Below are positions 1 through 64,000 of a DNA stretch of 64,000 nucleotides, in pieces (within the stretch, counting starts at the first letter, position 1; each line of letters begins with the position of its first letter). The stretch spans positions 124,001 through 188,000 of the forward strand of contig CAJNOJ010000046.1 of NCBI GenBank assembly GCA_905250025.1, given 5' to 3'. The notes beneath the pieces were generated by a model. The model saw nothing but the letters and a program-made list of their open reading frames with translations, was not told where the DNA came from and did not search any database. This stretch comes from Adineta ricciae (Eukaryota > Rotifera > Eurotatoria > Adinetida > Adinetidae). A program made the position numbers and the translations under genes.

Positions 1-1101
1 TTCAAATGTAATCCAGTCCTCACCATGTCGACTTTCTTTATGTACATAATTGAAAGTTTTCATGTATCCTTATGTAATTTATATCCATAAATTACCTACT
101 CTATCTTTGTTCTACATAACACGTAACTTCTTCAATGACATCTCATGCTTCATATAATGTAGTTCAATTAAACACAAATCTGAACAGAATATATAAATGT
201 ACATGTGAATATAGTAGACGATTAGCTATCAAAAGAGATTTATATCTTCGACAATCATCATTCACGAGTATGACCTTTATTAAATTACTAATACATAGAT
301 ATCAGTTCATCAGATGCAAAGAATAGCATATCTTCGGAAAACAACATCAATGAAGACGAAATGATTGTTAAGAATTGTGCATGATAACGAAGAACGAAAC
401 CTACATTTGCATATCTCATATCAAAAGTAACAGTAGGAAGCAAATCCGCCCTCATACTAAGTTATGTAATCTGGATTATTAAAAAAATCGTTTCATCTAA
501 ATGTTTCAATTCGCGTCTCATATTTCTCGAGAGAGGAAACAGTTCGTGATTCTTATTCTTGTTTAGACGCATTCAGTTATGTCACATTTATCGTTATCAG
601 TCAAAATATTCCAGTTTTTCTTTTGTTTTCATATTCACACTAACATATCGTTTCTTCACATGTTTATGTCATTCCTCTCTCTCCCCCTTCCTCTACCGTG
701 GCATGTTCGCGCCATCGCACTATTTTACCGCCGTTTCGACAGTTGATCTGAGGCCAGTTAGAGAAGATAGATATATTTGCATATATGTATACAATACGTC
801 CATCTATTTTTCTTGTTCTTCCTTCGGGTCATTCGAGAAATGAAGAAAAGAGAAGAACGAACGAATGACTGACTGTGTGTGCGAACAGTTGACTCGTCCA
901 TCCGTCCGACCATTCTGTTCACTCGATCCCTTCTCTTTCTCCATAGGGACAGACATACCACAAAAAAGAAAAAGAAACGAAGAGGAAGAGAACTGCTGAC
1001 CTGTGCTTTATACATGTGAATATTTTTCATTTGAATGCACTGCCATTGTAGACAACTTTAGTTTGTTGTTATTTTCTATTGCAGATAGATAAAAACCTGT
1101 C
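1..1101. other. Upstream region without a supported gene
   Basis: I find no supportable coding exon here. Short open frames exist on both strands, but they begin at non-ATG codons or are low-complexity and have no recognisable domain. The last part is the leader of the innexin gene and carries an acceptor-like AG at 1083-1084, 17 nt before its ATG. Confidence 0.5.
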
Positions 1102-2780
1102 ATGTTATACGACTTAGTAAGTTGATTGATTTTATATAAATCGGAGATGATTGATCTTTCTTCTTCTTTAGATCGGTGTTTACGGGAAGGTCGGCCAGAG
1201 TGGACGAAATGTAAGTGCGGAAAGAAATCGCATGCACCCATCTTATTTCGAATCAATTATTTTAGGATGATGACGTCTACGATCGATATAGTCATCGTTG
1301 GACAATAATTTTACTCGGTGTATTTATCATTGCTATTAGTGCAAAACAATTTGTCGGTATGTGCACATATTTCATTAGTATTTTCACTGTTATGCAATGT
1401 TTTCTATTAGGCACACCAATTGAATGCATTCCACCAGCTGATTTTGCCGGAAATCATAAAACTTATGTGGAAAATTTCTGTTGGATTCATTACACTTATT
1501 CCGGTAATCATTCTTTTCGCTCCATGTCCTTTACGAAATTTCTTGTTTTTTTTCCCGATTATTAGTGGACGAGAATACGGCTTTAACACGCGACTTTATT
1601 CGTGGTGCTAATGGTTCTCATAAAACTCCGTATTATATTTGGATTCCGTATATATTCATTGCTGCTGCTCTGTGTACGTATCTACCAGCATGGTTATGGC
1701 ACGTGGTTGGCCATCGAGCGACATTCGATGTTCCAGCAATGATTAATCAATTATCGAAAATGAAGTTAACGGTTCCAGAAGATCGACGATCGAATTTAAC
1801 AGTCATGGCTAAACATTACGAGAAAGTGGAACAATATTCTCGATCGAATATACGCGTCACGGATAATATGTTTAAACGATGTATATCTGCGTGTATGTTT
1901 TTTGCGGGTGGAGGAGTATTAACAGGTAATCGTACGTGAAACGACTTAGTTAATTCGAATGAAATATTTTAGGAATTTATTTTCTCATTAAAATTTGCTA
2001 TTTAATCAATGCTATCGGCCAATTCTTCCTTATGAACCATTTCCTTAATATTGATTATTGGTCATATGGACAAAAAGTTCTCCGTGGAGTATTCACTGGC
2101 CGTGACTGGATGGAAAATAAAATATATTTTCCGCGTATTGTCTACTGTGACTTTGCCATTCGATATTTAGGAGATAACAATCTTAACTACACAGTATGTA
2201 TCCAAATACCATAGCCATTTCAAATCGTGTTCGTTTCCGGTTTAGGTTCAGTGTACATTACCTGTTAATCTTTATAACGAACGAATCTTTGCATTCTATT
2301 GGTTTTGGTTGATATTCTTAACATGTGCAACATTCTATGGCATTGTTGTCTGGCTTGGACAAATGAGTTATCGTGGTCGTCGTAGTTTCTTAAAGAAACA
2401 CTTACGTATCAATCGTGAATTAGCAATGACTCAACATGAACGCCGTTTATTTGAATCCTTTTCTGATCGTTATCTTGGTGGCGATGGCATCCTTTTCCTT
2501 CGTCTGGTTGCCAAAAATACAAATCCCGTTGTTGCAGGTAAGAAACCGACGCTTGATGGACACATTTTCCGAACTGATTCGGTATTTAGGTGAACTATTG
2601 GGAATTATGTGGGATCGATTTGTTGCGCGTGAGAATGCGGTGGTTATTGTAGCTTCATTAGCAAGTGCTGATCCGAATGGTAAAACATTAGATGCTGATA
2701 CATATCTGAATGGTGGCGGGCATGGGAAGTTTATCGATGATCGTACCCTGCCATTCAATCAACCATTGAAACAAGATTAA
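1102..2780 (+). CDS. Innexin gap-junction protein
   Basis: Innexin, a four-pass plasma-membrane protein that forms gap junctions or hemichannels in invertebrates. My model has eight exons: 1102-1116, 1172-1210, 1266-1356, 1411-1503, 1566-1925, 1973-2193, 2246-2537 and 2590-2780, giving 433 aa. It shows the family layout: a short N-terminus, TM1 ending in SAKQFVG, a first extracellular loop with paired cysteines (PIECIPP and FCWIHYTY), the TM2 signature YYIWIPYIF, and a second loop with YTVQCTLPVNLYNERIF leading into TM4. The start is the ATG of a 15-nt first exon (MLYDL), chosen because it joins the next exon in frame. The tail is cytoplasmic and charged. The family call is secure; which paralogue it is cannot be told. 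Confidence 0.92.
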
Positions 2781-3190
2781 ATATGAAATATATACTACTA
2801 AACAAAAAGGAAAGAGGGAGAACATTGTCCTACTCTAGATATTAGTTGTCATTAGCATTTTCTCTGTCATCTTTATCTGAAATTTGTCATTTTTTCTTCT
2901 CATATCTAATTTCTGTTTTGGAAGACGATGCATGTGAATTTTGTCCAGCGAAGAGCGTCATCTATATTGTGAAACGTTTGTTTTCTTTCTCGTTTTTTTT
3001 TCTTTGCTAAAGATGAAAAAATACGGCAAAAAATGTTCTTGTTGATTTTTTGTCTTCTCTTCTGTGTGATCGTAATAGAACCTCTGATCGAGAAAGAGAC
3101 TTTCTACCTTGAATGAATATGAATGATGGCTGAGACATGTATATACATACACATTCAGTTCATTATTTCCTTCTCTTTTCAGATCGAAGT
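2781..3190. other. Intergenic: innexin 3' flank and SR-gene leader
   Basis: About 410 nt of AT-rich sequence with T-rich tracts. I see no gene. The end is a pyrimidine-rich tract and an acceptor-like AG at 3181-3182, 8 nt before the ATG of the SR protein. Confidence 0.5.
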
Positions 3191-5191
3191 ATGAGTCAAC
3201 CAATATATGATCCAAAACAAGGTTAAAAAGAATTATTCGACATTTTCTCGTTATTAACAACAATTGTTTATAGGAGGCTTTCGTGTCTTTATCGGAAATT
3301 TGGGTGCACGAACCAATATATCGGAACTGCAACATGAATGCGAACGATATGGACCATTAGTAGATTGCTGGGTTGCTCGGTAAGTAAATAACACGGATAG
3401 GAATGAAAGTTTCTAAAATTCGATTTCATTGCATTTTTGTTCATTGAAGTAGGTAATTGAAACCTCTGCGAAAACTTCTCTTGAGACAATATAAATAATG
3501 AACTTTAATCATCCGTCTTTCAGTTGCTGCTATTGGTCTTTGCTTGGTTATCAAAAAAAGGCAGCATGATTCTACACTACACAGTTGTCAAATCGTCTAT
3601 CATTTATACATAAAATATCACGCGCCTTTTTACCTACTTGTGAGCGTCACAACAACCGCTCGCAGCGAATTAAACCTACACCCGTCGTCTTCCTACGACA
3701 TCTCATCTCATCTCATCTCTTCTCTTCTCGTGCGCTCCTTCTCTCCTATATCTTCCTCTCGTGTACTTGCAACAACATCTTCATTTCTGATATATAAACA
3801 AATAAAACTTCGTAACTAGAAATTCCAAGGTAAGTGATCTATGTCAGCTATATGAATAAACAATAGTAGGGAAGAGAGCGAGAATACAATAGTGCAGTTA
3901 TTGACATGATCAAAATGAAAGCTATTGTATTCGTGATAGTTTTGTCATATTTTTGTTGAATTTCGAGTTTTGTACTAGAATATAACTGTCATTTTTATAT
4001 TCTTCTAGCAATCCACCAGGATTTGCATTTATACTTTACAAATACGGAGAAGATGCAGATGGAGCTGTACGAAGTAAGTTTCTTTTTTTTGATCTATGCT
4101 AATACATAAATATATTCAATTTGTCTTGTTTAGACATGGATGGACGGTATGACAATCATTTGTAGGCGATATTCTTACGTATGAAATGTGTTTATATTTA
4201 GTGTAATATGTGGACAACGCGTACGAGTTGAACATGCCAAAGCTCGTTCAGCAAATTATCGTGGTGGACCGTCGCACGGTGGCCATAAGTCAGGAAGGTT
4301 AGCATCGATTAATTGGCACGAGAAAACGAAATGTAATGTTGATTTCTTTTAGCAAAGACTATGATAGTTTTGGAAACGGTCGAGATGATGGTCGAAGGTA
4401 AAATCAGATAGATGTGAAACTAAATCTATTTCTATTTTCTAGACGTCGTCGCTCACGCTCTCGTAGCAGTAGTCGGGAACGTACAAAGAAGAAGTATGCT
4501 TTGAAAGAATTATTTATTTGAACATATGAGAATTACTTGTTCGTTTAGATCTTCCCGTCGTCGTCGCAGTCGAAGTGATTCTAGTCGAGAAAGTAGTCGT
4601 GAACGATCATCTAGACGAAAGAATCGGTATACTCCTTCGTATAAAAAAAAGAAACGAAAGATTTTCTCGTTTTTAGTCGTTCACGTGATCGAAGTAATTC
4701 TGAGGGATCAAGCGATGAGAGTGATAAGAAACGATCTCGTGGTGGCTCTAGTAGCAAACATCGTCGATCTAAATCGAAATCACCTACTGATAAGAAGGCA
4801 GGCCGTTCAAAACGTCGTTCGTCACGTTCTGAATCGAAGAATCATGAAAATGGAGATGATCGAACATCTAATCAGTCAAAGGACGGTTCCGTATCACCAT
4901 CGAAACGAGAGCGACAAAATAGTAGTGATCGTAACAATGATGGCGAAGTAGACAATGAAAACGATCGACGAGTAAGACCGAAAGAACTTACTTTATGAAA
5001 ACAATATCGTTCAATTTTAGAAACCTTCACGTCGCAAGTCTCCCGATGCTCGTAGTGATGGAAGTGATAATGAGAGCAATGCTAGTGAGAAGAAAAGTCG
5101 TAACCGTCACAATTCAGGCGATGAAGACATGGATGATAAAGCTGGTAACGGATCTGATCATTCAAATGATGAAAGTGGTGATCAAAATTAA
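3191..5191 (+). CDS. SR-family splicing factor (SRSF3/7-like)
   Basis: Serine/arginine-rich pre-mRNA splicing factor acting in the nucleus. Constitutive exons are 3191-3221, 3274-3379, 4009-4073, 4134-4146, 4202-4297, 4353-4397, 4443-4493, 4549-4626, 4677-4971 and 5021-5191 (316 aa). The N-terminus is one RRM: RNP2 is VFIGNL, the RNP1 region is NPPGFAFILYKY, and DGRVICGQRVRVEHAKAR ends the fold as in SRSF3/SRSF7. It is followed by a long RS domain rich in RS, SR, SK and acidic stretches. One exon is only 13 nt. The second intron (3380-4008) is about ten times the usual length here and holds a candidate stop-containing cassette exon, listed separately; SR genes commonly autoregulate this way. 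The exact SRSF orthologue is uncertain. Confidence 0.9.
3524..3829 (+). promoter_or_regulatory. Candidate poison cassette exon in the SR gene
   Basis: Within the 629-nt second intron there is an acceptor (AG 3522-3523 after a pyrimidine run) and a strong donor (gtaagt from 3830) bounding 306 nt. Joined to the upstream exon, which ends in codon phase 2, the frame runs 15 codons and meets TGA at 3567-3569. Inclusion would truncate the protein inside the RRM and should trigger nonsense-mediated decay. The cassette is pyrimidine-rich with repeated TCATC/TCTTC units. Inclusion is not proven. Confidence 0.5.
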
Positions 5192-5511
5192 TAATACAAA
5201 CAAATCATTGCTTGTTCTGCTCGTTTGCTGTTCTGATTCGCATCCTAGTAAACTTGGTTTTTTCACTCTTTTGACATCAAAATCAAATGTATACAGTTGC
5301 GTTTTCGTCGATTGCTTATCATTCTCCCAGCCCAACCCAGTTTTTTCTCTTTCGTGTTAACTATCAATTTCACATTTCTCTCTTTCGTGTGTGTGTGTGT
5401 GTGTGTATGTGTATTTGCTTCACTTGAAGAACAAAACAAGCTCGAAGAAACTAAAAGAAACAAGCAGTAGATTGGTTATTTGATCTTGTACCTGTTTGTT
5501 TCCGTCTGTAG
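5192..5511. other. Intergenic with a GT microsatellite
   Basis: About 320 nt between the SR gene and THOC3. It holds a (GT)n tract at about 5387-5406 and T-rich sequence. The pyrimidine run ends in an AG at 5510-5511, directly touching the THOC3 ATG. No gene seen. Confidence 0.6.
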
Positions 5512-6800
5512 ATGACTACCACATTGGAAACGTTTCAATCTTTGTTTAATGGAAATACGAAAAATAAAAGTTATCGAACAGATAGTGGCAAAGTTCATTC
5601 GATAGACTGGAATGTTGATGGAAGTCGACTAGCCAGTGGATCGATAGATAAAAGTGTGGCCATCTTTTCATATGATGGCAAAGGTTCAATGGTGGGTAAG
5701 GAATGTCGAGAATGATTAACGATATGAGATCGATGTGTTTATTTGATAGGTTAAGGAGCGTACTTATCGTGAACATGGAGAAGAAATCAACCAAGTTGCA
5801 TGGCATCCATGTATTTCACACAGTGTGGCAACAGCAAGTTCAGATCAACTGGTGAAAATCTTCGACACGAGAACGGATCGATCGAATGCAACGATTGAAA
5901 CAAAAGGTTAGTTGTTTCTCTGCGAAAGTATTGTGTTCATTTGTGATCTTTCAGGAGATAATATCAATCTTGCCTGGTCGCCTGATGGTACAACGATTGC
6001 TGTTGGAAATAAAGATGATCTTATAACATTTATCGACGTGAAAAGTTCGAAGTTAGTTTTGTTTATTTAAAGTTATCAGTGAAGATAGAACTTACGATTT
6101 AGAATTATACACGAAGAGCAATTTCACTACGAAGTCAATGAGATATCTTGGGATCGAACGGGAAATCTATTTGCTGTTACGACTGCACATGGTACAGTAG
6201 TATTCTTCGAGTAAATGCGTAGCTTGTTCCAAGTTTGAAATGAAATCATTTCTATCATTCATTCTAGTGCACTTGGCATACAAAAAGACAAAGATAAGCG
6301 TTTGGAAGAATTACATTGTCTAACGGCACATACAGGCAACTGTATTTGTCTTGAATTCGATCCAACAGGAAGATATTTTGCAGTGGGTGCTGCAGACGCA
6401 TCTGCATCGATTTGGGATGTGTCTCAACTTGTCTGTTTGACTGTTCTTACAAGGTTAACTACGCAGATTATTCCTAACAATAGATTGAATTATCGTTTTC
6501 TTTTAGAACTGAATGGGTTGTTCGTGGTCTCAGTTTCGGCTATCAATCGCAATTACTTGCACTAGCATCGGAAGATCCGTACATAGAAATTGCCAAAGTT
6601 GATACAGGTTCGTACAAAAAAACAACTAATGTTTGATGAATTAAAACTGATGAATGGGATTTGTTCTAGGTGAACGTGTCTTTGCATTGAAATGTGATGC
6701 TCAAACATTAACAGTCGCATGGCATCCGAAGGCACCGGTTCTTGCCTATACTCTAGATGATGACTTGGGAAGTGTGCGTCTATTTGGTGTGCTTGATTGA
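5512..6800 (+). CDS. THOC3: THO complex subunit 3 (WD40 protein)
   Basis: WD40 subunit of the nuclear THO/TREX complex, which couples transcription to mRNA export. Seven exons: 5512-5691, 5750-5906, 5955-6051, 6103-6210, 6268-6453, 6507-6607 and 6670-6800 (319 aa, near the usual family length). Characteristic stretches are GKVHSIDWNVDGSRLASGS, WSPDGTTIAVGNKDD, EVNEISWDRTGNLF, NCICLEFDPTGRYFAVG and TVAWHPKAPVLAY, in the same order as animal THOC3. The repeats cover essentially the whole protein. An acceptor-like AG directly abuts the start codon, so the 5' end may be trans-spliced or have a leader intron. Confidence 0.93.
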
Positions 6801-6931
6801 TATGTTATTTTGTTATATAGTGTGATAAGATACAAAAATAAACACCTTCTGTTCAATGTCTAAATCTTCTAAAAAAAGATGTTTAAAATAAAACGTGCAT
6901 TCGATTAAAGACAAATCTCATTTATTGCTAA

Positions 6932-7726
6932 TTAATAAACATCTCTCATTTCAATGTACGATCCAACACGACTTAGATTAGCAGGCCTTTTTACTTTTCT
7001 GTACTGCAAAATAAAAATATTGATAAACAAAGCTTCAGTTAATGTCAGTAAAATAATTGTCATAAACGATATGTTTAACTGCATCGCTAATACAATGATT
7101 TCGACGATTACCATCACAATAAATAGTAATATCATACATATACGTCCATGCCGTAAACGTGCAAATTTGTAAGCAAGCGGATACAGGGAATCGATTAGCG
7201 ATAGTATACCTGTGCAAACACCGAGTTGATTGAGTATATCAATTGTTGATTGGTCAGGAAGAACGAAACCGTAACATACGGCATAACTCGCTGACATATT
7301 GCTGGGTATAATTGGTTTATCGGCTTCGCAAACAAATTCGTACATTGGTGTGAATGATGTGAATCGCGATTTGAATAGATAACAATTTGGTATTCGATCA
7401 GAGCATAACTTTTTCGAATAGACGTGCCGTGTAGAAAACACACAACCTTCGATAAATACTAGAATGATTACTAAGAGGCACATTCCGACTGCAGATACGA
7501 AAGGAAAACGACTCGAAAATGTTTTCAATATTTCGAATTTGTCACCACAGACGTCGATAACAACGTAATCATCACCAATATTTCGTACTTCCTTAAAATG
7601 AAAGATGGAGTCCAGCAACATAGCCAGCCGTCGAAGAGGTAACGCGAATAAAATAGCAAAACTAATGATAACGATAAGAGAAATTGAACCAAACAATATC
7701 GCACTATAAGCTCCAAATGATAACAT
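6932..7726 (-). CDS. Unknown multi-pass membrane protein
   Basis: Single open frame of 264 aa with an ATG at 7724-7726 and a stop at 6932-6934. I do not recognise the family. Hydrophobic segments lie at about residues 2-28, 74-95, 165-185, 194-217 and 219-242, with a cysteine-containing region between the second and third (about 95-160) that may be extracellular. An acceptor-like TTGTAG lies just upstream of the ATG. It sits at the 3' end of a run of minus-strand genes. The length and clean hydrophobic pattern favour a real protein, possibly lineage-specific; a receptor-like or tetraspan-like role would be a guess. Confidence 0.6.
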   Translation of the reverse strand: MLSFGAYSAILFGSISLIVIISFAILFALPLRRLAMLLDSIFHFKEVRNIGDDYVVIDVCGDKFEILKTFSSRFPFVSAVGMCLLVIILVFIEGCVFSTRHVYSKKLCSDRIPNCYLFKSRFTSFTPMYEFVCEADKPIIPSNMSASYAVCYGFVLPDQSTIDILNQLGVCTGILSLIDSLYPLAYKFARLRHGRICMILLFIVMVIVEIIVLAMQLNISFMTIILLTLTEALFINIFILQYRKVKRPANLSRVGSYIEMRDVY

Positions 7727-7761
7727 GATTGTGCTAACTACAAGATTGAGAGATAAAATAT

Positions 7762-8130
7762 TTAATAAAAAGATTTCAAATCAGAATGATACTGAAAACG
7801 AATTCCTCTCACTATGAGAATATACAGTCCTACACGAAAATTATATATATTTCTTCCTTGCCGGATTGAGTGCGAACCTGTTCTTTGAGTAACATCTTTC
7901 GCTTTCCAAAAATCGACAAAGATAGTGTTTAAATCACGACATATTCTGTCATAAATAAACATGGTGACATCAGTTTTACCATTTTTCTTATCTACTATGA
8001 TGACTAATAGAAACGTGAAGGACAAGAAGATTTTATAATCGACAGTTGTTGTAGGTAGATTGTAAAACCATCGCAGAAGGTCAAATGTTGAATCTGATAT
8101 TTTTTCTCTGATTTGTTTATTTTTTTTCAA
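7762..8130 (-). CDS. Hypothetical 122-aa ORF, possibly an upstream part of the membrane gene
   Basis: An uninterrupted ATG-started frame of 122 codons on the same strand, ending 35 nt before the start of the neighbouring membrane-protein ORF. It contains one hydrophobic stretch (about residues 34-47) and otherwise basic, aromatic-rich sequence without a known domain. It may be a separate small protein, a 5' exon or leader of the downstream gene, or chance. The length without a stop in such AT-rich DNA is the main support. Confidence 0.3.
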   Translation of the reverse strand: MKKNKQIREKISDSTFDLLRWFYNLPTTTVDYKIFLSFTFLLVIIVDKKNGKTDVTMFIYDRICRDLNTIFVDFWKAKDVTQRTGSHSIRQGRNIYNFRVGLYILIVRGIRFQYHSDLKSFY

Positions 8131-8474
8131 AACACAAACTGTTCACTGAAACGAACAAAGAAAAACGCACACAAGGACTAATAAACGGATGACAATGTAT
8201 AAAAACAAACGAAGAATAGGCACGTGAAACATGACATAAGGTGCGAGAAGATAATTTTTCAGTCATGGTCGCTAGAAAGAGGAAGTGTTCGTCGACTTAT
8301 ATACAAAATCGAAGGGATATTTGGAAAAAGAAATGTCGTATTTATACAGTTAGTTAAGCGCAATCACCATAGATAGAAGAACAAGAAAAAAAGGAACGAA
8401 CCAAGTCGTATTGCTCTGAATTAAAGGAAAACACTCTCGCGTACACACAAACAGGCAAAAATGAATACAGTTGA
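8131..8474. other. Intergenic, no gene seen
   Basis: About 340 nt of AT-rich sequence downstream of the RETREG-like gene and upstream of the small ORF. No coding or RNA signature recognised. Confidence 0.5.
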
Positions 8475-9675
8475 TTATGCTTTTTCATCATAATCATTAA
8501 GAAAATCAAAGCTTGTTAAGTCCGGATCATTACTCGACTGATTTGCTGCTGTATTAGTAAGTGTCGAAGACGATGAGTTTGGACCAGGCGATTGAAAGTA
8601 CTGGGCATCCATTAGCTTCGGTCGTTGTTTATTCGAACGGCCTTTGACTTTCAACTCATCATTTTTCATTCGAATTCGATGTTTACCGTCTATATGACCA
8701 CCAGCATTTGCGTACAATTCACTCAAACGATTTGTTTCATCATCAGCAGTTGATGAGGATGAATCACTAAGCATGTCAAAGCTTGATTCGCCCATACTAG
8801 TTTGTTTTGGAACAAAAGTTGAATCATTGACGATCGGTTCATTTTGGAAACGGTGACGAAAATTTAAGATTGTCTCACTTTGATCATTCGTAGATATTAA
8901 GTTCTCTTCTGTTTCCTCCTCTTCCCTTTCATCATCACTTATAGTCAATCGCTGCCGTTGCTGTTGTTTATTCGTAAGTGCTTCTTGTTGTAAAATCTTA
9001 CGTTGCTCTTCCAATCGACGAACATCGTCATCATCATTATTCGAAGTAGCTCGGTCCAGTTTCACCAATAATTCTCTCTGATCAAGTAATGAACGCCGTT
9101 GGTATTGCCTAAAACGAAGTATTGCATTCAGAAATCCCTACAAATCTTTTCACATACATCGATTGATCAAGTTGTTCGATAACCGGTGCCAAACGGCGAA
9201 GTAACTTCGGTATTAATTTATGATAAACAACAGCTGGTAACGTAAATAAGATTAACATCGTTATATATGATACATAGAAACCATTAATTTTCACACCGAT
9301 CACTGCTAATGTTAAACAAATAGCAATAATTATAATTGAGTATTTCACTCGATTCTCAGTTTTCAATGTATTCAGTTTTTCATGTGTTTGACATAAATAA
9401 CGATATGAGCGTAGAACTAATTGTGTCAGTTCACAGAGATTTTTATCTTCATTATCGATCAGATGTGCTCGTTTTTGTTTTAAACTGTCCAGGATATGAA
9501 AGATCAAGATGACAAGGGTGATCGCACAGAATGGACGTAGGCCAGCTCGAGCAATTGCATAGAAAATCGCATGGGCGAGAGCAAATGCCAATAAACTAGC
9601 ATAACGATTTTTCCAAAGAATGAATCGTTCCACACGATGAAATGCTGGTTCTAGTGAAACAATAATATCTTCCAT
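8475..9675 (-). CDS. RETREG/FAM134-like ER-phagy receptor
   Basis: Reticulon-homology ER-shaping protein, likely an ER-phagy receptor. Two exons, 9675-9158 and 9108-8475, joined by a 49-nt intron (383 aa). The N-terminal half has two long hydrophobic hairpins (about residues 25-63 and 112-155, the second ending FTLPAVVYHKL), the pattern of FAM134 proteins. The C-terminal half is disordered, acidic and Ser-rich. The last residues contain SFDFLNDYDEKA, where F-D-F-L fits an LC3-interacting (LIR) motif preceded by Asp/Ser, in the position used by RETREG1-3. The stop lies in the C-terminal Ala codon context at 8475-8477. Animals have up to three paralogues; I cannot choose one. Confidence 0.75.
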
Positions 9676-9828
9676 GAAGTTTGTCTGCTAACAGAAATCT
9701 GAAATGGAAAATAAGATTTCATATGTCTGTGTATTTTTCAATAACTACAGTCAACAAAAAGAAGAGGAGAAAAGAGAAAAATTTGATAATTTTACATTGA
9801 TAATAAAGCATAGTTAATTTCAAGTGTA

Positions 9829-11250
9829 TTAACTAACAACGACAACATCATTAGAGTTTGATCGATTCGAATTAATGTCATTATTAGCTGTGGATGTTTG
9901 TTTGCGTTGAGAATTTGTTATAGGTTTGGAATTGATTTCAATAACTGAGTCAAGCTGATAACGCTCTCGGTATTCAAGAAAAAATGATTCGACATCAGCA
10001 ACTGTTTTTGTCGGACCGACGATGCGTGCAACAGCATCGAAATCTTTACCATATTTGCCAAAGCCTTGAATTGCAAGTAGAGTTTCATCTGTTGACCACG
10101 TTGATGTGGGTGTGATATCGGCATTGTCTGTTATCAATGTTGCTGGCGGAGTGACTGGTGGAGCAATCATTGATTCTCTCTGATTGTCAGTTTGATTTGT
10201 TAAAATTTCAATCGATTGATTATATTTCTGGATGGTTTCTAACTCACGATGAATATCTTCTTCTAATTTATCGATAGGATCAAGAATTTCGTTGACATCT
10301 GAATTCGATATCGACATGTTATCATAGGAATTCATCGCAATCAAACTGTCCAAATCCAAGGACATATTCTTCGGTGGTCGTTTGATTTTTCTAAATGTGG
10401 ATTTACTTGGATATAGCTCTGGTCTCATCAAACCCGATTCATGCCAGTAGAGATAGCAAGCATCACAGAGCACACCTTTAGGAGTTGAATGCATAGGTCC
10501 AATATTACCATTGATGTTTGTCACTTCACAGTTACAACATTCCTGTTCATCGAAACCAGATTGATCTGCAGATGGCTTTCCTCGATGATCTAAATCCCTA
10601 AACAGTTAAGAAATTCTTTTGTTTTTATTTTAGTTAGGATAAAGAAGACAAACGCACTTCGTTGGTAATGGTATTGATGGTGTATCTCGATCGTCTTCAT
10701 CACTTTCATCGTCACGAGACATTAGTTGACTTTGCTTTTCATGTTTATCCATTAAACTCTTATGTGAACGTGTCTTTTTCCATGAATAATAATATCGTAC
10801 GAGATCACCGACGCTTTTATCAGGCAACATTTGTCGAATGCGAGAAAACATTTTACCATAGAATTTATACGCTTGTTCGAATAGACATTTTTCTTCTGCA
10901 GTCCATTCATCGATTTCGGGAGTATACTGTTGCATAAGTAGCTTGCTAGTTGAGATTTTGTATTTACATATTTGTAAGATTGCCAGAGCTTGTTCTTCAC
11001 TCATACGGTGCTTACGACGTGCAAAGTCAATATAATCGAGCAGATCAGAATCCGTTATCATATCTGTTGGCCGCCAAAATAGAATAGATTCATGATCAGT
11101 TGCTAATTCTGCTGGTTCTAACGGTGGAATGTTGGCTTGGTACGATGTACCTTCTCGAATACGAACATCACAATCGGATGTTGACGATGAATCGACGTCG
11201 GCTGTTGTCGACGAGTTCGATTTCTTCGACGGGGTTAATGTTAATTTCAT
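9829..11250 (-). CDS. RCOR1: REST corepressor (CoREST)
   Basis: CoREST scaffold of the LSD1-HDAC histone demethylase/deacetylase complex, nuclear. Two exons, 11250-10658 and 10597-9829 (453 aa). An ELM2 region (ILFWRPTDMITDSDLLDYI) is followed by a first SANT domain (DEWTAEEKCLFEQAYKFYGK ... MLPDKSVGDLVRYYYSWKK), a four-Cys zinc-binding segment (ECCNCEV ... LCDACYLYWHESG), a linker with FRKIKRPPKNMSLD, a coiled-coil stretch that binds LSD1, and a second SANT domain (TWSTDETLLAIQGFGKYGKD). The ATG at 11250 was chosen because it lies just after an acceptor-like TTCTAG. The zinc-binding insert is typical of invertebrate rather than mammalian members. Symbol given for the family, not a specific paralogue. 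Confidence 0.92.
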
Positions 11251-11509
11251 TTCGTTGTTTTTCTCTAGAATAATTGACTTCAAGTTTAGTTCTCTGGGTG
11301 AAACAAATGAAAAGTAGCAGAGTCGCACACAAAGGATCAAAGTTGATATAGAAACGCAAGAAGAAAAAAAAGGGGTATCACAAAAAATAAGGATAGATGA
11401 ACGTAGATTTCGATTTTAAAGATGTGAACACCGTACACGTTAATTGAACGAAGAATAGGCAGAAAGCATCAACGAAGACTGTTTGTCGATTTATTAGATT
11501 AGTTATTAA

Positions 11510-12275
11510 TTACTGAGATGGATAAAGCGCGCCTTCAGGTGGTTGTGGCAATTTGACATTCTCTTTCGATGACATGCTTGATCGAATTTCATTCAAGACT
11601 TGATGAATCGACAAATCTCGATTCCAGTTTCGAAGTGTAGATATGTGTTTTGCATCAACCTAGAAAAGAATATTCCGATTCACAATATATTTGTGTTGTT
11701 CTTTTTTTCTTGAACGGAAAAACTACTTACTGAACCATTCGCTGAAACACCAGTGAGATTGATGCGTGTCTGAAAACGAACTACCGGTGGTTCTTCTGGA
11801 TAACGATCACCACAGTACACTTTTAAAGTATAGATCCGGCCTTCAAAAGGTGTCTAAAACAAAAGCGCGACCGTAGCCACTATATGTTCGTTCAAATTAG
11901 CTGTAGCCTACTCGTGATGGTCCAATAATCATACATACCCACCGGGAAAGAGACATATCATCGTTCGCTTCAAGACCCCATGATACCGAACTAAATATAC
12001 AGATATAAGACGAGAAATGATATACGAAACCTCGAGTTTTTCTTGCTGTTATTTACCCTTCGTGGTGGCCTTTCTGAGCCGCTTCAAGTTCTTCCAATAG
12101 TTTAAAATTACGTGGAACAACTAAAAGAAAAAAAAGCACATACTTCTTCATTTTTACTGCAATCGTTCAATCGAATCAATCATGCAAAACAAAAACCATT
12201 GATTCTCATCTGCACACAATGATTGATGACTGTGAGTATAATCATACCTGTTCGCGACTGACAACTGCTACTCAT
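11510..12275 (-). CDS. UBE2V2: Ubiquitin-conjugating enzyme variant UBE2V/MMS2
   Basis: Catalytically inactive E2 variant that pairs with UBC13 to build K63-linked ubiquitin chains in DNA damage tolerance and signalling. Five exons: 12275-12248, 12120-12057, 11990-11912, 11853-11731 and 11659-11510 (147 aa, normal length). Signature stretches are [59 protein letters not shown] and the C-terminal [14 protein letters not shown]. There is no active-site cysteine at the E2 position, as expected for a UEV. The first coding exon has only 9 codons (MSSSCQSRT). Confidence 0.95.
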
Positions 12276-12691
12276 TGGTTGGCACTACACAAAAATCTAA
12301 AGATATATAGAAAGAAAAGAATAGCTCTTGAGACGGATAGGATATTTTCTTGTTTTTATTTAGTAACTGTTATTCTCTTAAATATCTCAACTATCGAAAT
12401 CATCAGTAAATAAACAATAATCAGTAGTAGATATAGTGTGCGTGTGTGTGTCTGTATCCGTATATGTGCACATGCCTATCCTATTTTTTTCGTTCTGTGG
12501 GTATCTTAGCCAATCGAGAGATCCGACCATGTGGCGACAAAATAGAGGCAGCCAGTTTCAATAATGGCAATCGAGAGAAGACAGAGAGAGCGTCGCGAGG
12601 AGAACCCGCATTTTTCAAAGATTATCTCAAATAAACATATAATCTGACTTATTTTTTTAAAGAAAAAGATATAAAACAATGGAAGAGTTCG

Positions 12692-14549
12692 TCATTGACG
12701 CCAACTCGGGGTTGCACGATGTGCCACATGTAAAATACTTGACGGAGTTGAAACATTTTTCGATTCGTTTCGAGGAGTTTTCCCACGTGCCGTCCATGCT
12801 TGCGTTGGTTCGTATAGATGATGAGGATCATAATCAATGTCTACTTGATATTTTGATGCTTCCAACCGTTCTTGTCGAGCTTGTTCCTCTTGCTTTTGTA
12901 ATTTTTCACGGATCAATCTATCTTCCAAATGATTCATATCCTAGAATAACAATGACTTCACTGTTCCCATACAATACAAGACTTTTACTCGTTCACGAAA
13001 CTTCCGTATAGCAGCAGTAGCTGTTCGTTGCCGAACTTCTTGTTCAAGACGTCGTTGTCTAACCTCTTGTTCATGTTCTATTCGTTCCGTTTCTTCACGT
13101 TCGCGTCGGATTTGTTCAACCAGTTTTCTTTGCTCTTCTTTTTCAGCAAAACGTTTTTCTTCTTCTGCTCGTTTGTTTCTTTCAATTCGTTCTTGCTCTT
13201 CATCTACTTCTCGTTTCCGTAATTCCCGTTCTTGTTTCCACGCAGCGAGTAAGGCTAGTTTTTCTGCACGTTTTCGTTCCTGCTCTTTGATTTGTGTTTT
13301 TTGAATCGTTTCATCAATTTCTTTCAGAGTATTGTGAGCTTGTTCAGCTTCCTGTAAAATCGTTTCTTTCGCTTGCTAAACATAGAAAGTCGCTAATCGT
13401 CAAGTTCATAAGAGAAAAGCAAATTACATCACGTTCTTCTCGCCAACGTTTCAATGCTAAACGACGTTTGTTACTGATGGCTAAAAATTCTTGATACCAG
13501 TCTTCGTGTTCTTCGATTTGATCTCGAGTTTTAGTCGGAAGAAAACCAATACAATCATCAATGAATTTGTCTTGACCCTATTGACAATGAAATCTAGTTG
13601 AGAAGGTTTGAAAGTATGAACGAAACCTTGTATTTATTTCGAATTCGAAGAAATGTTCCATGATCATAATCATCCCAATTACCGGTTGTTCCACCGTGTT
13701 CGAGAAGGAAACGCTTGAAATAGAAACAAGATTAGATTGATATTATACTCAGATATGAATGATTTACATCATAAGCGATGATTTCTGGTAAAAGATTGGA
13801 GTTCGAAGCATCGAATTTTCTTGCAGAACCGGGTGGTGGAACTGAGTCACTTCGTTGTTGACCAGGTCGTTGATTAGACCATATTTCGATTTTATCAGTT
13901 AATGCTTGCACTTCATTAGAAAGTAGACGTTCTTCTGCAATCAGCTCTTCATATCTGATTAACAAATTAAACTCTTTAAATTACTCAGTCGAAGACCATT
14001 TTGAAAGAATTACTTCAATCTCGATGCTTCTTTGGATGTATAGATTGTCTGTTCGATCTCTTCGATTGTATGTCGGATTTTATTCACCACTGGTAATGAG
14101 AATATAATGATGCAGAGATCGAAAAGAGCGAAAAGGGAGTTTACTTGCTAAATCCGGTTTTAAATGACGAACGTCTTTGGAAAATGACCGAATATTTTGA
14201 CTAACACGCTGTAAATGTTGTTGAATTCGACGTTCTAATAAGATGCAAGAGTGTTTTTTTCGTAGAAAGAAGTTGTACTACTTTCAGCATTGAATGCTTG
14301 TTCATGAGCATTTTTGTCGATGACAAGATCATTATACAGCTCACTGAATTCGTTATGACGAGAGACGAATGGCGCATCGACTTCTCGTACTATTTGATGA
14401 AATCTAATTGAAGACAGATATGTAGTTTTTCAAGCTTAGCGAAAGCTCATTTACCGTTTTTGCAATTGACGAGTTGTCACCAGAGCTTCGCGCTCACGTT
14501 CTGTGTTTGGTAGAAGACTTCGTCCTACCGTTTGGTGATTAGTGGCCAT
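12692..14549 (-). CDS. CCDC112: CCDC112-like coiled-coil protein
   Basis: Coiled-coil centriolar-satellite/cilium-associated protein by homology. Nine exons: 14549-14455, 14403-14282, 14234-14145, 14089-14014, 13954-13768, 13713-13627, 13577-13428, 13375-12989 and 12940-12692 (480 aa, similar to human CCDC112). Diagnostic conserved blocks are YEELIAEERLLSNEV, GNWDDYDHGTFLRIRNKYKG, a Lys/Glu/Arg-rich helix of about 130 residues, the motif FRERDMNHLEDRLI, and the C-terminus LYEPTQAWTAR ... ILHVAHRATPSWRQ, which ends essentially as the vertebrate protein does. All introns are 47-59 nt. Confidence 0.9.
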
Positions 14550-15785
14550 TTATTCAGTATAATTGTAGAAAATTTCTTTCACAATTGATTCAGTTCCGAA
14601 GTGTTGACATGGTGACCACTGACATGTGTGTCTGATTGTATGATGAATAAGGAATGATATTCAATGAATGAAGAGAAATAGGATCAATAGATGTCGGTGA
14701 GTGATGAAAGATTTGGTGTGCTGAACGATAGGAAACATAAGAAAAAGTATTTTATCAATTCGAAATAATCTATCAGTCTACTTTTTAAGTAGCTATTGGC
14801 GTGCCGATTAATATATTTGGATGCGTTTCTCCAAATGTATTGTTAGCTTATTCAATGAAAAAGCTAGAGAACCAACTCAAACACTACAGTAGGACTGGAC
14901 TGTCTACCTTTTGCGGCGACGAAATATCGGCTGTAGGGAGCTAATTGAAAAAGATATCCTTAATACTGAGAAGAAAGCTAGCGCATCACAACGAACAGCT
15001 CGATTTGTCCCAACAGTTCATACTATGTGCTACATGACCCTCCTAAAGAAACGTTTTTTGGTGTAATCGTTCTATGATCTACCAGTTGAATATACCGGGC
15101 TCCTCAATACTAAGCTGGACATTGATGAAGAGTCTTAGAAAATGTGTGCAAAAAATTTTTGCGAGCGTAAATACACAAACAATAGGTGGAGATTCGGAAT
15201 GTCATGGCAACACAGATGTAACTTTGTAACATTTATTTATCTGGTGAAGTCTTGATTTCTCATTTCTACTTTACTTATGTGTCTGAAGAAAGTTTAGTTG
15301 TGATTCATACGCTCACTCGTGCTATGCATGAAGTTCTATATTAACTCCGTTTACTTTTGATCATCAATTCAGATTTTTCAGTTTTAGATCGGAACATCAG
15401 ATACAGACACGATTGAACATATCGGCACTATTTACTCGAAGCATCTGTTATGCACTTCTCATATATCTGCGTTCCAGCTTAGCCCGTATAGTCTTCCTTT
15501 CTCATGGAGACTTCTGTTCATTCTTCACATATTTGAATTCTGTTGAAGTATTGGCATTCATATCCTTTCGAAACGATCAGTAGTGATTACTGAGAAAAAT
15601 TTGAGTAAGAAATGAAACATCTCTGCTGTAGTTTTTCTTTCTTTCTTTCTCTTGTACTTGATTCGTTAGTTCGTTTGACTTATACGAGTTAAAACAAGTA
15701 AGGGCTCGACCTCGGCTAAAATCCAATCAATACTGATTCTTATTTTCTTTCATTGCTCGAGCAGCTGTTCATATTTTGTATAAGA
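14550..15785. other. 1.2-kb intergenic region, no gene seen
   Basis: Divergent interval between CCDC112 (minus) and the mutarotase (plus). No open frame, RNA or repeat is convincing. Parts around 14880-15130 look less AT-biased than the flanks, which could reflect a decayed insertion, but nothing is recognisable. Confidence 0.5.
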
Positions 15786-16738
15786 ATGTCTGTCGTAGAA
15801 TTCGAATACAAATCTGGCTTTCCAGGGCTTCGTTTAACACATTCAAATGGCGATGCATCCATAGAACTATTGCTGTATGGTGCACATGTCCTATCTTGGA
15901 CTGTGCAAAATAAACAACTATTGTTTCTCAGGTCAGTTAGCTGTTTTTTCCTTCTAAGCCATTCATTATAGTAATTGTCTACTTCTTCTCATAGTGACAG
16001 AGCGGTTTTTGAACAGGGAAAAGCAATCCGTGGTGGTGTACCTGTTGTATGGCCACAATTTGGGCCAGGTCCCTTGCCTCAACATGGTTTTGCCCGGGTA
16101 AAAACATGGCGTGTTGGAAAAACGAACATCGATGGTGATGTCAGCGTGGACTTAAATCTTGAACATGATGAAGAAACTTTAAAATTATGGCCGCACAAAT
16201 TTCATTTGACTATGACTCTCCGTTTGAGTGAAAAATCCTTCGTTCAAGAGCTAACTGTTAATAATGAAGACAGTGAAGCATTTGAATTTACCACGTTATT
16301 TCATACTTATTTTACTGTTGACGATATAAAAACCACTAAAGTGTAAGCTTATTAAACATAATATCTTATGTGACGTTAATATTTAGATTCGGTTTAAACA
16401 ATGTTACTTATTTGGATAAGGTCGATGGAGGTAAAACGAAAACTGAAACCAATCAATCAATTGAATTCACCGGTGAAACTGATCGTGTCTACAAAGACGG
16501 TGGTAAAAATGGTAATCCACTTTCGATTGATGGTAGAATTCAAATAATCGCCTCGAGTACTATGCCCGATGTTGTCGTATGGAATCCTGGACAAGAAAAA
16601 GCCAAAGGAATGGCTGATGTTGGCGAACATAACTTTCCGAAATACGTTTGTGTCGAAGTTGGTCATGTAAGTGATGCCGTCAAAGTGGGACCAAATCAAT
16701 CGTGGAAAGGAGCACAAGAGATAAAATTACTCCAATAA
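15786..16738 (+). CDS. Glucose-6-phosphate 1-epimerase (hexose-6-phosphate mutarotase)
   Basis: Aldose-1-epimerase superfamily enzyme of the YeaD type, interconverting alpha and beta anomers of hexose 6-phosphates in the cytosol. Three exons, 15786-15931, 15995-16342 and 16387-16738 (281 aa). Family hallmarks are the N-terminal LLLYGAHVLSW, the phosphate/substrate-binding block IRGGVPVVWPQFGP, HGFARVKTW with the conserved His and Arg, LFHTYFTV with a catalytic-type His, and VVWNPGQEKAK followed by YVCVEVGHV with the catalytic-type Glu. The ATG at 15786 gives the conventional N-terminus (MSVVEFEYKSGF). No signal peptide. Confidence 0.9.
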
Positions 16739-16928
16739 GATCCTGTTTACTACATTTTTATGATTTGGCACTGACTTTCAAGATTAGTAACATAGTAGAA
16801 CTATCATTTTCAATAAAAAAAAGCTTTTAATTAAGATATAAGATTCCTTTTTTTATTTCGTAACAGTTATAATAGCCAAGATTTGAAAAAGAAAAAAAAA
16901 ACACTTGAAAGACACTTCACTCTACCAC

Positions 16929-19253
16929 CTATTCATCATCATCATCTTCTTCTTCTTCATCGTCGTCATCATCGTCATCGTCAGATGATTCCCGTTGAAC
17001 TTTTCGACGTTTTGAAATCACTGAAACATAATCGGAGACATCTCATATAAACGGGCAGACGCTGGATAACTTACCTTTACCAGTTTCATCATCGTCATCA
17101 TCTTCGTTACTATCCGGTTCATCCTCTCCTTCATCATCCGAATGTTCCAATTCATATTCAGTTCGAACCAAGCCTTTTTCGTACAAAGTTGATACAAATG
17201 TTATCCTATCTTCGATCGTTGCCAGTGGTAAACTATCAATGCTGACAAAACCTGGATAAGTTGTTGAAAGCATTTCCAATGCAGGTAAAGTTTCTCTATC
17301 GACTCCGAGCGTTGACAATGGTCGGTCATGATAACTTCGTGCATTATCGGTCGTGTAAAAAGCAAGAAGATTGTCTTCGTCGTCTTCAACTTCAGCATTA
17401 TCTTGTTCAACAACACGTAAACAATGACGACGTAACAAACGAACACGTGTGTCAGGTTGAAGTTCGACAACATTACTAACACGATTGAACTCACTATTCC
17501 ATCGTTCACCTTGTTCTTGAATTGTTGTTAATTGTTCTTCAGCAGTTAACATCGGTGGAAGAGCATCGTGTATAAACTTTTGTGCCATACTATCAACGCT
17601 ACTATCCATTTGAATAGGAACACTTTCGCGAAGTAATTCATCAAGTAATCGATGACATGTAGAATGAAATTTAGCACGTTTTTTCATGGATAGTTTTTTT
17701 GTACTATGAATAAGACCAAAATGATTAAGATAACCAACAGGTAATCCTTGACGAAATTTGACATTCGTCTTCATTGCTGATCGTATATAGAAATAAGATC
17801 ACGAGAGGTTATAGATGAAATAGATTTCTTGGAATATCTTACCGTAATCTACTGCTTTTGGTAAAAGTATTTTGAATAAATCACCCCATGTATGTTGTTG
17901 ATAACAGCTAACAGTTAAGTGTAATGAATGAGCATCATCAAGAGTATTTCCTTGATGAATATAACCACGTGGCATATAGAGAAGATCGCCTGCTTCGAGA
18001 ACAACATCGATACATGGTTTGATGCCATTGAGAATATTCTTATCTAAATCACCACTGGATTTTAATGGTAAAACTTCATCGTCATTCAATGGCTTGTAAA
18101 CGCGCCAATGCTTTTTCCCTTCCAATTGCAAAATAAATGCATCGATGTCATCTACATAGCGAACAATAAGAGAATTTATTTGATGAAGTAAAATATATTT
18201 CATTGGACATACCGTAATGCGGCGCAAAGCCTTGGGAACCTGGAGGTGTCAAATATGTGTTTGCACCAACAAGTGAACCGAAATATTCTTGAAGACATGA
18301 TAATAATTTCCAAACAGAAACTGAGTAGGTATGCGGATTCAAAATACGAACAGAACATCCTTCGTTGTATGAATCCCAGACAACAGCTGGACGAGCACGA
18401 CCTAGTTTAACGCAAAAGCCATGCATTAAGGATATCATCAATCATTACGATAGTTTCAAACAAACCTTCTGGATTATGGCGTTCTTTTTTGGCTGTTGCT
18501 GGATTGTAAAAAGTCAGATCAATATTTTCTCCATATTCCAATGTATTTTCTCGAAGAATGTCATCAATATCACTGGTTGAAAATAGTCCACTGTAATAAT
18601 TGGGCTGTTTGCGTGAAATCAGCAATGGTTCTTTTTGCCATGTCCGTTTCATAAATTGTTTCACCGGTATTGGGTCAATTATTAAACCGAAGAGATGTTG
18701 ACCAAGAAGAGTACTATCGTCGATAGGGACATGATCGCGAAGCCAAGCAGAAAATGGTAAATCATCTTCATTCTAAAAAGAAAAGCTATGCACATCGATA
18801 GACATCTGAACTGTGTGGTACTTCATCGTCATCATTATCGTCGTCGTCATCATCATCGTCTTCTTCTTCTTCCTCTTCCATTTCATTTGCTTCTTGTAAC
18901 GCTGCTTTGTTTTTTCGTGTTTGAGAAGATTCAGTGAGAATCACACGACGTTGAGGATGTGGTGTTGGATATGCTGGAGATAAAAACTTCTTTTCGATAT
19001 TTCGTGATTTTTTCATTGTATTTGGATGTTCTACAGATAAATGTGATTTACCATTTGCGTGAGAAGTTGGCATAGTAGGTAGAAGTGATGTCGATCGATT
19101 TTTATTCGGCTGCTTATCTTTTGAATGGCCATTTGTATCGATCGCTGATACGCGCTTGCGTTTACGTGAGGCCGGTAACACAGAATTTGTTTGAGGAGGT
19201 GAGGGTGGAGCCTCTTGAGAATATCGTGCGAACGCTGATAGTGGACCGGACAT
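16929..19253 (-). CDS. RIOX1: NO66/RIOX1 JmjC ribosomal oxygenase
   Basis: Fe(II)/2-oxoglutarate dioxygenase of the nucleolar NO66 family (histidyl hydroxylase of a ribosomal protein, proposed H3 demethylase). Six exons: 19253-18822, 18772-18466, 18401-18213, 18151-17843, 17776-17075 and 17020-16929 (676 aa). A Ser/Pro- and Asp/Glu-rich N-terminus precedes the JmjC domain, which carries the H-x-D iron motif ([16 protein letters not shown]), KKHWRVY and the distal His ([14 protein letters not shown]). It continues into the dimerisation and winged-helix region and ends in an acidic tail. The fifth to sixth residues of GSQGFAPHY start the active site. An acceptor-like TTTTCAG abuts the ATG, 132 nt downstream of the NUP188 stop. 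Confidence 0.92.
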
Positions 19254-19385
19254 CTGAAAAGAGAAATGTTCAAATAATCCGTCTGATATTTATCTGATAC
19301 ATGGTGTTTCTGATTTATTAATAACGTTCTCTATACACAAATCCGTACGAAAAGAAAAAAGGAAATATTTGTTTGCTCTAAATCA

Positions 19386-22300
19386 TTAACTAACAAAGAC
19401 AACTGGATCGACCTGAATGATACGTTTATAAAGTTTCCATATCGACGTGCACACATCTTTCAAATAAGTTGAATTGTTATACTCCGATGCACCAGAGCAG
19501 GTGACATTTGTGCCAACAGAAAATGGTGTATAAGCTTCGCGTGTAACAGATCCAGTTGGATGAGACATATTTGAAACACTCATGACAAGTGATTTGTGAC
19601 TTCCTGGACCACCAACGGTCGCTGGTGTTGGAACATTGACGGATGTTCGCTGAGAATTCGGATCACTACCGCCTCCACTTGCACTGGATGTCCGTTCAGT
19701 TAAATTCAAATTTGAAAATATGTAATCCTGAAATGTAGAGAAAACATAACGTACATAGAGTCATTATGAACAATCGTTGTCAACAAACCAGTTCTAATGA
19801 TAACGTTTGTTTCATCATGTTTTTTTGTGTTTCGGTTAACAGTGTAGATCGCATGAATAATGGTACTTGTGAAAGAATTAAACTGAGTAGATGTTCAAGT
19901 GCAAGCACAAGAAAAGGTCTACAACAAGAAAAAGTTTTCGTCTCGAAATTATCCCTATCAACATACTAACCTATGTTGTACTAATCGTTCAAGGTCGCTT
20001 TCCTTGATGCGAGCTGGTCGTGGCGAATTACTTTTGATTAGACTGAACTAAAATGTTAATCGAATGCTTAGAGATCTATTGTTCATTCTAAACATACTCG
20101 CTCCATTTGAGTGACAATATATTGAGCACCTGTCAGCCAAGTACCAAATGACGGCGCTGTTCGTCGTTCTAATGTTGGGGTGTTGAATAATGGTTCGACA
20201 AGATATTTGAATGAATCATAATCAATGGTTTGTTTATAGAGAAGCGATTCGTTCAAATCATTCAATGGAATTGTACACGGACGAAGTGCCCAACAGCACG
20301 TGCATAGAAGTCGCAATAATCTAAGGAGATCATGACGAATTGGGAATAGAAAAGGTGGATTGAAAGTCTTACCCGACTTGGATTTGTTCAAATTCAGGTG
20401 TTTGAGAACTTGCTGGTTGGGCAGAGGCAGCTGCGACTTGTTGACGAACATTAACTAAACGTGGTTTCGGTGTACCCTCACCGGGTGTTACCGGAAGAAC
20501 ACTAGCAGGCGAAGATGATGTTGATTGATTGAAGAGTGCCGAGCTTGGTCGTAACAATGAACGTTGAGACAAATGAGAATGATCAATAATTGTCGATTGA
20601 GAGAGAGAATAGTCCGGAACAATATTTTCTTGATTTTCTAATTCGGATCGATATGCACAACGAACTTTTTTCTAATCAAATGCATTTCTATATATCGAAA
20701 GGTCAGTTTATATCAGTAACTCACTGTTAACATGTTATGTACAAGAGCAGAATGAAGGAGAAGATTGATCGAATCATGAAGAAGATAATTGACTGCAGCC
20801 TAAACAACAATTATAGTTCTTTTTGATTGTGAAATGCAAAATTATTTTACAATGCAAATAGACGCTTCTTTGTGATGTTTACTCATTAACTGGTTATAAA
20901 ATTGAGTTAAACATGCAAAAAATTGGCAGCATACATCGGCGTTATCCAATGATGGTAATGAAAACTCTCTTGTTACATTATGGAAACTCTATAAATAAAG
21001 AGAGGAGTCGATGGAATCAAAGATATCTCTAGAATTTACCTCAACAATATATTCACTACATGCTGCAAAGACATCAGACGCATTGTTAAAATGTCGATTA
21101 TCTCCATGAACAGATTCCTCATGAATCAAACGGATATTCAATAAAAGATATAGACGAATGACTTTCGACCAGTTTGTTTGAGAGGTTGGCTAGAAAAATT
21201 CGATATTTAACTTCAATGGCATCGAGGTTTATATTTACATCTTCGTTTGCACTACTGATTTGTTGTTGAATTATAAACCGAAATGTATGTAGAGTTCGTG
21301 GAATGATATTCATTGTATGAAACCATTCAACACTATCGTCCTTTTTGGTTAAATCATATAGAAAACTGACGATGGTGTAACAAACACGAAAATTATCTCG
21401 TTCCTAAGAAAAGAATACGATGGATTCTTTTTAAGAATAAGACAACAGTCTTACTTGGGAAACTTTATGAAATAGATCGATGACATTCGAGACTGTCCGT
21501 TCCTGTTTGATATTAACAGATAAGGTCTTTGATTCTTCTCTTGATGTAAAAATCGATAAGAGATGAAATGTATGTACAAGTGCCTAAGGAAACAAAATTG
21601 AACAATGATTCTACCGTGAAAATCGAATATTAACGTACTTTGACAGCACATTTATATTGAGGTGTGGTCGATGGATGTACATCGATAATATCATTGCAAT
21701 AATCGACGAAATCTAGTAGATGACTTAACACAGTTGAATATCGGGTTAAGTCGTCCTGTTGTTGATCAATATCTACGTAAGGCAAATTGTCGAAATCGAA
21801 ATGAATGATGAACTGCTATTCTACCTGGTGTATGCTCGAGAAATATCTGAATTAAAAGAACTAGTGCATCCAAATAACAATATTTCACATAGATCGAAAC
21901 ATATTCTGGTGCGAGAATACAAGTAGCCAATTTAATATAAGTCGGTAGAATAGTTAATGGTGGTTGAGCTTTCTCACTACGAATGACAACCGATGAATTA
22001 TGAATGTACTGAAAACAGATTTACTTTTTCCATTTGATATTTGCATTGATTGTTAAGTTTAAACACATCACAGCGATTTTCATACATGTCGAATCATTCC
22101 GAGTGAGAACGAGTTGAACAATCGATGCCAATTCTTCGAGCCATGTTTCACCACCTGGAAGAATCTTGCGAATACGATCATTCTATTAGATAAGAGAAAC
22201 AAATGAGAGGTTCATTGACATCGATTATACGTACGTTCAAACAAAGTAATGCTTTGGTAAAATAAATGATCGAAGAGAAGAAAGCAAATGATAACGATTG

Positions 22301-24634
22301 TTCGTTTAACACTTCGTCTTCGATGTTTGATTGAAAAAATGTTCGACAAGCTTTTATCCAATGAAGAAGGCAATTATTGGTAATTAATTGATTCAATATG
22401 TCGTAAAAATCATTTCCTGTTTGATCTCTAAACCCGAAAATTATTCTTTTTATTTACTTCGCGAACAGGTCGAATCTTACGTTGTGTAATTTAATAGATG
22501 TTGAGTTAGTAAACGAAATGATGTGGAAACAGCTCGTTTGTCTCCCGTGTCCATTAACTTTATTGATACACTTGTATTCGTAATCGGAGCAGAGATATTC
22601 TTCCAAAAATCATTTCTATGAAAAGAAGACATTGAACTTCAGATCAAAATCGAGCTCATCTTTTACATTTTAACAAAGTAATCTACAAGTAATTGAGTAT
22701 GTTGTTCCCAGAATTGTGTAATGAATGTGACAGTTAATATAAATAGATCAGTCGCAGCTACCTCACTAGTATTCTAAACGATAGATAAACAAAGCGAATG
22801 TTTTTCTAAATCTTCGTATGCTTACTTGTGCACTCCATCGAAGTAATTCAACAATGGGCTGTAAGATTGTTGAATTACCAAACGTAGCGGTTGCGGACGT
22901 GTTCAAATCACATAGATATCCAAGTAATGCTGGTTGAGAGTTGACACAAACGATTAAAAAGTCCAAAATAGCCATCGTCAGATCTGGAGACTAATATTCA
23001 AACGAAAAAAAAACACCGTTAAATACTGTTTGTGTCTGTTTTTAGTCTTTACTTTTCGATCTTTAATGTTCTGTATGATAAATGTTCGAAATCGTTCAAT
23101 GTTTGTTTCTAACAAGATCGAAAGTCCAGGTGTGATCTAAATCGACAACGATCTCGTCAATAGATCTGATTTAAAAGTTGGAACTTACTTTTGCTAAACT
23201 TGTCAAACATCGAAGGCAGATTGGCGCTTTGACGTCGTTGATATGTTGAAGTAGAAAATCAATGCACACTTTGATTAGAACCTTCGATGCGAATGGATTA
23301 GTTGTTGAGTGTAAATTGTGATTGAAATTCTCGACCTGATAATCAATCAATGAAGAAATAATTGACATCGCATTTTGTAAACAGGATTGATACGATGCTC
23401 GATTGGTTGGATCGGACAACCTAGAACACGAAATTTATGCACAAATAGCGAATTTGATTGTGGAAGTTACGAAGTATCATTGTCAGATGGCATTGCACAT
23501 TGAATTAATGCTTGACTAACAGATGGATGTTGTAACCAACCGAAAATAAAGATTGGTGATCTAGAAAACAATCGAATTCGTTTTCAATACGAGAAAAGGT
23601 AAAGATGTACCTGTTTGATTCGTTATCATTGGATGGTTTTATTGTTGAAGCTAAGCATCGGATGATAACTTTCCAGATTATTTTCAAACATTGCTCTCGA
23701 ATCGGCAACCATCGTTTGATTTTGATTGATTTGGACAAGGTAGAAAAAAGTATATGGAAAAGAATCGCACGGAAACGTTCCGTTGTTTCACAAACCTATT
23801 TTCATCGAAACAAAACAATTCATGGCTGGAAATCAGTGTGAAAACATACATGAATAGTTTCTCTTGTTACATCAAGTAACGCAAGAAAAACTGGGATCCA
23901 TTCATCGGCGTATTGATTTTCACTGCACAAGATTTCTAATCGACCCCAGTATGCACTATCAAGTTCCGGTAGTCTATTTAGAAAGAGTGATTAACTAGTA
24001 TTTTCAACCATTGGTTGAAATTTACCGTGCGGAAGGATCGAGTTCGCTAGGTACGATGGCAGTTTTATCGACAAATGATGGAAATAAGTCCGAGTCAAGA
24101 AATAGAATAGTTAGACCTAAACGAAACAAAATGATGAAGAGCAAACGTACAGTTTTGGATTTACTTTGAACATGTTTCATTGTTTTAAATGCTTCGATTA
24201 ACACATGAGATGGAATGACATTCATTTTACATAAGCTACAAGAAAGAGTTTACACAAATAAATATCATCTCTTGTCAAATACCCTGGTAGAAGATAGACT
24301 ATTCTTAATAGAATATCATTAAATCGATCGTAATATTCAGGACGAATGAGGATCAATGTTGATATACAATCGATAATCGCCAAAGTTTTGGTAAACATTG
24401 TCAAAACGTTTGGATTTGTTTCGTCGACTATTGAAAAGTATTTTTCATAGTCAAATAAACGAGAGTCTCCAGTGAAATGCTCACCTCGATCTTGTTTTCG
24501 GACATAGGCAAGTGCTTGGTCGAGTACAAGCAAAAGTAATGCTTGAGGATCATACTTTGTTGGCCAAACGATGAATTGTTGATTGAAATTAGTTCGAATA
24601 AATCCTCTTGTATCTTCCTGTATAGTAACTAGTC
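19386..24634 (-). CDS. NUP188: Nucleoporin NUP188, 5'-truncated copy
   Basis: Large alpha-helical scaffold nucleoporin of the inner ring of the nuclear pore. Many exons separated by about 50-nt introns run from 24634 to the stop at 19386-19388. Recognition rests on blocks that match vertebrate NUP188 in order: a stretch resembling its SH3-like insertion (GLVTIQEDTRGFIRTNF, 24.6 kb), ISIKIKRWLPIREQCLKI-type helices near 23.7 kb, AILDFLIVCVNSQPALLGYL near 22.9 kb, and PLFNTPTLERRTAPSFGTWL near 20.1 kb in the C-terminal region. The first exon starts at a splice acceptor, has no ATG, and corresponds to roughly residue 530 of the human protein, so the N-terminal third is not found in the window. 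Individual exon ends were not all resolved. Confidence 0.8.
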
Positions 24635-24872
24635 CTACAAATGTTCAAATGAGAAAGCGCTTTTCAACTCGGAATTTGTTTTTTCTCAAACATTTCTATT
24701 CATATTAAGAACAAACAAGATAGACGCTTTTTTGCTTATCACATTGGTGATGATCGTATAAATGATACAAGTGCCAGCGCACAATAATAATGGATTGTTT
24801 CGAAGAAAGAACTACTCGAAATCTCATGTAAGTTGACATCAAATTACTCTCGTTTTTTTTTGTAAGATATGA

Positions 24873-25403
24873 GCATTCAAGAGAAAACCACACGGGCGTT
24901 TGTTCATTCGTCGTTCGAAGATCTATCATTCTTTAACGAATAATAGTGAACTTTATACTTCTCCTTATTATGATAATTTTACCATAAATTACCGTCCGCC
25001 AACAACGCAATTGAGGCCAAAATATCTTAGAGAAAATCGAGTGCAAGGTGCAGGCGATGAACAGATCATTTTGCCATCGTCAAACGAACAGAAACAGATT
25101 GATTTCACTGAACTCGAACAAATCTTTGACAATGCCATTCGTAAACGTATCCCACTTGAATTATACAAAACTAAATCACCTATTCAAATGAGTCACTATT
25201 CTGAACCTCCACCAAAGCCAACTCAAAATCCACTCGAAACTCGAATAGAATTGATGAATCCATCAGCAACTGTTCGCCCATTTGAAGAAAATAGACCGGG
25301 TCTTAGCCACAGAAGACAATATCGCAAAATAGCTCTAGGAATTACCATTGTTTTCTTGTCAGCTCTCATCGGTTTTACTATTGTTTTCATTTTTGTTAAA
25401 TAA
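24873..25403 (+). CDS. Unknown tail-anchored protein A (start unresolved)
   Basis: Open frame ending at 25401-25403 whose product finishes with a single hydrophobic segment (KIALGITIVFLSALIGFTIV) and almost no residues after it, the layout of a tail-anchored membrane protein. The rest is hydrophilic and Pro-rich without a known domain. The start is unclear: the nearest ATG (24869) is in another frame and stops at 24941-24943 after 24 codons, while the first in-frame ATG is at 25188. A short upstream exon, a uORF or a frameshift are possible. It is the first of three similar plus-strand genes. Confidence 0.45.
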   Translation, partial: AFKRKPHGRLFIRRSKIYHSLTNNSELYTSPYYDNFTINYRPPTTQLRPKYLRENRVQGAGDEQIILPSSNEQKQIDFTELEQIFDNAIRKRIPLELYKTKSPIQMSHYSEPPPKPTQNPLETRIELMNPSATVRPFEENRPGLSHRRQYRKIALGITIVFLSALIGFTIVFIFVK

Positions 25404-25602
25404 TAAAGCGCCAAATCTCTCACTTATTTTTCATATCTTCCAAACTAAAATCCAGTTTCATACATATCACTAAGAGTTTCCTCCTGCTCTAAGCTATTCC
25501 ATTTGTCTTCTCAATGAAAAATATATATATGTATATTTATTCTCATTTATTCCGAATGAAATTGTGATATAATCGATCATTAATAATTTCTCGCGTTTAT
25601 CC

Positions 25603-26378
25603 ATGTCTCGAACGAATGTCTCGAATAACAATGTAAACATCGCAGATGAAGTTTATGAAAAAGTTCGCCCATTACAAAAAGCTTCCAATAACGATCAAGG
25701 ACACGGAGATGATATACCTGTTAAATCACCTAGCAAATTCATAGAGTTATTTTCACATGAATATCAACCACCTCTACAATCAACAAGTATCGAATTTCGT
25801 CTTGAAAATAAAACTAAAGACAACTAACTTATCTGATAGGCCTCTCAGTAAAATCTTCATCATCCAATGAGTTTTCTCTCGAAGCGGCAATGCGAGTGAC
25901 TGACACATCTAACGAAGCAATACGAACGGATGATGAAAATGGAATGGTTAAATCCTATACTCTACCGAATTATAATTCGAAAGCAGTTCTAGAACGAGAT
26001 ATCATCTTAAGTGATCTTTCCATACAGCAACAACAACAATTAACTGATAACGATTGTGAATATGAGATCGATCTAGGAAATGGTTGGTTAACAAAATCGA
26101 TATCTTCGTACGAATCTGGCAGTAGGAAACACAAACGAACGACAATCGGTCATTCTGCTGATTCGAGTCAACTGACAGATAGTCTCAAAATTCCATTTAC
26201 AAGTACATTTTATAATCAGCATGTGCAAGCCAAGAAAAATATTGAACCATGGAATGGACTATTCAGTTCACATATACAACGACCATGTTCAAGAATCTCT
26301 CCTCGAACAGTTTCGATTTTTATAATGGGAACAACAGTTCTCGTCTTCATGAGTGTTATCATATTTCTTGTCGTTTAA
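25603..26378 (+). CDS. Unknown tail-anchored protein B
   Basis: Two exons, 25603-25786 and 25840-26378, joined by a 53-nt intron with a gtatcg donor, an actaac branch-like motif and a tag acceptor (240 aa). The product is hydrophilic, Ser/Asp/Gln-rich and probably disordered. It ends in one hydrophobic segment with no tail (SIFIMGTTVLVFMSVIIFLV). No family recognised. The C-terminal layout (RPCSRIS... then the TM) weakly resembles neighbour A (RPGLSHR... then the TM), which suggests tandem duplication, but the similarity is too short to prove it. Confidence 0.55.
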
Positions 26379-26472
26379 GTCTTTCTCGAATAAATTCTAT
26401 GATTGTTGCCATGCAAATCAATTCGCTTGCAACTCTCTTTTTTCGCTCATTTTTGGACATTTCGTGTTTTCA

Positions 26473-27519
26473 ATGCCCAGGTATGGGCGCTTTCGAACTT
26501 CATCGTTCCGTCGATGTGCTAAGCATAAACTTTTCCGGCACTTGTCTTCCATTTCATCACGAAGCGATCACCATCAAAACAAACAACATGTTTCTTTCTT
26601 ACTATCAACAATTGATGAGAAAACTTTGAATTTCAATTCGTCCGCATTCGCAGACTTATCGCCAAAGCCATTCCTTCGATCGAGTACAATGCTTCCAACA
26701 TTCAATCGAAATCAGGACTTCTCTCCAACGACAAAAATACCTCACGCACCGCCGCTACCTGCGAATTTTTCGGAAAAACTGTCTACTGAAACATTGAAAT
26801 CAACTGATTTCACTAAAGCTATCAAAAGCCGAACTAGTTCAATCACACCTTCCGGTACAGACCTTTCTCAATCAATGTTAATTCGACCAAGTCAAATAAC
26901 TGAACCACCACCTATCATTCAAATGGGAAAGTCGAAAACGTATTGTAATCCGATTATAAAGCCGAGTCTACGCAATCGACGTCGAACACCGTTAACACCA
27001 GATGTACTAGCTTTGACAAAACTTCGTCGTCCTGAACATATTAAATCGAGCATTGCCCAACGAATCGAAGAATTAAAGCAAGCTTCACTGGTTCACTCTC
27101 AGTCATTTGATGAAAACTCGGACAAGCAAACGGATGTTCTGATAACATGCGAATACAAAAATAATAACCAAGAACGTAAGTGGCTCGAAGAACAATCACA
27201 GAAACAATCGACTATTCGATTTTTAAACACAAAGAACTCTGTGGAATTAAACAACCGTCTCTTTCAAATACGTAGTGTTGAATTTCTCGATCATGTCAAC
27301 GTTCGTTTTCATGCACAAGAGAAGCTTTTCGAAGACAATTTCTTAAACAAATACTTGAAACAAATCAGCATCATCACGATACTAATTCTCAGCATCCTCC
27401 GACTAATTGAAAACACACTATCCAATCTAGCGATACCAGGTATACAAATTATTCTCAATTTGATCTACGTTTTCATACTGACCACTGTTGCAAGTATCCT
27501 CATTACAAATCAAAAATGA
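26473..27519 (+). CDS. Unknown protein C with C-terminal membrane hairpin
   Basis: Open frame of 348 aa from the ATG at 26473; the frame is also open upstream without an earlier ATG. The N-terminal two thirds are basic, Ser/Thr/Pro-rich and probably disordered. About residues 200-290 look helical and charged. The end has two adjacent hydrophobic segments (ISIITILILSILRLI, and IILNLIYVFILTTVASILI up to the C-terminus). No family recognised. It begins 95 nt after gene B and overlaps the 3' end of a minus-strand gene by about 10 nt. Confidence 0.5.
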   Translation: MPRYGRFRTSSFRRCAKHKLFRHLSSISSRSDHHQNKQHVSFLLSTIDEKTLNFNSSAFADLSPKPFLRSSTMLPTFNRNQDFSPTTKIPHAPPLPANFSEKLSTETLKSTDFTKAIKSRTSSITPSGTDLSQSMLIRPSQITEPPPIIQMGKSKTYCNPIIKPSLRNRRRTPLTPDVLALTKLRRPEHIKSSIAQRIEELKQASLVHSQSFDENSDKQTDVLITCEYKNNNQERKWLEEQSQKQSTIRFLNTKNSVELNNRLFQIRSVEFLDHVNVRFHAQEKLFEDNFLNKYLKQISIITILILSILRLIENTLSNLAIPGIQIILNLIYVFILTTVASILITNQK

Positions 27520-27941
27520 AAAAAACGACGAGACATACCAGGACCGTACGGATGGATATGAGATATCGCAACACATTCGTCGTTGTTACCGCCGAGTAAT
27601 GCTATGTTGCAATTTTGAAATATATGAACGGCATCAACAAGCATGTCTCGATCAGAGAGACGATCAGCCTAAAGGGGATGACAGTTGAATACATACAGGA
27701 ATAGCGTTTGTAATTTCCATCTGACTGCCCACACATGATTACTTACAACAGTATCGACTTGATCTTCATTATCTTTCATTCGTAGTGCATACAATTGAAG
27801 AGTTTGTTCAAATAGGAGAGGGAAATAATCATCAACAGATTGTAATTGACTAAGTGCTGGAACATCATTAACCTTGAAATAGAGGGAAAAACTTGATATA
27901 GAGATATCAAAATCTGTTTGATGACTTACTCTTCGTTGCAT
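27510..27941 (-). CDS. Unknown small conserved-looking protein
   Basis: Three exons: 27941-27930 (ATG plus three codons), 27872-27747 and 27668-27510, about 98 aa. Good donor and acceptor sites support the joins. The product is soluble with a helical middle (DYFPLLFEQTLQLYALRMK) and a C-terminal part containing ALLGGNNDECVAISHIHPYG. I do not recognise it. The stop (27510-27512) lies inside the 3' end of the plus-strand gene C, so the two coding regions overlap tail to tail. A donor-like gtatgt at about 27550 leaves open a different last exon. Confidence 0.5.
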
Positions 27942-28148
27942 TGTTATTAAATGTTTTGAATCAAAGAAATCGAATAAAAAACTTCTAATGTAGTAGGTAC
28001 AATAACTTTCTTAACTGTCCAATGATATGATTCGTTCTGTAACTAACCAATGAAAAATCGTGTTCTCTCGCCTCTCAAATGTACAAGAAAAAAAGAACGC
28101 ATCATCATATAGATTCTTTATCTCATTTGTGAATTCAACACTTATTTG

Positions 28149-28448
28149 ATGGGCCAAAAAATTCTCCTGATAGTCGGTTTACTCGCTCTTGCACACGCTG
28201 GTTACTCAGCTGCTCAACATCGTGTTTACGTTCGTCTCACAGAACAACGATTTGAACGTCTGCCAACCGATATTATCGTTCAAACTTTAATTGCGTTTCT
28301 TGCTTGTTGCATCGGTACAGTTCAATTTTTTGGTAAATTCAAACCGATTCTTATTACAGCCGAATGGCAAAATAAATCGTGGGATACTATCGGCAATCGT
28401 CCATCGTTTATGACGTTTAACCATCGTGGTAAAAAACTATTTCATTAA
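28149..28448 (+). CDS. EMC5: ER membrane protein complex subunit 5 (MMGT)
   Basis: Subunit of the ER membrane insertase EMC. Single exon, 99 aa. Two hydrophobic segments (ILLIVGLLALAHAGYSAAQH at the N-terminus, and IIVQTLIAFLACCIGTVQFF) are followed by a cytoplasmic end with the family signature RPSFMTFNHRGKKLF. Conserved SAAQHRVYVRLTE matches animal EMC5/MMGT1. The ATG at 28149 gives the usual N-terminus. The C-terminal extension of vertebrate proteins is absent. Confidence 0.93.
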   Translation: MGQKILLIVGLLALAHAGYSAAQHRVYVRLTEQRFERLPTDIIVQTLIAFLACCIGTVQFFGKFKPILITAEWQNKSWDTIGNRPSFMTFNHRGKKLFH

Positions 28449-28569
28449 TTGAAACTCAACAACAAAGAACTTTTTTTTATTTCAAAGCTTTTTTCCTTCT
28501 TTGCCTCATTTCTTTCGTTTCTATTTTCTTTGTGTTTGATATATTCCATAAGTAAACGTTTGTCGTGCA

Positions 28570-29337
28570 ATGGAAGTTTGTGTTGATAGTTTCGAATCAG
28601 CTTTAGCAGCCGTACAAGGTGGAGCTCAACGTATTGAATTATGCAGTTCACTCGATCAAGGCGGTTTAACTCCTTCAATTGGTTTATTACGATTAATTCG
28701 TCAACGTTTACCTGCCGAATTAATTGTCTTCGTTATGATTCGTTGCCGTGGAGGCGATTTCGTTTATGATGAAAATGAATTGAATGTTATGAAAGAAGAA
28801 ATTCAATCATTTTTGCAGTCAAACCAACGCGTCGATGGTTTCGTATTTGGTGCCCTTCATCCAGACGGAACTATTGATATTCAAAGTTTAAAAACATTAA
28901 TTTCCCATATTCCGAAAGATATCTCATTAACATTTCATCGCGCTTTTGATTTCATTGCCAAATGGGAGACCGGCATTGATCAATTAATTCAACTTGGCTT
29001 TCATCGTATTCTGACAAGCGGTCAAGAAACAAATGCTTATTATGGAAGAAAATGTATACGTCAGATGATCACTCATGCTCAAAATCGAATTATAATCCTT
29101 CCCGGATGCGGCATTAATATGACTAATCTGGAATCTATATTACGTGAAACAGGTGCGAAAGAGTTTCATGCGTCTGCACGTGTGCGTCGGCCATCAAAAA
29201 TGATTTATAAAAATTTCCAAAAGAGAATTTGTCTGAATGGTCAAAATACAGATGAGGAAGACAATTCCATTCAAGTAACAGACAAAGAAAAAGTAAAACT
29301 CATGATGGATATCTACCGCAAAGTTTTTTTTAAGTAA
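28570..29337 (+). CDS. CUTC: Copper homeostasis protein CutC
   Basis: CutC-family TIM-barrel protein proposed to act in copper homeostasis. Single exon, 255 aa. It starts at the conserved MEVCVDSFESALAAVQGGA and contains RIELCSSLDQGGLTPS, VMIRCRGGDF, GFVFGALHPDGTID, LTFHRAFDF, ILTSGQETNA and KEFHASARV, all in family order. It lies 121 nt after EMC5 on the same strand. Intronless, unlike most neighbours of this length. Confidence 0.95.
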   Translation: MEVCVDSFESALAAVQGGAQRIELCSSLDQGGLTPSIGLLRLIRQRLPAELIVFVMIRCRGGDFVYDENELNVMKEEIQSFLQSNQRVDGFVFGALHPDGTIDIQSLKTLISHIPKDISLTFHRAFDFIAKWETGIDQLIQLGFHRILTSGQETNAYYGRKCIRQMITHAQNRIIILPGCGINMTNLESILRETGAKEFHASARVRRPSKMIYKNFQKRICLNGQNTDEEDNSIQVTDKEKVKLMMDIYRKVFFK

Positions 29338-29435
29338 AACCTCCTCTGTTTTGTTCTTCTGTCTCTTCCGTTGTGTTGTCACGTGAAAATAAGGCGATAT
29401 TTGTACGATCGTTTGTTCTTTTTATTAAAGATGAA

Positions 29436-31227
29436 ATGTTCCGTCGTGTTTCATTAAATAATATCCCTTTCTATTCGAAACAATCATCTCATCTATTATC
29501 ATTATGTAACAATCGTATAGTTTCTATTGGATGGTATCATAGCGACTCCATCGAAGAAAATCTACCTGAAGAGCAAGCTTATGAAGAACAACGACTCTCA
29601 TCACACGAGGCAACTAAAATCTTACGAACGCATGAAGCGAGTGTTACGTTGGAAGCCAGTTGCCCAGTGAAATATTATCAAGTAAACTATCTTGGTGCGA
29701 ATAATCCACCGGGTATGTCAATGAGAACACTTTCTTAGCAGCAAGAATAAAAAACACATTGCAGTTTTATTCGTTTTTCAAGAAACATCTTGCATGATAA
29801 TTTCTTCTAAGTAAATATGATTGACACATGACTATAACACAACGCATGTTTTCGAATCTTGTCTTTCTATTCACATGACATAGTCTCGCTTTTTCGTCCA
29901 TTTTCCTAGAGGATCGCCAGGCTCAAGCTCGCATACAATCGAGTAATTCCAACACGTATCTGTTCGGCGTTTTCGATGGACACGGCGGTCCTTGGTGTTC
30001 GGATGCTATTGGTCATCGATTGTTTGAATACATAGCGGTGTCTTTACACTCGCCGAATGATCTAGAAACTATTATGCAAAAAGGCAAAACCATCATTAGT
30101 AGCAATCGTCAAAATCCACGCAATCTTTCTTCATTACTTTTACATTCATACTATAGTCCATACAAAGATGTACGCAGTTCGAAAACGAAAGAACTTCATC
30201 AAATTAACTTATTAAAACACATCGAAGAAGTCTATACATCCTTCGATGCCGATAATACCGATATCAACAGCGCGCTTGAAAGTGCATTTGTCAAACTAGA
30301 TCGTGATATATGTGCTGAAGCAATACCAACTCCCCCGCAACAGGTCAACGAGGACCTTTTACATATAAGTACTGCTGGCTCGTGTGCTTGTGTAGCACTG
30401 GTGAAAGACACGGATCTTTATATTGCAAATTGTGGTGATGCACGGGCGGTTCTCGGTAAAGCTTTTCAAAACACAAATAGGAATTTCTCATGTACATCTT
30501 CATCGTAGGTACAACTGATAATCATGGTAATTCAATTGCTGTTTCTCTATCCAATGATCATAATATACGTAATCAAAATGAGGTTCGACGAGTGCTATCT
30601 GAACACCCGCCAAACGAATCTCACTCAGTCATTCGTAGTGATCGATTACTTGGCTTATTGATGCCGTTTCGAGCATTCGGTGATATACGTTTAAAATGGC
30701 CAATAAATACTCTTCGAGAATATCTACAGCCTTACTATAAAAAAGGTGATGCCATACCACATTTCTACATCACGCCGCCATACCTGACAGCTCGACCAGA
30801 AATCATGAAATATAAACTAACGAAGAAAGATAAATTTCTTGTTTTAGCAACTGATGGTCTTTGGGATTTACTGACACCTGAAAAAGTGGTCGAATTAATA
30901 TCGAATCACCAGAAAGGGGTGCAAAGTTTCGATCGATTTGTTTTAAATAAAAGCGACGGCAAAATTGCCTCGTTGAAATTGAAGGATATCAATGAATTAT
31001 TATCGGCACGGCAACAAGCCATCAAAAACCAACCAATGGATCAAAATTCTGCCACCGATTTAATTCGTCATGCACTTGCTTATACATCTAAAGGTAAATT
31101 TGATAGTAAACTCTTATCGGATGTTTTGACTTTCCCTAATCCACGTTCAATACGTGACGATATCACAGTAACTATTGTTTATTTTAATCAAGCAATGTTT
31201 GATCAATACGAAGGCAAAGCGAAATAA
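29436..31227 (+). CDS. PDP1: Pyruvate dehydrogenase phosphatase catalytic subunit (PPM family)
   Basis: Mitochondrial Mg/Mn-dependent PP2C-type phosphatase that reactivates pyruvate dehydrogenase. Three exons: 29436-29712, 29910-30455 and 30509-31227 (513 aa). PP2C motifs are all visible: VFDGHGGPWCS, TAGSCACVALV, ANCGDARAVLG, the PDP-type LLMPFRAFGDIRLKWP, VLATDGLWDLL and RDDITVTIVYF. The N-terminus is basic and Ser-rich (MFRRVSLNNIPFYSK), compatible with a mitochondrial targeting peptide. The conserved YQVNYLGANNPPEDR segment crosses the first intron. PDP1 and PDP2 cannot be told apart here. Confidence 0.92.
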
Positions 31228-31457
31228 TGCTCAAATAAAGAATTCTTATTTTTGTTTCAATAACAATAATATGCATCTAATTTCTTTTCTGTAAAATATG
31301 TCTTAGTTATGCTAGTCCAAAAAATAAAATCGAATTTAAGCGCTTATGTATTTGATTTTTTTGTAAATTTACTTATTAAAAGAAGAGAATTAAAAAGATT
31401 TCAAATGCGAAAACGAGTTCCTTTTGTACGTTGATCTTTGCGTTTCAAATTTTAACC

Positions 31458-32917
31458 ATGGCACAACGATACATATTGACAACAGATGAGAGTGCCGTGG
31501 AGAAAGACGAATCACACGGAAGTGACCTTTTAAGTGGAATACATCCGATTAAAGTCATGGCATATAAAGCAAATACACCAGTAACAACATCAACAGAAGC
31601 AAGTGCAAATAGTCTATCAAATTCAGCGGTGGAATTGCATATCGGTGAACGAGAAAAAGTTGGACAGGGCACTTTCGGGTATTTGATATTTTGGTTTTTC
31701 TACAATCGATTCATACCATTGAAATCAGATGAGATCTCTTGACAAATTTTGTTTTTTGTCTTGATAGAAAAGTTTATAAAGCGAAATTGCTTACTACGCA
31801 AGAAATTATCGCGATCAAAGAAGTTGAACTGGAAGAAAAATTCAAATCTCGAGAATTAGAGATACTGAAAAGCATGATACATCCGAACATCGTCCGATTA
31901 AAATACTTCTTTCATACCACCTCCGCCTCGAAACAGATTCTATGTTTAATTATGGAATATATGCCAATGAGTGCTCATCATTTGATATCCGAATATCGAC
32001 GCAATCATAAAATTATGCCGTTGTTTTATATAAAGTTGTTCGTTTATCAAATGTTACGCGGTCTCGGATATCTTCATACACAAGGCGTTGTAAGTAGGTA
32101 TTGTTATAGAGAGATTTGTGAGTTAAATGCAGCTGATGTTCACAGGCACATCGCGATGTGAAACCGGCAAACATGATTGTTGATCATGAAGCAGGAATAT
32201 TGAAAATATGTGACCTTGGCAGTGCCAAGAAGTTAAATAGAAATGAAAAATCAGTTTCCTATGTAAAATAGAAAAAACAATCCTTCAAAAGATTCAGTTC
32301 ATTTCGATAGATTTATTTTAGGTTTGCACTCGTTACTATCGGTAGGTAGATGTTCGATTATCTTCAAATGTTAGAAACGAAATCTATGATACAGAGCTCC
32401 CGAACTTCTGCTTGGTCATACGGAATACACGACAGCCGTTGATATTTGGTCTGCGGGTTGTTGCATGGCCGAATTTCTGAATGGTTATCCAATTTTTCGT
32501 GGCACTGATTCCAGTGATCAGATGTATCAGATTATCAAAATGATCGGAATTCCAACTCGAGAAGAACTACAGGAAATGAATCCACGTTATACTGGTTCGA
32601 TTGATTTGACGGTGGTTTCGTATACTCCCCGTACCGTTCGTGGCTATCTTCCTGAACATACACAAGAAGCAGCGTTGGTCTTGCTTGATCGATTATTGAA
32701 ATATAAACCTAGTGAACGTATGACATGTCAAAGAGCACTTGCAACAGATTTTTTTGCTGAATTAAAACAACGTTCTTTGGCTTTACCAAACAACCGTCCA
32801 TTACCACCATTATTTAATTTTCACGAAAATGAGTTGTCAAGACATTGCTATTTATATTCAACAATTGTTCCTGATTTTGTCCGAACTAGTCCATCAGACG
32901 ACAAAGAAAGTGAGTAG
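31458..32917 (+). CDS. GSK3/shaggy-like protein kinase, divergent
   Basis: Ser/Thr kinase of the glycogen synthase kinase 3 family. Five exons: 31458-31678, 31768-32089, 32146-32262, 32322-32341 and 32395-32917 (400 aa). Visible are the Gly loop (VGQGTFG), catalytic Lys (AIKEVELE), catalytic loop [10 protein letters not shown], the activation-loop Tyr in [18 protein letters not shown], and the GSK3 C-terminal block with [13 protein letters not shown]. The Mg-binding motif reads D-L-G instead of D-F-G ([11 protein letters not shown]). One exon is only 20 nt and carries the activation-loop Tyr-Tyr-Arg. Compared with canonical GSK3 it is diverged throughout, so it is probably a paralogue. Confidence 0.88.
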
Positions 32918-33054
32918 TCGAATTTAATCTAAAAAATAAAAAAGCACCGCCGGTGTCTCCTTTTTTTTGTTCTTTTTCGTTTCTCTTTCTCTCTCCCTTC
33001 TCTCATGGTTGTTATTCATCACATGATGTATATATATTTATTGACATAATCATT

Positions 33055-33377
33055 ATGCTTCATACGATGAAGGTACGTCGACGACATCGAGTAGCAAAAA
33101 GCGAAAGCGATCGTGAATGCTTGGTTGAAAACGAATCCGCTCAGCATGAGCCATCGAAAGTTGTATACTTCTTATTTTTCCCTGCATCTCTAATCATGTT
33201 TTTCGTTGCTTTCAGGTACGTCGAGCACTGTGGAAAGTTGTAAAAGGGACGTGGAAAGCATTTAAAGTCGGCTTGAAAACAACTGTCGCTAGTCAACCAT
33301 TTTCTGTGGCCCTCGAACCGACAGCGATAGCAACGACTATAGTCGATTATCGAGTGTACAAGAGAAATCATCAATAG
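33055..33377 (+). CDS. Small basic protein, unknown
   Basis: Two exons, 33055-33159 and 33216-33377 (88 aa), with an intron of 56 nt ending in a good TTTCAG acceptor. The N-terminal half is Lys/Arg/Glu-rich; the second half (RRALWKVVKGTWKAFKVG...) looks amphipathic. GTACGTCGA occurs at both 33073 and 33216, so the beginning of each half is similar. No family recognised, and splicing is inferred only from sequence. Confidence 0.35.
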
Positions 33378-33516
33378 TGTCATGAATGAACATTTAGCAA
33401 TTTATCTGATATAAAAACGGTTTATTATCATGTTTATGTAGGATAAAAATAAAACTATCGTTTACCATATTATGTTCTGTAACATAAAATATCTGACAAA
33501 AACAACTCCTTTTCGT

Positions 33517-35149
33517 TTAAGAACAAGTACTTCGCGTGGAAATACCGAGTGTAGAAGCCGATTTACACAAATAATCCTCGTAGAATGTTTCTTCGTCCTG
33601 AGGTGTGTAAATTTCAATTGTAGATAACGTTGCTGTATCATTTATAACACGATGATCCATTGATGTGTCGAAACCAAATGAAGCAAATGGTTTTGAAGAC
33701 CGTCCGCTACTTTGATCGGATGATGGAGTAGTTGATGATGGAGCAATATTAGATAGTAGATTATGAGAAGGTCGCTTGCTAGAAATAGGTGTCATTATGT
33801 CTTCAAATTCATGGTCTTTTTTTGTTGAAGACGAATGAGAAGGGAATCGAAATGTTGGAATGACATGAGCTCGTTCTGCACGGTAGGTTGAACGATCAGA
33901 ATGAGGAGAAAGCGATTCCTTGATGATAGAAGCCAGCCGTTGGGAATAAGGTGTTTTCTCAGTATTGGAAAGTGAATGATTCTCAATAGCAGGAGTCTTT
34001 TGTGCGATTGTATTGTGTTGTACTGATGGTTTATCTAGTTCATCGTGATATTTTAGAATTGAATGTTTGGATGTAACTATACAGCTGGTGATAGGTGTTA
34101 TTGGTAGTGGAGATGCTTGCGGAGATGAATTTGACTAAAATAGAGATGGAAAATGTAAAGCTAGACAGGAAATGTGTTGCTTAGAACGTACTTTTGGTGA
34201 GATTTGTCTACCTCTATCGTCGATCTCAACATAATATCCATTGGTTGTTGCAGTCGTTGGCTGTTTTGATAATCTCTCATGATCGATCAATGATGTTCGT
34301 GGAGTCATGCTCATTGGTGTTACATTTGATAAAGGTAAAGATATTCTGTCATCATGACGTTGTCGGCTAATTTTCTCAGTATTTCTTAAAGTCGCCAATA
34401 ATCGAGTCGATGAACTAGAAAAGATCTCGCGGAAGTAACAATTGATTGTTTGATTTTCATTTCGCCTTACATAGGGTGATCAACTTTTGTTGACTGCAGC
34501 TCATTAACCCATGGATGGGTTCTAGCCCATGAATCAAACCAAGTTATGTTGTATCGACTATCAAGTACACCAGGCATTCGCTTATCAAGATAAGCAAAAA
34601 TCTTTTGTCGTTTTGTAACAGATTCTTGCGTTGCTGCCCAGTGTATTGGTGTTAGATTAGCATGATCTTTGATTCGTAAGCATTCATATAAAAACTTGTC
34701 TTCTCGACGCTGTTGGTCTTCATCGTTGCTCTCAACTTTTCTTATGGATAGTAATAGATGTAACATAGGGATACTTGCAAATCGACAAGCGATATGGATG
34801 GCTGTATGACCGGCTGAAAGACATCTATTGTAATCGTTGTAGGTAGGAAAAGAGCATACATTAGAATTTTTATTGACACTCACAACTTTGGATCTGCTTT
34901 ATTGGCTAGAAGGTATTCAACAGTTGGCATTTGATTGTGATACGTAGCTGTCGAAAGTGCCGATTCGCCATAGAGATTCAACGCATTAATATCAACATCT
35001 ATGCAAATGATTTTTGTGAGACAATACATAGTCGAATGTTAAGTTGTACTTGTCGCAGTCCATTACTCACTATGCACTTGTAGACACTTTTGAATTTTAG
35101 ATATTTGACCTAATCGTGCATACTGACACAATTCGTCGGCATTAGCCAT
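33517..35149 (-). CDS. Ankyrin-repeat protein with disordered C-terminus
   Basis: Five exons: 35149-35071, 34998-34887, 34824-34471, 34414-34192 and 34134-33517 (461 aa). The N-terminal 160 residues form about four ankyrin repeats, with motifs such as YGESALSTATYHNQMPTVEY, AGHTAIHIACRFASIPMLHL and NLTPIHWAATQES. The remaining 300 residues are Ser/Thr/Pro-rich and low-complexity. No catalytic domain. Probably a cytoplasmic scaffold; the orthologue is not identified. The acceptor for exon 3 was set by reading frame (DPKCLSAGHTAIH). Confidence 0.75.
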
Positions 35150-35406
35150 GATCTGAAAATACAAACCTTTCCAAAAGCATTTCCCGCACTGACTGTTTCT
35201 ATTCAATTAGTTGTCGAGGCTTTTTTAAAAATTAGATACTCGATTGTATTTTTTTGTAAACAAATATCAATTATGTTTTCTTTTTTGTATAAAGATCAAC
35301 ATACAACTAGCTCTATTTTGTACACAAACGATTGAACTGTTTCGAGTATAAATACAAGACAAGGAAAGAAACAAACAAACAAACACACAGGACATAAGTC
35401 ACTATC

Positions 35407-37556
35407 TTATGTTGTGGTATACGGATGTGGTCGTCGTAGTCTGCTTATCGATGGTAATTGTTTGTACGCTCGGTTCTTCTCAAATGTTGAACTAGTCGTA
35501 GAAGAATTTGACGAAATCGATCGTATTGTTGTTGCTGTTGATGACGATGAAGTCTTTTTCTCACTACGTCGTTTCGTTCGTTCAACAATCAACGGCCATA
35601 AAACATCAGACGCGAGCGAATTGACTGCTCGATCATGATCTGCTTGAGATTCGATCGGTGCTGATTCTTTAGTGCTTGAATGTAGCAATGTTAGATAGAT
35701 ATCACTGACAGGATCATTCGTTATTGATAGATCTTCACTGATTGTTGTCGCTGACTGCTCACTGACAGGATCATTCATTATTGATAGATCTTCACTGATT
35801 GTTGTCGCTGACTGCTCACTCACAGAATTCCAAAACTGAACTTCGTCTTCATTACCAACATCGGCATTGAGTGGTGGATGTGATGCGAAAAAATCATCAA
35901 AATTGTTGACATTTGTATTTTGATCTGGTATCGATGTTTCTGTGGTTGTCTGTGAGTTAGATGCCAACTGTGATGACGACGACGCGGATTGTGGCGGAGA
36001 TAAGTATGTGTGAGTCTGAAGTGTGTTTGTTGGTTGTGAAGATTCTACCACTGATGCTGCTGATCGAGTGATCAACCACAATGTGAGAAATTTTCCTTGA
36101 CTATTGATTGTTGTCGACCGACTTGATACATCAGATCCATCGACTTTAACGAATTCGTTATCTGAAAAAAAATCAACAGTAAGTTGAATGAATAATTGCT
36201 TGACGCTTTTTGCACATACCTTTCCGTAGATACACATTGATAATTGTACGTGATGCGGAATCTAGTTCAATGATATAGACTAATTCATAAACAGCTCCTT
36301 GAGCATTTGTTAATTGCTCAGTTGGAGTGATATTTAGACGGTTGACTGTCAGCGCTAGACATGGACTAGATCTAAAATAAGTAAGACAAGAAACAGATTT
36401 ACGTTCTTTTGTGCTATTGTCAATTGACTTACTGTTTGAATGTGATCGTTTTTAGTTGGTTTTGATCTCCACATCGAAAACACGCGCATGATGTTTGACA
36501 CGGTTGAATCAATAATGTTGGTTTTATTTCACCGACATCATGAATAAAATCAGTTATACTAAATGAGAATTGAAAGATTGAGATTATGCTTGTTTGCTCG
36601 AAATTGATCTTACCTATTTGAAATAGTACAGTCACATTCTTGACATTGGCAATGTTCGTTTAGTTCGGTAGTAAATAGTTCTTTCAGACATGCATCAGAT
36701 CGAAAAAGACGGCGAACATTCTGAATAACATTCGTATGTAAAGAATTTTGTCTACAATAATCAATCAGACGTATTTTTAAAGATCTTATTTCAACATCAA
36801 TCATTCAATACTACCAATGAACTAGCGGCACAGAATCGACGGCTTTTTACCCGAAAGCCGGACTCCGTACACGCAATGACATGTGGGCGTCATCAGACAG
36901 AGCACGAAGCCTGATTTATTCAAGCTTATGGCCACCGTCCGACGTCAAGCCACACACATCCTGCTGACACTCTGCCTTACCTATAATAATAAAAATAGAA
37001 TATTTATTGTGAAAAGAAAAAGAAAGAAGAATTTTGTTTCCTGCCGCCCTCCTCAAAATGAAATTTAGGTTGTTGAACATCAACGTGAGGGTAAGAGAAC
37101 AAACATTGAGTTTAGTGTTTACTTACTTCAAGGTATTCTGTAAAATGTTCGAATATTCATCGAAGAGTTTCGATGAATTACTAGATGTGGAAAATAATGT
37201 TTGATCAAGATTGTGCAATAACGCTGAAGACAATGTCTTGTTGGCTTGTGATAATGCACTTTCATTATAACGATGTAAGAGATCGGTTAGACAAGTAGAA
37301 AGTGTATAAAATGTCACTGAAAGCTGACGAGCAGCAATCATAGATGACCAGATGGATTCGTTTGGCGTCGTACTCATCTGTAGTGTTCTTTCGCAAGTTG
37401 TGTTGTGCTTGGGCAGAAATAAAATACGTCTTTGTTTATGAAAGGAGTCATGAGACTCTTCATCGTAGAGGTACGATTTGGTTGGAAAATGGCTAATTAA
37501 TTGACTGGGAACTAAAAATGAAAATGAGAATTTTGTCACATGAAATTGCGCTTACA
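35407..37556 (-). CDS. USPL1-like SUMO isopeptidase homologue, probably inactive
   Basis: Exons resolved: about 37556 (5' end open), 37511-37127, 36751-36614, 36558-36433, 36371-36220 and 36161-35407. The order of features matches the USPL1 (C98) fold: helical segment LSTCLTDLLHRYN, FRSDACLKELF, a zinc ribbon with two Cys pairs (CQCQEC and CACFRCGDQ), IKPTLLIQP, and the C-terminal sheet AVYELVYIIELD followed by NVYLRKDNEFVKVDG. From family knowledge, USPL1 has a C-W-L-D nucleophile motif; the aligned place here reads S-I-W-S-S. The His position aligns with Thr, while the last Asp is kept. The C-terminal 230 residues are Ser/Thr-rich. The true start was not found. Confidence 0.55.
35704..35817 (-). 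repeat. 57-bp tandem duplication in coding sequence
   Basis: Two head-to-tail 57-bp copies (35704-35760 and 35761-35817) that differ at a single base. They encode a 19-residue unit starting SEQSATTISEDLSI in the disordered tail of the USPL1-like protein, and keep the frame. Confidence 0.9.
36752..37126 (-). other. Unusually long intron with a GC-rich structured segment
   Basis: This 375-nt intron of the USPL1-like gene is six times longer than the gene's others. About 36830-36985 is visibly richer in G+C than its surroundings and can fold, for example CGGCTTT pairing with AAAGCCG across a short loop. It also contains a TGATGA box. It could be an intron-encoded structured RNA or a relic insertion; I cannot assign a family. 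Confidence 0.35.
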
Positions 37557-38118
37557 AAGACTGGAAAATTTTTTTCTCACTTTTTTGGGAGAAACTTTTA
37601 GTAAAACGTTGTATTGTCAATAAGCGACATCTGTCGATCACTTAGGATATATAGATCGTCTTCATTTAGTCGCTCGTTTGTTAATAGATTAAAATGAATG
37701 AAAGTAAATACGTGAGACACAAATTGAAAGGTGAGATGTCTCGATCGCTTGTTACACAAATAAAAGTGCCTAAGAAGAAAGGCTTATCGTTCATCATGTT
37801 GCTTGCTCTTGTTCTTTGTGATCGATTACAATTTTAGCATCTGAACACGTTTCGATCAACAATTAGTAAATGATCGTAAGCTTATGTTTTATCGACGAAT
37901 ATATAACAATCTATTCATCATAAATACGTTCGATCAGTTTTTATATGAATAAGAATAGGACAAGGCCGGACATTTTGAAAATATGTTGGCGAAGGTTGAA
38001 CAAAAACGACAGAACGTGAGTGTATGCCAAATGAAAACCTATATCCGCTCTTGAATGCGATATTTATTACCAATGTCCTCTTTATGATCTATCTGCAGGC
38101 ATATATCATTCGATAAGA
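37557..38118. other. Intergenic / unresolved 5' end of the USPL1-like gene
   Basis: About 560 nt, divergent between the USPL1-like gene and the Ly6-like secreted protein. The first exon of the former may lie here but no ATG in the right frame was found. No other feature seen. Confidence 0.4.
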
Positions 38119-40450
38119 ATGACTGTCAATCAACGGCGTCTATTAAAAGTTCTTTTCATTAGTTTTCTTTTAACACCATCAACAATTCTTGTTGAAGCGA
38201 TCGCTGGCCGGTGTTATCTATGTTCACAGAAGACACTAGCTGAATGTGCTGGAAATGCTCAACCGGATTCACCACTCTATCATACGATTCTTCAATACTA
38301 TACAGAACCATGCAACGGACAGTGTGTACTTTTTCGAAGTGAAGATCTATCAACTATACGTGGATGTTCATGGACATACGGACATATGACAGCGAAATCA
38401 ACCGGTTGGCATGAGTTGACTCCCGGCATACGGGCTTACTTTTGTGATAGTTATCTTTGCAATAATGGTACGTTTGATCAACCAGAAAAGGCGATATTCA
38501 GTGAAGAAGCAGTGAACAATGAATTTCACCTACCACAACAATTACCAATCCTATCTGGAAATGCTCTTTCTCTATTACCAAATGGTAAGTTCAATTCACG
38601 TCTCTTTTTCGTCGATTACTCCATTATCGATATGTAATAATGGATTAATGCAAATAGACACCAACGTTGTCGTATACGTAATCCATAATGACGAAACGTA
38701 AATTTAGGCCAACATGTACCACCTATCGACAATCTACATCATCAATTACGTCAGTGTTACTCATGTACAGCTCATCAAAAGGGTTGCAACGAATATCTCG
38801 ATCCACATTATGTGTCAACATATATTCGTCCATGTCCGGCAAGTTGTATTCTCTTTCGAAACCCCAACGATCATAATAGTATGTGTTTGTCTATCAATAG
38901 TAAATACTCTATAGACAAAATTCATTGTTGTAGTATTGACACGAGATTGTTCAATAGCTTGGCCACAAGTACATGCAAAGAATGGTCTTCATAAATTACT
39001 CGGCTCAGACGCATTCTTTTGTCAAGAATCTTTGTATGAAAACTTATAGTTCTATTTAATTACTTTTCTTTCGTTCCATTCTTTTAGATGCAATGGAATC
39101 GGCTTTGATTTGATTATGGGTTTGTATAGAAACTTGCTGTTTTTTTTCCTCACAACATATTGAAAAAATGTTATTGCATGTTTAGGAATTTTTCATAATC
39201 AAATGCCCGCGATCGTAACTTTTCCGCCATCCCCTCCAATCGATATTCCTTCCACAACAACGACAACGACAACAGTTGAATCTTTTCCTTCTGAAGTCGT
39301 CACAGATACGATCTCAATCGATCCTACTATGAATACTGTCGATGTTGATGTTCATTGGGAAGATCCTGATCTAGATTTTGTTCTTGTTGAACCAACAGTA
39401 AAACCAACACCAGCTATCCCATTTGCGACCACTCCTCTTCCATTAGCAAGCGACATACCAGATGATGTCGAATTTGTAGCCGAAACATCCACAGTCTTAC
39501 TTCCATCAATCGAACATTTTGATTTACTTGATGAAATCTTTCCGAGTAGCACAATCGTCGGCGGCATCGCTGTTGCTCAGCAAGATCAAGATTCTCAAAT
39601 CAATTGGTGGGATGTGGATGAAGCTTCTTTACCGTCCGTATCACAATCAAATCAAATTCCTTTAGCAACAACAACAACTGCTTCAAACATATTCACAATC
39701 ATTCCTTCAACCAATAAACTAACCGAATCCAATGACGATTATGAATGGAATATATTCAATACTACATCTGTTTCATTAGTTACACCTTTGAATCATCAAT
39801 CTGACTCGAATTCTGAGATTGAATTTGATATGAATGATTATTTCACTTTTCCAACATCGTCCACAACCGCGATCCTGAATTTTATCAAGAATCAAACTCA
39901 ACCGTTGCTTCCGTTTTATTTTTCTGACGATAACACAAAAGAGCAATTAGCTGGATTGAATAAGCCTGCGTCAACACTGGCTGTACCACCATTTTCTTGG
40001 ATGTTGCAATTGGCAAATCAACCGAAAAACGTACTACGAAGTCGACAAAGTATACTCAGTAAAACTCTAACAACGATTTCAACGGCGACTATTAGTAAAA
40101 GAAAGAATAAGAAAACAACACTAACATTAAGGGGCAAATCGAATAATCAATTCGATCATTTCTATGAATTATGCCAGAACAAACAATGCAAGAACGGTGG
40201 TCGTTTAAACTCCGATTGTTTATGTATCTGTTTACCGGCATTCAGTGGAAATCATTGTGAAATTGGTATGAAAATTTACCTACTTATGACGTATATATTT
40301 AGCTTGTTTTCTTTTCTAGTTCATTGTGATCAAGAACCAACACATATTTGTGATTTTGTACTTGATCATGAGTGTAAAAGTGATTATGTTCGTTATCTAT
40401 GTCCGAAATTTTGTCAGATGAATATCTGTTCTACGAATAAATCCTCGTGA
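38119..40450 (+). CDS. Secreted Ly6-like / EGF / ShK-like protein
   Basis: Six exons: 38119-38584, 38708-38878, 38934-39033, 39088-39119, 39186-40265 and 40320-40450 (659 aa). An N-terminal hydrophobic signal (VLFISFLLTPSTILVEAIA) leads into two Cys-rich modules of the same pattern. The first runs from GRCYLCSQ to FCDSYLCNNG, the second from QCYSCTAHQKGC to FFCQESLCNGIG; both resemble Ly6/QVR three-finger domains. A long Thr/Ser/Pro-rich, acidic region follows (about residues 260-560). After it come an EGF-like module (CQNKQCKNGGRLNSDC ... GNHCE) and a Cys-rich end (HICDFVLDHECKSDY ... CPKFC) like a ShK domain. No transmembrane helix. Likely secreted and glycosylated. I know of no named protein with this architecture. 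Confidence 0.75.
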
Positions 40451-41062
40451 GTGCCTCTATTTCTTCATAAACAAGGCCAAACTTCATTCGCTTGCCAATT
40501 CTCTTCTCCTATATATATTATGAAAATGACGTGAAAGTGTTTATTGAAAAGTACATATGCCCTGATTGATTGTAAATGAATTAATGTCTGCATTGATATG
40601 CACTCTATCTCTATCCTCGACCTATTCTCGCATTTTTGTGCGTGTGTTATCATTATTATCAGTAACGTGATCATATGATGAAAATAGCAAGGGTGATTAT
40701 AAAACGTAAGAAGTGTATAATTTTGTTGCATCATTTTTCGTCCCATCGTACTTCATACTGAGCCTTCGGTTATATTTCTGCTGTTGAGATACAAGAGAGA
40801 ACAAAAAAGAATAAGACATCATTGAATACAATCGTGAAACTTCAATTCCGTTTTCTTCATCATTTTGTCGTGTGCATATCGACTATTCTCTATGGTAGTT
40901 CTTTTTTCTCTTTCGTTCTATATGCTCTTTGAAAAAAAGCAAAAGAGAGAAAGAAGGACAATATGGTATGTCTGTCGACGAGCTGTCGAGCATTCGCACA
41001 CCTTAAACTTCTGTATACTTTCATTCTAGACATAAGCATCGATCAGAGTAAACGTCAATATC
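40451..41062. other. Intergenic, no gene seen
   Basis: About 610 nt between the secreted protein and the U-box-GTPase gene. AT-rich, without open frames of note. An acceptor-like TTCATTCTAG ends at 41029, 33 nt before the next ATG. Confidence 0.5.
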
Positions 41063-42164
41063 ATGACTAACCAGCAACTATCGCCACCACCCCGTGATTT
41101 TCTTTGTCCGATAACCCGAGAGATTATGCAAAATCCTGTGTTACTTATCGAAGACGTAAGTCGTTTATCCATTAGTTAAGCTTTAATTTAGTCTGATTTG
41201 AATTTTCCATCAGGGTCGTTCCTATGAATTGTATGCCTTGCAACATTGGTTACGCGATCATAATTCCTCTCCAATGACTAATAAACCTTTACGTGATCGT
41301 CGTTTTGTACATAATTTCAATTTGAAGAGTGCTATCGAAGAATATTGTACTCAACAAGAGAAACTCTCATTTGCTAATCGTTTTCTTTCGTTTAATATAC
41401 GTTCTGGTCGAATCCCGTCAGAATGGAATACTAAACCAACATTAAAGATTCGTCTGAGCCTTCTTGGCGGTTCCAATGTCGGCAAAACGACACTGGCACG
41501 TTGCCTTCAATATGGTGTTCAATCCTCATTTGTACATTTAAATACTGCAGCAACAGTTGGACCTGATCTTATCTTTTTCTATTTGGATCAATTGTATGAA
41601 AACAAATATGTTATTATTATTCAACTTGCTGATATACCTGGGATGGAACGATATGAATCATGTTGTGACAATCATTTTCGTAATTGTCATGGTGCACTCT
41701 TACTTGCAGATTCCACAGATATTGATTCGTTAGAACGTGCAGAACTCTATTGGTATAAGCAATTACAAACCAAAGGAAAAGATCATGTCGAAGCTATACT
41801 TGTATGTAATAAAATCGATCTGTTCGAAACAAACTGTGATGCGAAATATCGACGTATTTTCTTTCAACGTGCTGAACATTTCTCTTCGTCGCACAATATG
41901 TCTATCTACCATATCTCTGCCATACGTGGTGACAATATACAATCGATGTTCAAACAACTAATATTACGTATTCTCCAAAGCGATTCATTGTTACAACAAA
42001 TCAAAGAAAGTAGTATTGCTTATGACCAATCAACGAATCAGAAAGATTCAGCACGACGTGCATCGTCAATTCAACTTTCAATTCAACCGGCAACATCATT
42101 GTCATCGGTACATGATGATGATCAAGAAAGAAGTTCATCAGGGGCTTGCTGTAAATTTGCTTAG
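41063..42164 (+). CDS. U-box domain fused to a Rab-like GTPase
   Basis: Two exons, 41063-41155 and 41214-42164 (347 aa); the phase-0 intron splits the U-box. Residues about 12-75 are a U-box (DFLCPITREIMQNPV ... SYELYALQHWL ... SPMTNKPL), the E2-binding module of ubiquitin ligases. Residues about 105-290 are a Ras-superfamily G domain: P-loop GGSNVGKTTL, switch I ATVGPDL (Rab-like TIGVDF position), switch II ADIPGMERY in place of the usual DTAGQERF, NKID and the SA motif (ISAIRG). The protein ends ACCKFA, so the last four residues C-K-F-A form a CaaX box with a second Cys beside it. The catalytic Gln of switch II is Met, predicting weak GTP hydrolysis. One frame covers both domains, so the fusion is not an artefact of joining exons. 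Confidence 0.9.
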
Positions 42165-43451
42165 TTCCTTATTTTTTCTCTCTGTTTGTTTGTTTGAATT
42201 AGAAATCTTATGGGGCACGTATCAGTTTTGATTTATGTATATAAAATAAATATGAAGATTTTAAATTTTTACATAGAGAGAGCATGCTATATTAGTCACA
42301 GTCTATGATGTATCAGTATCAACATGTCTGTGACGGTCTATGAAGTTAATTGTGTCTAATTAGTATTGTCTGTCACGGTCTAGGACATCCAATAGTTCAA
42401 CGCGATAGTTTTCTATGTATTTTGATAGTAATTATGAAAAGTATTGAGAAGTGTATGGGGCAATATCAATTATGATTGCGTAGGATACACATTGGCAACG
42501 TTCCTAGCAAGTAATTTCTTAAAGATCGTGTTTAATTCGTCGATATATAGGTTTATTTCAAATGATGATCATTATATTCGTCAAGTATACAATGAATCAT
42601 ATTGTGAAAACGATGTATTTATTCCAATAAACCTGAGGAGGATGATGGTGAAGCACAATAGGCGCACATTGGGCATTTATTACCACCGATAGTCATATAA
42701 CTCATTTGGATATTGTCGCATGGTTGTTGAATTTGCATACACATTGGAATTGGACAGATATTAAGCTAGAGATGAAGAAGATGGGATTAGACCAGATCAT
42801 ACGGATACGAAATGCATTACTGATGACACTTACGGAAATGACGCTGATTTCTGTAGGAGGAGCACCTGGTTTAATCGAAGCTAGAAATGATCCAGCTAAC
42901 AATGCAATTGATTAATAGAGTTTAATAACTTACTTGGCTTAGCCCATGCACATACGAGCATATAGATAATGCATAAAAATGTTAGGATTGCTTTCATATT
43001 GCTTACTACTGTTTTATTCCAATCGAAAAACGAAAACTATGAGCGACAGTTTTCGAAGCCATTCGTATATATGGACGCTTGATGAGAATTACTTCAGCTG
43101 CAACGATCAATAATATTTTCATGTGGGAGTGTTGTTTTTCATTTGACTTGTCTTTGTATTTTTAGCACATTTTTTTATGACTGGCTTGAAAATCTTCTTC
43201 GTGGGTACAAACCTATTTGGTTATTTAATACTCGATGCTCTTCATCATGAATAGTGGCTTCGTAAAAAGCGCTCCTTTCATGATTGACAAATACGTTGCA
43301 CTTACCGCCACAATTTGTTTTGTTGTCAACAGCCGGATCACTTAGACAGTATCAGAATTACATCAATATTGTGAAATTTATTTTCAAGGCGAACACTTTT
43401 ATGATGTAGGTAAGAGTGCCTGTCTCACTTATTGTTATATTATACTGCAAA
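42165..43451. other. Intergenic 1.3 kb with decayed ORFs and short repeats
   Basis: Contains three related short motifs (core ACGGTCTA or ACAGTCTA) near 42295-42308, 42326-42343 and 42366-42384, and the broken ORF pair listed separately. Nothing else is recognisable up to the PARP-finger gene. Confidence 0.45.
42444..42915 (+). pseudogene. Possible decayed gene, two overlapping out-of-frame ORFs
   Basis: An 82-codon frame (42444-42692) and a second open frame (about 42651-42915) overlap in different phases. The second gives protein-like sequence (DIVAWLLNLHTHWNWTDIKL), and joining them needs a frameshift or an unusual intron. No family recognised. It could equally be chance open frames. Confidence 0.25.
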
Positions 43452-44019
43452 ATGCTAAAAAGATACGAAGATCACGATTTAGGAGAATCCGCAAGTCGGC
43501 GAGTGAGTTATCATTGTACAACAGATTATGCCAAATCTTCCAAATCAAAATGTCGACAATGCAATCGAACTATTGATCAAAATGAGCTGCGTCTAGCTCT
43601 GATGCTTCAAGACGACGAAGGCTATAAAAATACGGCTTGGATGCACTTCGATTGCTTTTGGAAACATCCTGAAACAGAAAAACTCGATGGTATTCACGAA
43701 ATTCACGCTTTCTCTAAGCTCAAACCTGAAGATCAAGAGAGGTAAAAATTGAATAATTAATACACGTGCAATAGATCGATAGAAGTGTTTTCGTATTTTT
43801 CTTAGAATATCAACGTCATTTGAAAAGTTGAAGACAGATGGGAAGATAGGAAAAAGAAGAAGGACGACAAAGAAGAAAAATAATGATGATGACGATGATA
43901 ATGAGTATGACGACGAAGATTTCGTACCAAAAAGTATATCGAAAGCGAAAAAAGGAACAAAGAAGAGTACGACAACAACAACAACAAATAAAAGAAAACG
44001 TCAAGCAGACGATGATTGA
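43452..44019 (+). CDS. Stand-alone PARP-type zinc-finger protein
   Basis: Two exons, 43452-43741 and 43806-44019 (167 aa). Residues about 18-90 form a PARP-type zinc finger: SSKSKCRQCNRTIDQNELRL with the first Cys pair, then the WMHFDCFWKH block with the His-x2-Cys pair. In PARP1 and DNA ligase III this fold senses DNA nicks. The rest is a Lys/Arg- and Asp-rich tail with likely nuclear-localisation clusters (GKRRRTTKKKN and TNKRKRQADDD). There is no PARP catalytic domain, ligase or BRCT domain. The normal length of PARP-family proteins is far greater, so this is an independent finger protein or a fragment that remained expressed. Confidence 0.8.
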
Positions 44020-44280
44020 CTTTTATCATTGTGAATAGTGTAAACATTTCTTAATTATTTTTTGTAAAAATCTTCCACTGCGAAGCCTTTCGAGGTGCTG
44101 TATATCTCACCTTCAAATTATGTTCCTCAAGATAAAAAATCCCAAGGAGAATCTGTTGCTATCAGTATCTTGAATACATGCTTGGTATATAAAACGAAAG
44201 AGATAAAAATTCTATTTTTACTGGTTTTATAAAGTCTTAAACACTTGATTCCTGCATCTAAGTATAACTAACTATATACG

Positions 44281-45867
44281 ATGCGCTTAAATTCGATACT
44301 GTTGTTCATTGTGATCCTATTCTATTGTACGCATGGCCTTCAACTTGAATTCTATCCAGGAGCAGAATCTTTCCATCAAACTGGATCCCAGTTTAACGGC
44401 ACTGCTTGGTCAGTTACTTCTCAAGACCCTTCTGAGAGATATCTTACTTACGGACCGTATACAGTTGCATGGAATACGACTGTACCGTCGCGCGTCGATT
44501 TTTATATAGGTACTGATGATAATTTAGGTGATCCATGGAACGTCTTGACTGTTGATGTCAATGATGCAACTATGGATCATATCATAACGAGTCGAAATAT
44601 ATCACGTCTTGACTTTGGCTACCGAAATATACAGCCACAAATATTCTCTCTGTATTTCAATAGCACGATCGGACGTCAACTGGAATTTCGTGTTTTCTAC
44701 CATTGTTGCGGTCAATTTGTTCATTATAAAACAGTCGTCAGTCAATTAGATGGCGGTCCATTAGCCGATTTCTTTGCTGGACAAGCAGGATTAGAATTAG
44801 TTAGTTCATCAGTATTCCCTACGCCTCATGGCGATCCAAGTTCAACTATGTGGAATGTCGGTACATATGTAAAGCCTATTGATGGTCGATGGTATGTTTT
44901 CTACAGAGAAGGTTTCTATGCACCGACTCCTGATTTTTGTAACGGTATCGTGCCATTAACGCGTATTGCTGTTCGAAATTCAACAGATTATGGTAAAACT
45001 TGGTCGGAACCCGCTCCTGTTGCACTTCCAGGCAATTCGACATTCGATAATTGTGCTGCGCTCGACGGTGCACCTTTCTATGATAATGATACAGACACAT
45101 GGCACTATCTAGCACAATGTATTGGAAATAATCGGCGTTGGTCTCTTTGCCACTATTCAAGACCTGGATCTAATCCAATGGCAGGTATATTCACACCCAA
45201 TCCGAAAAATCCTGTTGTTCAAGGTGGACAATTGTGGAGTCGAATTTGTTCTGGCACAGGAAAACACTGTACGCTAACTATGTATGATGAAGGTACGCCT
45301 GAAATCGTACAAAAACTGAACGGTTGGTTCTACATTACTTTCCATGGTTGGGATGCACCGAATAATAGAGCAGCTCGTGGTATTGCGCGCACACGTGATT
45401 TCGTTATCTATGACGTCGCTGGCTACGATCTTCCTGATGATGCCATATTCTCTCCTCTGGATTGCAATGACTGGAATATCACGTGGAATCCGAAAAGTTT
45501 GTGTGTAGGTGGAGGAGAAGGCAGTATGGTTCGATCAGGAGATTATTTCTATCATTTAATCGAAGCACCCGATGGAACACTAAATTGTGATACGACATTA
45601 GGTGAACAAAATTGGGTGCTTGGTTTCCTGCGATCACCCACATTGGCTGCTCGATCAGGTGAATGGGAACAAATTCACTATAATCCAGCATTCAAACCTG
45701 AGAAAAAGTATGGCTGCGGTTTACAATACCATCGAGTTTTCCGTGATGGTAATGATTACTTCTTCTCGATGTTTGTTCTCGATTTCGGTGTTAACAATTT
45801 GACAATGAAGATATGGAAAGTGGTGCCTGGAAAGACATCTTTTCCTGTGATTGTTAGTTTTCCATAG
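44281..45867 (+). CDS. Secreted glycoside-hydrolase-like beta-propeller protein, intronless
   Basis: Single exon, 528 aa. An N-terminal signal peptide (MRLNSILLFIVILFYCTHG) is followed by a beta-sandwich-like region (about 20-150) and a region with the blade pattern of five-bladed propeller glycosidases (GH32/GH43-like). Examples are WYVFYREGFY, RIAVRNSTDYGKTWSEP, DTWHYLAQC, the acidic motif DEGTPEIVQKLNGWFYITFH and GEGSMVRSGDYFYHLIEAPD. The Glu in GTPEI sits where such enzymes have a catalytic or stabilising acid. There are several N-glycosylation sequons. No intron in 1.6 kb, in contrast with most neighbours. Exact family and substrate are unknown; horizontal acquisition is possible. Confidence 0.7.
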   Translation: MRLNSILLFIVILFYCTHGLQLEFYPGAESFHQTGSQFNGTAWSVTSQDPSERYLTYGPYTVAWNTTVPSRVDFYIGTDDNLGDPWNVLTVDVNDATMDHIITSRNISRLDFGYRNIQPQIFSLYFNSTIGRQLEFRVFYHCCGQFVHYKTVVSQLDGGPLADFFAGQAGLELVSSSVFPTPHGDPSSTMWNVGTYVKPIDGRWYVFYREGFYAPTPDFCNGIVPLTRIAVRNSTDYGKTWSEPAPVALPGNSTFDNCAALDGAPFYDNDTDTWHYLAQCIGNNRRWSLCHYSRPGSNPMAGIFTPNPKNPVVQGGQLWSRICSGTGKHCTLTMYDEGTPEIVQKLNGWFYITFHGWDAPNNRAARGIARTRDFVIYDVAGYDLPDDAIFSPLDCNDWNITWNPKSLCVGGGEGSMVRSGDYFYHLIEAPDGTLNCDTTLGEQNWVLGFLRSPTLAARSGEWEQIHYNPAFKPEKKYGCGLQYHRVFRDGNDYFFSMFVLDFGVNNLTMKIWKVVPGKTSFPVIVSFP

Positions 45868-46288
45868 AATCCACGCTAAATCATTTAACTAATCATGTCA
45901 GTTCTTCTTACGCTCTACGATCGTTCAGTTTCGGAGAAAGGAGACGTTTTGTATTACGCGAGCTTTTATTTTGTGGCATCACATCACACAAAAATTGTCT
46001 TAAAAAAAAACAAATAAACAAAACCAATCGAACCCAATGTTTATCATCTATTGTCTCTTTGATTGAAACCATCTAGCAATGAGTACATAAAATGCAAACA
46101 AACAAAGGAGTAAATATCGAGAAAGAAGAAGAGAAGAAAAGTAAAGTCAATAATATACATAAACAAATAAACCAAGCACCGGACAGAGAATAGTGCGGTA
46201 GAAAACGGTATTATGTGAAATAATCGATCGGTAGATGATCACTGTTTAAAAATCGAAAATTAAAGTAAATAAAAAATAAAAGTCGATT
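45868..46288. other. Convergent intergenic, no gene seen
   Basis: About 420 nt between two convergent genes, A-rich on the plus strand, presumably both 3' UTRs. Confidence 0.6.
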
Positions 46289-49200
46289 CTAATATGTTTC
46301 ATCGCCTTCGTTACAGTCATGATCGAATTCTTCGCACTTTTCACAATAGACTCGTGCTGGAGGAAGAACTCGTTCACGATCACCATGAGATTGCTCATCG
46401 ACGAGTGAACTTTGTTTCGGACAGTCATCTGTATCATGTTGATCAAACACTTCGCACATGTCACCTAAAATAAGCATGATCAAGCAAGAGAAATGAAATT
46501 GATTGCATTTTTTTACAGTAAAGTCGAGGGGCAGATGATCGTATATGAGTAGTAGTTGATTGAACGTATTCCTCATCGCCAACATATGGATTTCTTTGAA
46601 ATTCAAGTTCCTTTTTCAAACTTTCATTCGTATTTCGTAGATCGACAATGACATCGTTGAGAAAATTGATTTGACTTTCTAACGTTGATCGATCGTCTTT
46701 TGTCGAATTCGCTTCAATTTGTTTTTGTAACTTTTCGATTTGATATCGCGCTTCTGTTAGCTCATATTCGAGCTGTTTCGCATGACTATTCGTTGTAGGA
46801 GATGTTGCGTTACCCGAATCTTCAAACACAAAATCGATTCCTTAGGAAAGTGTTATTTAAATCTCAAAAACGACTCACTGGCTTGTATTGCTTGTTGAAG
46901 TTGAGTTTTCAAACGAAGTTTTTCTTGTTCATGATCGAGATTGCTATTTTCTGTTTCTACTCGAAATTGACCTAGGAAAAGTCGTTTGTGAGAATCGATT
47001 CAATTGGGAATATTGACATACTTTTTATTAACACGATTTGATTTTCGTATTCTTCTGCTTTTTCTTTCAAAATTTTCTCGAAATTGTGACTCTCTTCCGT
47101 TCGTTGCCGTTCGAATTCTGCGTGTTGTTTCATTTGTTTTTCAATTAATTCCGATTGAACTTGTTGCATCTCGTTCAGTTGCTTTGTCAATTGATCAATC
47201 AAAGCTTGTTTCTCATTAACGATATTATCGCTGGTGTTTTTCAATTGTTCATTTGAAGTTAAATGTTTCTGATATTCAGTTTGCAGATCATGATATTTGC
47301 TTTGTAACTCTTGTAAATCTTTCTTCAATGTTTCGTTAGAGTTTCTGCTTTGTTCATATTCTTTTGTGATGCTTTCCATCGAGGAATTTGCTTGTTGATT
47401 CTGCGTTTGAACTTTGTTATCGAACTCGTTTTGTAATTGATTGAGTTTAGTTTCATATTCGTGTTGTTTGTGCTCAATTTGTTGGTGAAGCTCTGTGTTG
47501 TCTTTTGAGATTTGTTCCAGTCGAGATTGAAGGTTGTTAATTTGCTGATCTTTCTCATGGAATTCATTCGTTTTGACATTATCTATGAAAAAAGAAGGAT
47601 GGAAGTTAGTTTTTGAGGAAGTGAAAAGAACGAACTTTGACTTTCTAATTCGCTGATTTGTGTTTTAAACGATTGTATCTGCTTTTCAAAATCTTGTTTT
47701 AATGCTTTGATTTCATCATTGAACTTCTGTTCAATCGATGTTTTGTCTTCTTGCAATTTTGTAAGTTCATTTCGTAAATCTTGACCTTCACGAACAGCTT
47801 GGTCACGTTTTGTTTGATATTCTTTTATCTGAGCTTCATAATGAGTTTCTCGTTCGTTTAACGCCATGTTCTGAGTGCGATCTATTCAAAATCAAGGATA
47901 ACGAAAGAACATGTCGATAGGAGAAACAAACCTCGATCTTGTAATTCTGTTAATTCAGTTTTGAGTGACGCGTATTGTCTTTCGTGATCTTGTTTTAATG
48001 TATTTATAGTATCAGTGTATTTCTTCTCGTTGGAAAGTTTCTCTTCTTGCAACTTTGACAATTCGGATTGCATAGTTTGAATCTGATCGGTTGACTGATT
48101 TAGTTTACTTTGGTATTCTTTTATCTGAGCATCGAATTGAGATTCACGGTCGGCCAGTTTCGCAGTTGACTGGTGTTCTAAACAGCCAAGCGTTTCTTAT
48201 ATTGAATAGAAACGTTTTTTACCTTGTTTTTGAAGTTTTTCGTGATCTTGTTTTAATGAATCGATTAACTCGTTCATTTGTTTTTCTTTTGCAGCACTTT
48301 CTTCTTGAATTTGTTTTAGTTCGTTTCGCATCTTCTCAGTTTCATTTGTCGCTTGAGTAAGATTAGTTTGATATTCTTTAATTTGTTGCTCGTAGTGTGA
48401 CTCACGTTCATTGACAGCCAGATTTGCTGTACGGTCTAGAAAAAAAAACGGTTAAGAGAACCAACGAAAGAAAGAAGAAAGTGAACGCTTACCTCGGTTT
48501 TCTAATTCTAATTTCAATGTTTGACATTCCTTTTGTAAGTCAGGAACAATATTCTCCTGATGTCGTTTTAATTCATTCAATAACTCGTTAATTTGCTTTT
48601 CATTTGCGTCTTTTGCTTGTTGTAATGTCGTTAGTTGAGATTGTAACTACAAGAGAGAGATGTTAAGGAGATTTAATGGCACTTTGAAAACCTACCTGCT
48701 TAATTTCTTTCGACGTTTGTTCGTAGAGAGTTTCTTTTTCCGAAAGAGTAGATTTTTGGCTTTGTTCTATGAAGATCGAAAATGAATTTATGAAAACTGA
48801 AGCTTCTTCATCATACCATTTGTTTGAAGAGCAGTGATTTGTGACTTCAAGTGATCGATTTCTTCTTGTTTTTCTCTTCGTACTTGTTCAAGAAGATTCT
48901 TCATTTCTTGATCTTTTTCGTTAAGCTTTGTTTCAAAATCCAATTTATCATTCTGTTTGGTTTGTAATTCTTCAGTAAATTTCTTTTCTAAATCATGAAA
49001 ACGAGTTTTATAATCGTTTTCATTCGATTCATTCAAGCGTTTCAGTTCTTGTCGATGTTCATCTTGTATAGTTTGTTTTTCCAACACTAGTTTTTGATTC
49101 ACGGTTTCCAGTTCTAAGACTTTCTCTTTGATTTGTTCGTATATTTCAATGTCCTTTGGTGAAAACACTCGATGACCCTCAGGAACTGTTGCACTACTCG

Positions 49201-50660
49201 ATTGCTCTTTATTTGCATCTGTTAATTTATATTCTTCTAATTGGAATTCTAAATCTTCAATGCGCTGCTGTGTTTGGTATTGTTCTTTTTTCAATTGTTC
49301 ATTTTCCAATTCTTTCGCATCGTATTGTTGTTTGAATGATAACATACGACTTTCCATTTCGTCGACTTGTTGAGCTGCACGAGAAAATTCTAGTCGATCT
49401 TGTTCACGTTGTGATTGAAGTTTTTCGATAAAGACATCTTTGTCTTTGATTGTTTGAACTAAATTTGTTAACTGATTCGACGATGGTGTCACAGCGGCTA
49501 GTGTTGCGGCTGCTTGCGTTAATAACGATTTTGTATTTGGTGTTGTGTAAAGATTAGTGTTGGTTGGCACTTTTTGTTGTTGAGGTCTAGCAGGCGTTCG
49601 AGTAGGAATTCGACTTATGCTGTTTGATGATGTGGAAAACTCGGATAGATTTGATTGGAGAGATTCTTGGCTTGTGGAGCGATGTAATGGACGATTATTG
49701 TTTGTGCTGGAAGCAATGGAGTCTTTTCGTTTATTAATTTGAGATTGAGTCATTTCTCCTGTGACTTTTTCTACGCGTGCCAATGGAGAAAAAAGTCCAT
49801 AACGCTGTTGACAAGTGAAATATCGTTTTCCACTAACGCTCCCGTCGTTTTTACCCGAAGGTTCGTCAAGTTGAATACCGCACCACATACCTTCAGCGAC
49901 GTGAATTTTTCCAAGATATTTCAGCGTACCAAATTTCGTTCCACTCACAACTACTCGATCGCCTACATGTAGTTCTTTCGGAAGAATTGGCTCAGTCAAT
50001 GCTGCTTGATTGTTTGTAGTAGTATCGGCAGCTGATGTGTTTGTTAAGGTAGTGTCAGCATCAGATGCTACACTTTTTTCTTGACTAGTCGATGAAGTAG
50101 AAGACTCTATCGGTTCAGTTGCTGGCGTCTCTTGAGGTTTAACGGGAGTCGATAATTCTCCACTAGCACCATTTTGAGCAAGACGTTGCACTTTCGCTGG
50201 CCGACAGAATAGCCCACGATTTGGTTCAGTTTCAAAGTAACGAGTGCCCTCATACGAACCATCTGAAAACCGAAATCATCATACCTACATAGAATTCTAT
50301 TTATGCGTCTATCTACTCACCATTTTTGCCTTGAGCTTCATCAAGAATCACACCAATCCATTCGCCTAAATATTTAAAAGAGAGAAAACTGATTCTTCCA
50401 TGACTATTTTGCTACAAATCAGTCATACCTTCTGCAAATTTGGTTGAACCAATAAACGCAACAGTACCAGATTTACCATTTGCGGTAACTCGATCACCAA
50501 TAGCGAATGAATTCGCAGAGGAATCTCCACCGGTCGGACTGACTTGTTGAGTCGAACTCGCGTTTGCTGACGATGCTTGAGGAGGTCGAAGACCAGACTT
50601 CGCAGTAGCTGTAGTTTTAGATGGTGTAATTGGTAAACGACTAGTTGGTAATTTACTCAT
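46289..50660 (-). CDS. CLIP1: CLIP-170-like microtubule plus-end protein
   Basis: Cytoplasmic linker protein that tracks growing microtubule ends and recruits dynactin. Many exons run from the ATG at 50658-50660 to the stop at 46289-46291. Two CAP-Gly domains lie at about residues 50-120 and 195-265, each with the tubulin-tail-binding signature (GKNDGSYEGTRYF and GKNDGSVSGKRYF). A Ser-rich linker follows, then a very long Gln/Glu/Lys-rich coiled coil encoded by exons between 49.5 and 46.5 kb. The C-terminus has zinc knuckles: YCDMCEVFDQHDTDDC, whose first Cys is completed across an intron, and YCEKCEEFDHDC. It ends in DETY, an EEY/F-like tail. The second knuckle has a shorter His-Cys spacing than vertebrate CLIP1. 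Confidence 0.92.
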
Positions 50661-50969
50661 TCTAAAATATCCGCGTTTACTATCTACAACAGTAGTTTTG
50701 TTTTTAAGTAACGTTTATCATACATGTCGAAGTTACAAGAAGAAAAATGTATTTACACACACACACACACAGAAACATACACGTGAAGAAGAAAGAAATT
50801 TAGCTGATTATTTTATCTTTTTTCTAGTTTGAATTCTATTCGTTCTGTGTTTAGAGTGATGACGTCTAGAACGTCAAAATCCTGAGTAAATGAAAAGACA
50901 AAAAATATATTTTTGTAAAAAAGTTTTAAGTTGCTATACAAAGTATTCAGTTGCAGTTTTGTACAATTT
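50661..50969. other. Intergenic with an AC microsatellite
   Basis: About 310 nt with a short (AC)n tract at 50755-50770. No gene seen. Confidence 0.5.
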
Positions 50970-51374
50970 CTATTTTGATCGATGAATCACACTTCGAATT
51001 TCCTTGTCTGTCAATGGTATGCCAGCAAGAACTTTTTCAATAATATCTGAATGCTGCCTTTCGCTTTTTGGAGCTGTATTAGTTCGGGCATTGCTCGACG
51101 CACTTGGCTGTTTGCTTTGAGTGGTAGTATGAGCATTTTGGTGCGAGGTTTTATTGTAATAATCATTGGTGACTTTGGGCGGTTGTGGTTGTGCAGTTGA
51201 CATTGGCGCGTGACTTCTTGTTGGTCGTTCGATACGTGTTGAACTTAGTTTTGGATTGAGAATTGCACTCATGTCAATATCGTTTTCATCGTCTTCGTCA
51301 TCATGATGATAACGAGACGGTTTGTTTCTTGATCGAACTGCAATGGGATCAAATGTTTTCAACGTTGGCGTGCC
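50970..51374 (-). CDS. Hypothetical protein, 3' exon only
   Basis: Open frame from a good acceptor (GTTTTAG before 51374) to the stop at 50970-50972, about 134 codons. The product is hydrophilic, with an acidic patch (DDEDDENDIDMSAILNPKL) and a C-terminal helix-like segment DIIEKVLAGIPLTDKEIRSV. The first exon was not found in the 200 nt before the VRK1 stop. It may be short, or the mRNA may be trans-spliced to this acceptor and start at an internal Met. Family unknown. Confidence 0.4.
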   Translation of the reverse strand, partial: GTPTLKTFDPIAVRSRNKPSRYHHDDEDDENDIDMSAILNPKLSSTRIERPTRSHAPMSTAQPQPPKVTNDYYNKTSHQNAHTTTQSKQPSASSNARTNTAPKSERQHSDIIEKVLAGIPLTDKEIRSVIHRSK

Positions 51375-51571
51375 TAAAACAGACAAGAACTAATTTATGC
51401 GAAAGACGAAAGAAATGAACGCAGATTAGAGGAACTTATTGTGTCGAGCAAACGTATACAAAATCTTTCTCAAGTAGACTATGTATGTGAAAGAATCTCT
51501 CATGGTGTTTTCATCAATTCTGACATTTCGATTAATGTGTATATTTATTGAAAACACTTAAAACAAAATGA

Positions 51572-52939
51572 TCACTTGTGAATCCGCCTTTTTTTAATAG
51601 ATCGGGATTTCTTCTGAGAGCGAGCACGCTTACGTGCAGAAAGTATTTGGATTGGTGGTGATGGTGAGCGTGTTTCATTGCGACTTTTTCTTTGATCACG
51701 ATTGCGCGAGACGCTTCGTGCTCGAGTCATCGACGTTCCTGCTGCTGTTGCTGCCACCGCTGCTGCCGCTGTTGTTGTTGTTGTTGTTGTTGTAGAACGA
51801 CGTGAAGTTCGCTTCTTCAGTATCTCTGGTTCCTTTTTATTATTGTATTCTTCGTCATTGTCTTCATCTTTATCATCATTTTCTAAATCCATTAATGGTT
51901 TTCTTGAAGAAACAGCACCGAATGATGAACGACGTTGACGAGTCTTTCCAGTTATGATTTCTCTCAAACGTTGATAATCACCTTTATCCGTATAATTCAT
52001 TTGTATGCATTCGCGGAAAAATTGTGTCAACGTATCTAACATTTTCGACGAAACTGTACTTTTAGTGGTAAAAACGCTTCGTATAAAGCCAGCTGGGTCA
52101 CTACGTGCCGTCATTTTTGCTTGTTGCACACGTGCGCCATCGGTGACTGTCATCCATGGTAAATGAGCACCGAGCCAATGTAACATATTATAGAACATGA
52201 TTTCCAAATCACCACGAAACGATGGCATAGCACCTCGATGAACATCCAGAGATGTAAATTCTAGAGTACCTTCATGTCTTCGCTGAGCTCGCTCTTCATA
52301 TTGCGACGAAACTTTTCGAGTAAGACCATAATCAAGTAGATAAATATGTTCACTATCATTCATAAGAATATTTTCAGCTTTGATATCTGCATGTACGTAG
52401 CCATGGGAATGAATATATTCCAGAATATCTAACAATTGTTTGCCAATTGATTGAACACGTTTGTCGTCGAGGCAGTGTCCGACATTTGTACTTGTTAGCT
52501 GAAGTTCAGCAGCAAGTGTCTGCTTATAACGTGGAAGAATTAAGAATCGGTAACGACGTTTTGTTGTTAGACTATCGTGCATTCCATGAGCAACCAATTG
52601 TGGTACACCGAGATGATCAAGCTGATTGAGTTTCATAAAAGTATCTTGCAACGTTTTCTTTCCTAATTGTAAGTAAAAGTGCATTTCACAAAAAAGTGGA
52701 CCATTGGACTCTGGTTCGACTTTCACAACATAAACGGGAGTTTTCGACGATGTACTTCGACATTCATATATACAACCAAAGCCACCTTGCCCAATGGGTT
52801 GTCCAATAGACCAGGTCTTTCGACATAGATCAGTAAGAACGGTACCAGATGAAAATGGTTCAGCTAATTCGTATAAGGCAGCAGCTGCTTTTTTTCGACC
52901 GCCACCTGACGCAGCATTTGCCGTTCGTTTCGGTGGCAT
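51572..52939 (-). CDS. VRK1: Vaccinia-related-kinase family Ser/Thr kinase (VRK1-like)
   Basis: Nuclear kinase of the animal VRK family. Single exon, 455 aa. Kinase motifs are the Gly loop IGQGGFGCIYEC, the lysine in VYVVKVEPE, the VRK catalytic loop HADIKAENIL, the VRK-type Mg motif LLDYGLTRK, and the substrate region HEGTLEFTSLDVHRGAMPS with RRDLE-like FRGDLEIMFYNML. The C-terminal third is basic and disordered, with a Thr8-Ala4 run and RS/RK clusters including nuclear-localisation-like KKSRSIKKRR. Intronless although most neighbours have several introns. An acceptor-like TTTTAAG lies 3 nt before the ATG. Confidence 0.93.
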   Translation of the reverse strand: MPPKRTANAASGGGRKKAAAALYELAEPFSSGTVLTDLCRKTWSIGQPIGQGGFGCIYECRSTSSKTPVYVVKVEPESNGPLFCEMHFYLQLGKKTLQDTFMKLNQLDHLGVPQLVAHGMHDSLTTKRRYRFLILPRYKQTLAAELQLTSTNVGHCLDDKRVQSIGKQLLDILEYIHSHGYVHADIKAENILMNDSEHIYLLDYGLTRKVSSQYEERAQRRHEGTLEFTSLDVHRGAMPSFRGDLEIMFYNMLHWLGAHLPWMTVTDGARVQQAKMTARSDPAGFIRSVFTTKSTVSSKMLDTLTQFFRECIQMNYTDKGDYQRLREIITGKTRQRRSSFGAVSSRKPLMDLENDDKDEDNDEEYNNKKEPEILKKRTSRRSTTTTTTTTAAAAVAATAAGTSMTRARSVSRNRDQRKSRNETRSPSPPIQILSARKRARSQKKSRSIKKRRIHK

Positions 52940-53013
52940 AATCTTAAAATACAAATAAACAAACACAAAGAAAAGAAGTTTTTTTATCGTTCATTCTTGG
53001 TTTTCCACTAAAG

Positions 53014-53045
<32 letters not shown>

Positions 53046-53443
53046 GTAAAAAGAAAGGTAAACAAATTTCTTTTGGACTAATAAGCTTTTCTCTCTACGA
53101 ATGTTTGTTTTTATGAAATACACATTCTACGGAAAAGAAAACCAAAGTACCAACACATACAAAGAAGAGTAAACAGAGAGAGAGAGAGAGAGAAAGAGAG
53201 TATAACATATACTGTTTTATAAAAACAAACAGACATTTTATATACAATGCGCGTGTGTGAAAGAGAGAGGTGCATGTTAAAGTGCTTTTTCCATTCGTCT
53301 AGATTAACTTTGTAATCGGCTTGTTTCTTTCTTTGTTGTAGTTGTTTCACTGTAATGCAATTGATCTATCTCTCGTGTTTTTTTCTATCACATTGAATAC
53401 ACAAAAAAAAGAGACAAGGCGAAGATTTATCACAAGATTTTAG
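52940..53443. repeat. Intergenic with (TA)n and (GA)n microsatellites
   Basis: About 500 nt containing a (TA)n tract (about 53014-53046) and a (GA)n tract (about 53174-53200) between TAF5 and VRK1. No gene seen. Confidence 0.7.
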
Positions 53444-56087
53444 TTAAGTTAATGGCTTTGTTGTTGATTCAGTTGGTGGGATGAAGACACCAAACCCAAG
53501 TAATAAATTACGACGAGTGAAATGTATCAATGTAGTTGACGTACGTTTCGTGCGATATGTCACAAGTTCATATTTCGCTGATGGAGTGACACGTTGAACA
53601 GTTTCTAGTTTACCATCATCTTTATCCTTGATTAATTGACTGAAATTCCATATTCGAATGGAAAAATCCGCACTACCCGTACATAAGATAGAACCATCCC
53701 GTGAAAGATCCTAAATGTGAGAAATGAACGCTGCCATTTTGCACAATGTTCGCTGCTTACCATAGAAAAAATTGCATCTGAATGTCCAAGTAAACAAGTT
53801 ACTAGTGATCCATTACTACAGTCCCAAATCATAATTTGTCTATCATAGCCGGTTGATATTAAATATCGTCCATCTCGAGAAAATTTCATTATACAAACAT
53901 TCAATTTGTGTCCAGACATTTGCCTAAGCGGCTTCAATGGCTGTCCATCTTTACTTTCTAGTAAATCCCAAATCTTCACAATACGATCTGACGATGATGT
54001 TGCAATGTAATTCGAATTCGGATGAAAACACAACGCTTCCATGTCATTGCATCCATCGGTATAAATTCTTAGTGTTTGAGCGTGTTCTATGCACCATAAA
54101 CGTGCTGTTTTATCCAGTGAACACGAAGCAAAATAATGGCCAAATGGTCCGAATTGAACATCAAAGACAGGTTGAGTATGTCCACGGAATGTAATCAAAC
54201 ATGACCAAGTTAGCAAACTCCATAGACGAATAGTTGAGTCTTCTGAACATGAAAGTAGAAACCATTTTTCACGTGACATGGATAAGCCGTAAATAGGTCC
54301 TGTGTGACCACACAGAGTTCGTTGATTATAGAGTATATCGGAATCTTGATTCGAGTTTGTATTATCTTTGCTATCGTCATTCGTCATCATTTGTTCATAA
54401 ATATGTTCGTTTGATTTATCCAATCTTTCGAGTTCTGATGGTAGTTTCATTGTAACTAACTTTTTACGATTCAAGGAGTATACGTAAATACTGGAGTTTT
54501 TACCACCGATGGCGAGTAAAGTTGAATCTTCGGATATTTCTGTTTCAAAACGAAGGAGTGAATAGTTCAGCTGTTCAATACATCGAGGTCACTTACCAAG
54601 ACAATTGATTTCGAGATAACCATTTAACAGAGTATAATAACAACAGGATGGTAAATTATCAGGCGTAATTTTTAACATCCGAGAATAATCCTCTGCAAAT
54701 AGAAGAAATCGTGATGATCAAAAACGGAATTTCAGTGTCGATTGTATCGTTACAACTCTTCTTTAAGAGCAATAGAAAACTACTTTGAGATTGATCGATC
54801 CTTACCTTGAAATGTGTTGATTAAATCCGTTCGTTCATGTTCTCGTAATTCAGGAATCGGTATTCGAGTTAATGCTGGTGCATTCTGATCCACTTTTAAC
54901 GAAGCTTTACTTTGTCGCTGATTGAAAAAATCCTTTTTTAACTTCTTTCGATTCTTGGATGTTGACGGTTGATCATCGCCACCACCGTCTTCATTATCTC
55001 CACCTGCCGACGATGCAAGAAGTGCTTTATGCTGTAAGATCCGTGTTAGATCATGGTCGCGTAATAGACCATAATACATTCGATTTGTATTGTCTTCCGT
55101 TTTGATTTCTCCAAGACGACCGCCACTTAATAACCGTTGAGTTTCAGCATTTCGTGCACTACCATCATTAATCTCCAGCTGAAAGAAGAACAATTTTTCG
55201 TCAGAAAAAAAGAGGATTGTAGGAGAAAAATGATTTACTTGAAAATATGCTTGAACGATCTTGGTTAATAACGGATACTTTTGTTGTTTAATCAAGAATT
55301 GATCAAGTAATTCGAGTGAAGCATTACATAATTTAATCCAATATCGTCCATTATGACGAAAGGATTTGACATAATCACTCTGTGCTATTTGTTCTTTGGT
55401 GACCAAAGATTTAATACGAAAAAGATCATCTTTATGTGCAGCGAAGACCGTCGCTTGGAGATTCGTATTTTTCACATAGTTCATAAAAAATCGCTGAGCT
55501 TCTTCGGAATGATCTTTTTCTACTAAATCTAAATACATATGAACGAATAACGGGTAGATTAATTGAGAAAATTCGTGTCGACTGGTGTCCGGTTGGTCTT
55601 GAACATAGGCGATATAACCATCAAGAGCTGTGAAGTAGGGTTCACTATACGAGGAAATGGGTTTGTTGAACAAGGATTGGTATTCTTTTTTGAAGGTTTC
55701 CATCGATTCTGTCATGTTATTTTCTTGCAATACGCGAAGAATTTTGGCATAGTCTTCTTGAGGAATTTGCGACGAGTGAGATGTTGTTCGAGGAGGAATA
55801 GATACTCGTTGTTGAGATGTTTGATTCAAAGGATTGGAAGGAGAAGAATTAGTACCATTCAAGTTAACTGATGTTGCCATGCCCGAATTGAGTGTTGATG
55901 AAAGTATATTGGCTGAGGAAACCATAGGTTGTTGACTAGAATTCGTATTATTAGTATTGTTATTATTATTTGGAATTATAAATGACATTTTGGATGTGTT
56001 TGATGGAAGAAATAAAACATTGTTTGATGGTGACGAATTAGTTGAACTTGATATTGGGTTCTGTGGTGATGAAGAAGGAAATTGCAT
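53444..56087 (-). CDS. TAF5: TFIID subunit TAF5
   Basis: Scaffold subunit of the general transcription factor TFIID (and SAGA relatives). Five exons: 56087-55239, 55178-54806, 54692-54597, 54539-53761 and 53710-53444 (787 aa). A Ser/Asn-rich N-terminus precedes a LisH-like segment (YAKILRVLQENNMTESMETF), the NTD2 helical domain (EFSQLIYPLFVHMYLDLVEK ... AQRFFMNY), and a C-terminal WD40 propeller. The propeller repeats carry the usual signatures (LCGHTGPIYGLS, SEDSTIRLWSL, GHTQPVFDVQFGPFGHYFAS, SSSDRIVKIWDL, GHKLNVCIMKFSRDGRYLIS). Length and order are normal for TAF5. Confidence 0.93.
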
Positions 56088-56282
56088 GATCAACGATACC
56101 TTCTTTAACTACTATCCATTCATGGAATAGAAAATTTATCTAAAATTCAGGAATATCAATTAAGTTCGTCTTGATTTTTCATCGAAAAATATATCTGATC
56201 TTTTTCATCTCCAATTCTGCATGGAAAATGTTTTTCTTTTTTCGTTTTTAACAACAAAAATAACAAATCGTTTTCAATGTTT

Positions 56283-56958
56283 TTATACTGCACCACTGGA
56301 AGTACTTGGTCCTTCGCCACCGGGTACAAGCATGGCAACATGATTGCCATTTAACAGAATTTGATCGAGTTTAGTTATACGACTACCACCATCCGGTAAT
56401 GTTTCGAATTCAGTGACCTAGAAAACATGCAGAGACACCAGATATTACACCGTCATTCAAGAAGGTTATGGCGTTTGACATTGACATGAAAAAGAATGAC
56501 AAAAATAATATGTGTAATGAGACTATCTCGTTTCTCAAGGTGATTTTTAATAGCTTATGTTTTTGTCGGCATAGTAAGAACTTAAGCGTAGACAAGCAAG
56601 AGAAAATTCCTGAAGGCTCTTTATAGAACACGATGGCATGTGTACGCTCTTCGTTGGCAGTTGAAAAAGAGTTCATGTGGGAACTTCTGCATGCCTCTAG
56701 AGTGAAAACAAAGCAACTTACGTCTTCAAGTACCATATTAACATAATCGTCAAATCCTAACAAAGTACCAACAATTTCTTTATCTGATTTCATAATCACA
56801 TGAATTCTTGAACCAATACATTTATCGACAAGTTCTAATGGCAATAATTGCACGACGGTGGTCGATGCTGTGACTGTTGGCGGTGCACTGACAGTTGCTT
56901 GAGTTGTTGAGATGTTATTGCTATCACCTGTTGCTGCTGTCATTTGTGACGTTGACAT
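56283..56958 (-). CDS. LSM5: LSm5 RNA-binding protein
   Basis: Subunit of the LSm1-7 and LSm2-8 rings in mRNA decay and U6 snRNP. Two exons, 56958-56722 and 56417-56283 (123 aa). The Sm fold reads LPLELVDKCIGSRIHVIMKS, DKEIVGTLLGFDDYVNMVLED and then RITKLDQILLNGNHVAMLVP GGEG, nearly identical to animal LSM5. The N-terminus has an extra Thr/Ser/Ala-rich stretch of about 35 residues. The intron is 304 nt, longer than usual here, and stays open in frame with exon 1. Confidence 0.95.
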
Positions 56959-57499
56959 CTTTATCCAAATAGAACAAATTCGGACAATACTGAAACAAAG
57001 GTTATTATAATTAGACGAATAACAAAAGAATTTTATTTAGTTTTTATTTGTTTTCAACATACAGAAAACCACTCGTAGATGCCACTTTGATTAGCACGGG
57101 CTGTTGGTTTAATGACAATAAAATGAATACAATAGACATACACACGCACACACATATATTTATATATATATACGTCAAATACCGACGAAATTAGGAGCAA
57201 AAGAAAAGAAACCAAAATCAAAGAATGCGCACGCTTCATATCTTATTTTTGGCAGTCAATTCGGGGCATCTGACAACTAAACATTTTTTTTTCTTTCCGT
57301 TTAGAACACAATGGTACATTTAGTTTGTAAGACAAAACGGACGTACATATGAAAAATGGCCAATAAACAGTGTCAGAACTGTTCAGAAAACTAGAGGGAA
57401 GAAAGAGAAAGAAACAGAATTTTGAGATGAGAAAGAGAGAAAAACAAAACAAAAAACAAGAAGCGAAAATATCTACATAAAAACAAAATCTCGAGATAA
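56959..57499. other. Intergenic, no gene seen
   Basis: About 540 nt between two minus-strand genes, with an AC/TA-rich simple-sequence patch near 57137-57172. No gene seen. Confidence 0.55.
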
Positions 57500-59724
57500 C
57501 TAAGCAGTCCACGGACCATCATTTGGCATCGCTTGTTGCTGGGATTCGATATTGATATTCGACAAATCACTCTCTAATGATTCTAATTTGGCTTTCAGTT
57601 GTCTTTTAATGTTTAAACTTTGTAAGCGACATGCCGGATCTGCGATCCATAGTTCTTCACAGAGTTGAAATAACGGAGAAAGGACCTTGAAAAGAAACAA
57701 AAGATGCTCAGCTTTCGATCTTGAACGAGTCGTCTCCTACCGAATGTGTTTGCCATCGTGCTGATGGTGGTGGCCGAATCTTTTTCGTACACACAACCTC
57801 ACGCATTTGTTCTGTTGTCGGATTATTTGGTAGAATATCTTCATAAGGTACTTGATAGCTGTCCGCATCATTTTCTACACGCGATAAATCGTAGATAATA
57901 ACAAAGATAATCATAAAATCTGTTTACCTGTCGCACTTAATCGACATCGACGTAACATTTCCCAGTAAACAAGACCCAGTGCATAGATATCTGCCGCTTT
58001 GAATGATTCAAAGCTTTGTTCATTCAAAGTTCCCTCGAGAACTTCTGGTGCCATGTAACCTTTACAAAAGAGAACAGATGGAAAGCTCCAATAAGTCATT
58101 ACTCGACTTACGTAATGTTCCCACTCGACTATTTGCTTGAATATCGATAACAACCTGCTCTTGTTTTGACGGATCAGCAAGTAATAAATCTTTGCGAGAT
58201 TTTGGCTTCGATCGCACTTCCTTTACTGCAAGACCTAAATCCGCAATGCAGCACGATAGGTCCTTTTTCACTAAGATATTTTTGGTTTTCAGATCTCGAT
58301 GAGCCAGAGCAACTTTTCCTAAAGAAGCAAATATGAAAAACAGATAATCGCAAATCAAATCGCTATGTTTACTTACCATTGGTCGAATCAATAGGTAAAT
58401 GTAAATGACACAGACCACTTGCAATGCTTAACATCATTTTCAATAAAATTGGTATGGATATTGTATGGTTCATTAGATAGTCATAAACCGAACCGTTTTC
58501 GTGATATTCCGTGACAAGCCAAAGCTGTGTATAGGTCGATGCGTCCTACAAACAAACAGCTTCTTGTGTGAATTAAGAAAAATGTCTTTCTAGTTTCTTT
58601 TACCATATTATCGGCAGCAATGTATCCAAGAATATTTTCATGTCTTAAGCAAACAGTTTGATAAATATCAATTTCTCGAAACCATGAACGCTCATCATTG
58701 GTAGAAAAGATCTTAACAGCAACGTGATCTTCACGCCATTTTCCTTGATAAACATCTCCGTAACGACCTGCACCGATTCGATCGCCTAGAGCTATTTGCC
58801 TGGCAAGTGTTCGCTGCATCAATACTGGTAAAGCTAGAAATCAAGTTGAAAATTATTCAGCAAAGACTGGAAGCTGCGTCCGCTACCTTGTCCTGTTGTA
58901 CTTGTCGAATATTCTTCTAGTAAACCAGTAAATTCTGGATTCTTTGGAATCGTTTCATCGGTATTTTCTCGTATTTGTCCCAAGCATTTGAAATATTTCA
59001 AGGAGCGGTAGAAGATATTTTGTTTATCATGCTCATTAGGATAACAATTTGTTTTCGGATAATCCGGTCGTCGTTTTTGCCAGTTCTTGTGCTTTATATA
59101 AATGAATATGCCAGCAAAGACGATAGTCAATGCGACAATAGCAAAAACCACGATAATGACAATTAATATCGAAATTGGACTTTTCGGTTTATGCGGCGCT
59201 AGAAAATATTGAAAATATATCATTCATACTGATTTGAAAACTAAACAAATTACGTTCAGACAATGGTAGTGACAATCGTCGAAGTAGATCTGGCGAATTC
59301 GGATCGCGATCATTGCAGAAATTTCTGTCTGCACAACAAATCACAAAGCGATTCGTTTCATTCGTTCCGCATATCACTCGAAGAAAGAAATAATCATTCA
59401 GTAAACAACTAAAAACGAAAGTCGCGAAATCGATTCATAAATTAGGAAAAATCCATACCCAGCAGTATGTTGCACCGAACGACCATCGGAATTGACTTCC
59501 CATCTTTGATAGCATTGATGATGTGGCTGAGAAAGTTGACAAGTGCGAGTGTTTCCATCGCATAGTTCATCTTCGCTACATACACATTTGATATTTGTTT
59601 TATTCGGTTGATTGTCATTCACTATTAGAGCATCTGGATTCTCCTCATATTTATCTTGACTAATGACGATAGTTGTCGTCGTTAGCAAAGTGAAAAGAAC
59701 TTGAATAAAAATAAATTTCCACAT
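57500..59724 (-). CDS. TGF-beta superfamily type I receptor kinase
   Basis: Transmembrane Ser/Thr kinase receptor (ALK type). Nine exons: 59724-59459, 59408-59254, 59198-58887, 58833-58604, 58545-58377, 58318-58112, 58059-57928, 57874-57741 and 57685-57500 (596 aa). There is a signal peptide (about 1-22) and a Cys-rich three-finger ectodomain ending [13 protein letters not shown]. One TM helix ([20 protein letters not shown]) is followed by a GS-type box [20 protein letters not shown] that marks it as type I, with fewer Gly-Ser repeats than usual. The kinase has [37 protein letters not shown] and YMAPEVLEG, and ends near the usual point. An acceptor-like CTTTAG abuts the ATG. Activin/TGF-beta versus BMP type is not resolved. 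Confidence 0.93.
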
Positions 59725-62224
59725 CTAAAGACGATTATTGATAAATGAAATGAGTTTGGTAATTAAAAGAAATCATTCATGTTGCCTTTTCATAAACAAT
59801 CACAACTGTGAAAGAATATGCAAGAAGATGGAGAAAAAGAAGTTTTCTTTTTTGACTGGTCAAAGTGGCCCTGTCTAAAATACAAGCCAATCAATAATTT
59901 CCTTTTTTCCTCTCTGTGTACATAAGAAATAACAAACAGATCTCCGCGAAAAAAAAACTACCAAAAGAATTTACCAAAAAGAATTTTTTCAAATCACTTT
60001 ATTCTTCGTTTCGAAATAGATGTCGCTTGAGGTCAACAAGCAATTATAGTGATTGTTTTAATTGCACCTTCCGTACGCAAAAACAAAGAAAATGGTGTGT
60101 TCAATCGAATAAACCGTTCTCCTGGAAATTTTCTATTGCTCAATTATGCTTATTCAAAACTTACGCGTGATGACTAACAGATGATGTCGCTAGAGAAGTT
60201 GTTTTTCTCATCTAAATCCGACATTAACGTACATGATAATATCAGCGGAAAAGAACTCTATTTCTATCCTTTTCAATCTTGCTCGAAGACTCTTCATAAG
60301 TAAAACAACAACGTAATTAAAATATTAGCTACTGTACAAGGCAGCATAATATTAAATAGTAAAATAAATGTCAGAAAACTTGGTCGAGAAGAATTTAACG
60401 AGAAACGCAGGAAAACATGCGGGCGGTGTTATTACTATCTATTCATTTCTGCTTTCGAGAATATATCTGGTATTAAAACCGTCATAATTCAAGAGTATTA
60501 CTCAGTATATATGAGAAGATATAAATAGTGGATTGATGTGACATGGATAATATCGCAAAAGATTCTCTTGAGGAGATGCTGATGCTGTAAATCATCGAGG
60601 TATTAATGAAATCTCTTCGTAATATACTGAAAAACTTTATTCGAGAAAAACTAGCAGACTTTTTTGACAAAAGGGAAAAGTATGGTGCGTTTTTATCCGA
60701 AGTGAACGTGTTATGATGAGCTGGAAGAAAAAGAAAGGAAGAAAGAGAAGAACTTGGCAAGTTTTGTTTTTGCTTTGCCAAACTAAATAAAAAAAAATAA
60801 CGAACAAGGTCAAAAGTACTTCCTATATCGTACTTACTTTATCTAAACGTTGAAAGAAATGTAGAGTTATTCTTATCACTGCGGGATAGCCGGAAGAATA
60901 TGATTTACGACGGAGAGTTAAAAGAATACGAACCGTTTTGTTGACTTCCAGAGTCTTATGTCACGTTCAAGTCAAGAAAACATTCTCGTCATTGTAAAAC
61001 CATGATTATGAAGACGTTTGTGTCTATACACTGTGACGTGTGAAAATCAATCGTGGAATCGTTTTTTTATGTATACAAACACACGAATATATACTATTTC
61101 TGAAAAGAATGATTCACATTCAACTATTTTCGTATTGATAACATATCAAATCAATGAGGTAATTAGTGATTCTAACGCATTCCGTTAATGAAAATTACGT
61201 TTTTCAAGATTACATCGAACTTTTCTCCGCACGACCAGTTACCCGGCACACAAGGACGCGTTTTCCGATTTATTTTTCTGAACATCTGGTGTTTCTCTTG
61301 CCTCATATCTAATCATTGAAACAATAATCGCAGAGAATCTCCACAGCTTGTGTACTGCTGCACACCTTCCTCTTCTTCTTCTTTGTGCTAAAATAATTGC
61401 GCGTAATTATTTTCTAATATTTTTTTCTCGCTTCGATGAATCACTATTCGATTTCACGTTAAAAATGTTGTTTATCAATAATACCGAATCTGCTATGATC
61501 ATTTCATCAAGTGTAATTGCAACGCGTATCGATCCGTGTTACAATCACCTTTTGGTAAATCATACATACGCGCCCTCGCGGTCCTTGACTTCTCAATTCT
61601 TCGAGCTTAGCACGATGAAGTCATTTTGCACCTGATTTTTCAAAGTAAATATTAAATTTTCATTTTTCGTTTCTTTCATCACTTAAATGAAAGTCACTCG
61701 TTGGAGTCAAAGAATCTATAATCATATATATTTGCTGTTCTGTTGCTCTATTTCCTCTTTATTTTTTTTTTTGTTAAAGTGAATTTGTGCATTTTTCTTT
61801 CGCTTCTCCATTTATTTTACAAGGTAAGTTCTATACAGCAGTCTTAGTTATAAATAGGATCATGTCAGAAGTTATTACTTGTGAGTCTCTGTGTATGATG
61901 CAAATGAATTATATAGGGCAGAAAATGATTACTAGTTGTATGCGATCAGACAGCTGGAGAGAGATTTGCATGTTAGGAGGATTCATAGTCGAGGGACAGT
62001 TGGTAAGTCAATGTGATTTGATTATCGATCGTTTTTGGTTTCAATGAAAGATTATACGTGGAGAAGAACGTGTCACCTAGAAGATCATCCGAGTCAAACG
62101 AAATGTACTTGTTTCTACTTTCGTCTACTTCTTTTCCTCTCTTCTTTACGATAATTATGACTAAGCCACGCGATGATTCGAGAGATATAGACGTTCGATT
62201 CATCTATATTCACTTTTCTTTTCC
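59725..62224. other. 2.5-kb divergent intergenic region
   Basis: The largest gene-free stretch of the window, between the divergent type I receptor and the LIM gene, so it probably holds the promoters of both. Open frames here start at non-ATG codons or are low-complexity. No repeat family, RNA gene or transposon recognised. Confidence 0.55.
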
Positions 62225-63737
62225 ATGGAACGACAGATAGAAATTGAGAAAAACTTGAGACGTGAATCGTCGTCTTCATCACCACGTTTTTCCCGTACCT
62301 TTGATAGACTTTTAAGACAAGTAAGAGAAATCGATACTATTGAACGAAAGATCTTTAGGTTTGATCGATTTCTATTTTAGTTTCCCGAATCAGCTCAGAT
62401 ATCAACGACATCACCAGTAAGTTTCAGTTTATTCCGTTAAAAAACGAGTCAATAAACGAGTAACTAATCATCTCGAATTTTCTTCTTTTTTTTCCTTCTC
62501 TGAGTTCGTTTAAAGCCGAAGAAAAAGGAGAAAATGTTTTTTATCACGCCAATACATTCATTAATTTTTTCCTTTTGACTTCGATGATATTTACGCTTGG
62601 CATTACCGTGAACAACACAAGCACGCACATTATCTATTTTGTTATTTTCTTCTGAAGATTAAAAATATACGTAGTACAAATTTCTCCTACTATTCCTTTT
62701 CTTTTTATAGAGCATGGCATCAAACAAAGCTGGCTATCAATCTTCCACATGGGACGAGCAGAGTGCTTACAAGCCATCTTCATGGCGATCTACCGTTTCT
62801 GCACCCTCATGTGCACTTTGTCACAAATCGGTTTTTCCAGCCGAAGAAGTCATCGGCGCTGGTCAAAAATATCACAAACTATGTCTCAAGTGTTGTATGT
62901 TCATCACTCTTCTCCATCTCTATCCTATTCTATTCTCTTGTGTGCATAGCCTCATGTAGCACTCTGCTGAACTCAGGCAATGTGAGTGAGCATGACAAGA
63001 AGATCTATTGCGGTGGATGTTATCGTCGACAGTTCGGTCCACACGGAGGTAAGTGATGATTTGAATATACACATCGATATAAGGTAGATGTATTGCATAG
63101 TTGGTCGAGGTCTTGGAACAACACTATCAAGTTTGGAAACACCACCAAGCAGTCCTCGTTCGAGTCAAATGGAATCAGAATCTAATGAAGAATTAACGAA
63201 CATCAACAATGACTGTTCAACAAATTCGTCACAGTCTCGAGTGTCACCAGAGAATGAATCACGTCTCAGTAATTCACAAATGAACAGTGTCACATACATC
63301 GGTGGAGTAACGACCAGGCAAACGATCTCCACACCTCCACGCTCAGTGACGAATAATATAACAAATGGAGCTGCATTCAAAATGATGTCTATATCAGGCA
63401 ATATATGTCCGCGATGTTCAAAAGCCGTCTATTCAGCAGAAGAAGTCAAAGCTGCTGGAAAAGTAATTACATCTAGCTTTCGTCTTCGATCTCACCTATC
63501 TCATTCTTCTAGTCCTTTCACAAACGATGCTACACTTGTGCTCAGTGTAAAAAGAGTATCAATGCTGCTCGATATTCAGAACACGAAGGAGAACTCTATG
63601 ATAACAGTAAGTTCGATGTCTGATATTGATGATGATGTTTCACTTGATGGTCACTTGTAGATTGTTATCAACGATTATTTGGTCCGAAAGGTGTGGGATA
63701 CGGTGTAGGATCTGGAACATTATCAACAGGAACTTGA
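62225..63737 (+). CDS. CSRP-like two-LIM-domain protein
   Basis: Cysteine- and glycine-rich (muscle LIM) protein family. Seven exons: 62225-62320, 62381-62416, 62711-62894, 62950-63048, 63101-63462, 63513-63606 and 63661-63737 (315 aa). LIM1 is about residues 65-120: CALCHKSVFPAEEVIGAGQ, then HKLCLKCSSC, then YCGGCYRRQFGPHG. A Ser/Asn-rich linker of about 110 residues separates it from LIM2: CPRCSKAVYSAEEVKAAGK, HKRCYTCAQCKKS, and YDNNCYQRLFGPKG with Gly-rich ends. In LIM2 the second-last ligand Cys is replaced by Asp (Y-D-N-N-C). The first two exons add 44 residues (MERQIEIEKNL...) in frame ahead of a second usable ATG at 62714, so two N-termini are possible. Confidence 0.85.
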
Positions 63738-64000
63738 CATCATTTCCTTAGCTTAACTTGCAAAATATCTTCACGAATGCACTAGAAAATTTCCTGATAT
63801 CTTTGCTACGTTTATTTTGCTTACACATCGTTATATACGTTTGGTTTCTTGTTTATATCTACTAGATTTAGTTCTTTTTTTTTCGCTACTATCTAAGGCA
63901 TTTGTATTTATGTCTATTGATGATATGTTTTCTATAGAAACAAAACATTTCTCGAACAAAAACTAGTTGAAATTTTTCGTTGGATTGTATTTCAAATCAT
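63738..64000. other. 3' flank of the LIM gene
   Basis: Presumed 3' UTR and downstream sequence, T-rich, to the window end. No further gene seen. Confidence 0.5.

Follow-up and report, generated by a model that had tools for sequence, protein, structure and literature searches.

The closest described system to the protein considered here is TRIM23 (ARD1), a human protein whose single chain begins with an E3 domain and finishes with a small GTPase domain (PMC8358228, PMC5794181). According to PMC5794181, the RING activity of TRIM23 modifies its ARF domain and sets the GTP cycling of that domain. Multidomain ARF proteins with BTB or F-box domains likewise combine a GTPase with a ubiquitin-linked domain and are described as lineage-specific innovations; together with TRIM23, they have been presented as cases in which GTPases were repeatedly recruited into ubiquitin-dependent circuits (PMC8358228). 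Among Rabs, the large GTPases Rab44, Rab45/RASEF, and Rab46/CRACR2A-L carry extra N-terminal domains ahead of a C-terminal Rab domain (PMC8303950). Plant U-box proteins (PUB) are a further point of comparison, as the solved U-boxes closest to the one described below are plant-type. In the available text of one Rab survey (PMC3425129), the words “U-box” and “ubiquitin” do not occur, and we found no paper in the open literature that describes the fusion of a U-box with a Ras or Rab domain; database records of such proteins may exist unremarked. No relatives were found in viral contigs and prokaryote genomes, non-eukaryotic collections that are silent on other animals. The pairing is apparently undescribed, in agreement with the sequence-only reading, an earlier model-made note on this DNA, which knew of no described family with this architecture.

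The gene lies in a window of 64,000 nucleotides from the rotifer Adineta ricciae, by which we mean the whole stretch of DNA that was analyzed. At 41063-42164 on the plus strand it forms a two-exon gene encoding 347 amino acids, which we call member A, with its ATG at 41063 and the last base of its stop codon at 42164 (Table 1). That a U-box and a Ras-superfamily G domain are joined in one protein, as the sequence-only reading proposed, is confirmed by Pfam matches to both domains, and the coordinates it gave are exact. The U-box match covers positions 2-72 of the 73 in the Pfam model. Models for Roc, Arf, and elongation factors likewise exceed their cut-offs on the G domain, with scores below that of Ras. 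The same reading, which did name the 58-nt intron, spoke of one open frame, a description that is loose for member A, where retention of the intron leads to a stop after 38 residues, and holds strictly for member D of the family (below), which is a single exon with one continuous frame through the U-box and the G domain. Exon 2 alone carries the later part of the U-box and the entire G domain. Because its sole methionine ahead of the P-loop is Met52, inside the U-box, a separate GTPase product would be hard to make from it. A structure prediction of exon 2 alone was uninformative (mean pLDDT 36). The AATAAA past the stop codon is weak as a polyadenylation signal, since the motif occurs at about its chance frequency in the window (135 occurrences against a chance mean of 117). 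Just downstream of the gene, at 43410-43742 (+), a frame encodes a zinc finger of the PARP type (PF00645, E 2.1e-16). A 528-residue uninterrupted frame lies at 44281-45864 (+); its start reads like a signal peptide, and it has no Pfam match at 0.001.

Table 1. Features of the member A gene; positions are those of the window.
Feature	Positions	Strand	Remarks
Exon 1	41063..41155	+	Residues 1-31, with the start codon and the beginning of the U-box
Intron, 58-nt GT-AG, phase 0	41156..41213	+	Same place in B and C; absent in D
Exon 2	41214..42164	+	Residues 32-347, completing the U-box and carrying the linker, G domain, tail, and stop codon
U-box, residues 10-80, spanning the intron	41090..41360	+	Pfam PF04564, E 2.9e-13
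Rab-like G domain, residues 112-285	41454..41975	+	Pfam PF00071 (Ras), E 5.1e-21; C46:165454-165975 in the genome search
P-loop GGSNVGKT, residues 116-123	41466..41489	+	
Met175 (ADIPGMERY), catalytic Gln position	41643..41645	+	
C-terminal CCKFA, putative Rab-type CCXXX prenylation motif	42147..42161	+	Motif list in PMC9141697
AATAAA, possible polyadenylation signal	42245..42250	+	81 nt past the stop codon

When the whole genome (130,461,839 bases in 1033 contigs) was searched with protein A, four further loci matched it across both domains. These are member B on contig C97 (67% identical to A, 329 residues), member C on C380 (43%, 309 residues), and, on C377, member D (317 residues) and a near-copy of it, each 40% identical to A. 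There are thus four distinct members, A-D, plus one near-copy of D that bears a stop. Identity among A-D is 36-68%, and Pfam detects both the U-box and the Ras domain in all four, with U-box scores of 50.2, 63.1, 64.4, and 53.4 bits for A, B, C, and D against a curated cut-off of 21.4. The intron measures 47 nt in B and 58 nt in C, at the position shared with A; because member D is one uninterrupted exon, the fusion does not depend on the intron model. The U-box and Ras matches are separated by 94-106 nt at all five family loci. Outside these loci, no U-box/Ras pair lies less than 1.6 kb apart when all 57 U-box matches are compared with 56 Ras matches picked by eye among the matches listed. 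The underlying profile search gave 57 U-box matches and at least 174 Ras matches, with 150 of 427 Ras candidates scored; Ras matches that the comparison missed on shared contigs are more than 70 kb from any U-box. On contigs C81, C82, and C120, a weak U-box match occurs 1.6 to 7.5 kb past Rab matches. The frames on C81, the nearest case outside the family, are, in order, two Rab-like C-terminal frames, a separate 322-residue frame resembling a membrane receptor, and then the U-box frame, which by eye is presumably Prp19; separate frames stand between the two domains, and C81 is ruled out as a U-box/Rab fusion.

Two of the contigs also carry repeated stretches. At C380:56605-56860 there is a partial copy of member C, whose frame covers part of the U-box, reaches an ambiguous base, and soon ends. 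It lies in one of two stretches of C380 that are 94% identical over 3.4 kb, which reflect either duplication or an assembly effect. The D pair (C377:81181-82077 and C377:44908-45807) is arranged in direct order about 36 kb apart, and the surrounding stretches are 93% identical. Nucleotide identity between D and its near-copy is 97%, and codon 136 of the near-copy is an in-frame TAA. The estimated dN of 0.029 and dS of 0.036 show little constraint within the pair.

Between the C97 stretch and the window there are five collinear matches, namely the gene itself, three upstream of it, and one downstream. By this comparison A and B occupy collinear, diverged segments, a pattern expected from degenerate tetraploidy, which is reported for every bdelloid species examined (PMC7943196). 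We used codon-position counts to compare the members because Nei-Gojobori dS between them is undefined or greater than 2. Members A and B are identical at 73, 83, and 48% of first, second, and third codon positions, respectively, and agree at 25 of 76 four-fold sites. Identical residues number 57 of 71 in the U-box and 132 of 178 in the G domain versus 12 of 43 in the tail, indicating that both domains are conserved between A and B and that the tail is not. A tree was built from 25 U-boxes of the genome, namely those of A-D and 21 others drawn from 30 loci, with a long branch flagged elsewhere; in it, A-D group together with support of 88/85, which is moderate against the tree tool's own mark of 95/80 for firm support. 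The best other G domain in the genome is 25% identical to protein A. The grouping of the U-boxes, together with 36-68% identity within the family versus 25% outside it, favors one fusion event. On these comparisons we regard the fusion as real, old, and under selection, and probably of single origin.

Among the residues invariant in the U-boxes of A-D are I17, W43, and P51, which we take to be E2-contact positions, and the best solved relative of the U-box of A is plant U-box domain-containing protein 12 (E 1.7e-12). The core positions are conserved, and E3 activity is predicted.

The G domain resembles that of Rabs and is divergent. Its invariant residues in A-D include K122, T145, D171, G174, K231, and D233, and every member retains the GK[ST] of G1, the Thr of G2, the DxxG of G3, and, at G4, the Lys and Asp. 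Members A and B alone carry the Asn of G4, where C has Thr and D has His, and at G5 all members have the SA of SAK without its Lys. These losses at G4 and G5 may weaken nucleotide binding. At the catalytic Gln position, A and B both carry Met, C carries Gln, and D carries Asn. The sequence-only reading took the replacement of the switch II Gln in A as a sign of a GTP-locked or slowly cycling switch; the ADIPGMERY motif is indeed present, but the variation at this position rules out a GTP-locked state as a family property and makes Met a trait of the A/B pair. When a profile of the four members was compared with solved chains, the best 60 of 228 matches were all Rab-type by name, one of them being labeled rabphilin-3A; for protein A alone, the best 60 of 480 comprised 58 Rab-type chains and 2 U-boxes. 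The RabF motifs take in the REP contact surface; over 27 of their positions, identity to the consensus is 33, 37, 48, and 30% for A, B, C, and D, and 78-93% for three Rabs. These motifs serve as a test for Rabs (PMC3192815). Among the worm proteins covered in PMC3504004, RAB-28, the most distant of the original Rabs, scores 48% RabF identity, and a borderline protein at 33% was retained for its C-terminal cysteine and tail motif. Member D has Trp at position 6 of RabF3, a residue termed Arf-like in the same source. The RabF1 Gly, which is missing in Ras and Rho, is present in A-D. On the G domain of A, the Pfam Arf model scores 36.1 bits (cut-off 22.3) versus 75.4 for Ras, and the NCBIfam small-GTPase model scores 34.6 bits, below its cut-off of 42.5. 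We describe the domain as divergent and Rab-like.

The C-termini of A-D are CCKFA, CC, CCL, and CC, with C343 and C344 invariant. Signals for Rab geranylgeranyltransferase include CC, CXC, CCX, CCXX, and CCXXX (PMC9141697). A prenylation-type tail with a second Cys, as first read in A, is thus found in all four members. Its reading as a CaaX box is not supported, and is replaced by Rab-type CC, CCX, and CCXXX endings across the family: CKFA is a poor CaaX because the second A is aromatic, and CaaX has been defined with a non-aromatic residue there (PMC3504004). The stretch that precedes the CC in member A is acidic, not basic. A REP-contact (CIM-like) pattern occurs in all four tails and is too short to mean anything. 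Prenylation of the CC tail itself is predicted.

We hold with middling confidence that the single gene encodes a membrane-anchored E3 ubiquitin ligase whose action depends on nucleotide state, built from a U-box and a divergent Rab-type G domain. The CC tail would be geranylgeranylated and tether the protein to a membrane, where the G domain in one of its nucleotide states would bind partners or substrates, and the U-box would recruit a charged E2 and ubiquitinate whatever is bound, perhaps the chain itself as well. Both GTP binding and cycling and the coupling of the U-box to the G domain are presumed, and action on Rab effectors or membrane cargo would be a matter of inference only. Counted against this reading are the loss of the G4 Asn in C and D and of the G5 Lys throughout the family, the poorly kept RabF motifs, the acidic stretch before the CC in A, and the little constrained D pair with its stop-bearing copy. 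That an E3 and a small GTPase could regulate one another in one chain is made plausible, without implying identity, by TRIM23, which shows such regulation (PMC5794181).

The same precedent, in which TRIM23 is reported to modify its own ARF domain (PMC5794181), also lends itself to a self-directed ligase. Here the U-box would ubiquitinate the G domain of its own chain, to which it is tied by a short linker, and so set the lifetime or cycling of that domain. Such a mechanism would be compatible with the membrane-anchored, nucleotide-dependent ligase, and we consider it rather improbable. The G domain might instead no longer switch, and act to anchor a constitutive ligase to the membrane or to provide it with a scaffold. 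The replacement of the catalytic Gln in three of four members, of the G4 Asn in two, and of the G5 Lys in all four would fit this idea, as would RabF identities of only 30-48%. It is set against the P-loop, G2 Thr, DxxG, and G4 Lys and Asp, which every member retains, and against the constraint on the G domain between A and B, and we judge it unlikely. An annotation artefact, in which two adjacent genes were falsely merged, draws on the fact that the U-box of the window copy is completed only via the intron. But exon 2 runs from the interior of the U-box through the G domain, the intron place is shared by A, B, and C, and both domains are conserved in frame; such an artefact is extremely improbable, and the continuous frame of the intronless member D through both domains rules it out.

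The Rab-like fusion is no isolated oddity, since several U-box fusions exist in this genome, this one among them. Ten U-box frames, taken from 30 loci among the 57 U-box matches of the genome, were scanned with Pfam: two have a kinase domain; a vWA domain, a TLDc domain, a poly(A) polymerase head, WD40 repeats, and an ankyrin match below cut-off occur in one frame each; and three have no partner domain. Five further frames resemble U-box kinases by reading alone, and some other U-box proteins seem, again by reading, to end in a membrane-spanning stretch. As in members A-D, the U-box of the kinase, vWA, and TLDc fusions comes first and an unrelated partner follows; these proteins differ from A-D in partner, and the U-boxes of the GTPase family form their own group in the tree. 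The sequences suggest a wider reshuffling of U-box proteins in the lineage, a subject on which we found no paper. It is possible, and we propose it only tentatively, that the family is an undescribed class of U-box ligases, prenylated and GTP-switched, whose Rab-like domain chooses membrane and substrate, one branch of a lineage-wide radiation of N-terminal U-boxes. If so, U-boxes joined to kinases, vWA and TLDc domains, membrane tails, and GTPases would provide bdelloid-like animals with one-piece, signal-gated ligases. As a separate observation on this genome, TGTGGG arrays occur in six contigs, a repeat known from Adineta vaga (PMC7943196), and with the collinear diverged copies they point to a bdelloid rotifer source; the reversed-pattern control for these is void, as a tandem array read backwards is the same array.

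How, then, does the family compare with the known systems? The large Rab GTPases share its order of domains, but their extra parts are EF-hands and coiled coils (PMC8303950), and no EF-hand is among the Pfam matches of protein A at E up to 1. The solved plant U-box chains that it matched have no GTPase part. The multidomain ARF proteins pair ARF with BTB or F-box domains, whereas the present family pairs a Rab-like domain with a U-box. TRIM23 consists of a RING, two B-boxes, a coiled coil, and an ARF domain, in contrast to the U-box, Rab-like domain, and CC tail of A; neither RING nor B-box families are among the 12 Pfam matches of protein A at E up to 1, and no ARF chain is among the best 60 of the 228 solved chains matching the four-member profile. 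The protein is also compact, with only 309-347 residues across the members, and the natural variation among them at the catalytic Gln position (Met, Met, Gln, Asn) permits a direct test of whether ligase output responds to nucleotide state. By analogy, the protein most likely works like TRIM23, with its RING and ARF domains, without being TRIM23. If its two halves are coupled, it would stand beside TRIM23 as another chain that unites a GTPase with a ubiquitin ligase, built from a different E3 domain and a different branch of the GTPases.
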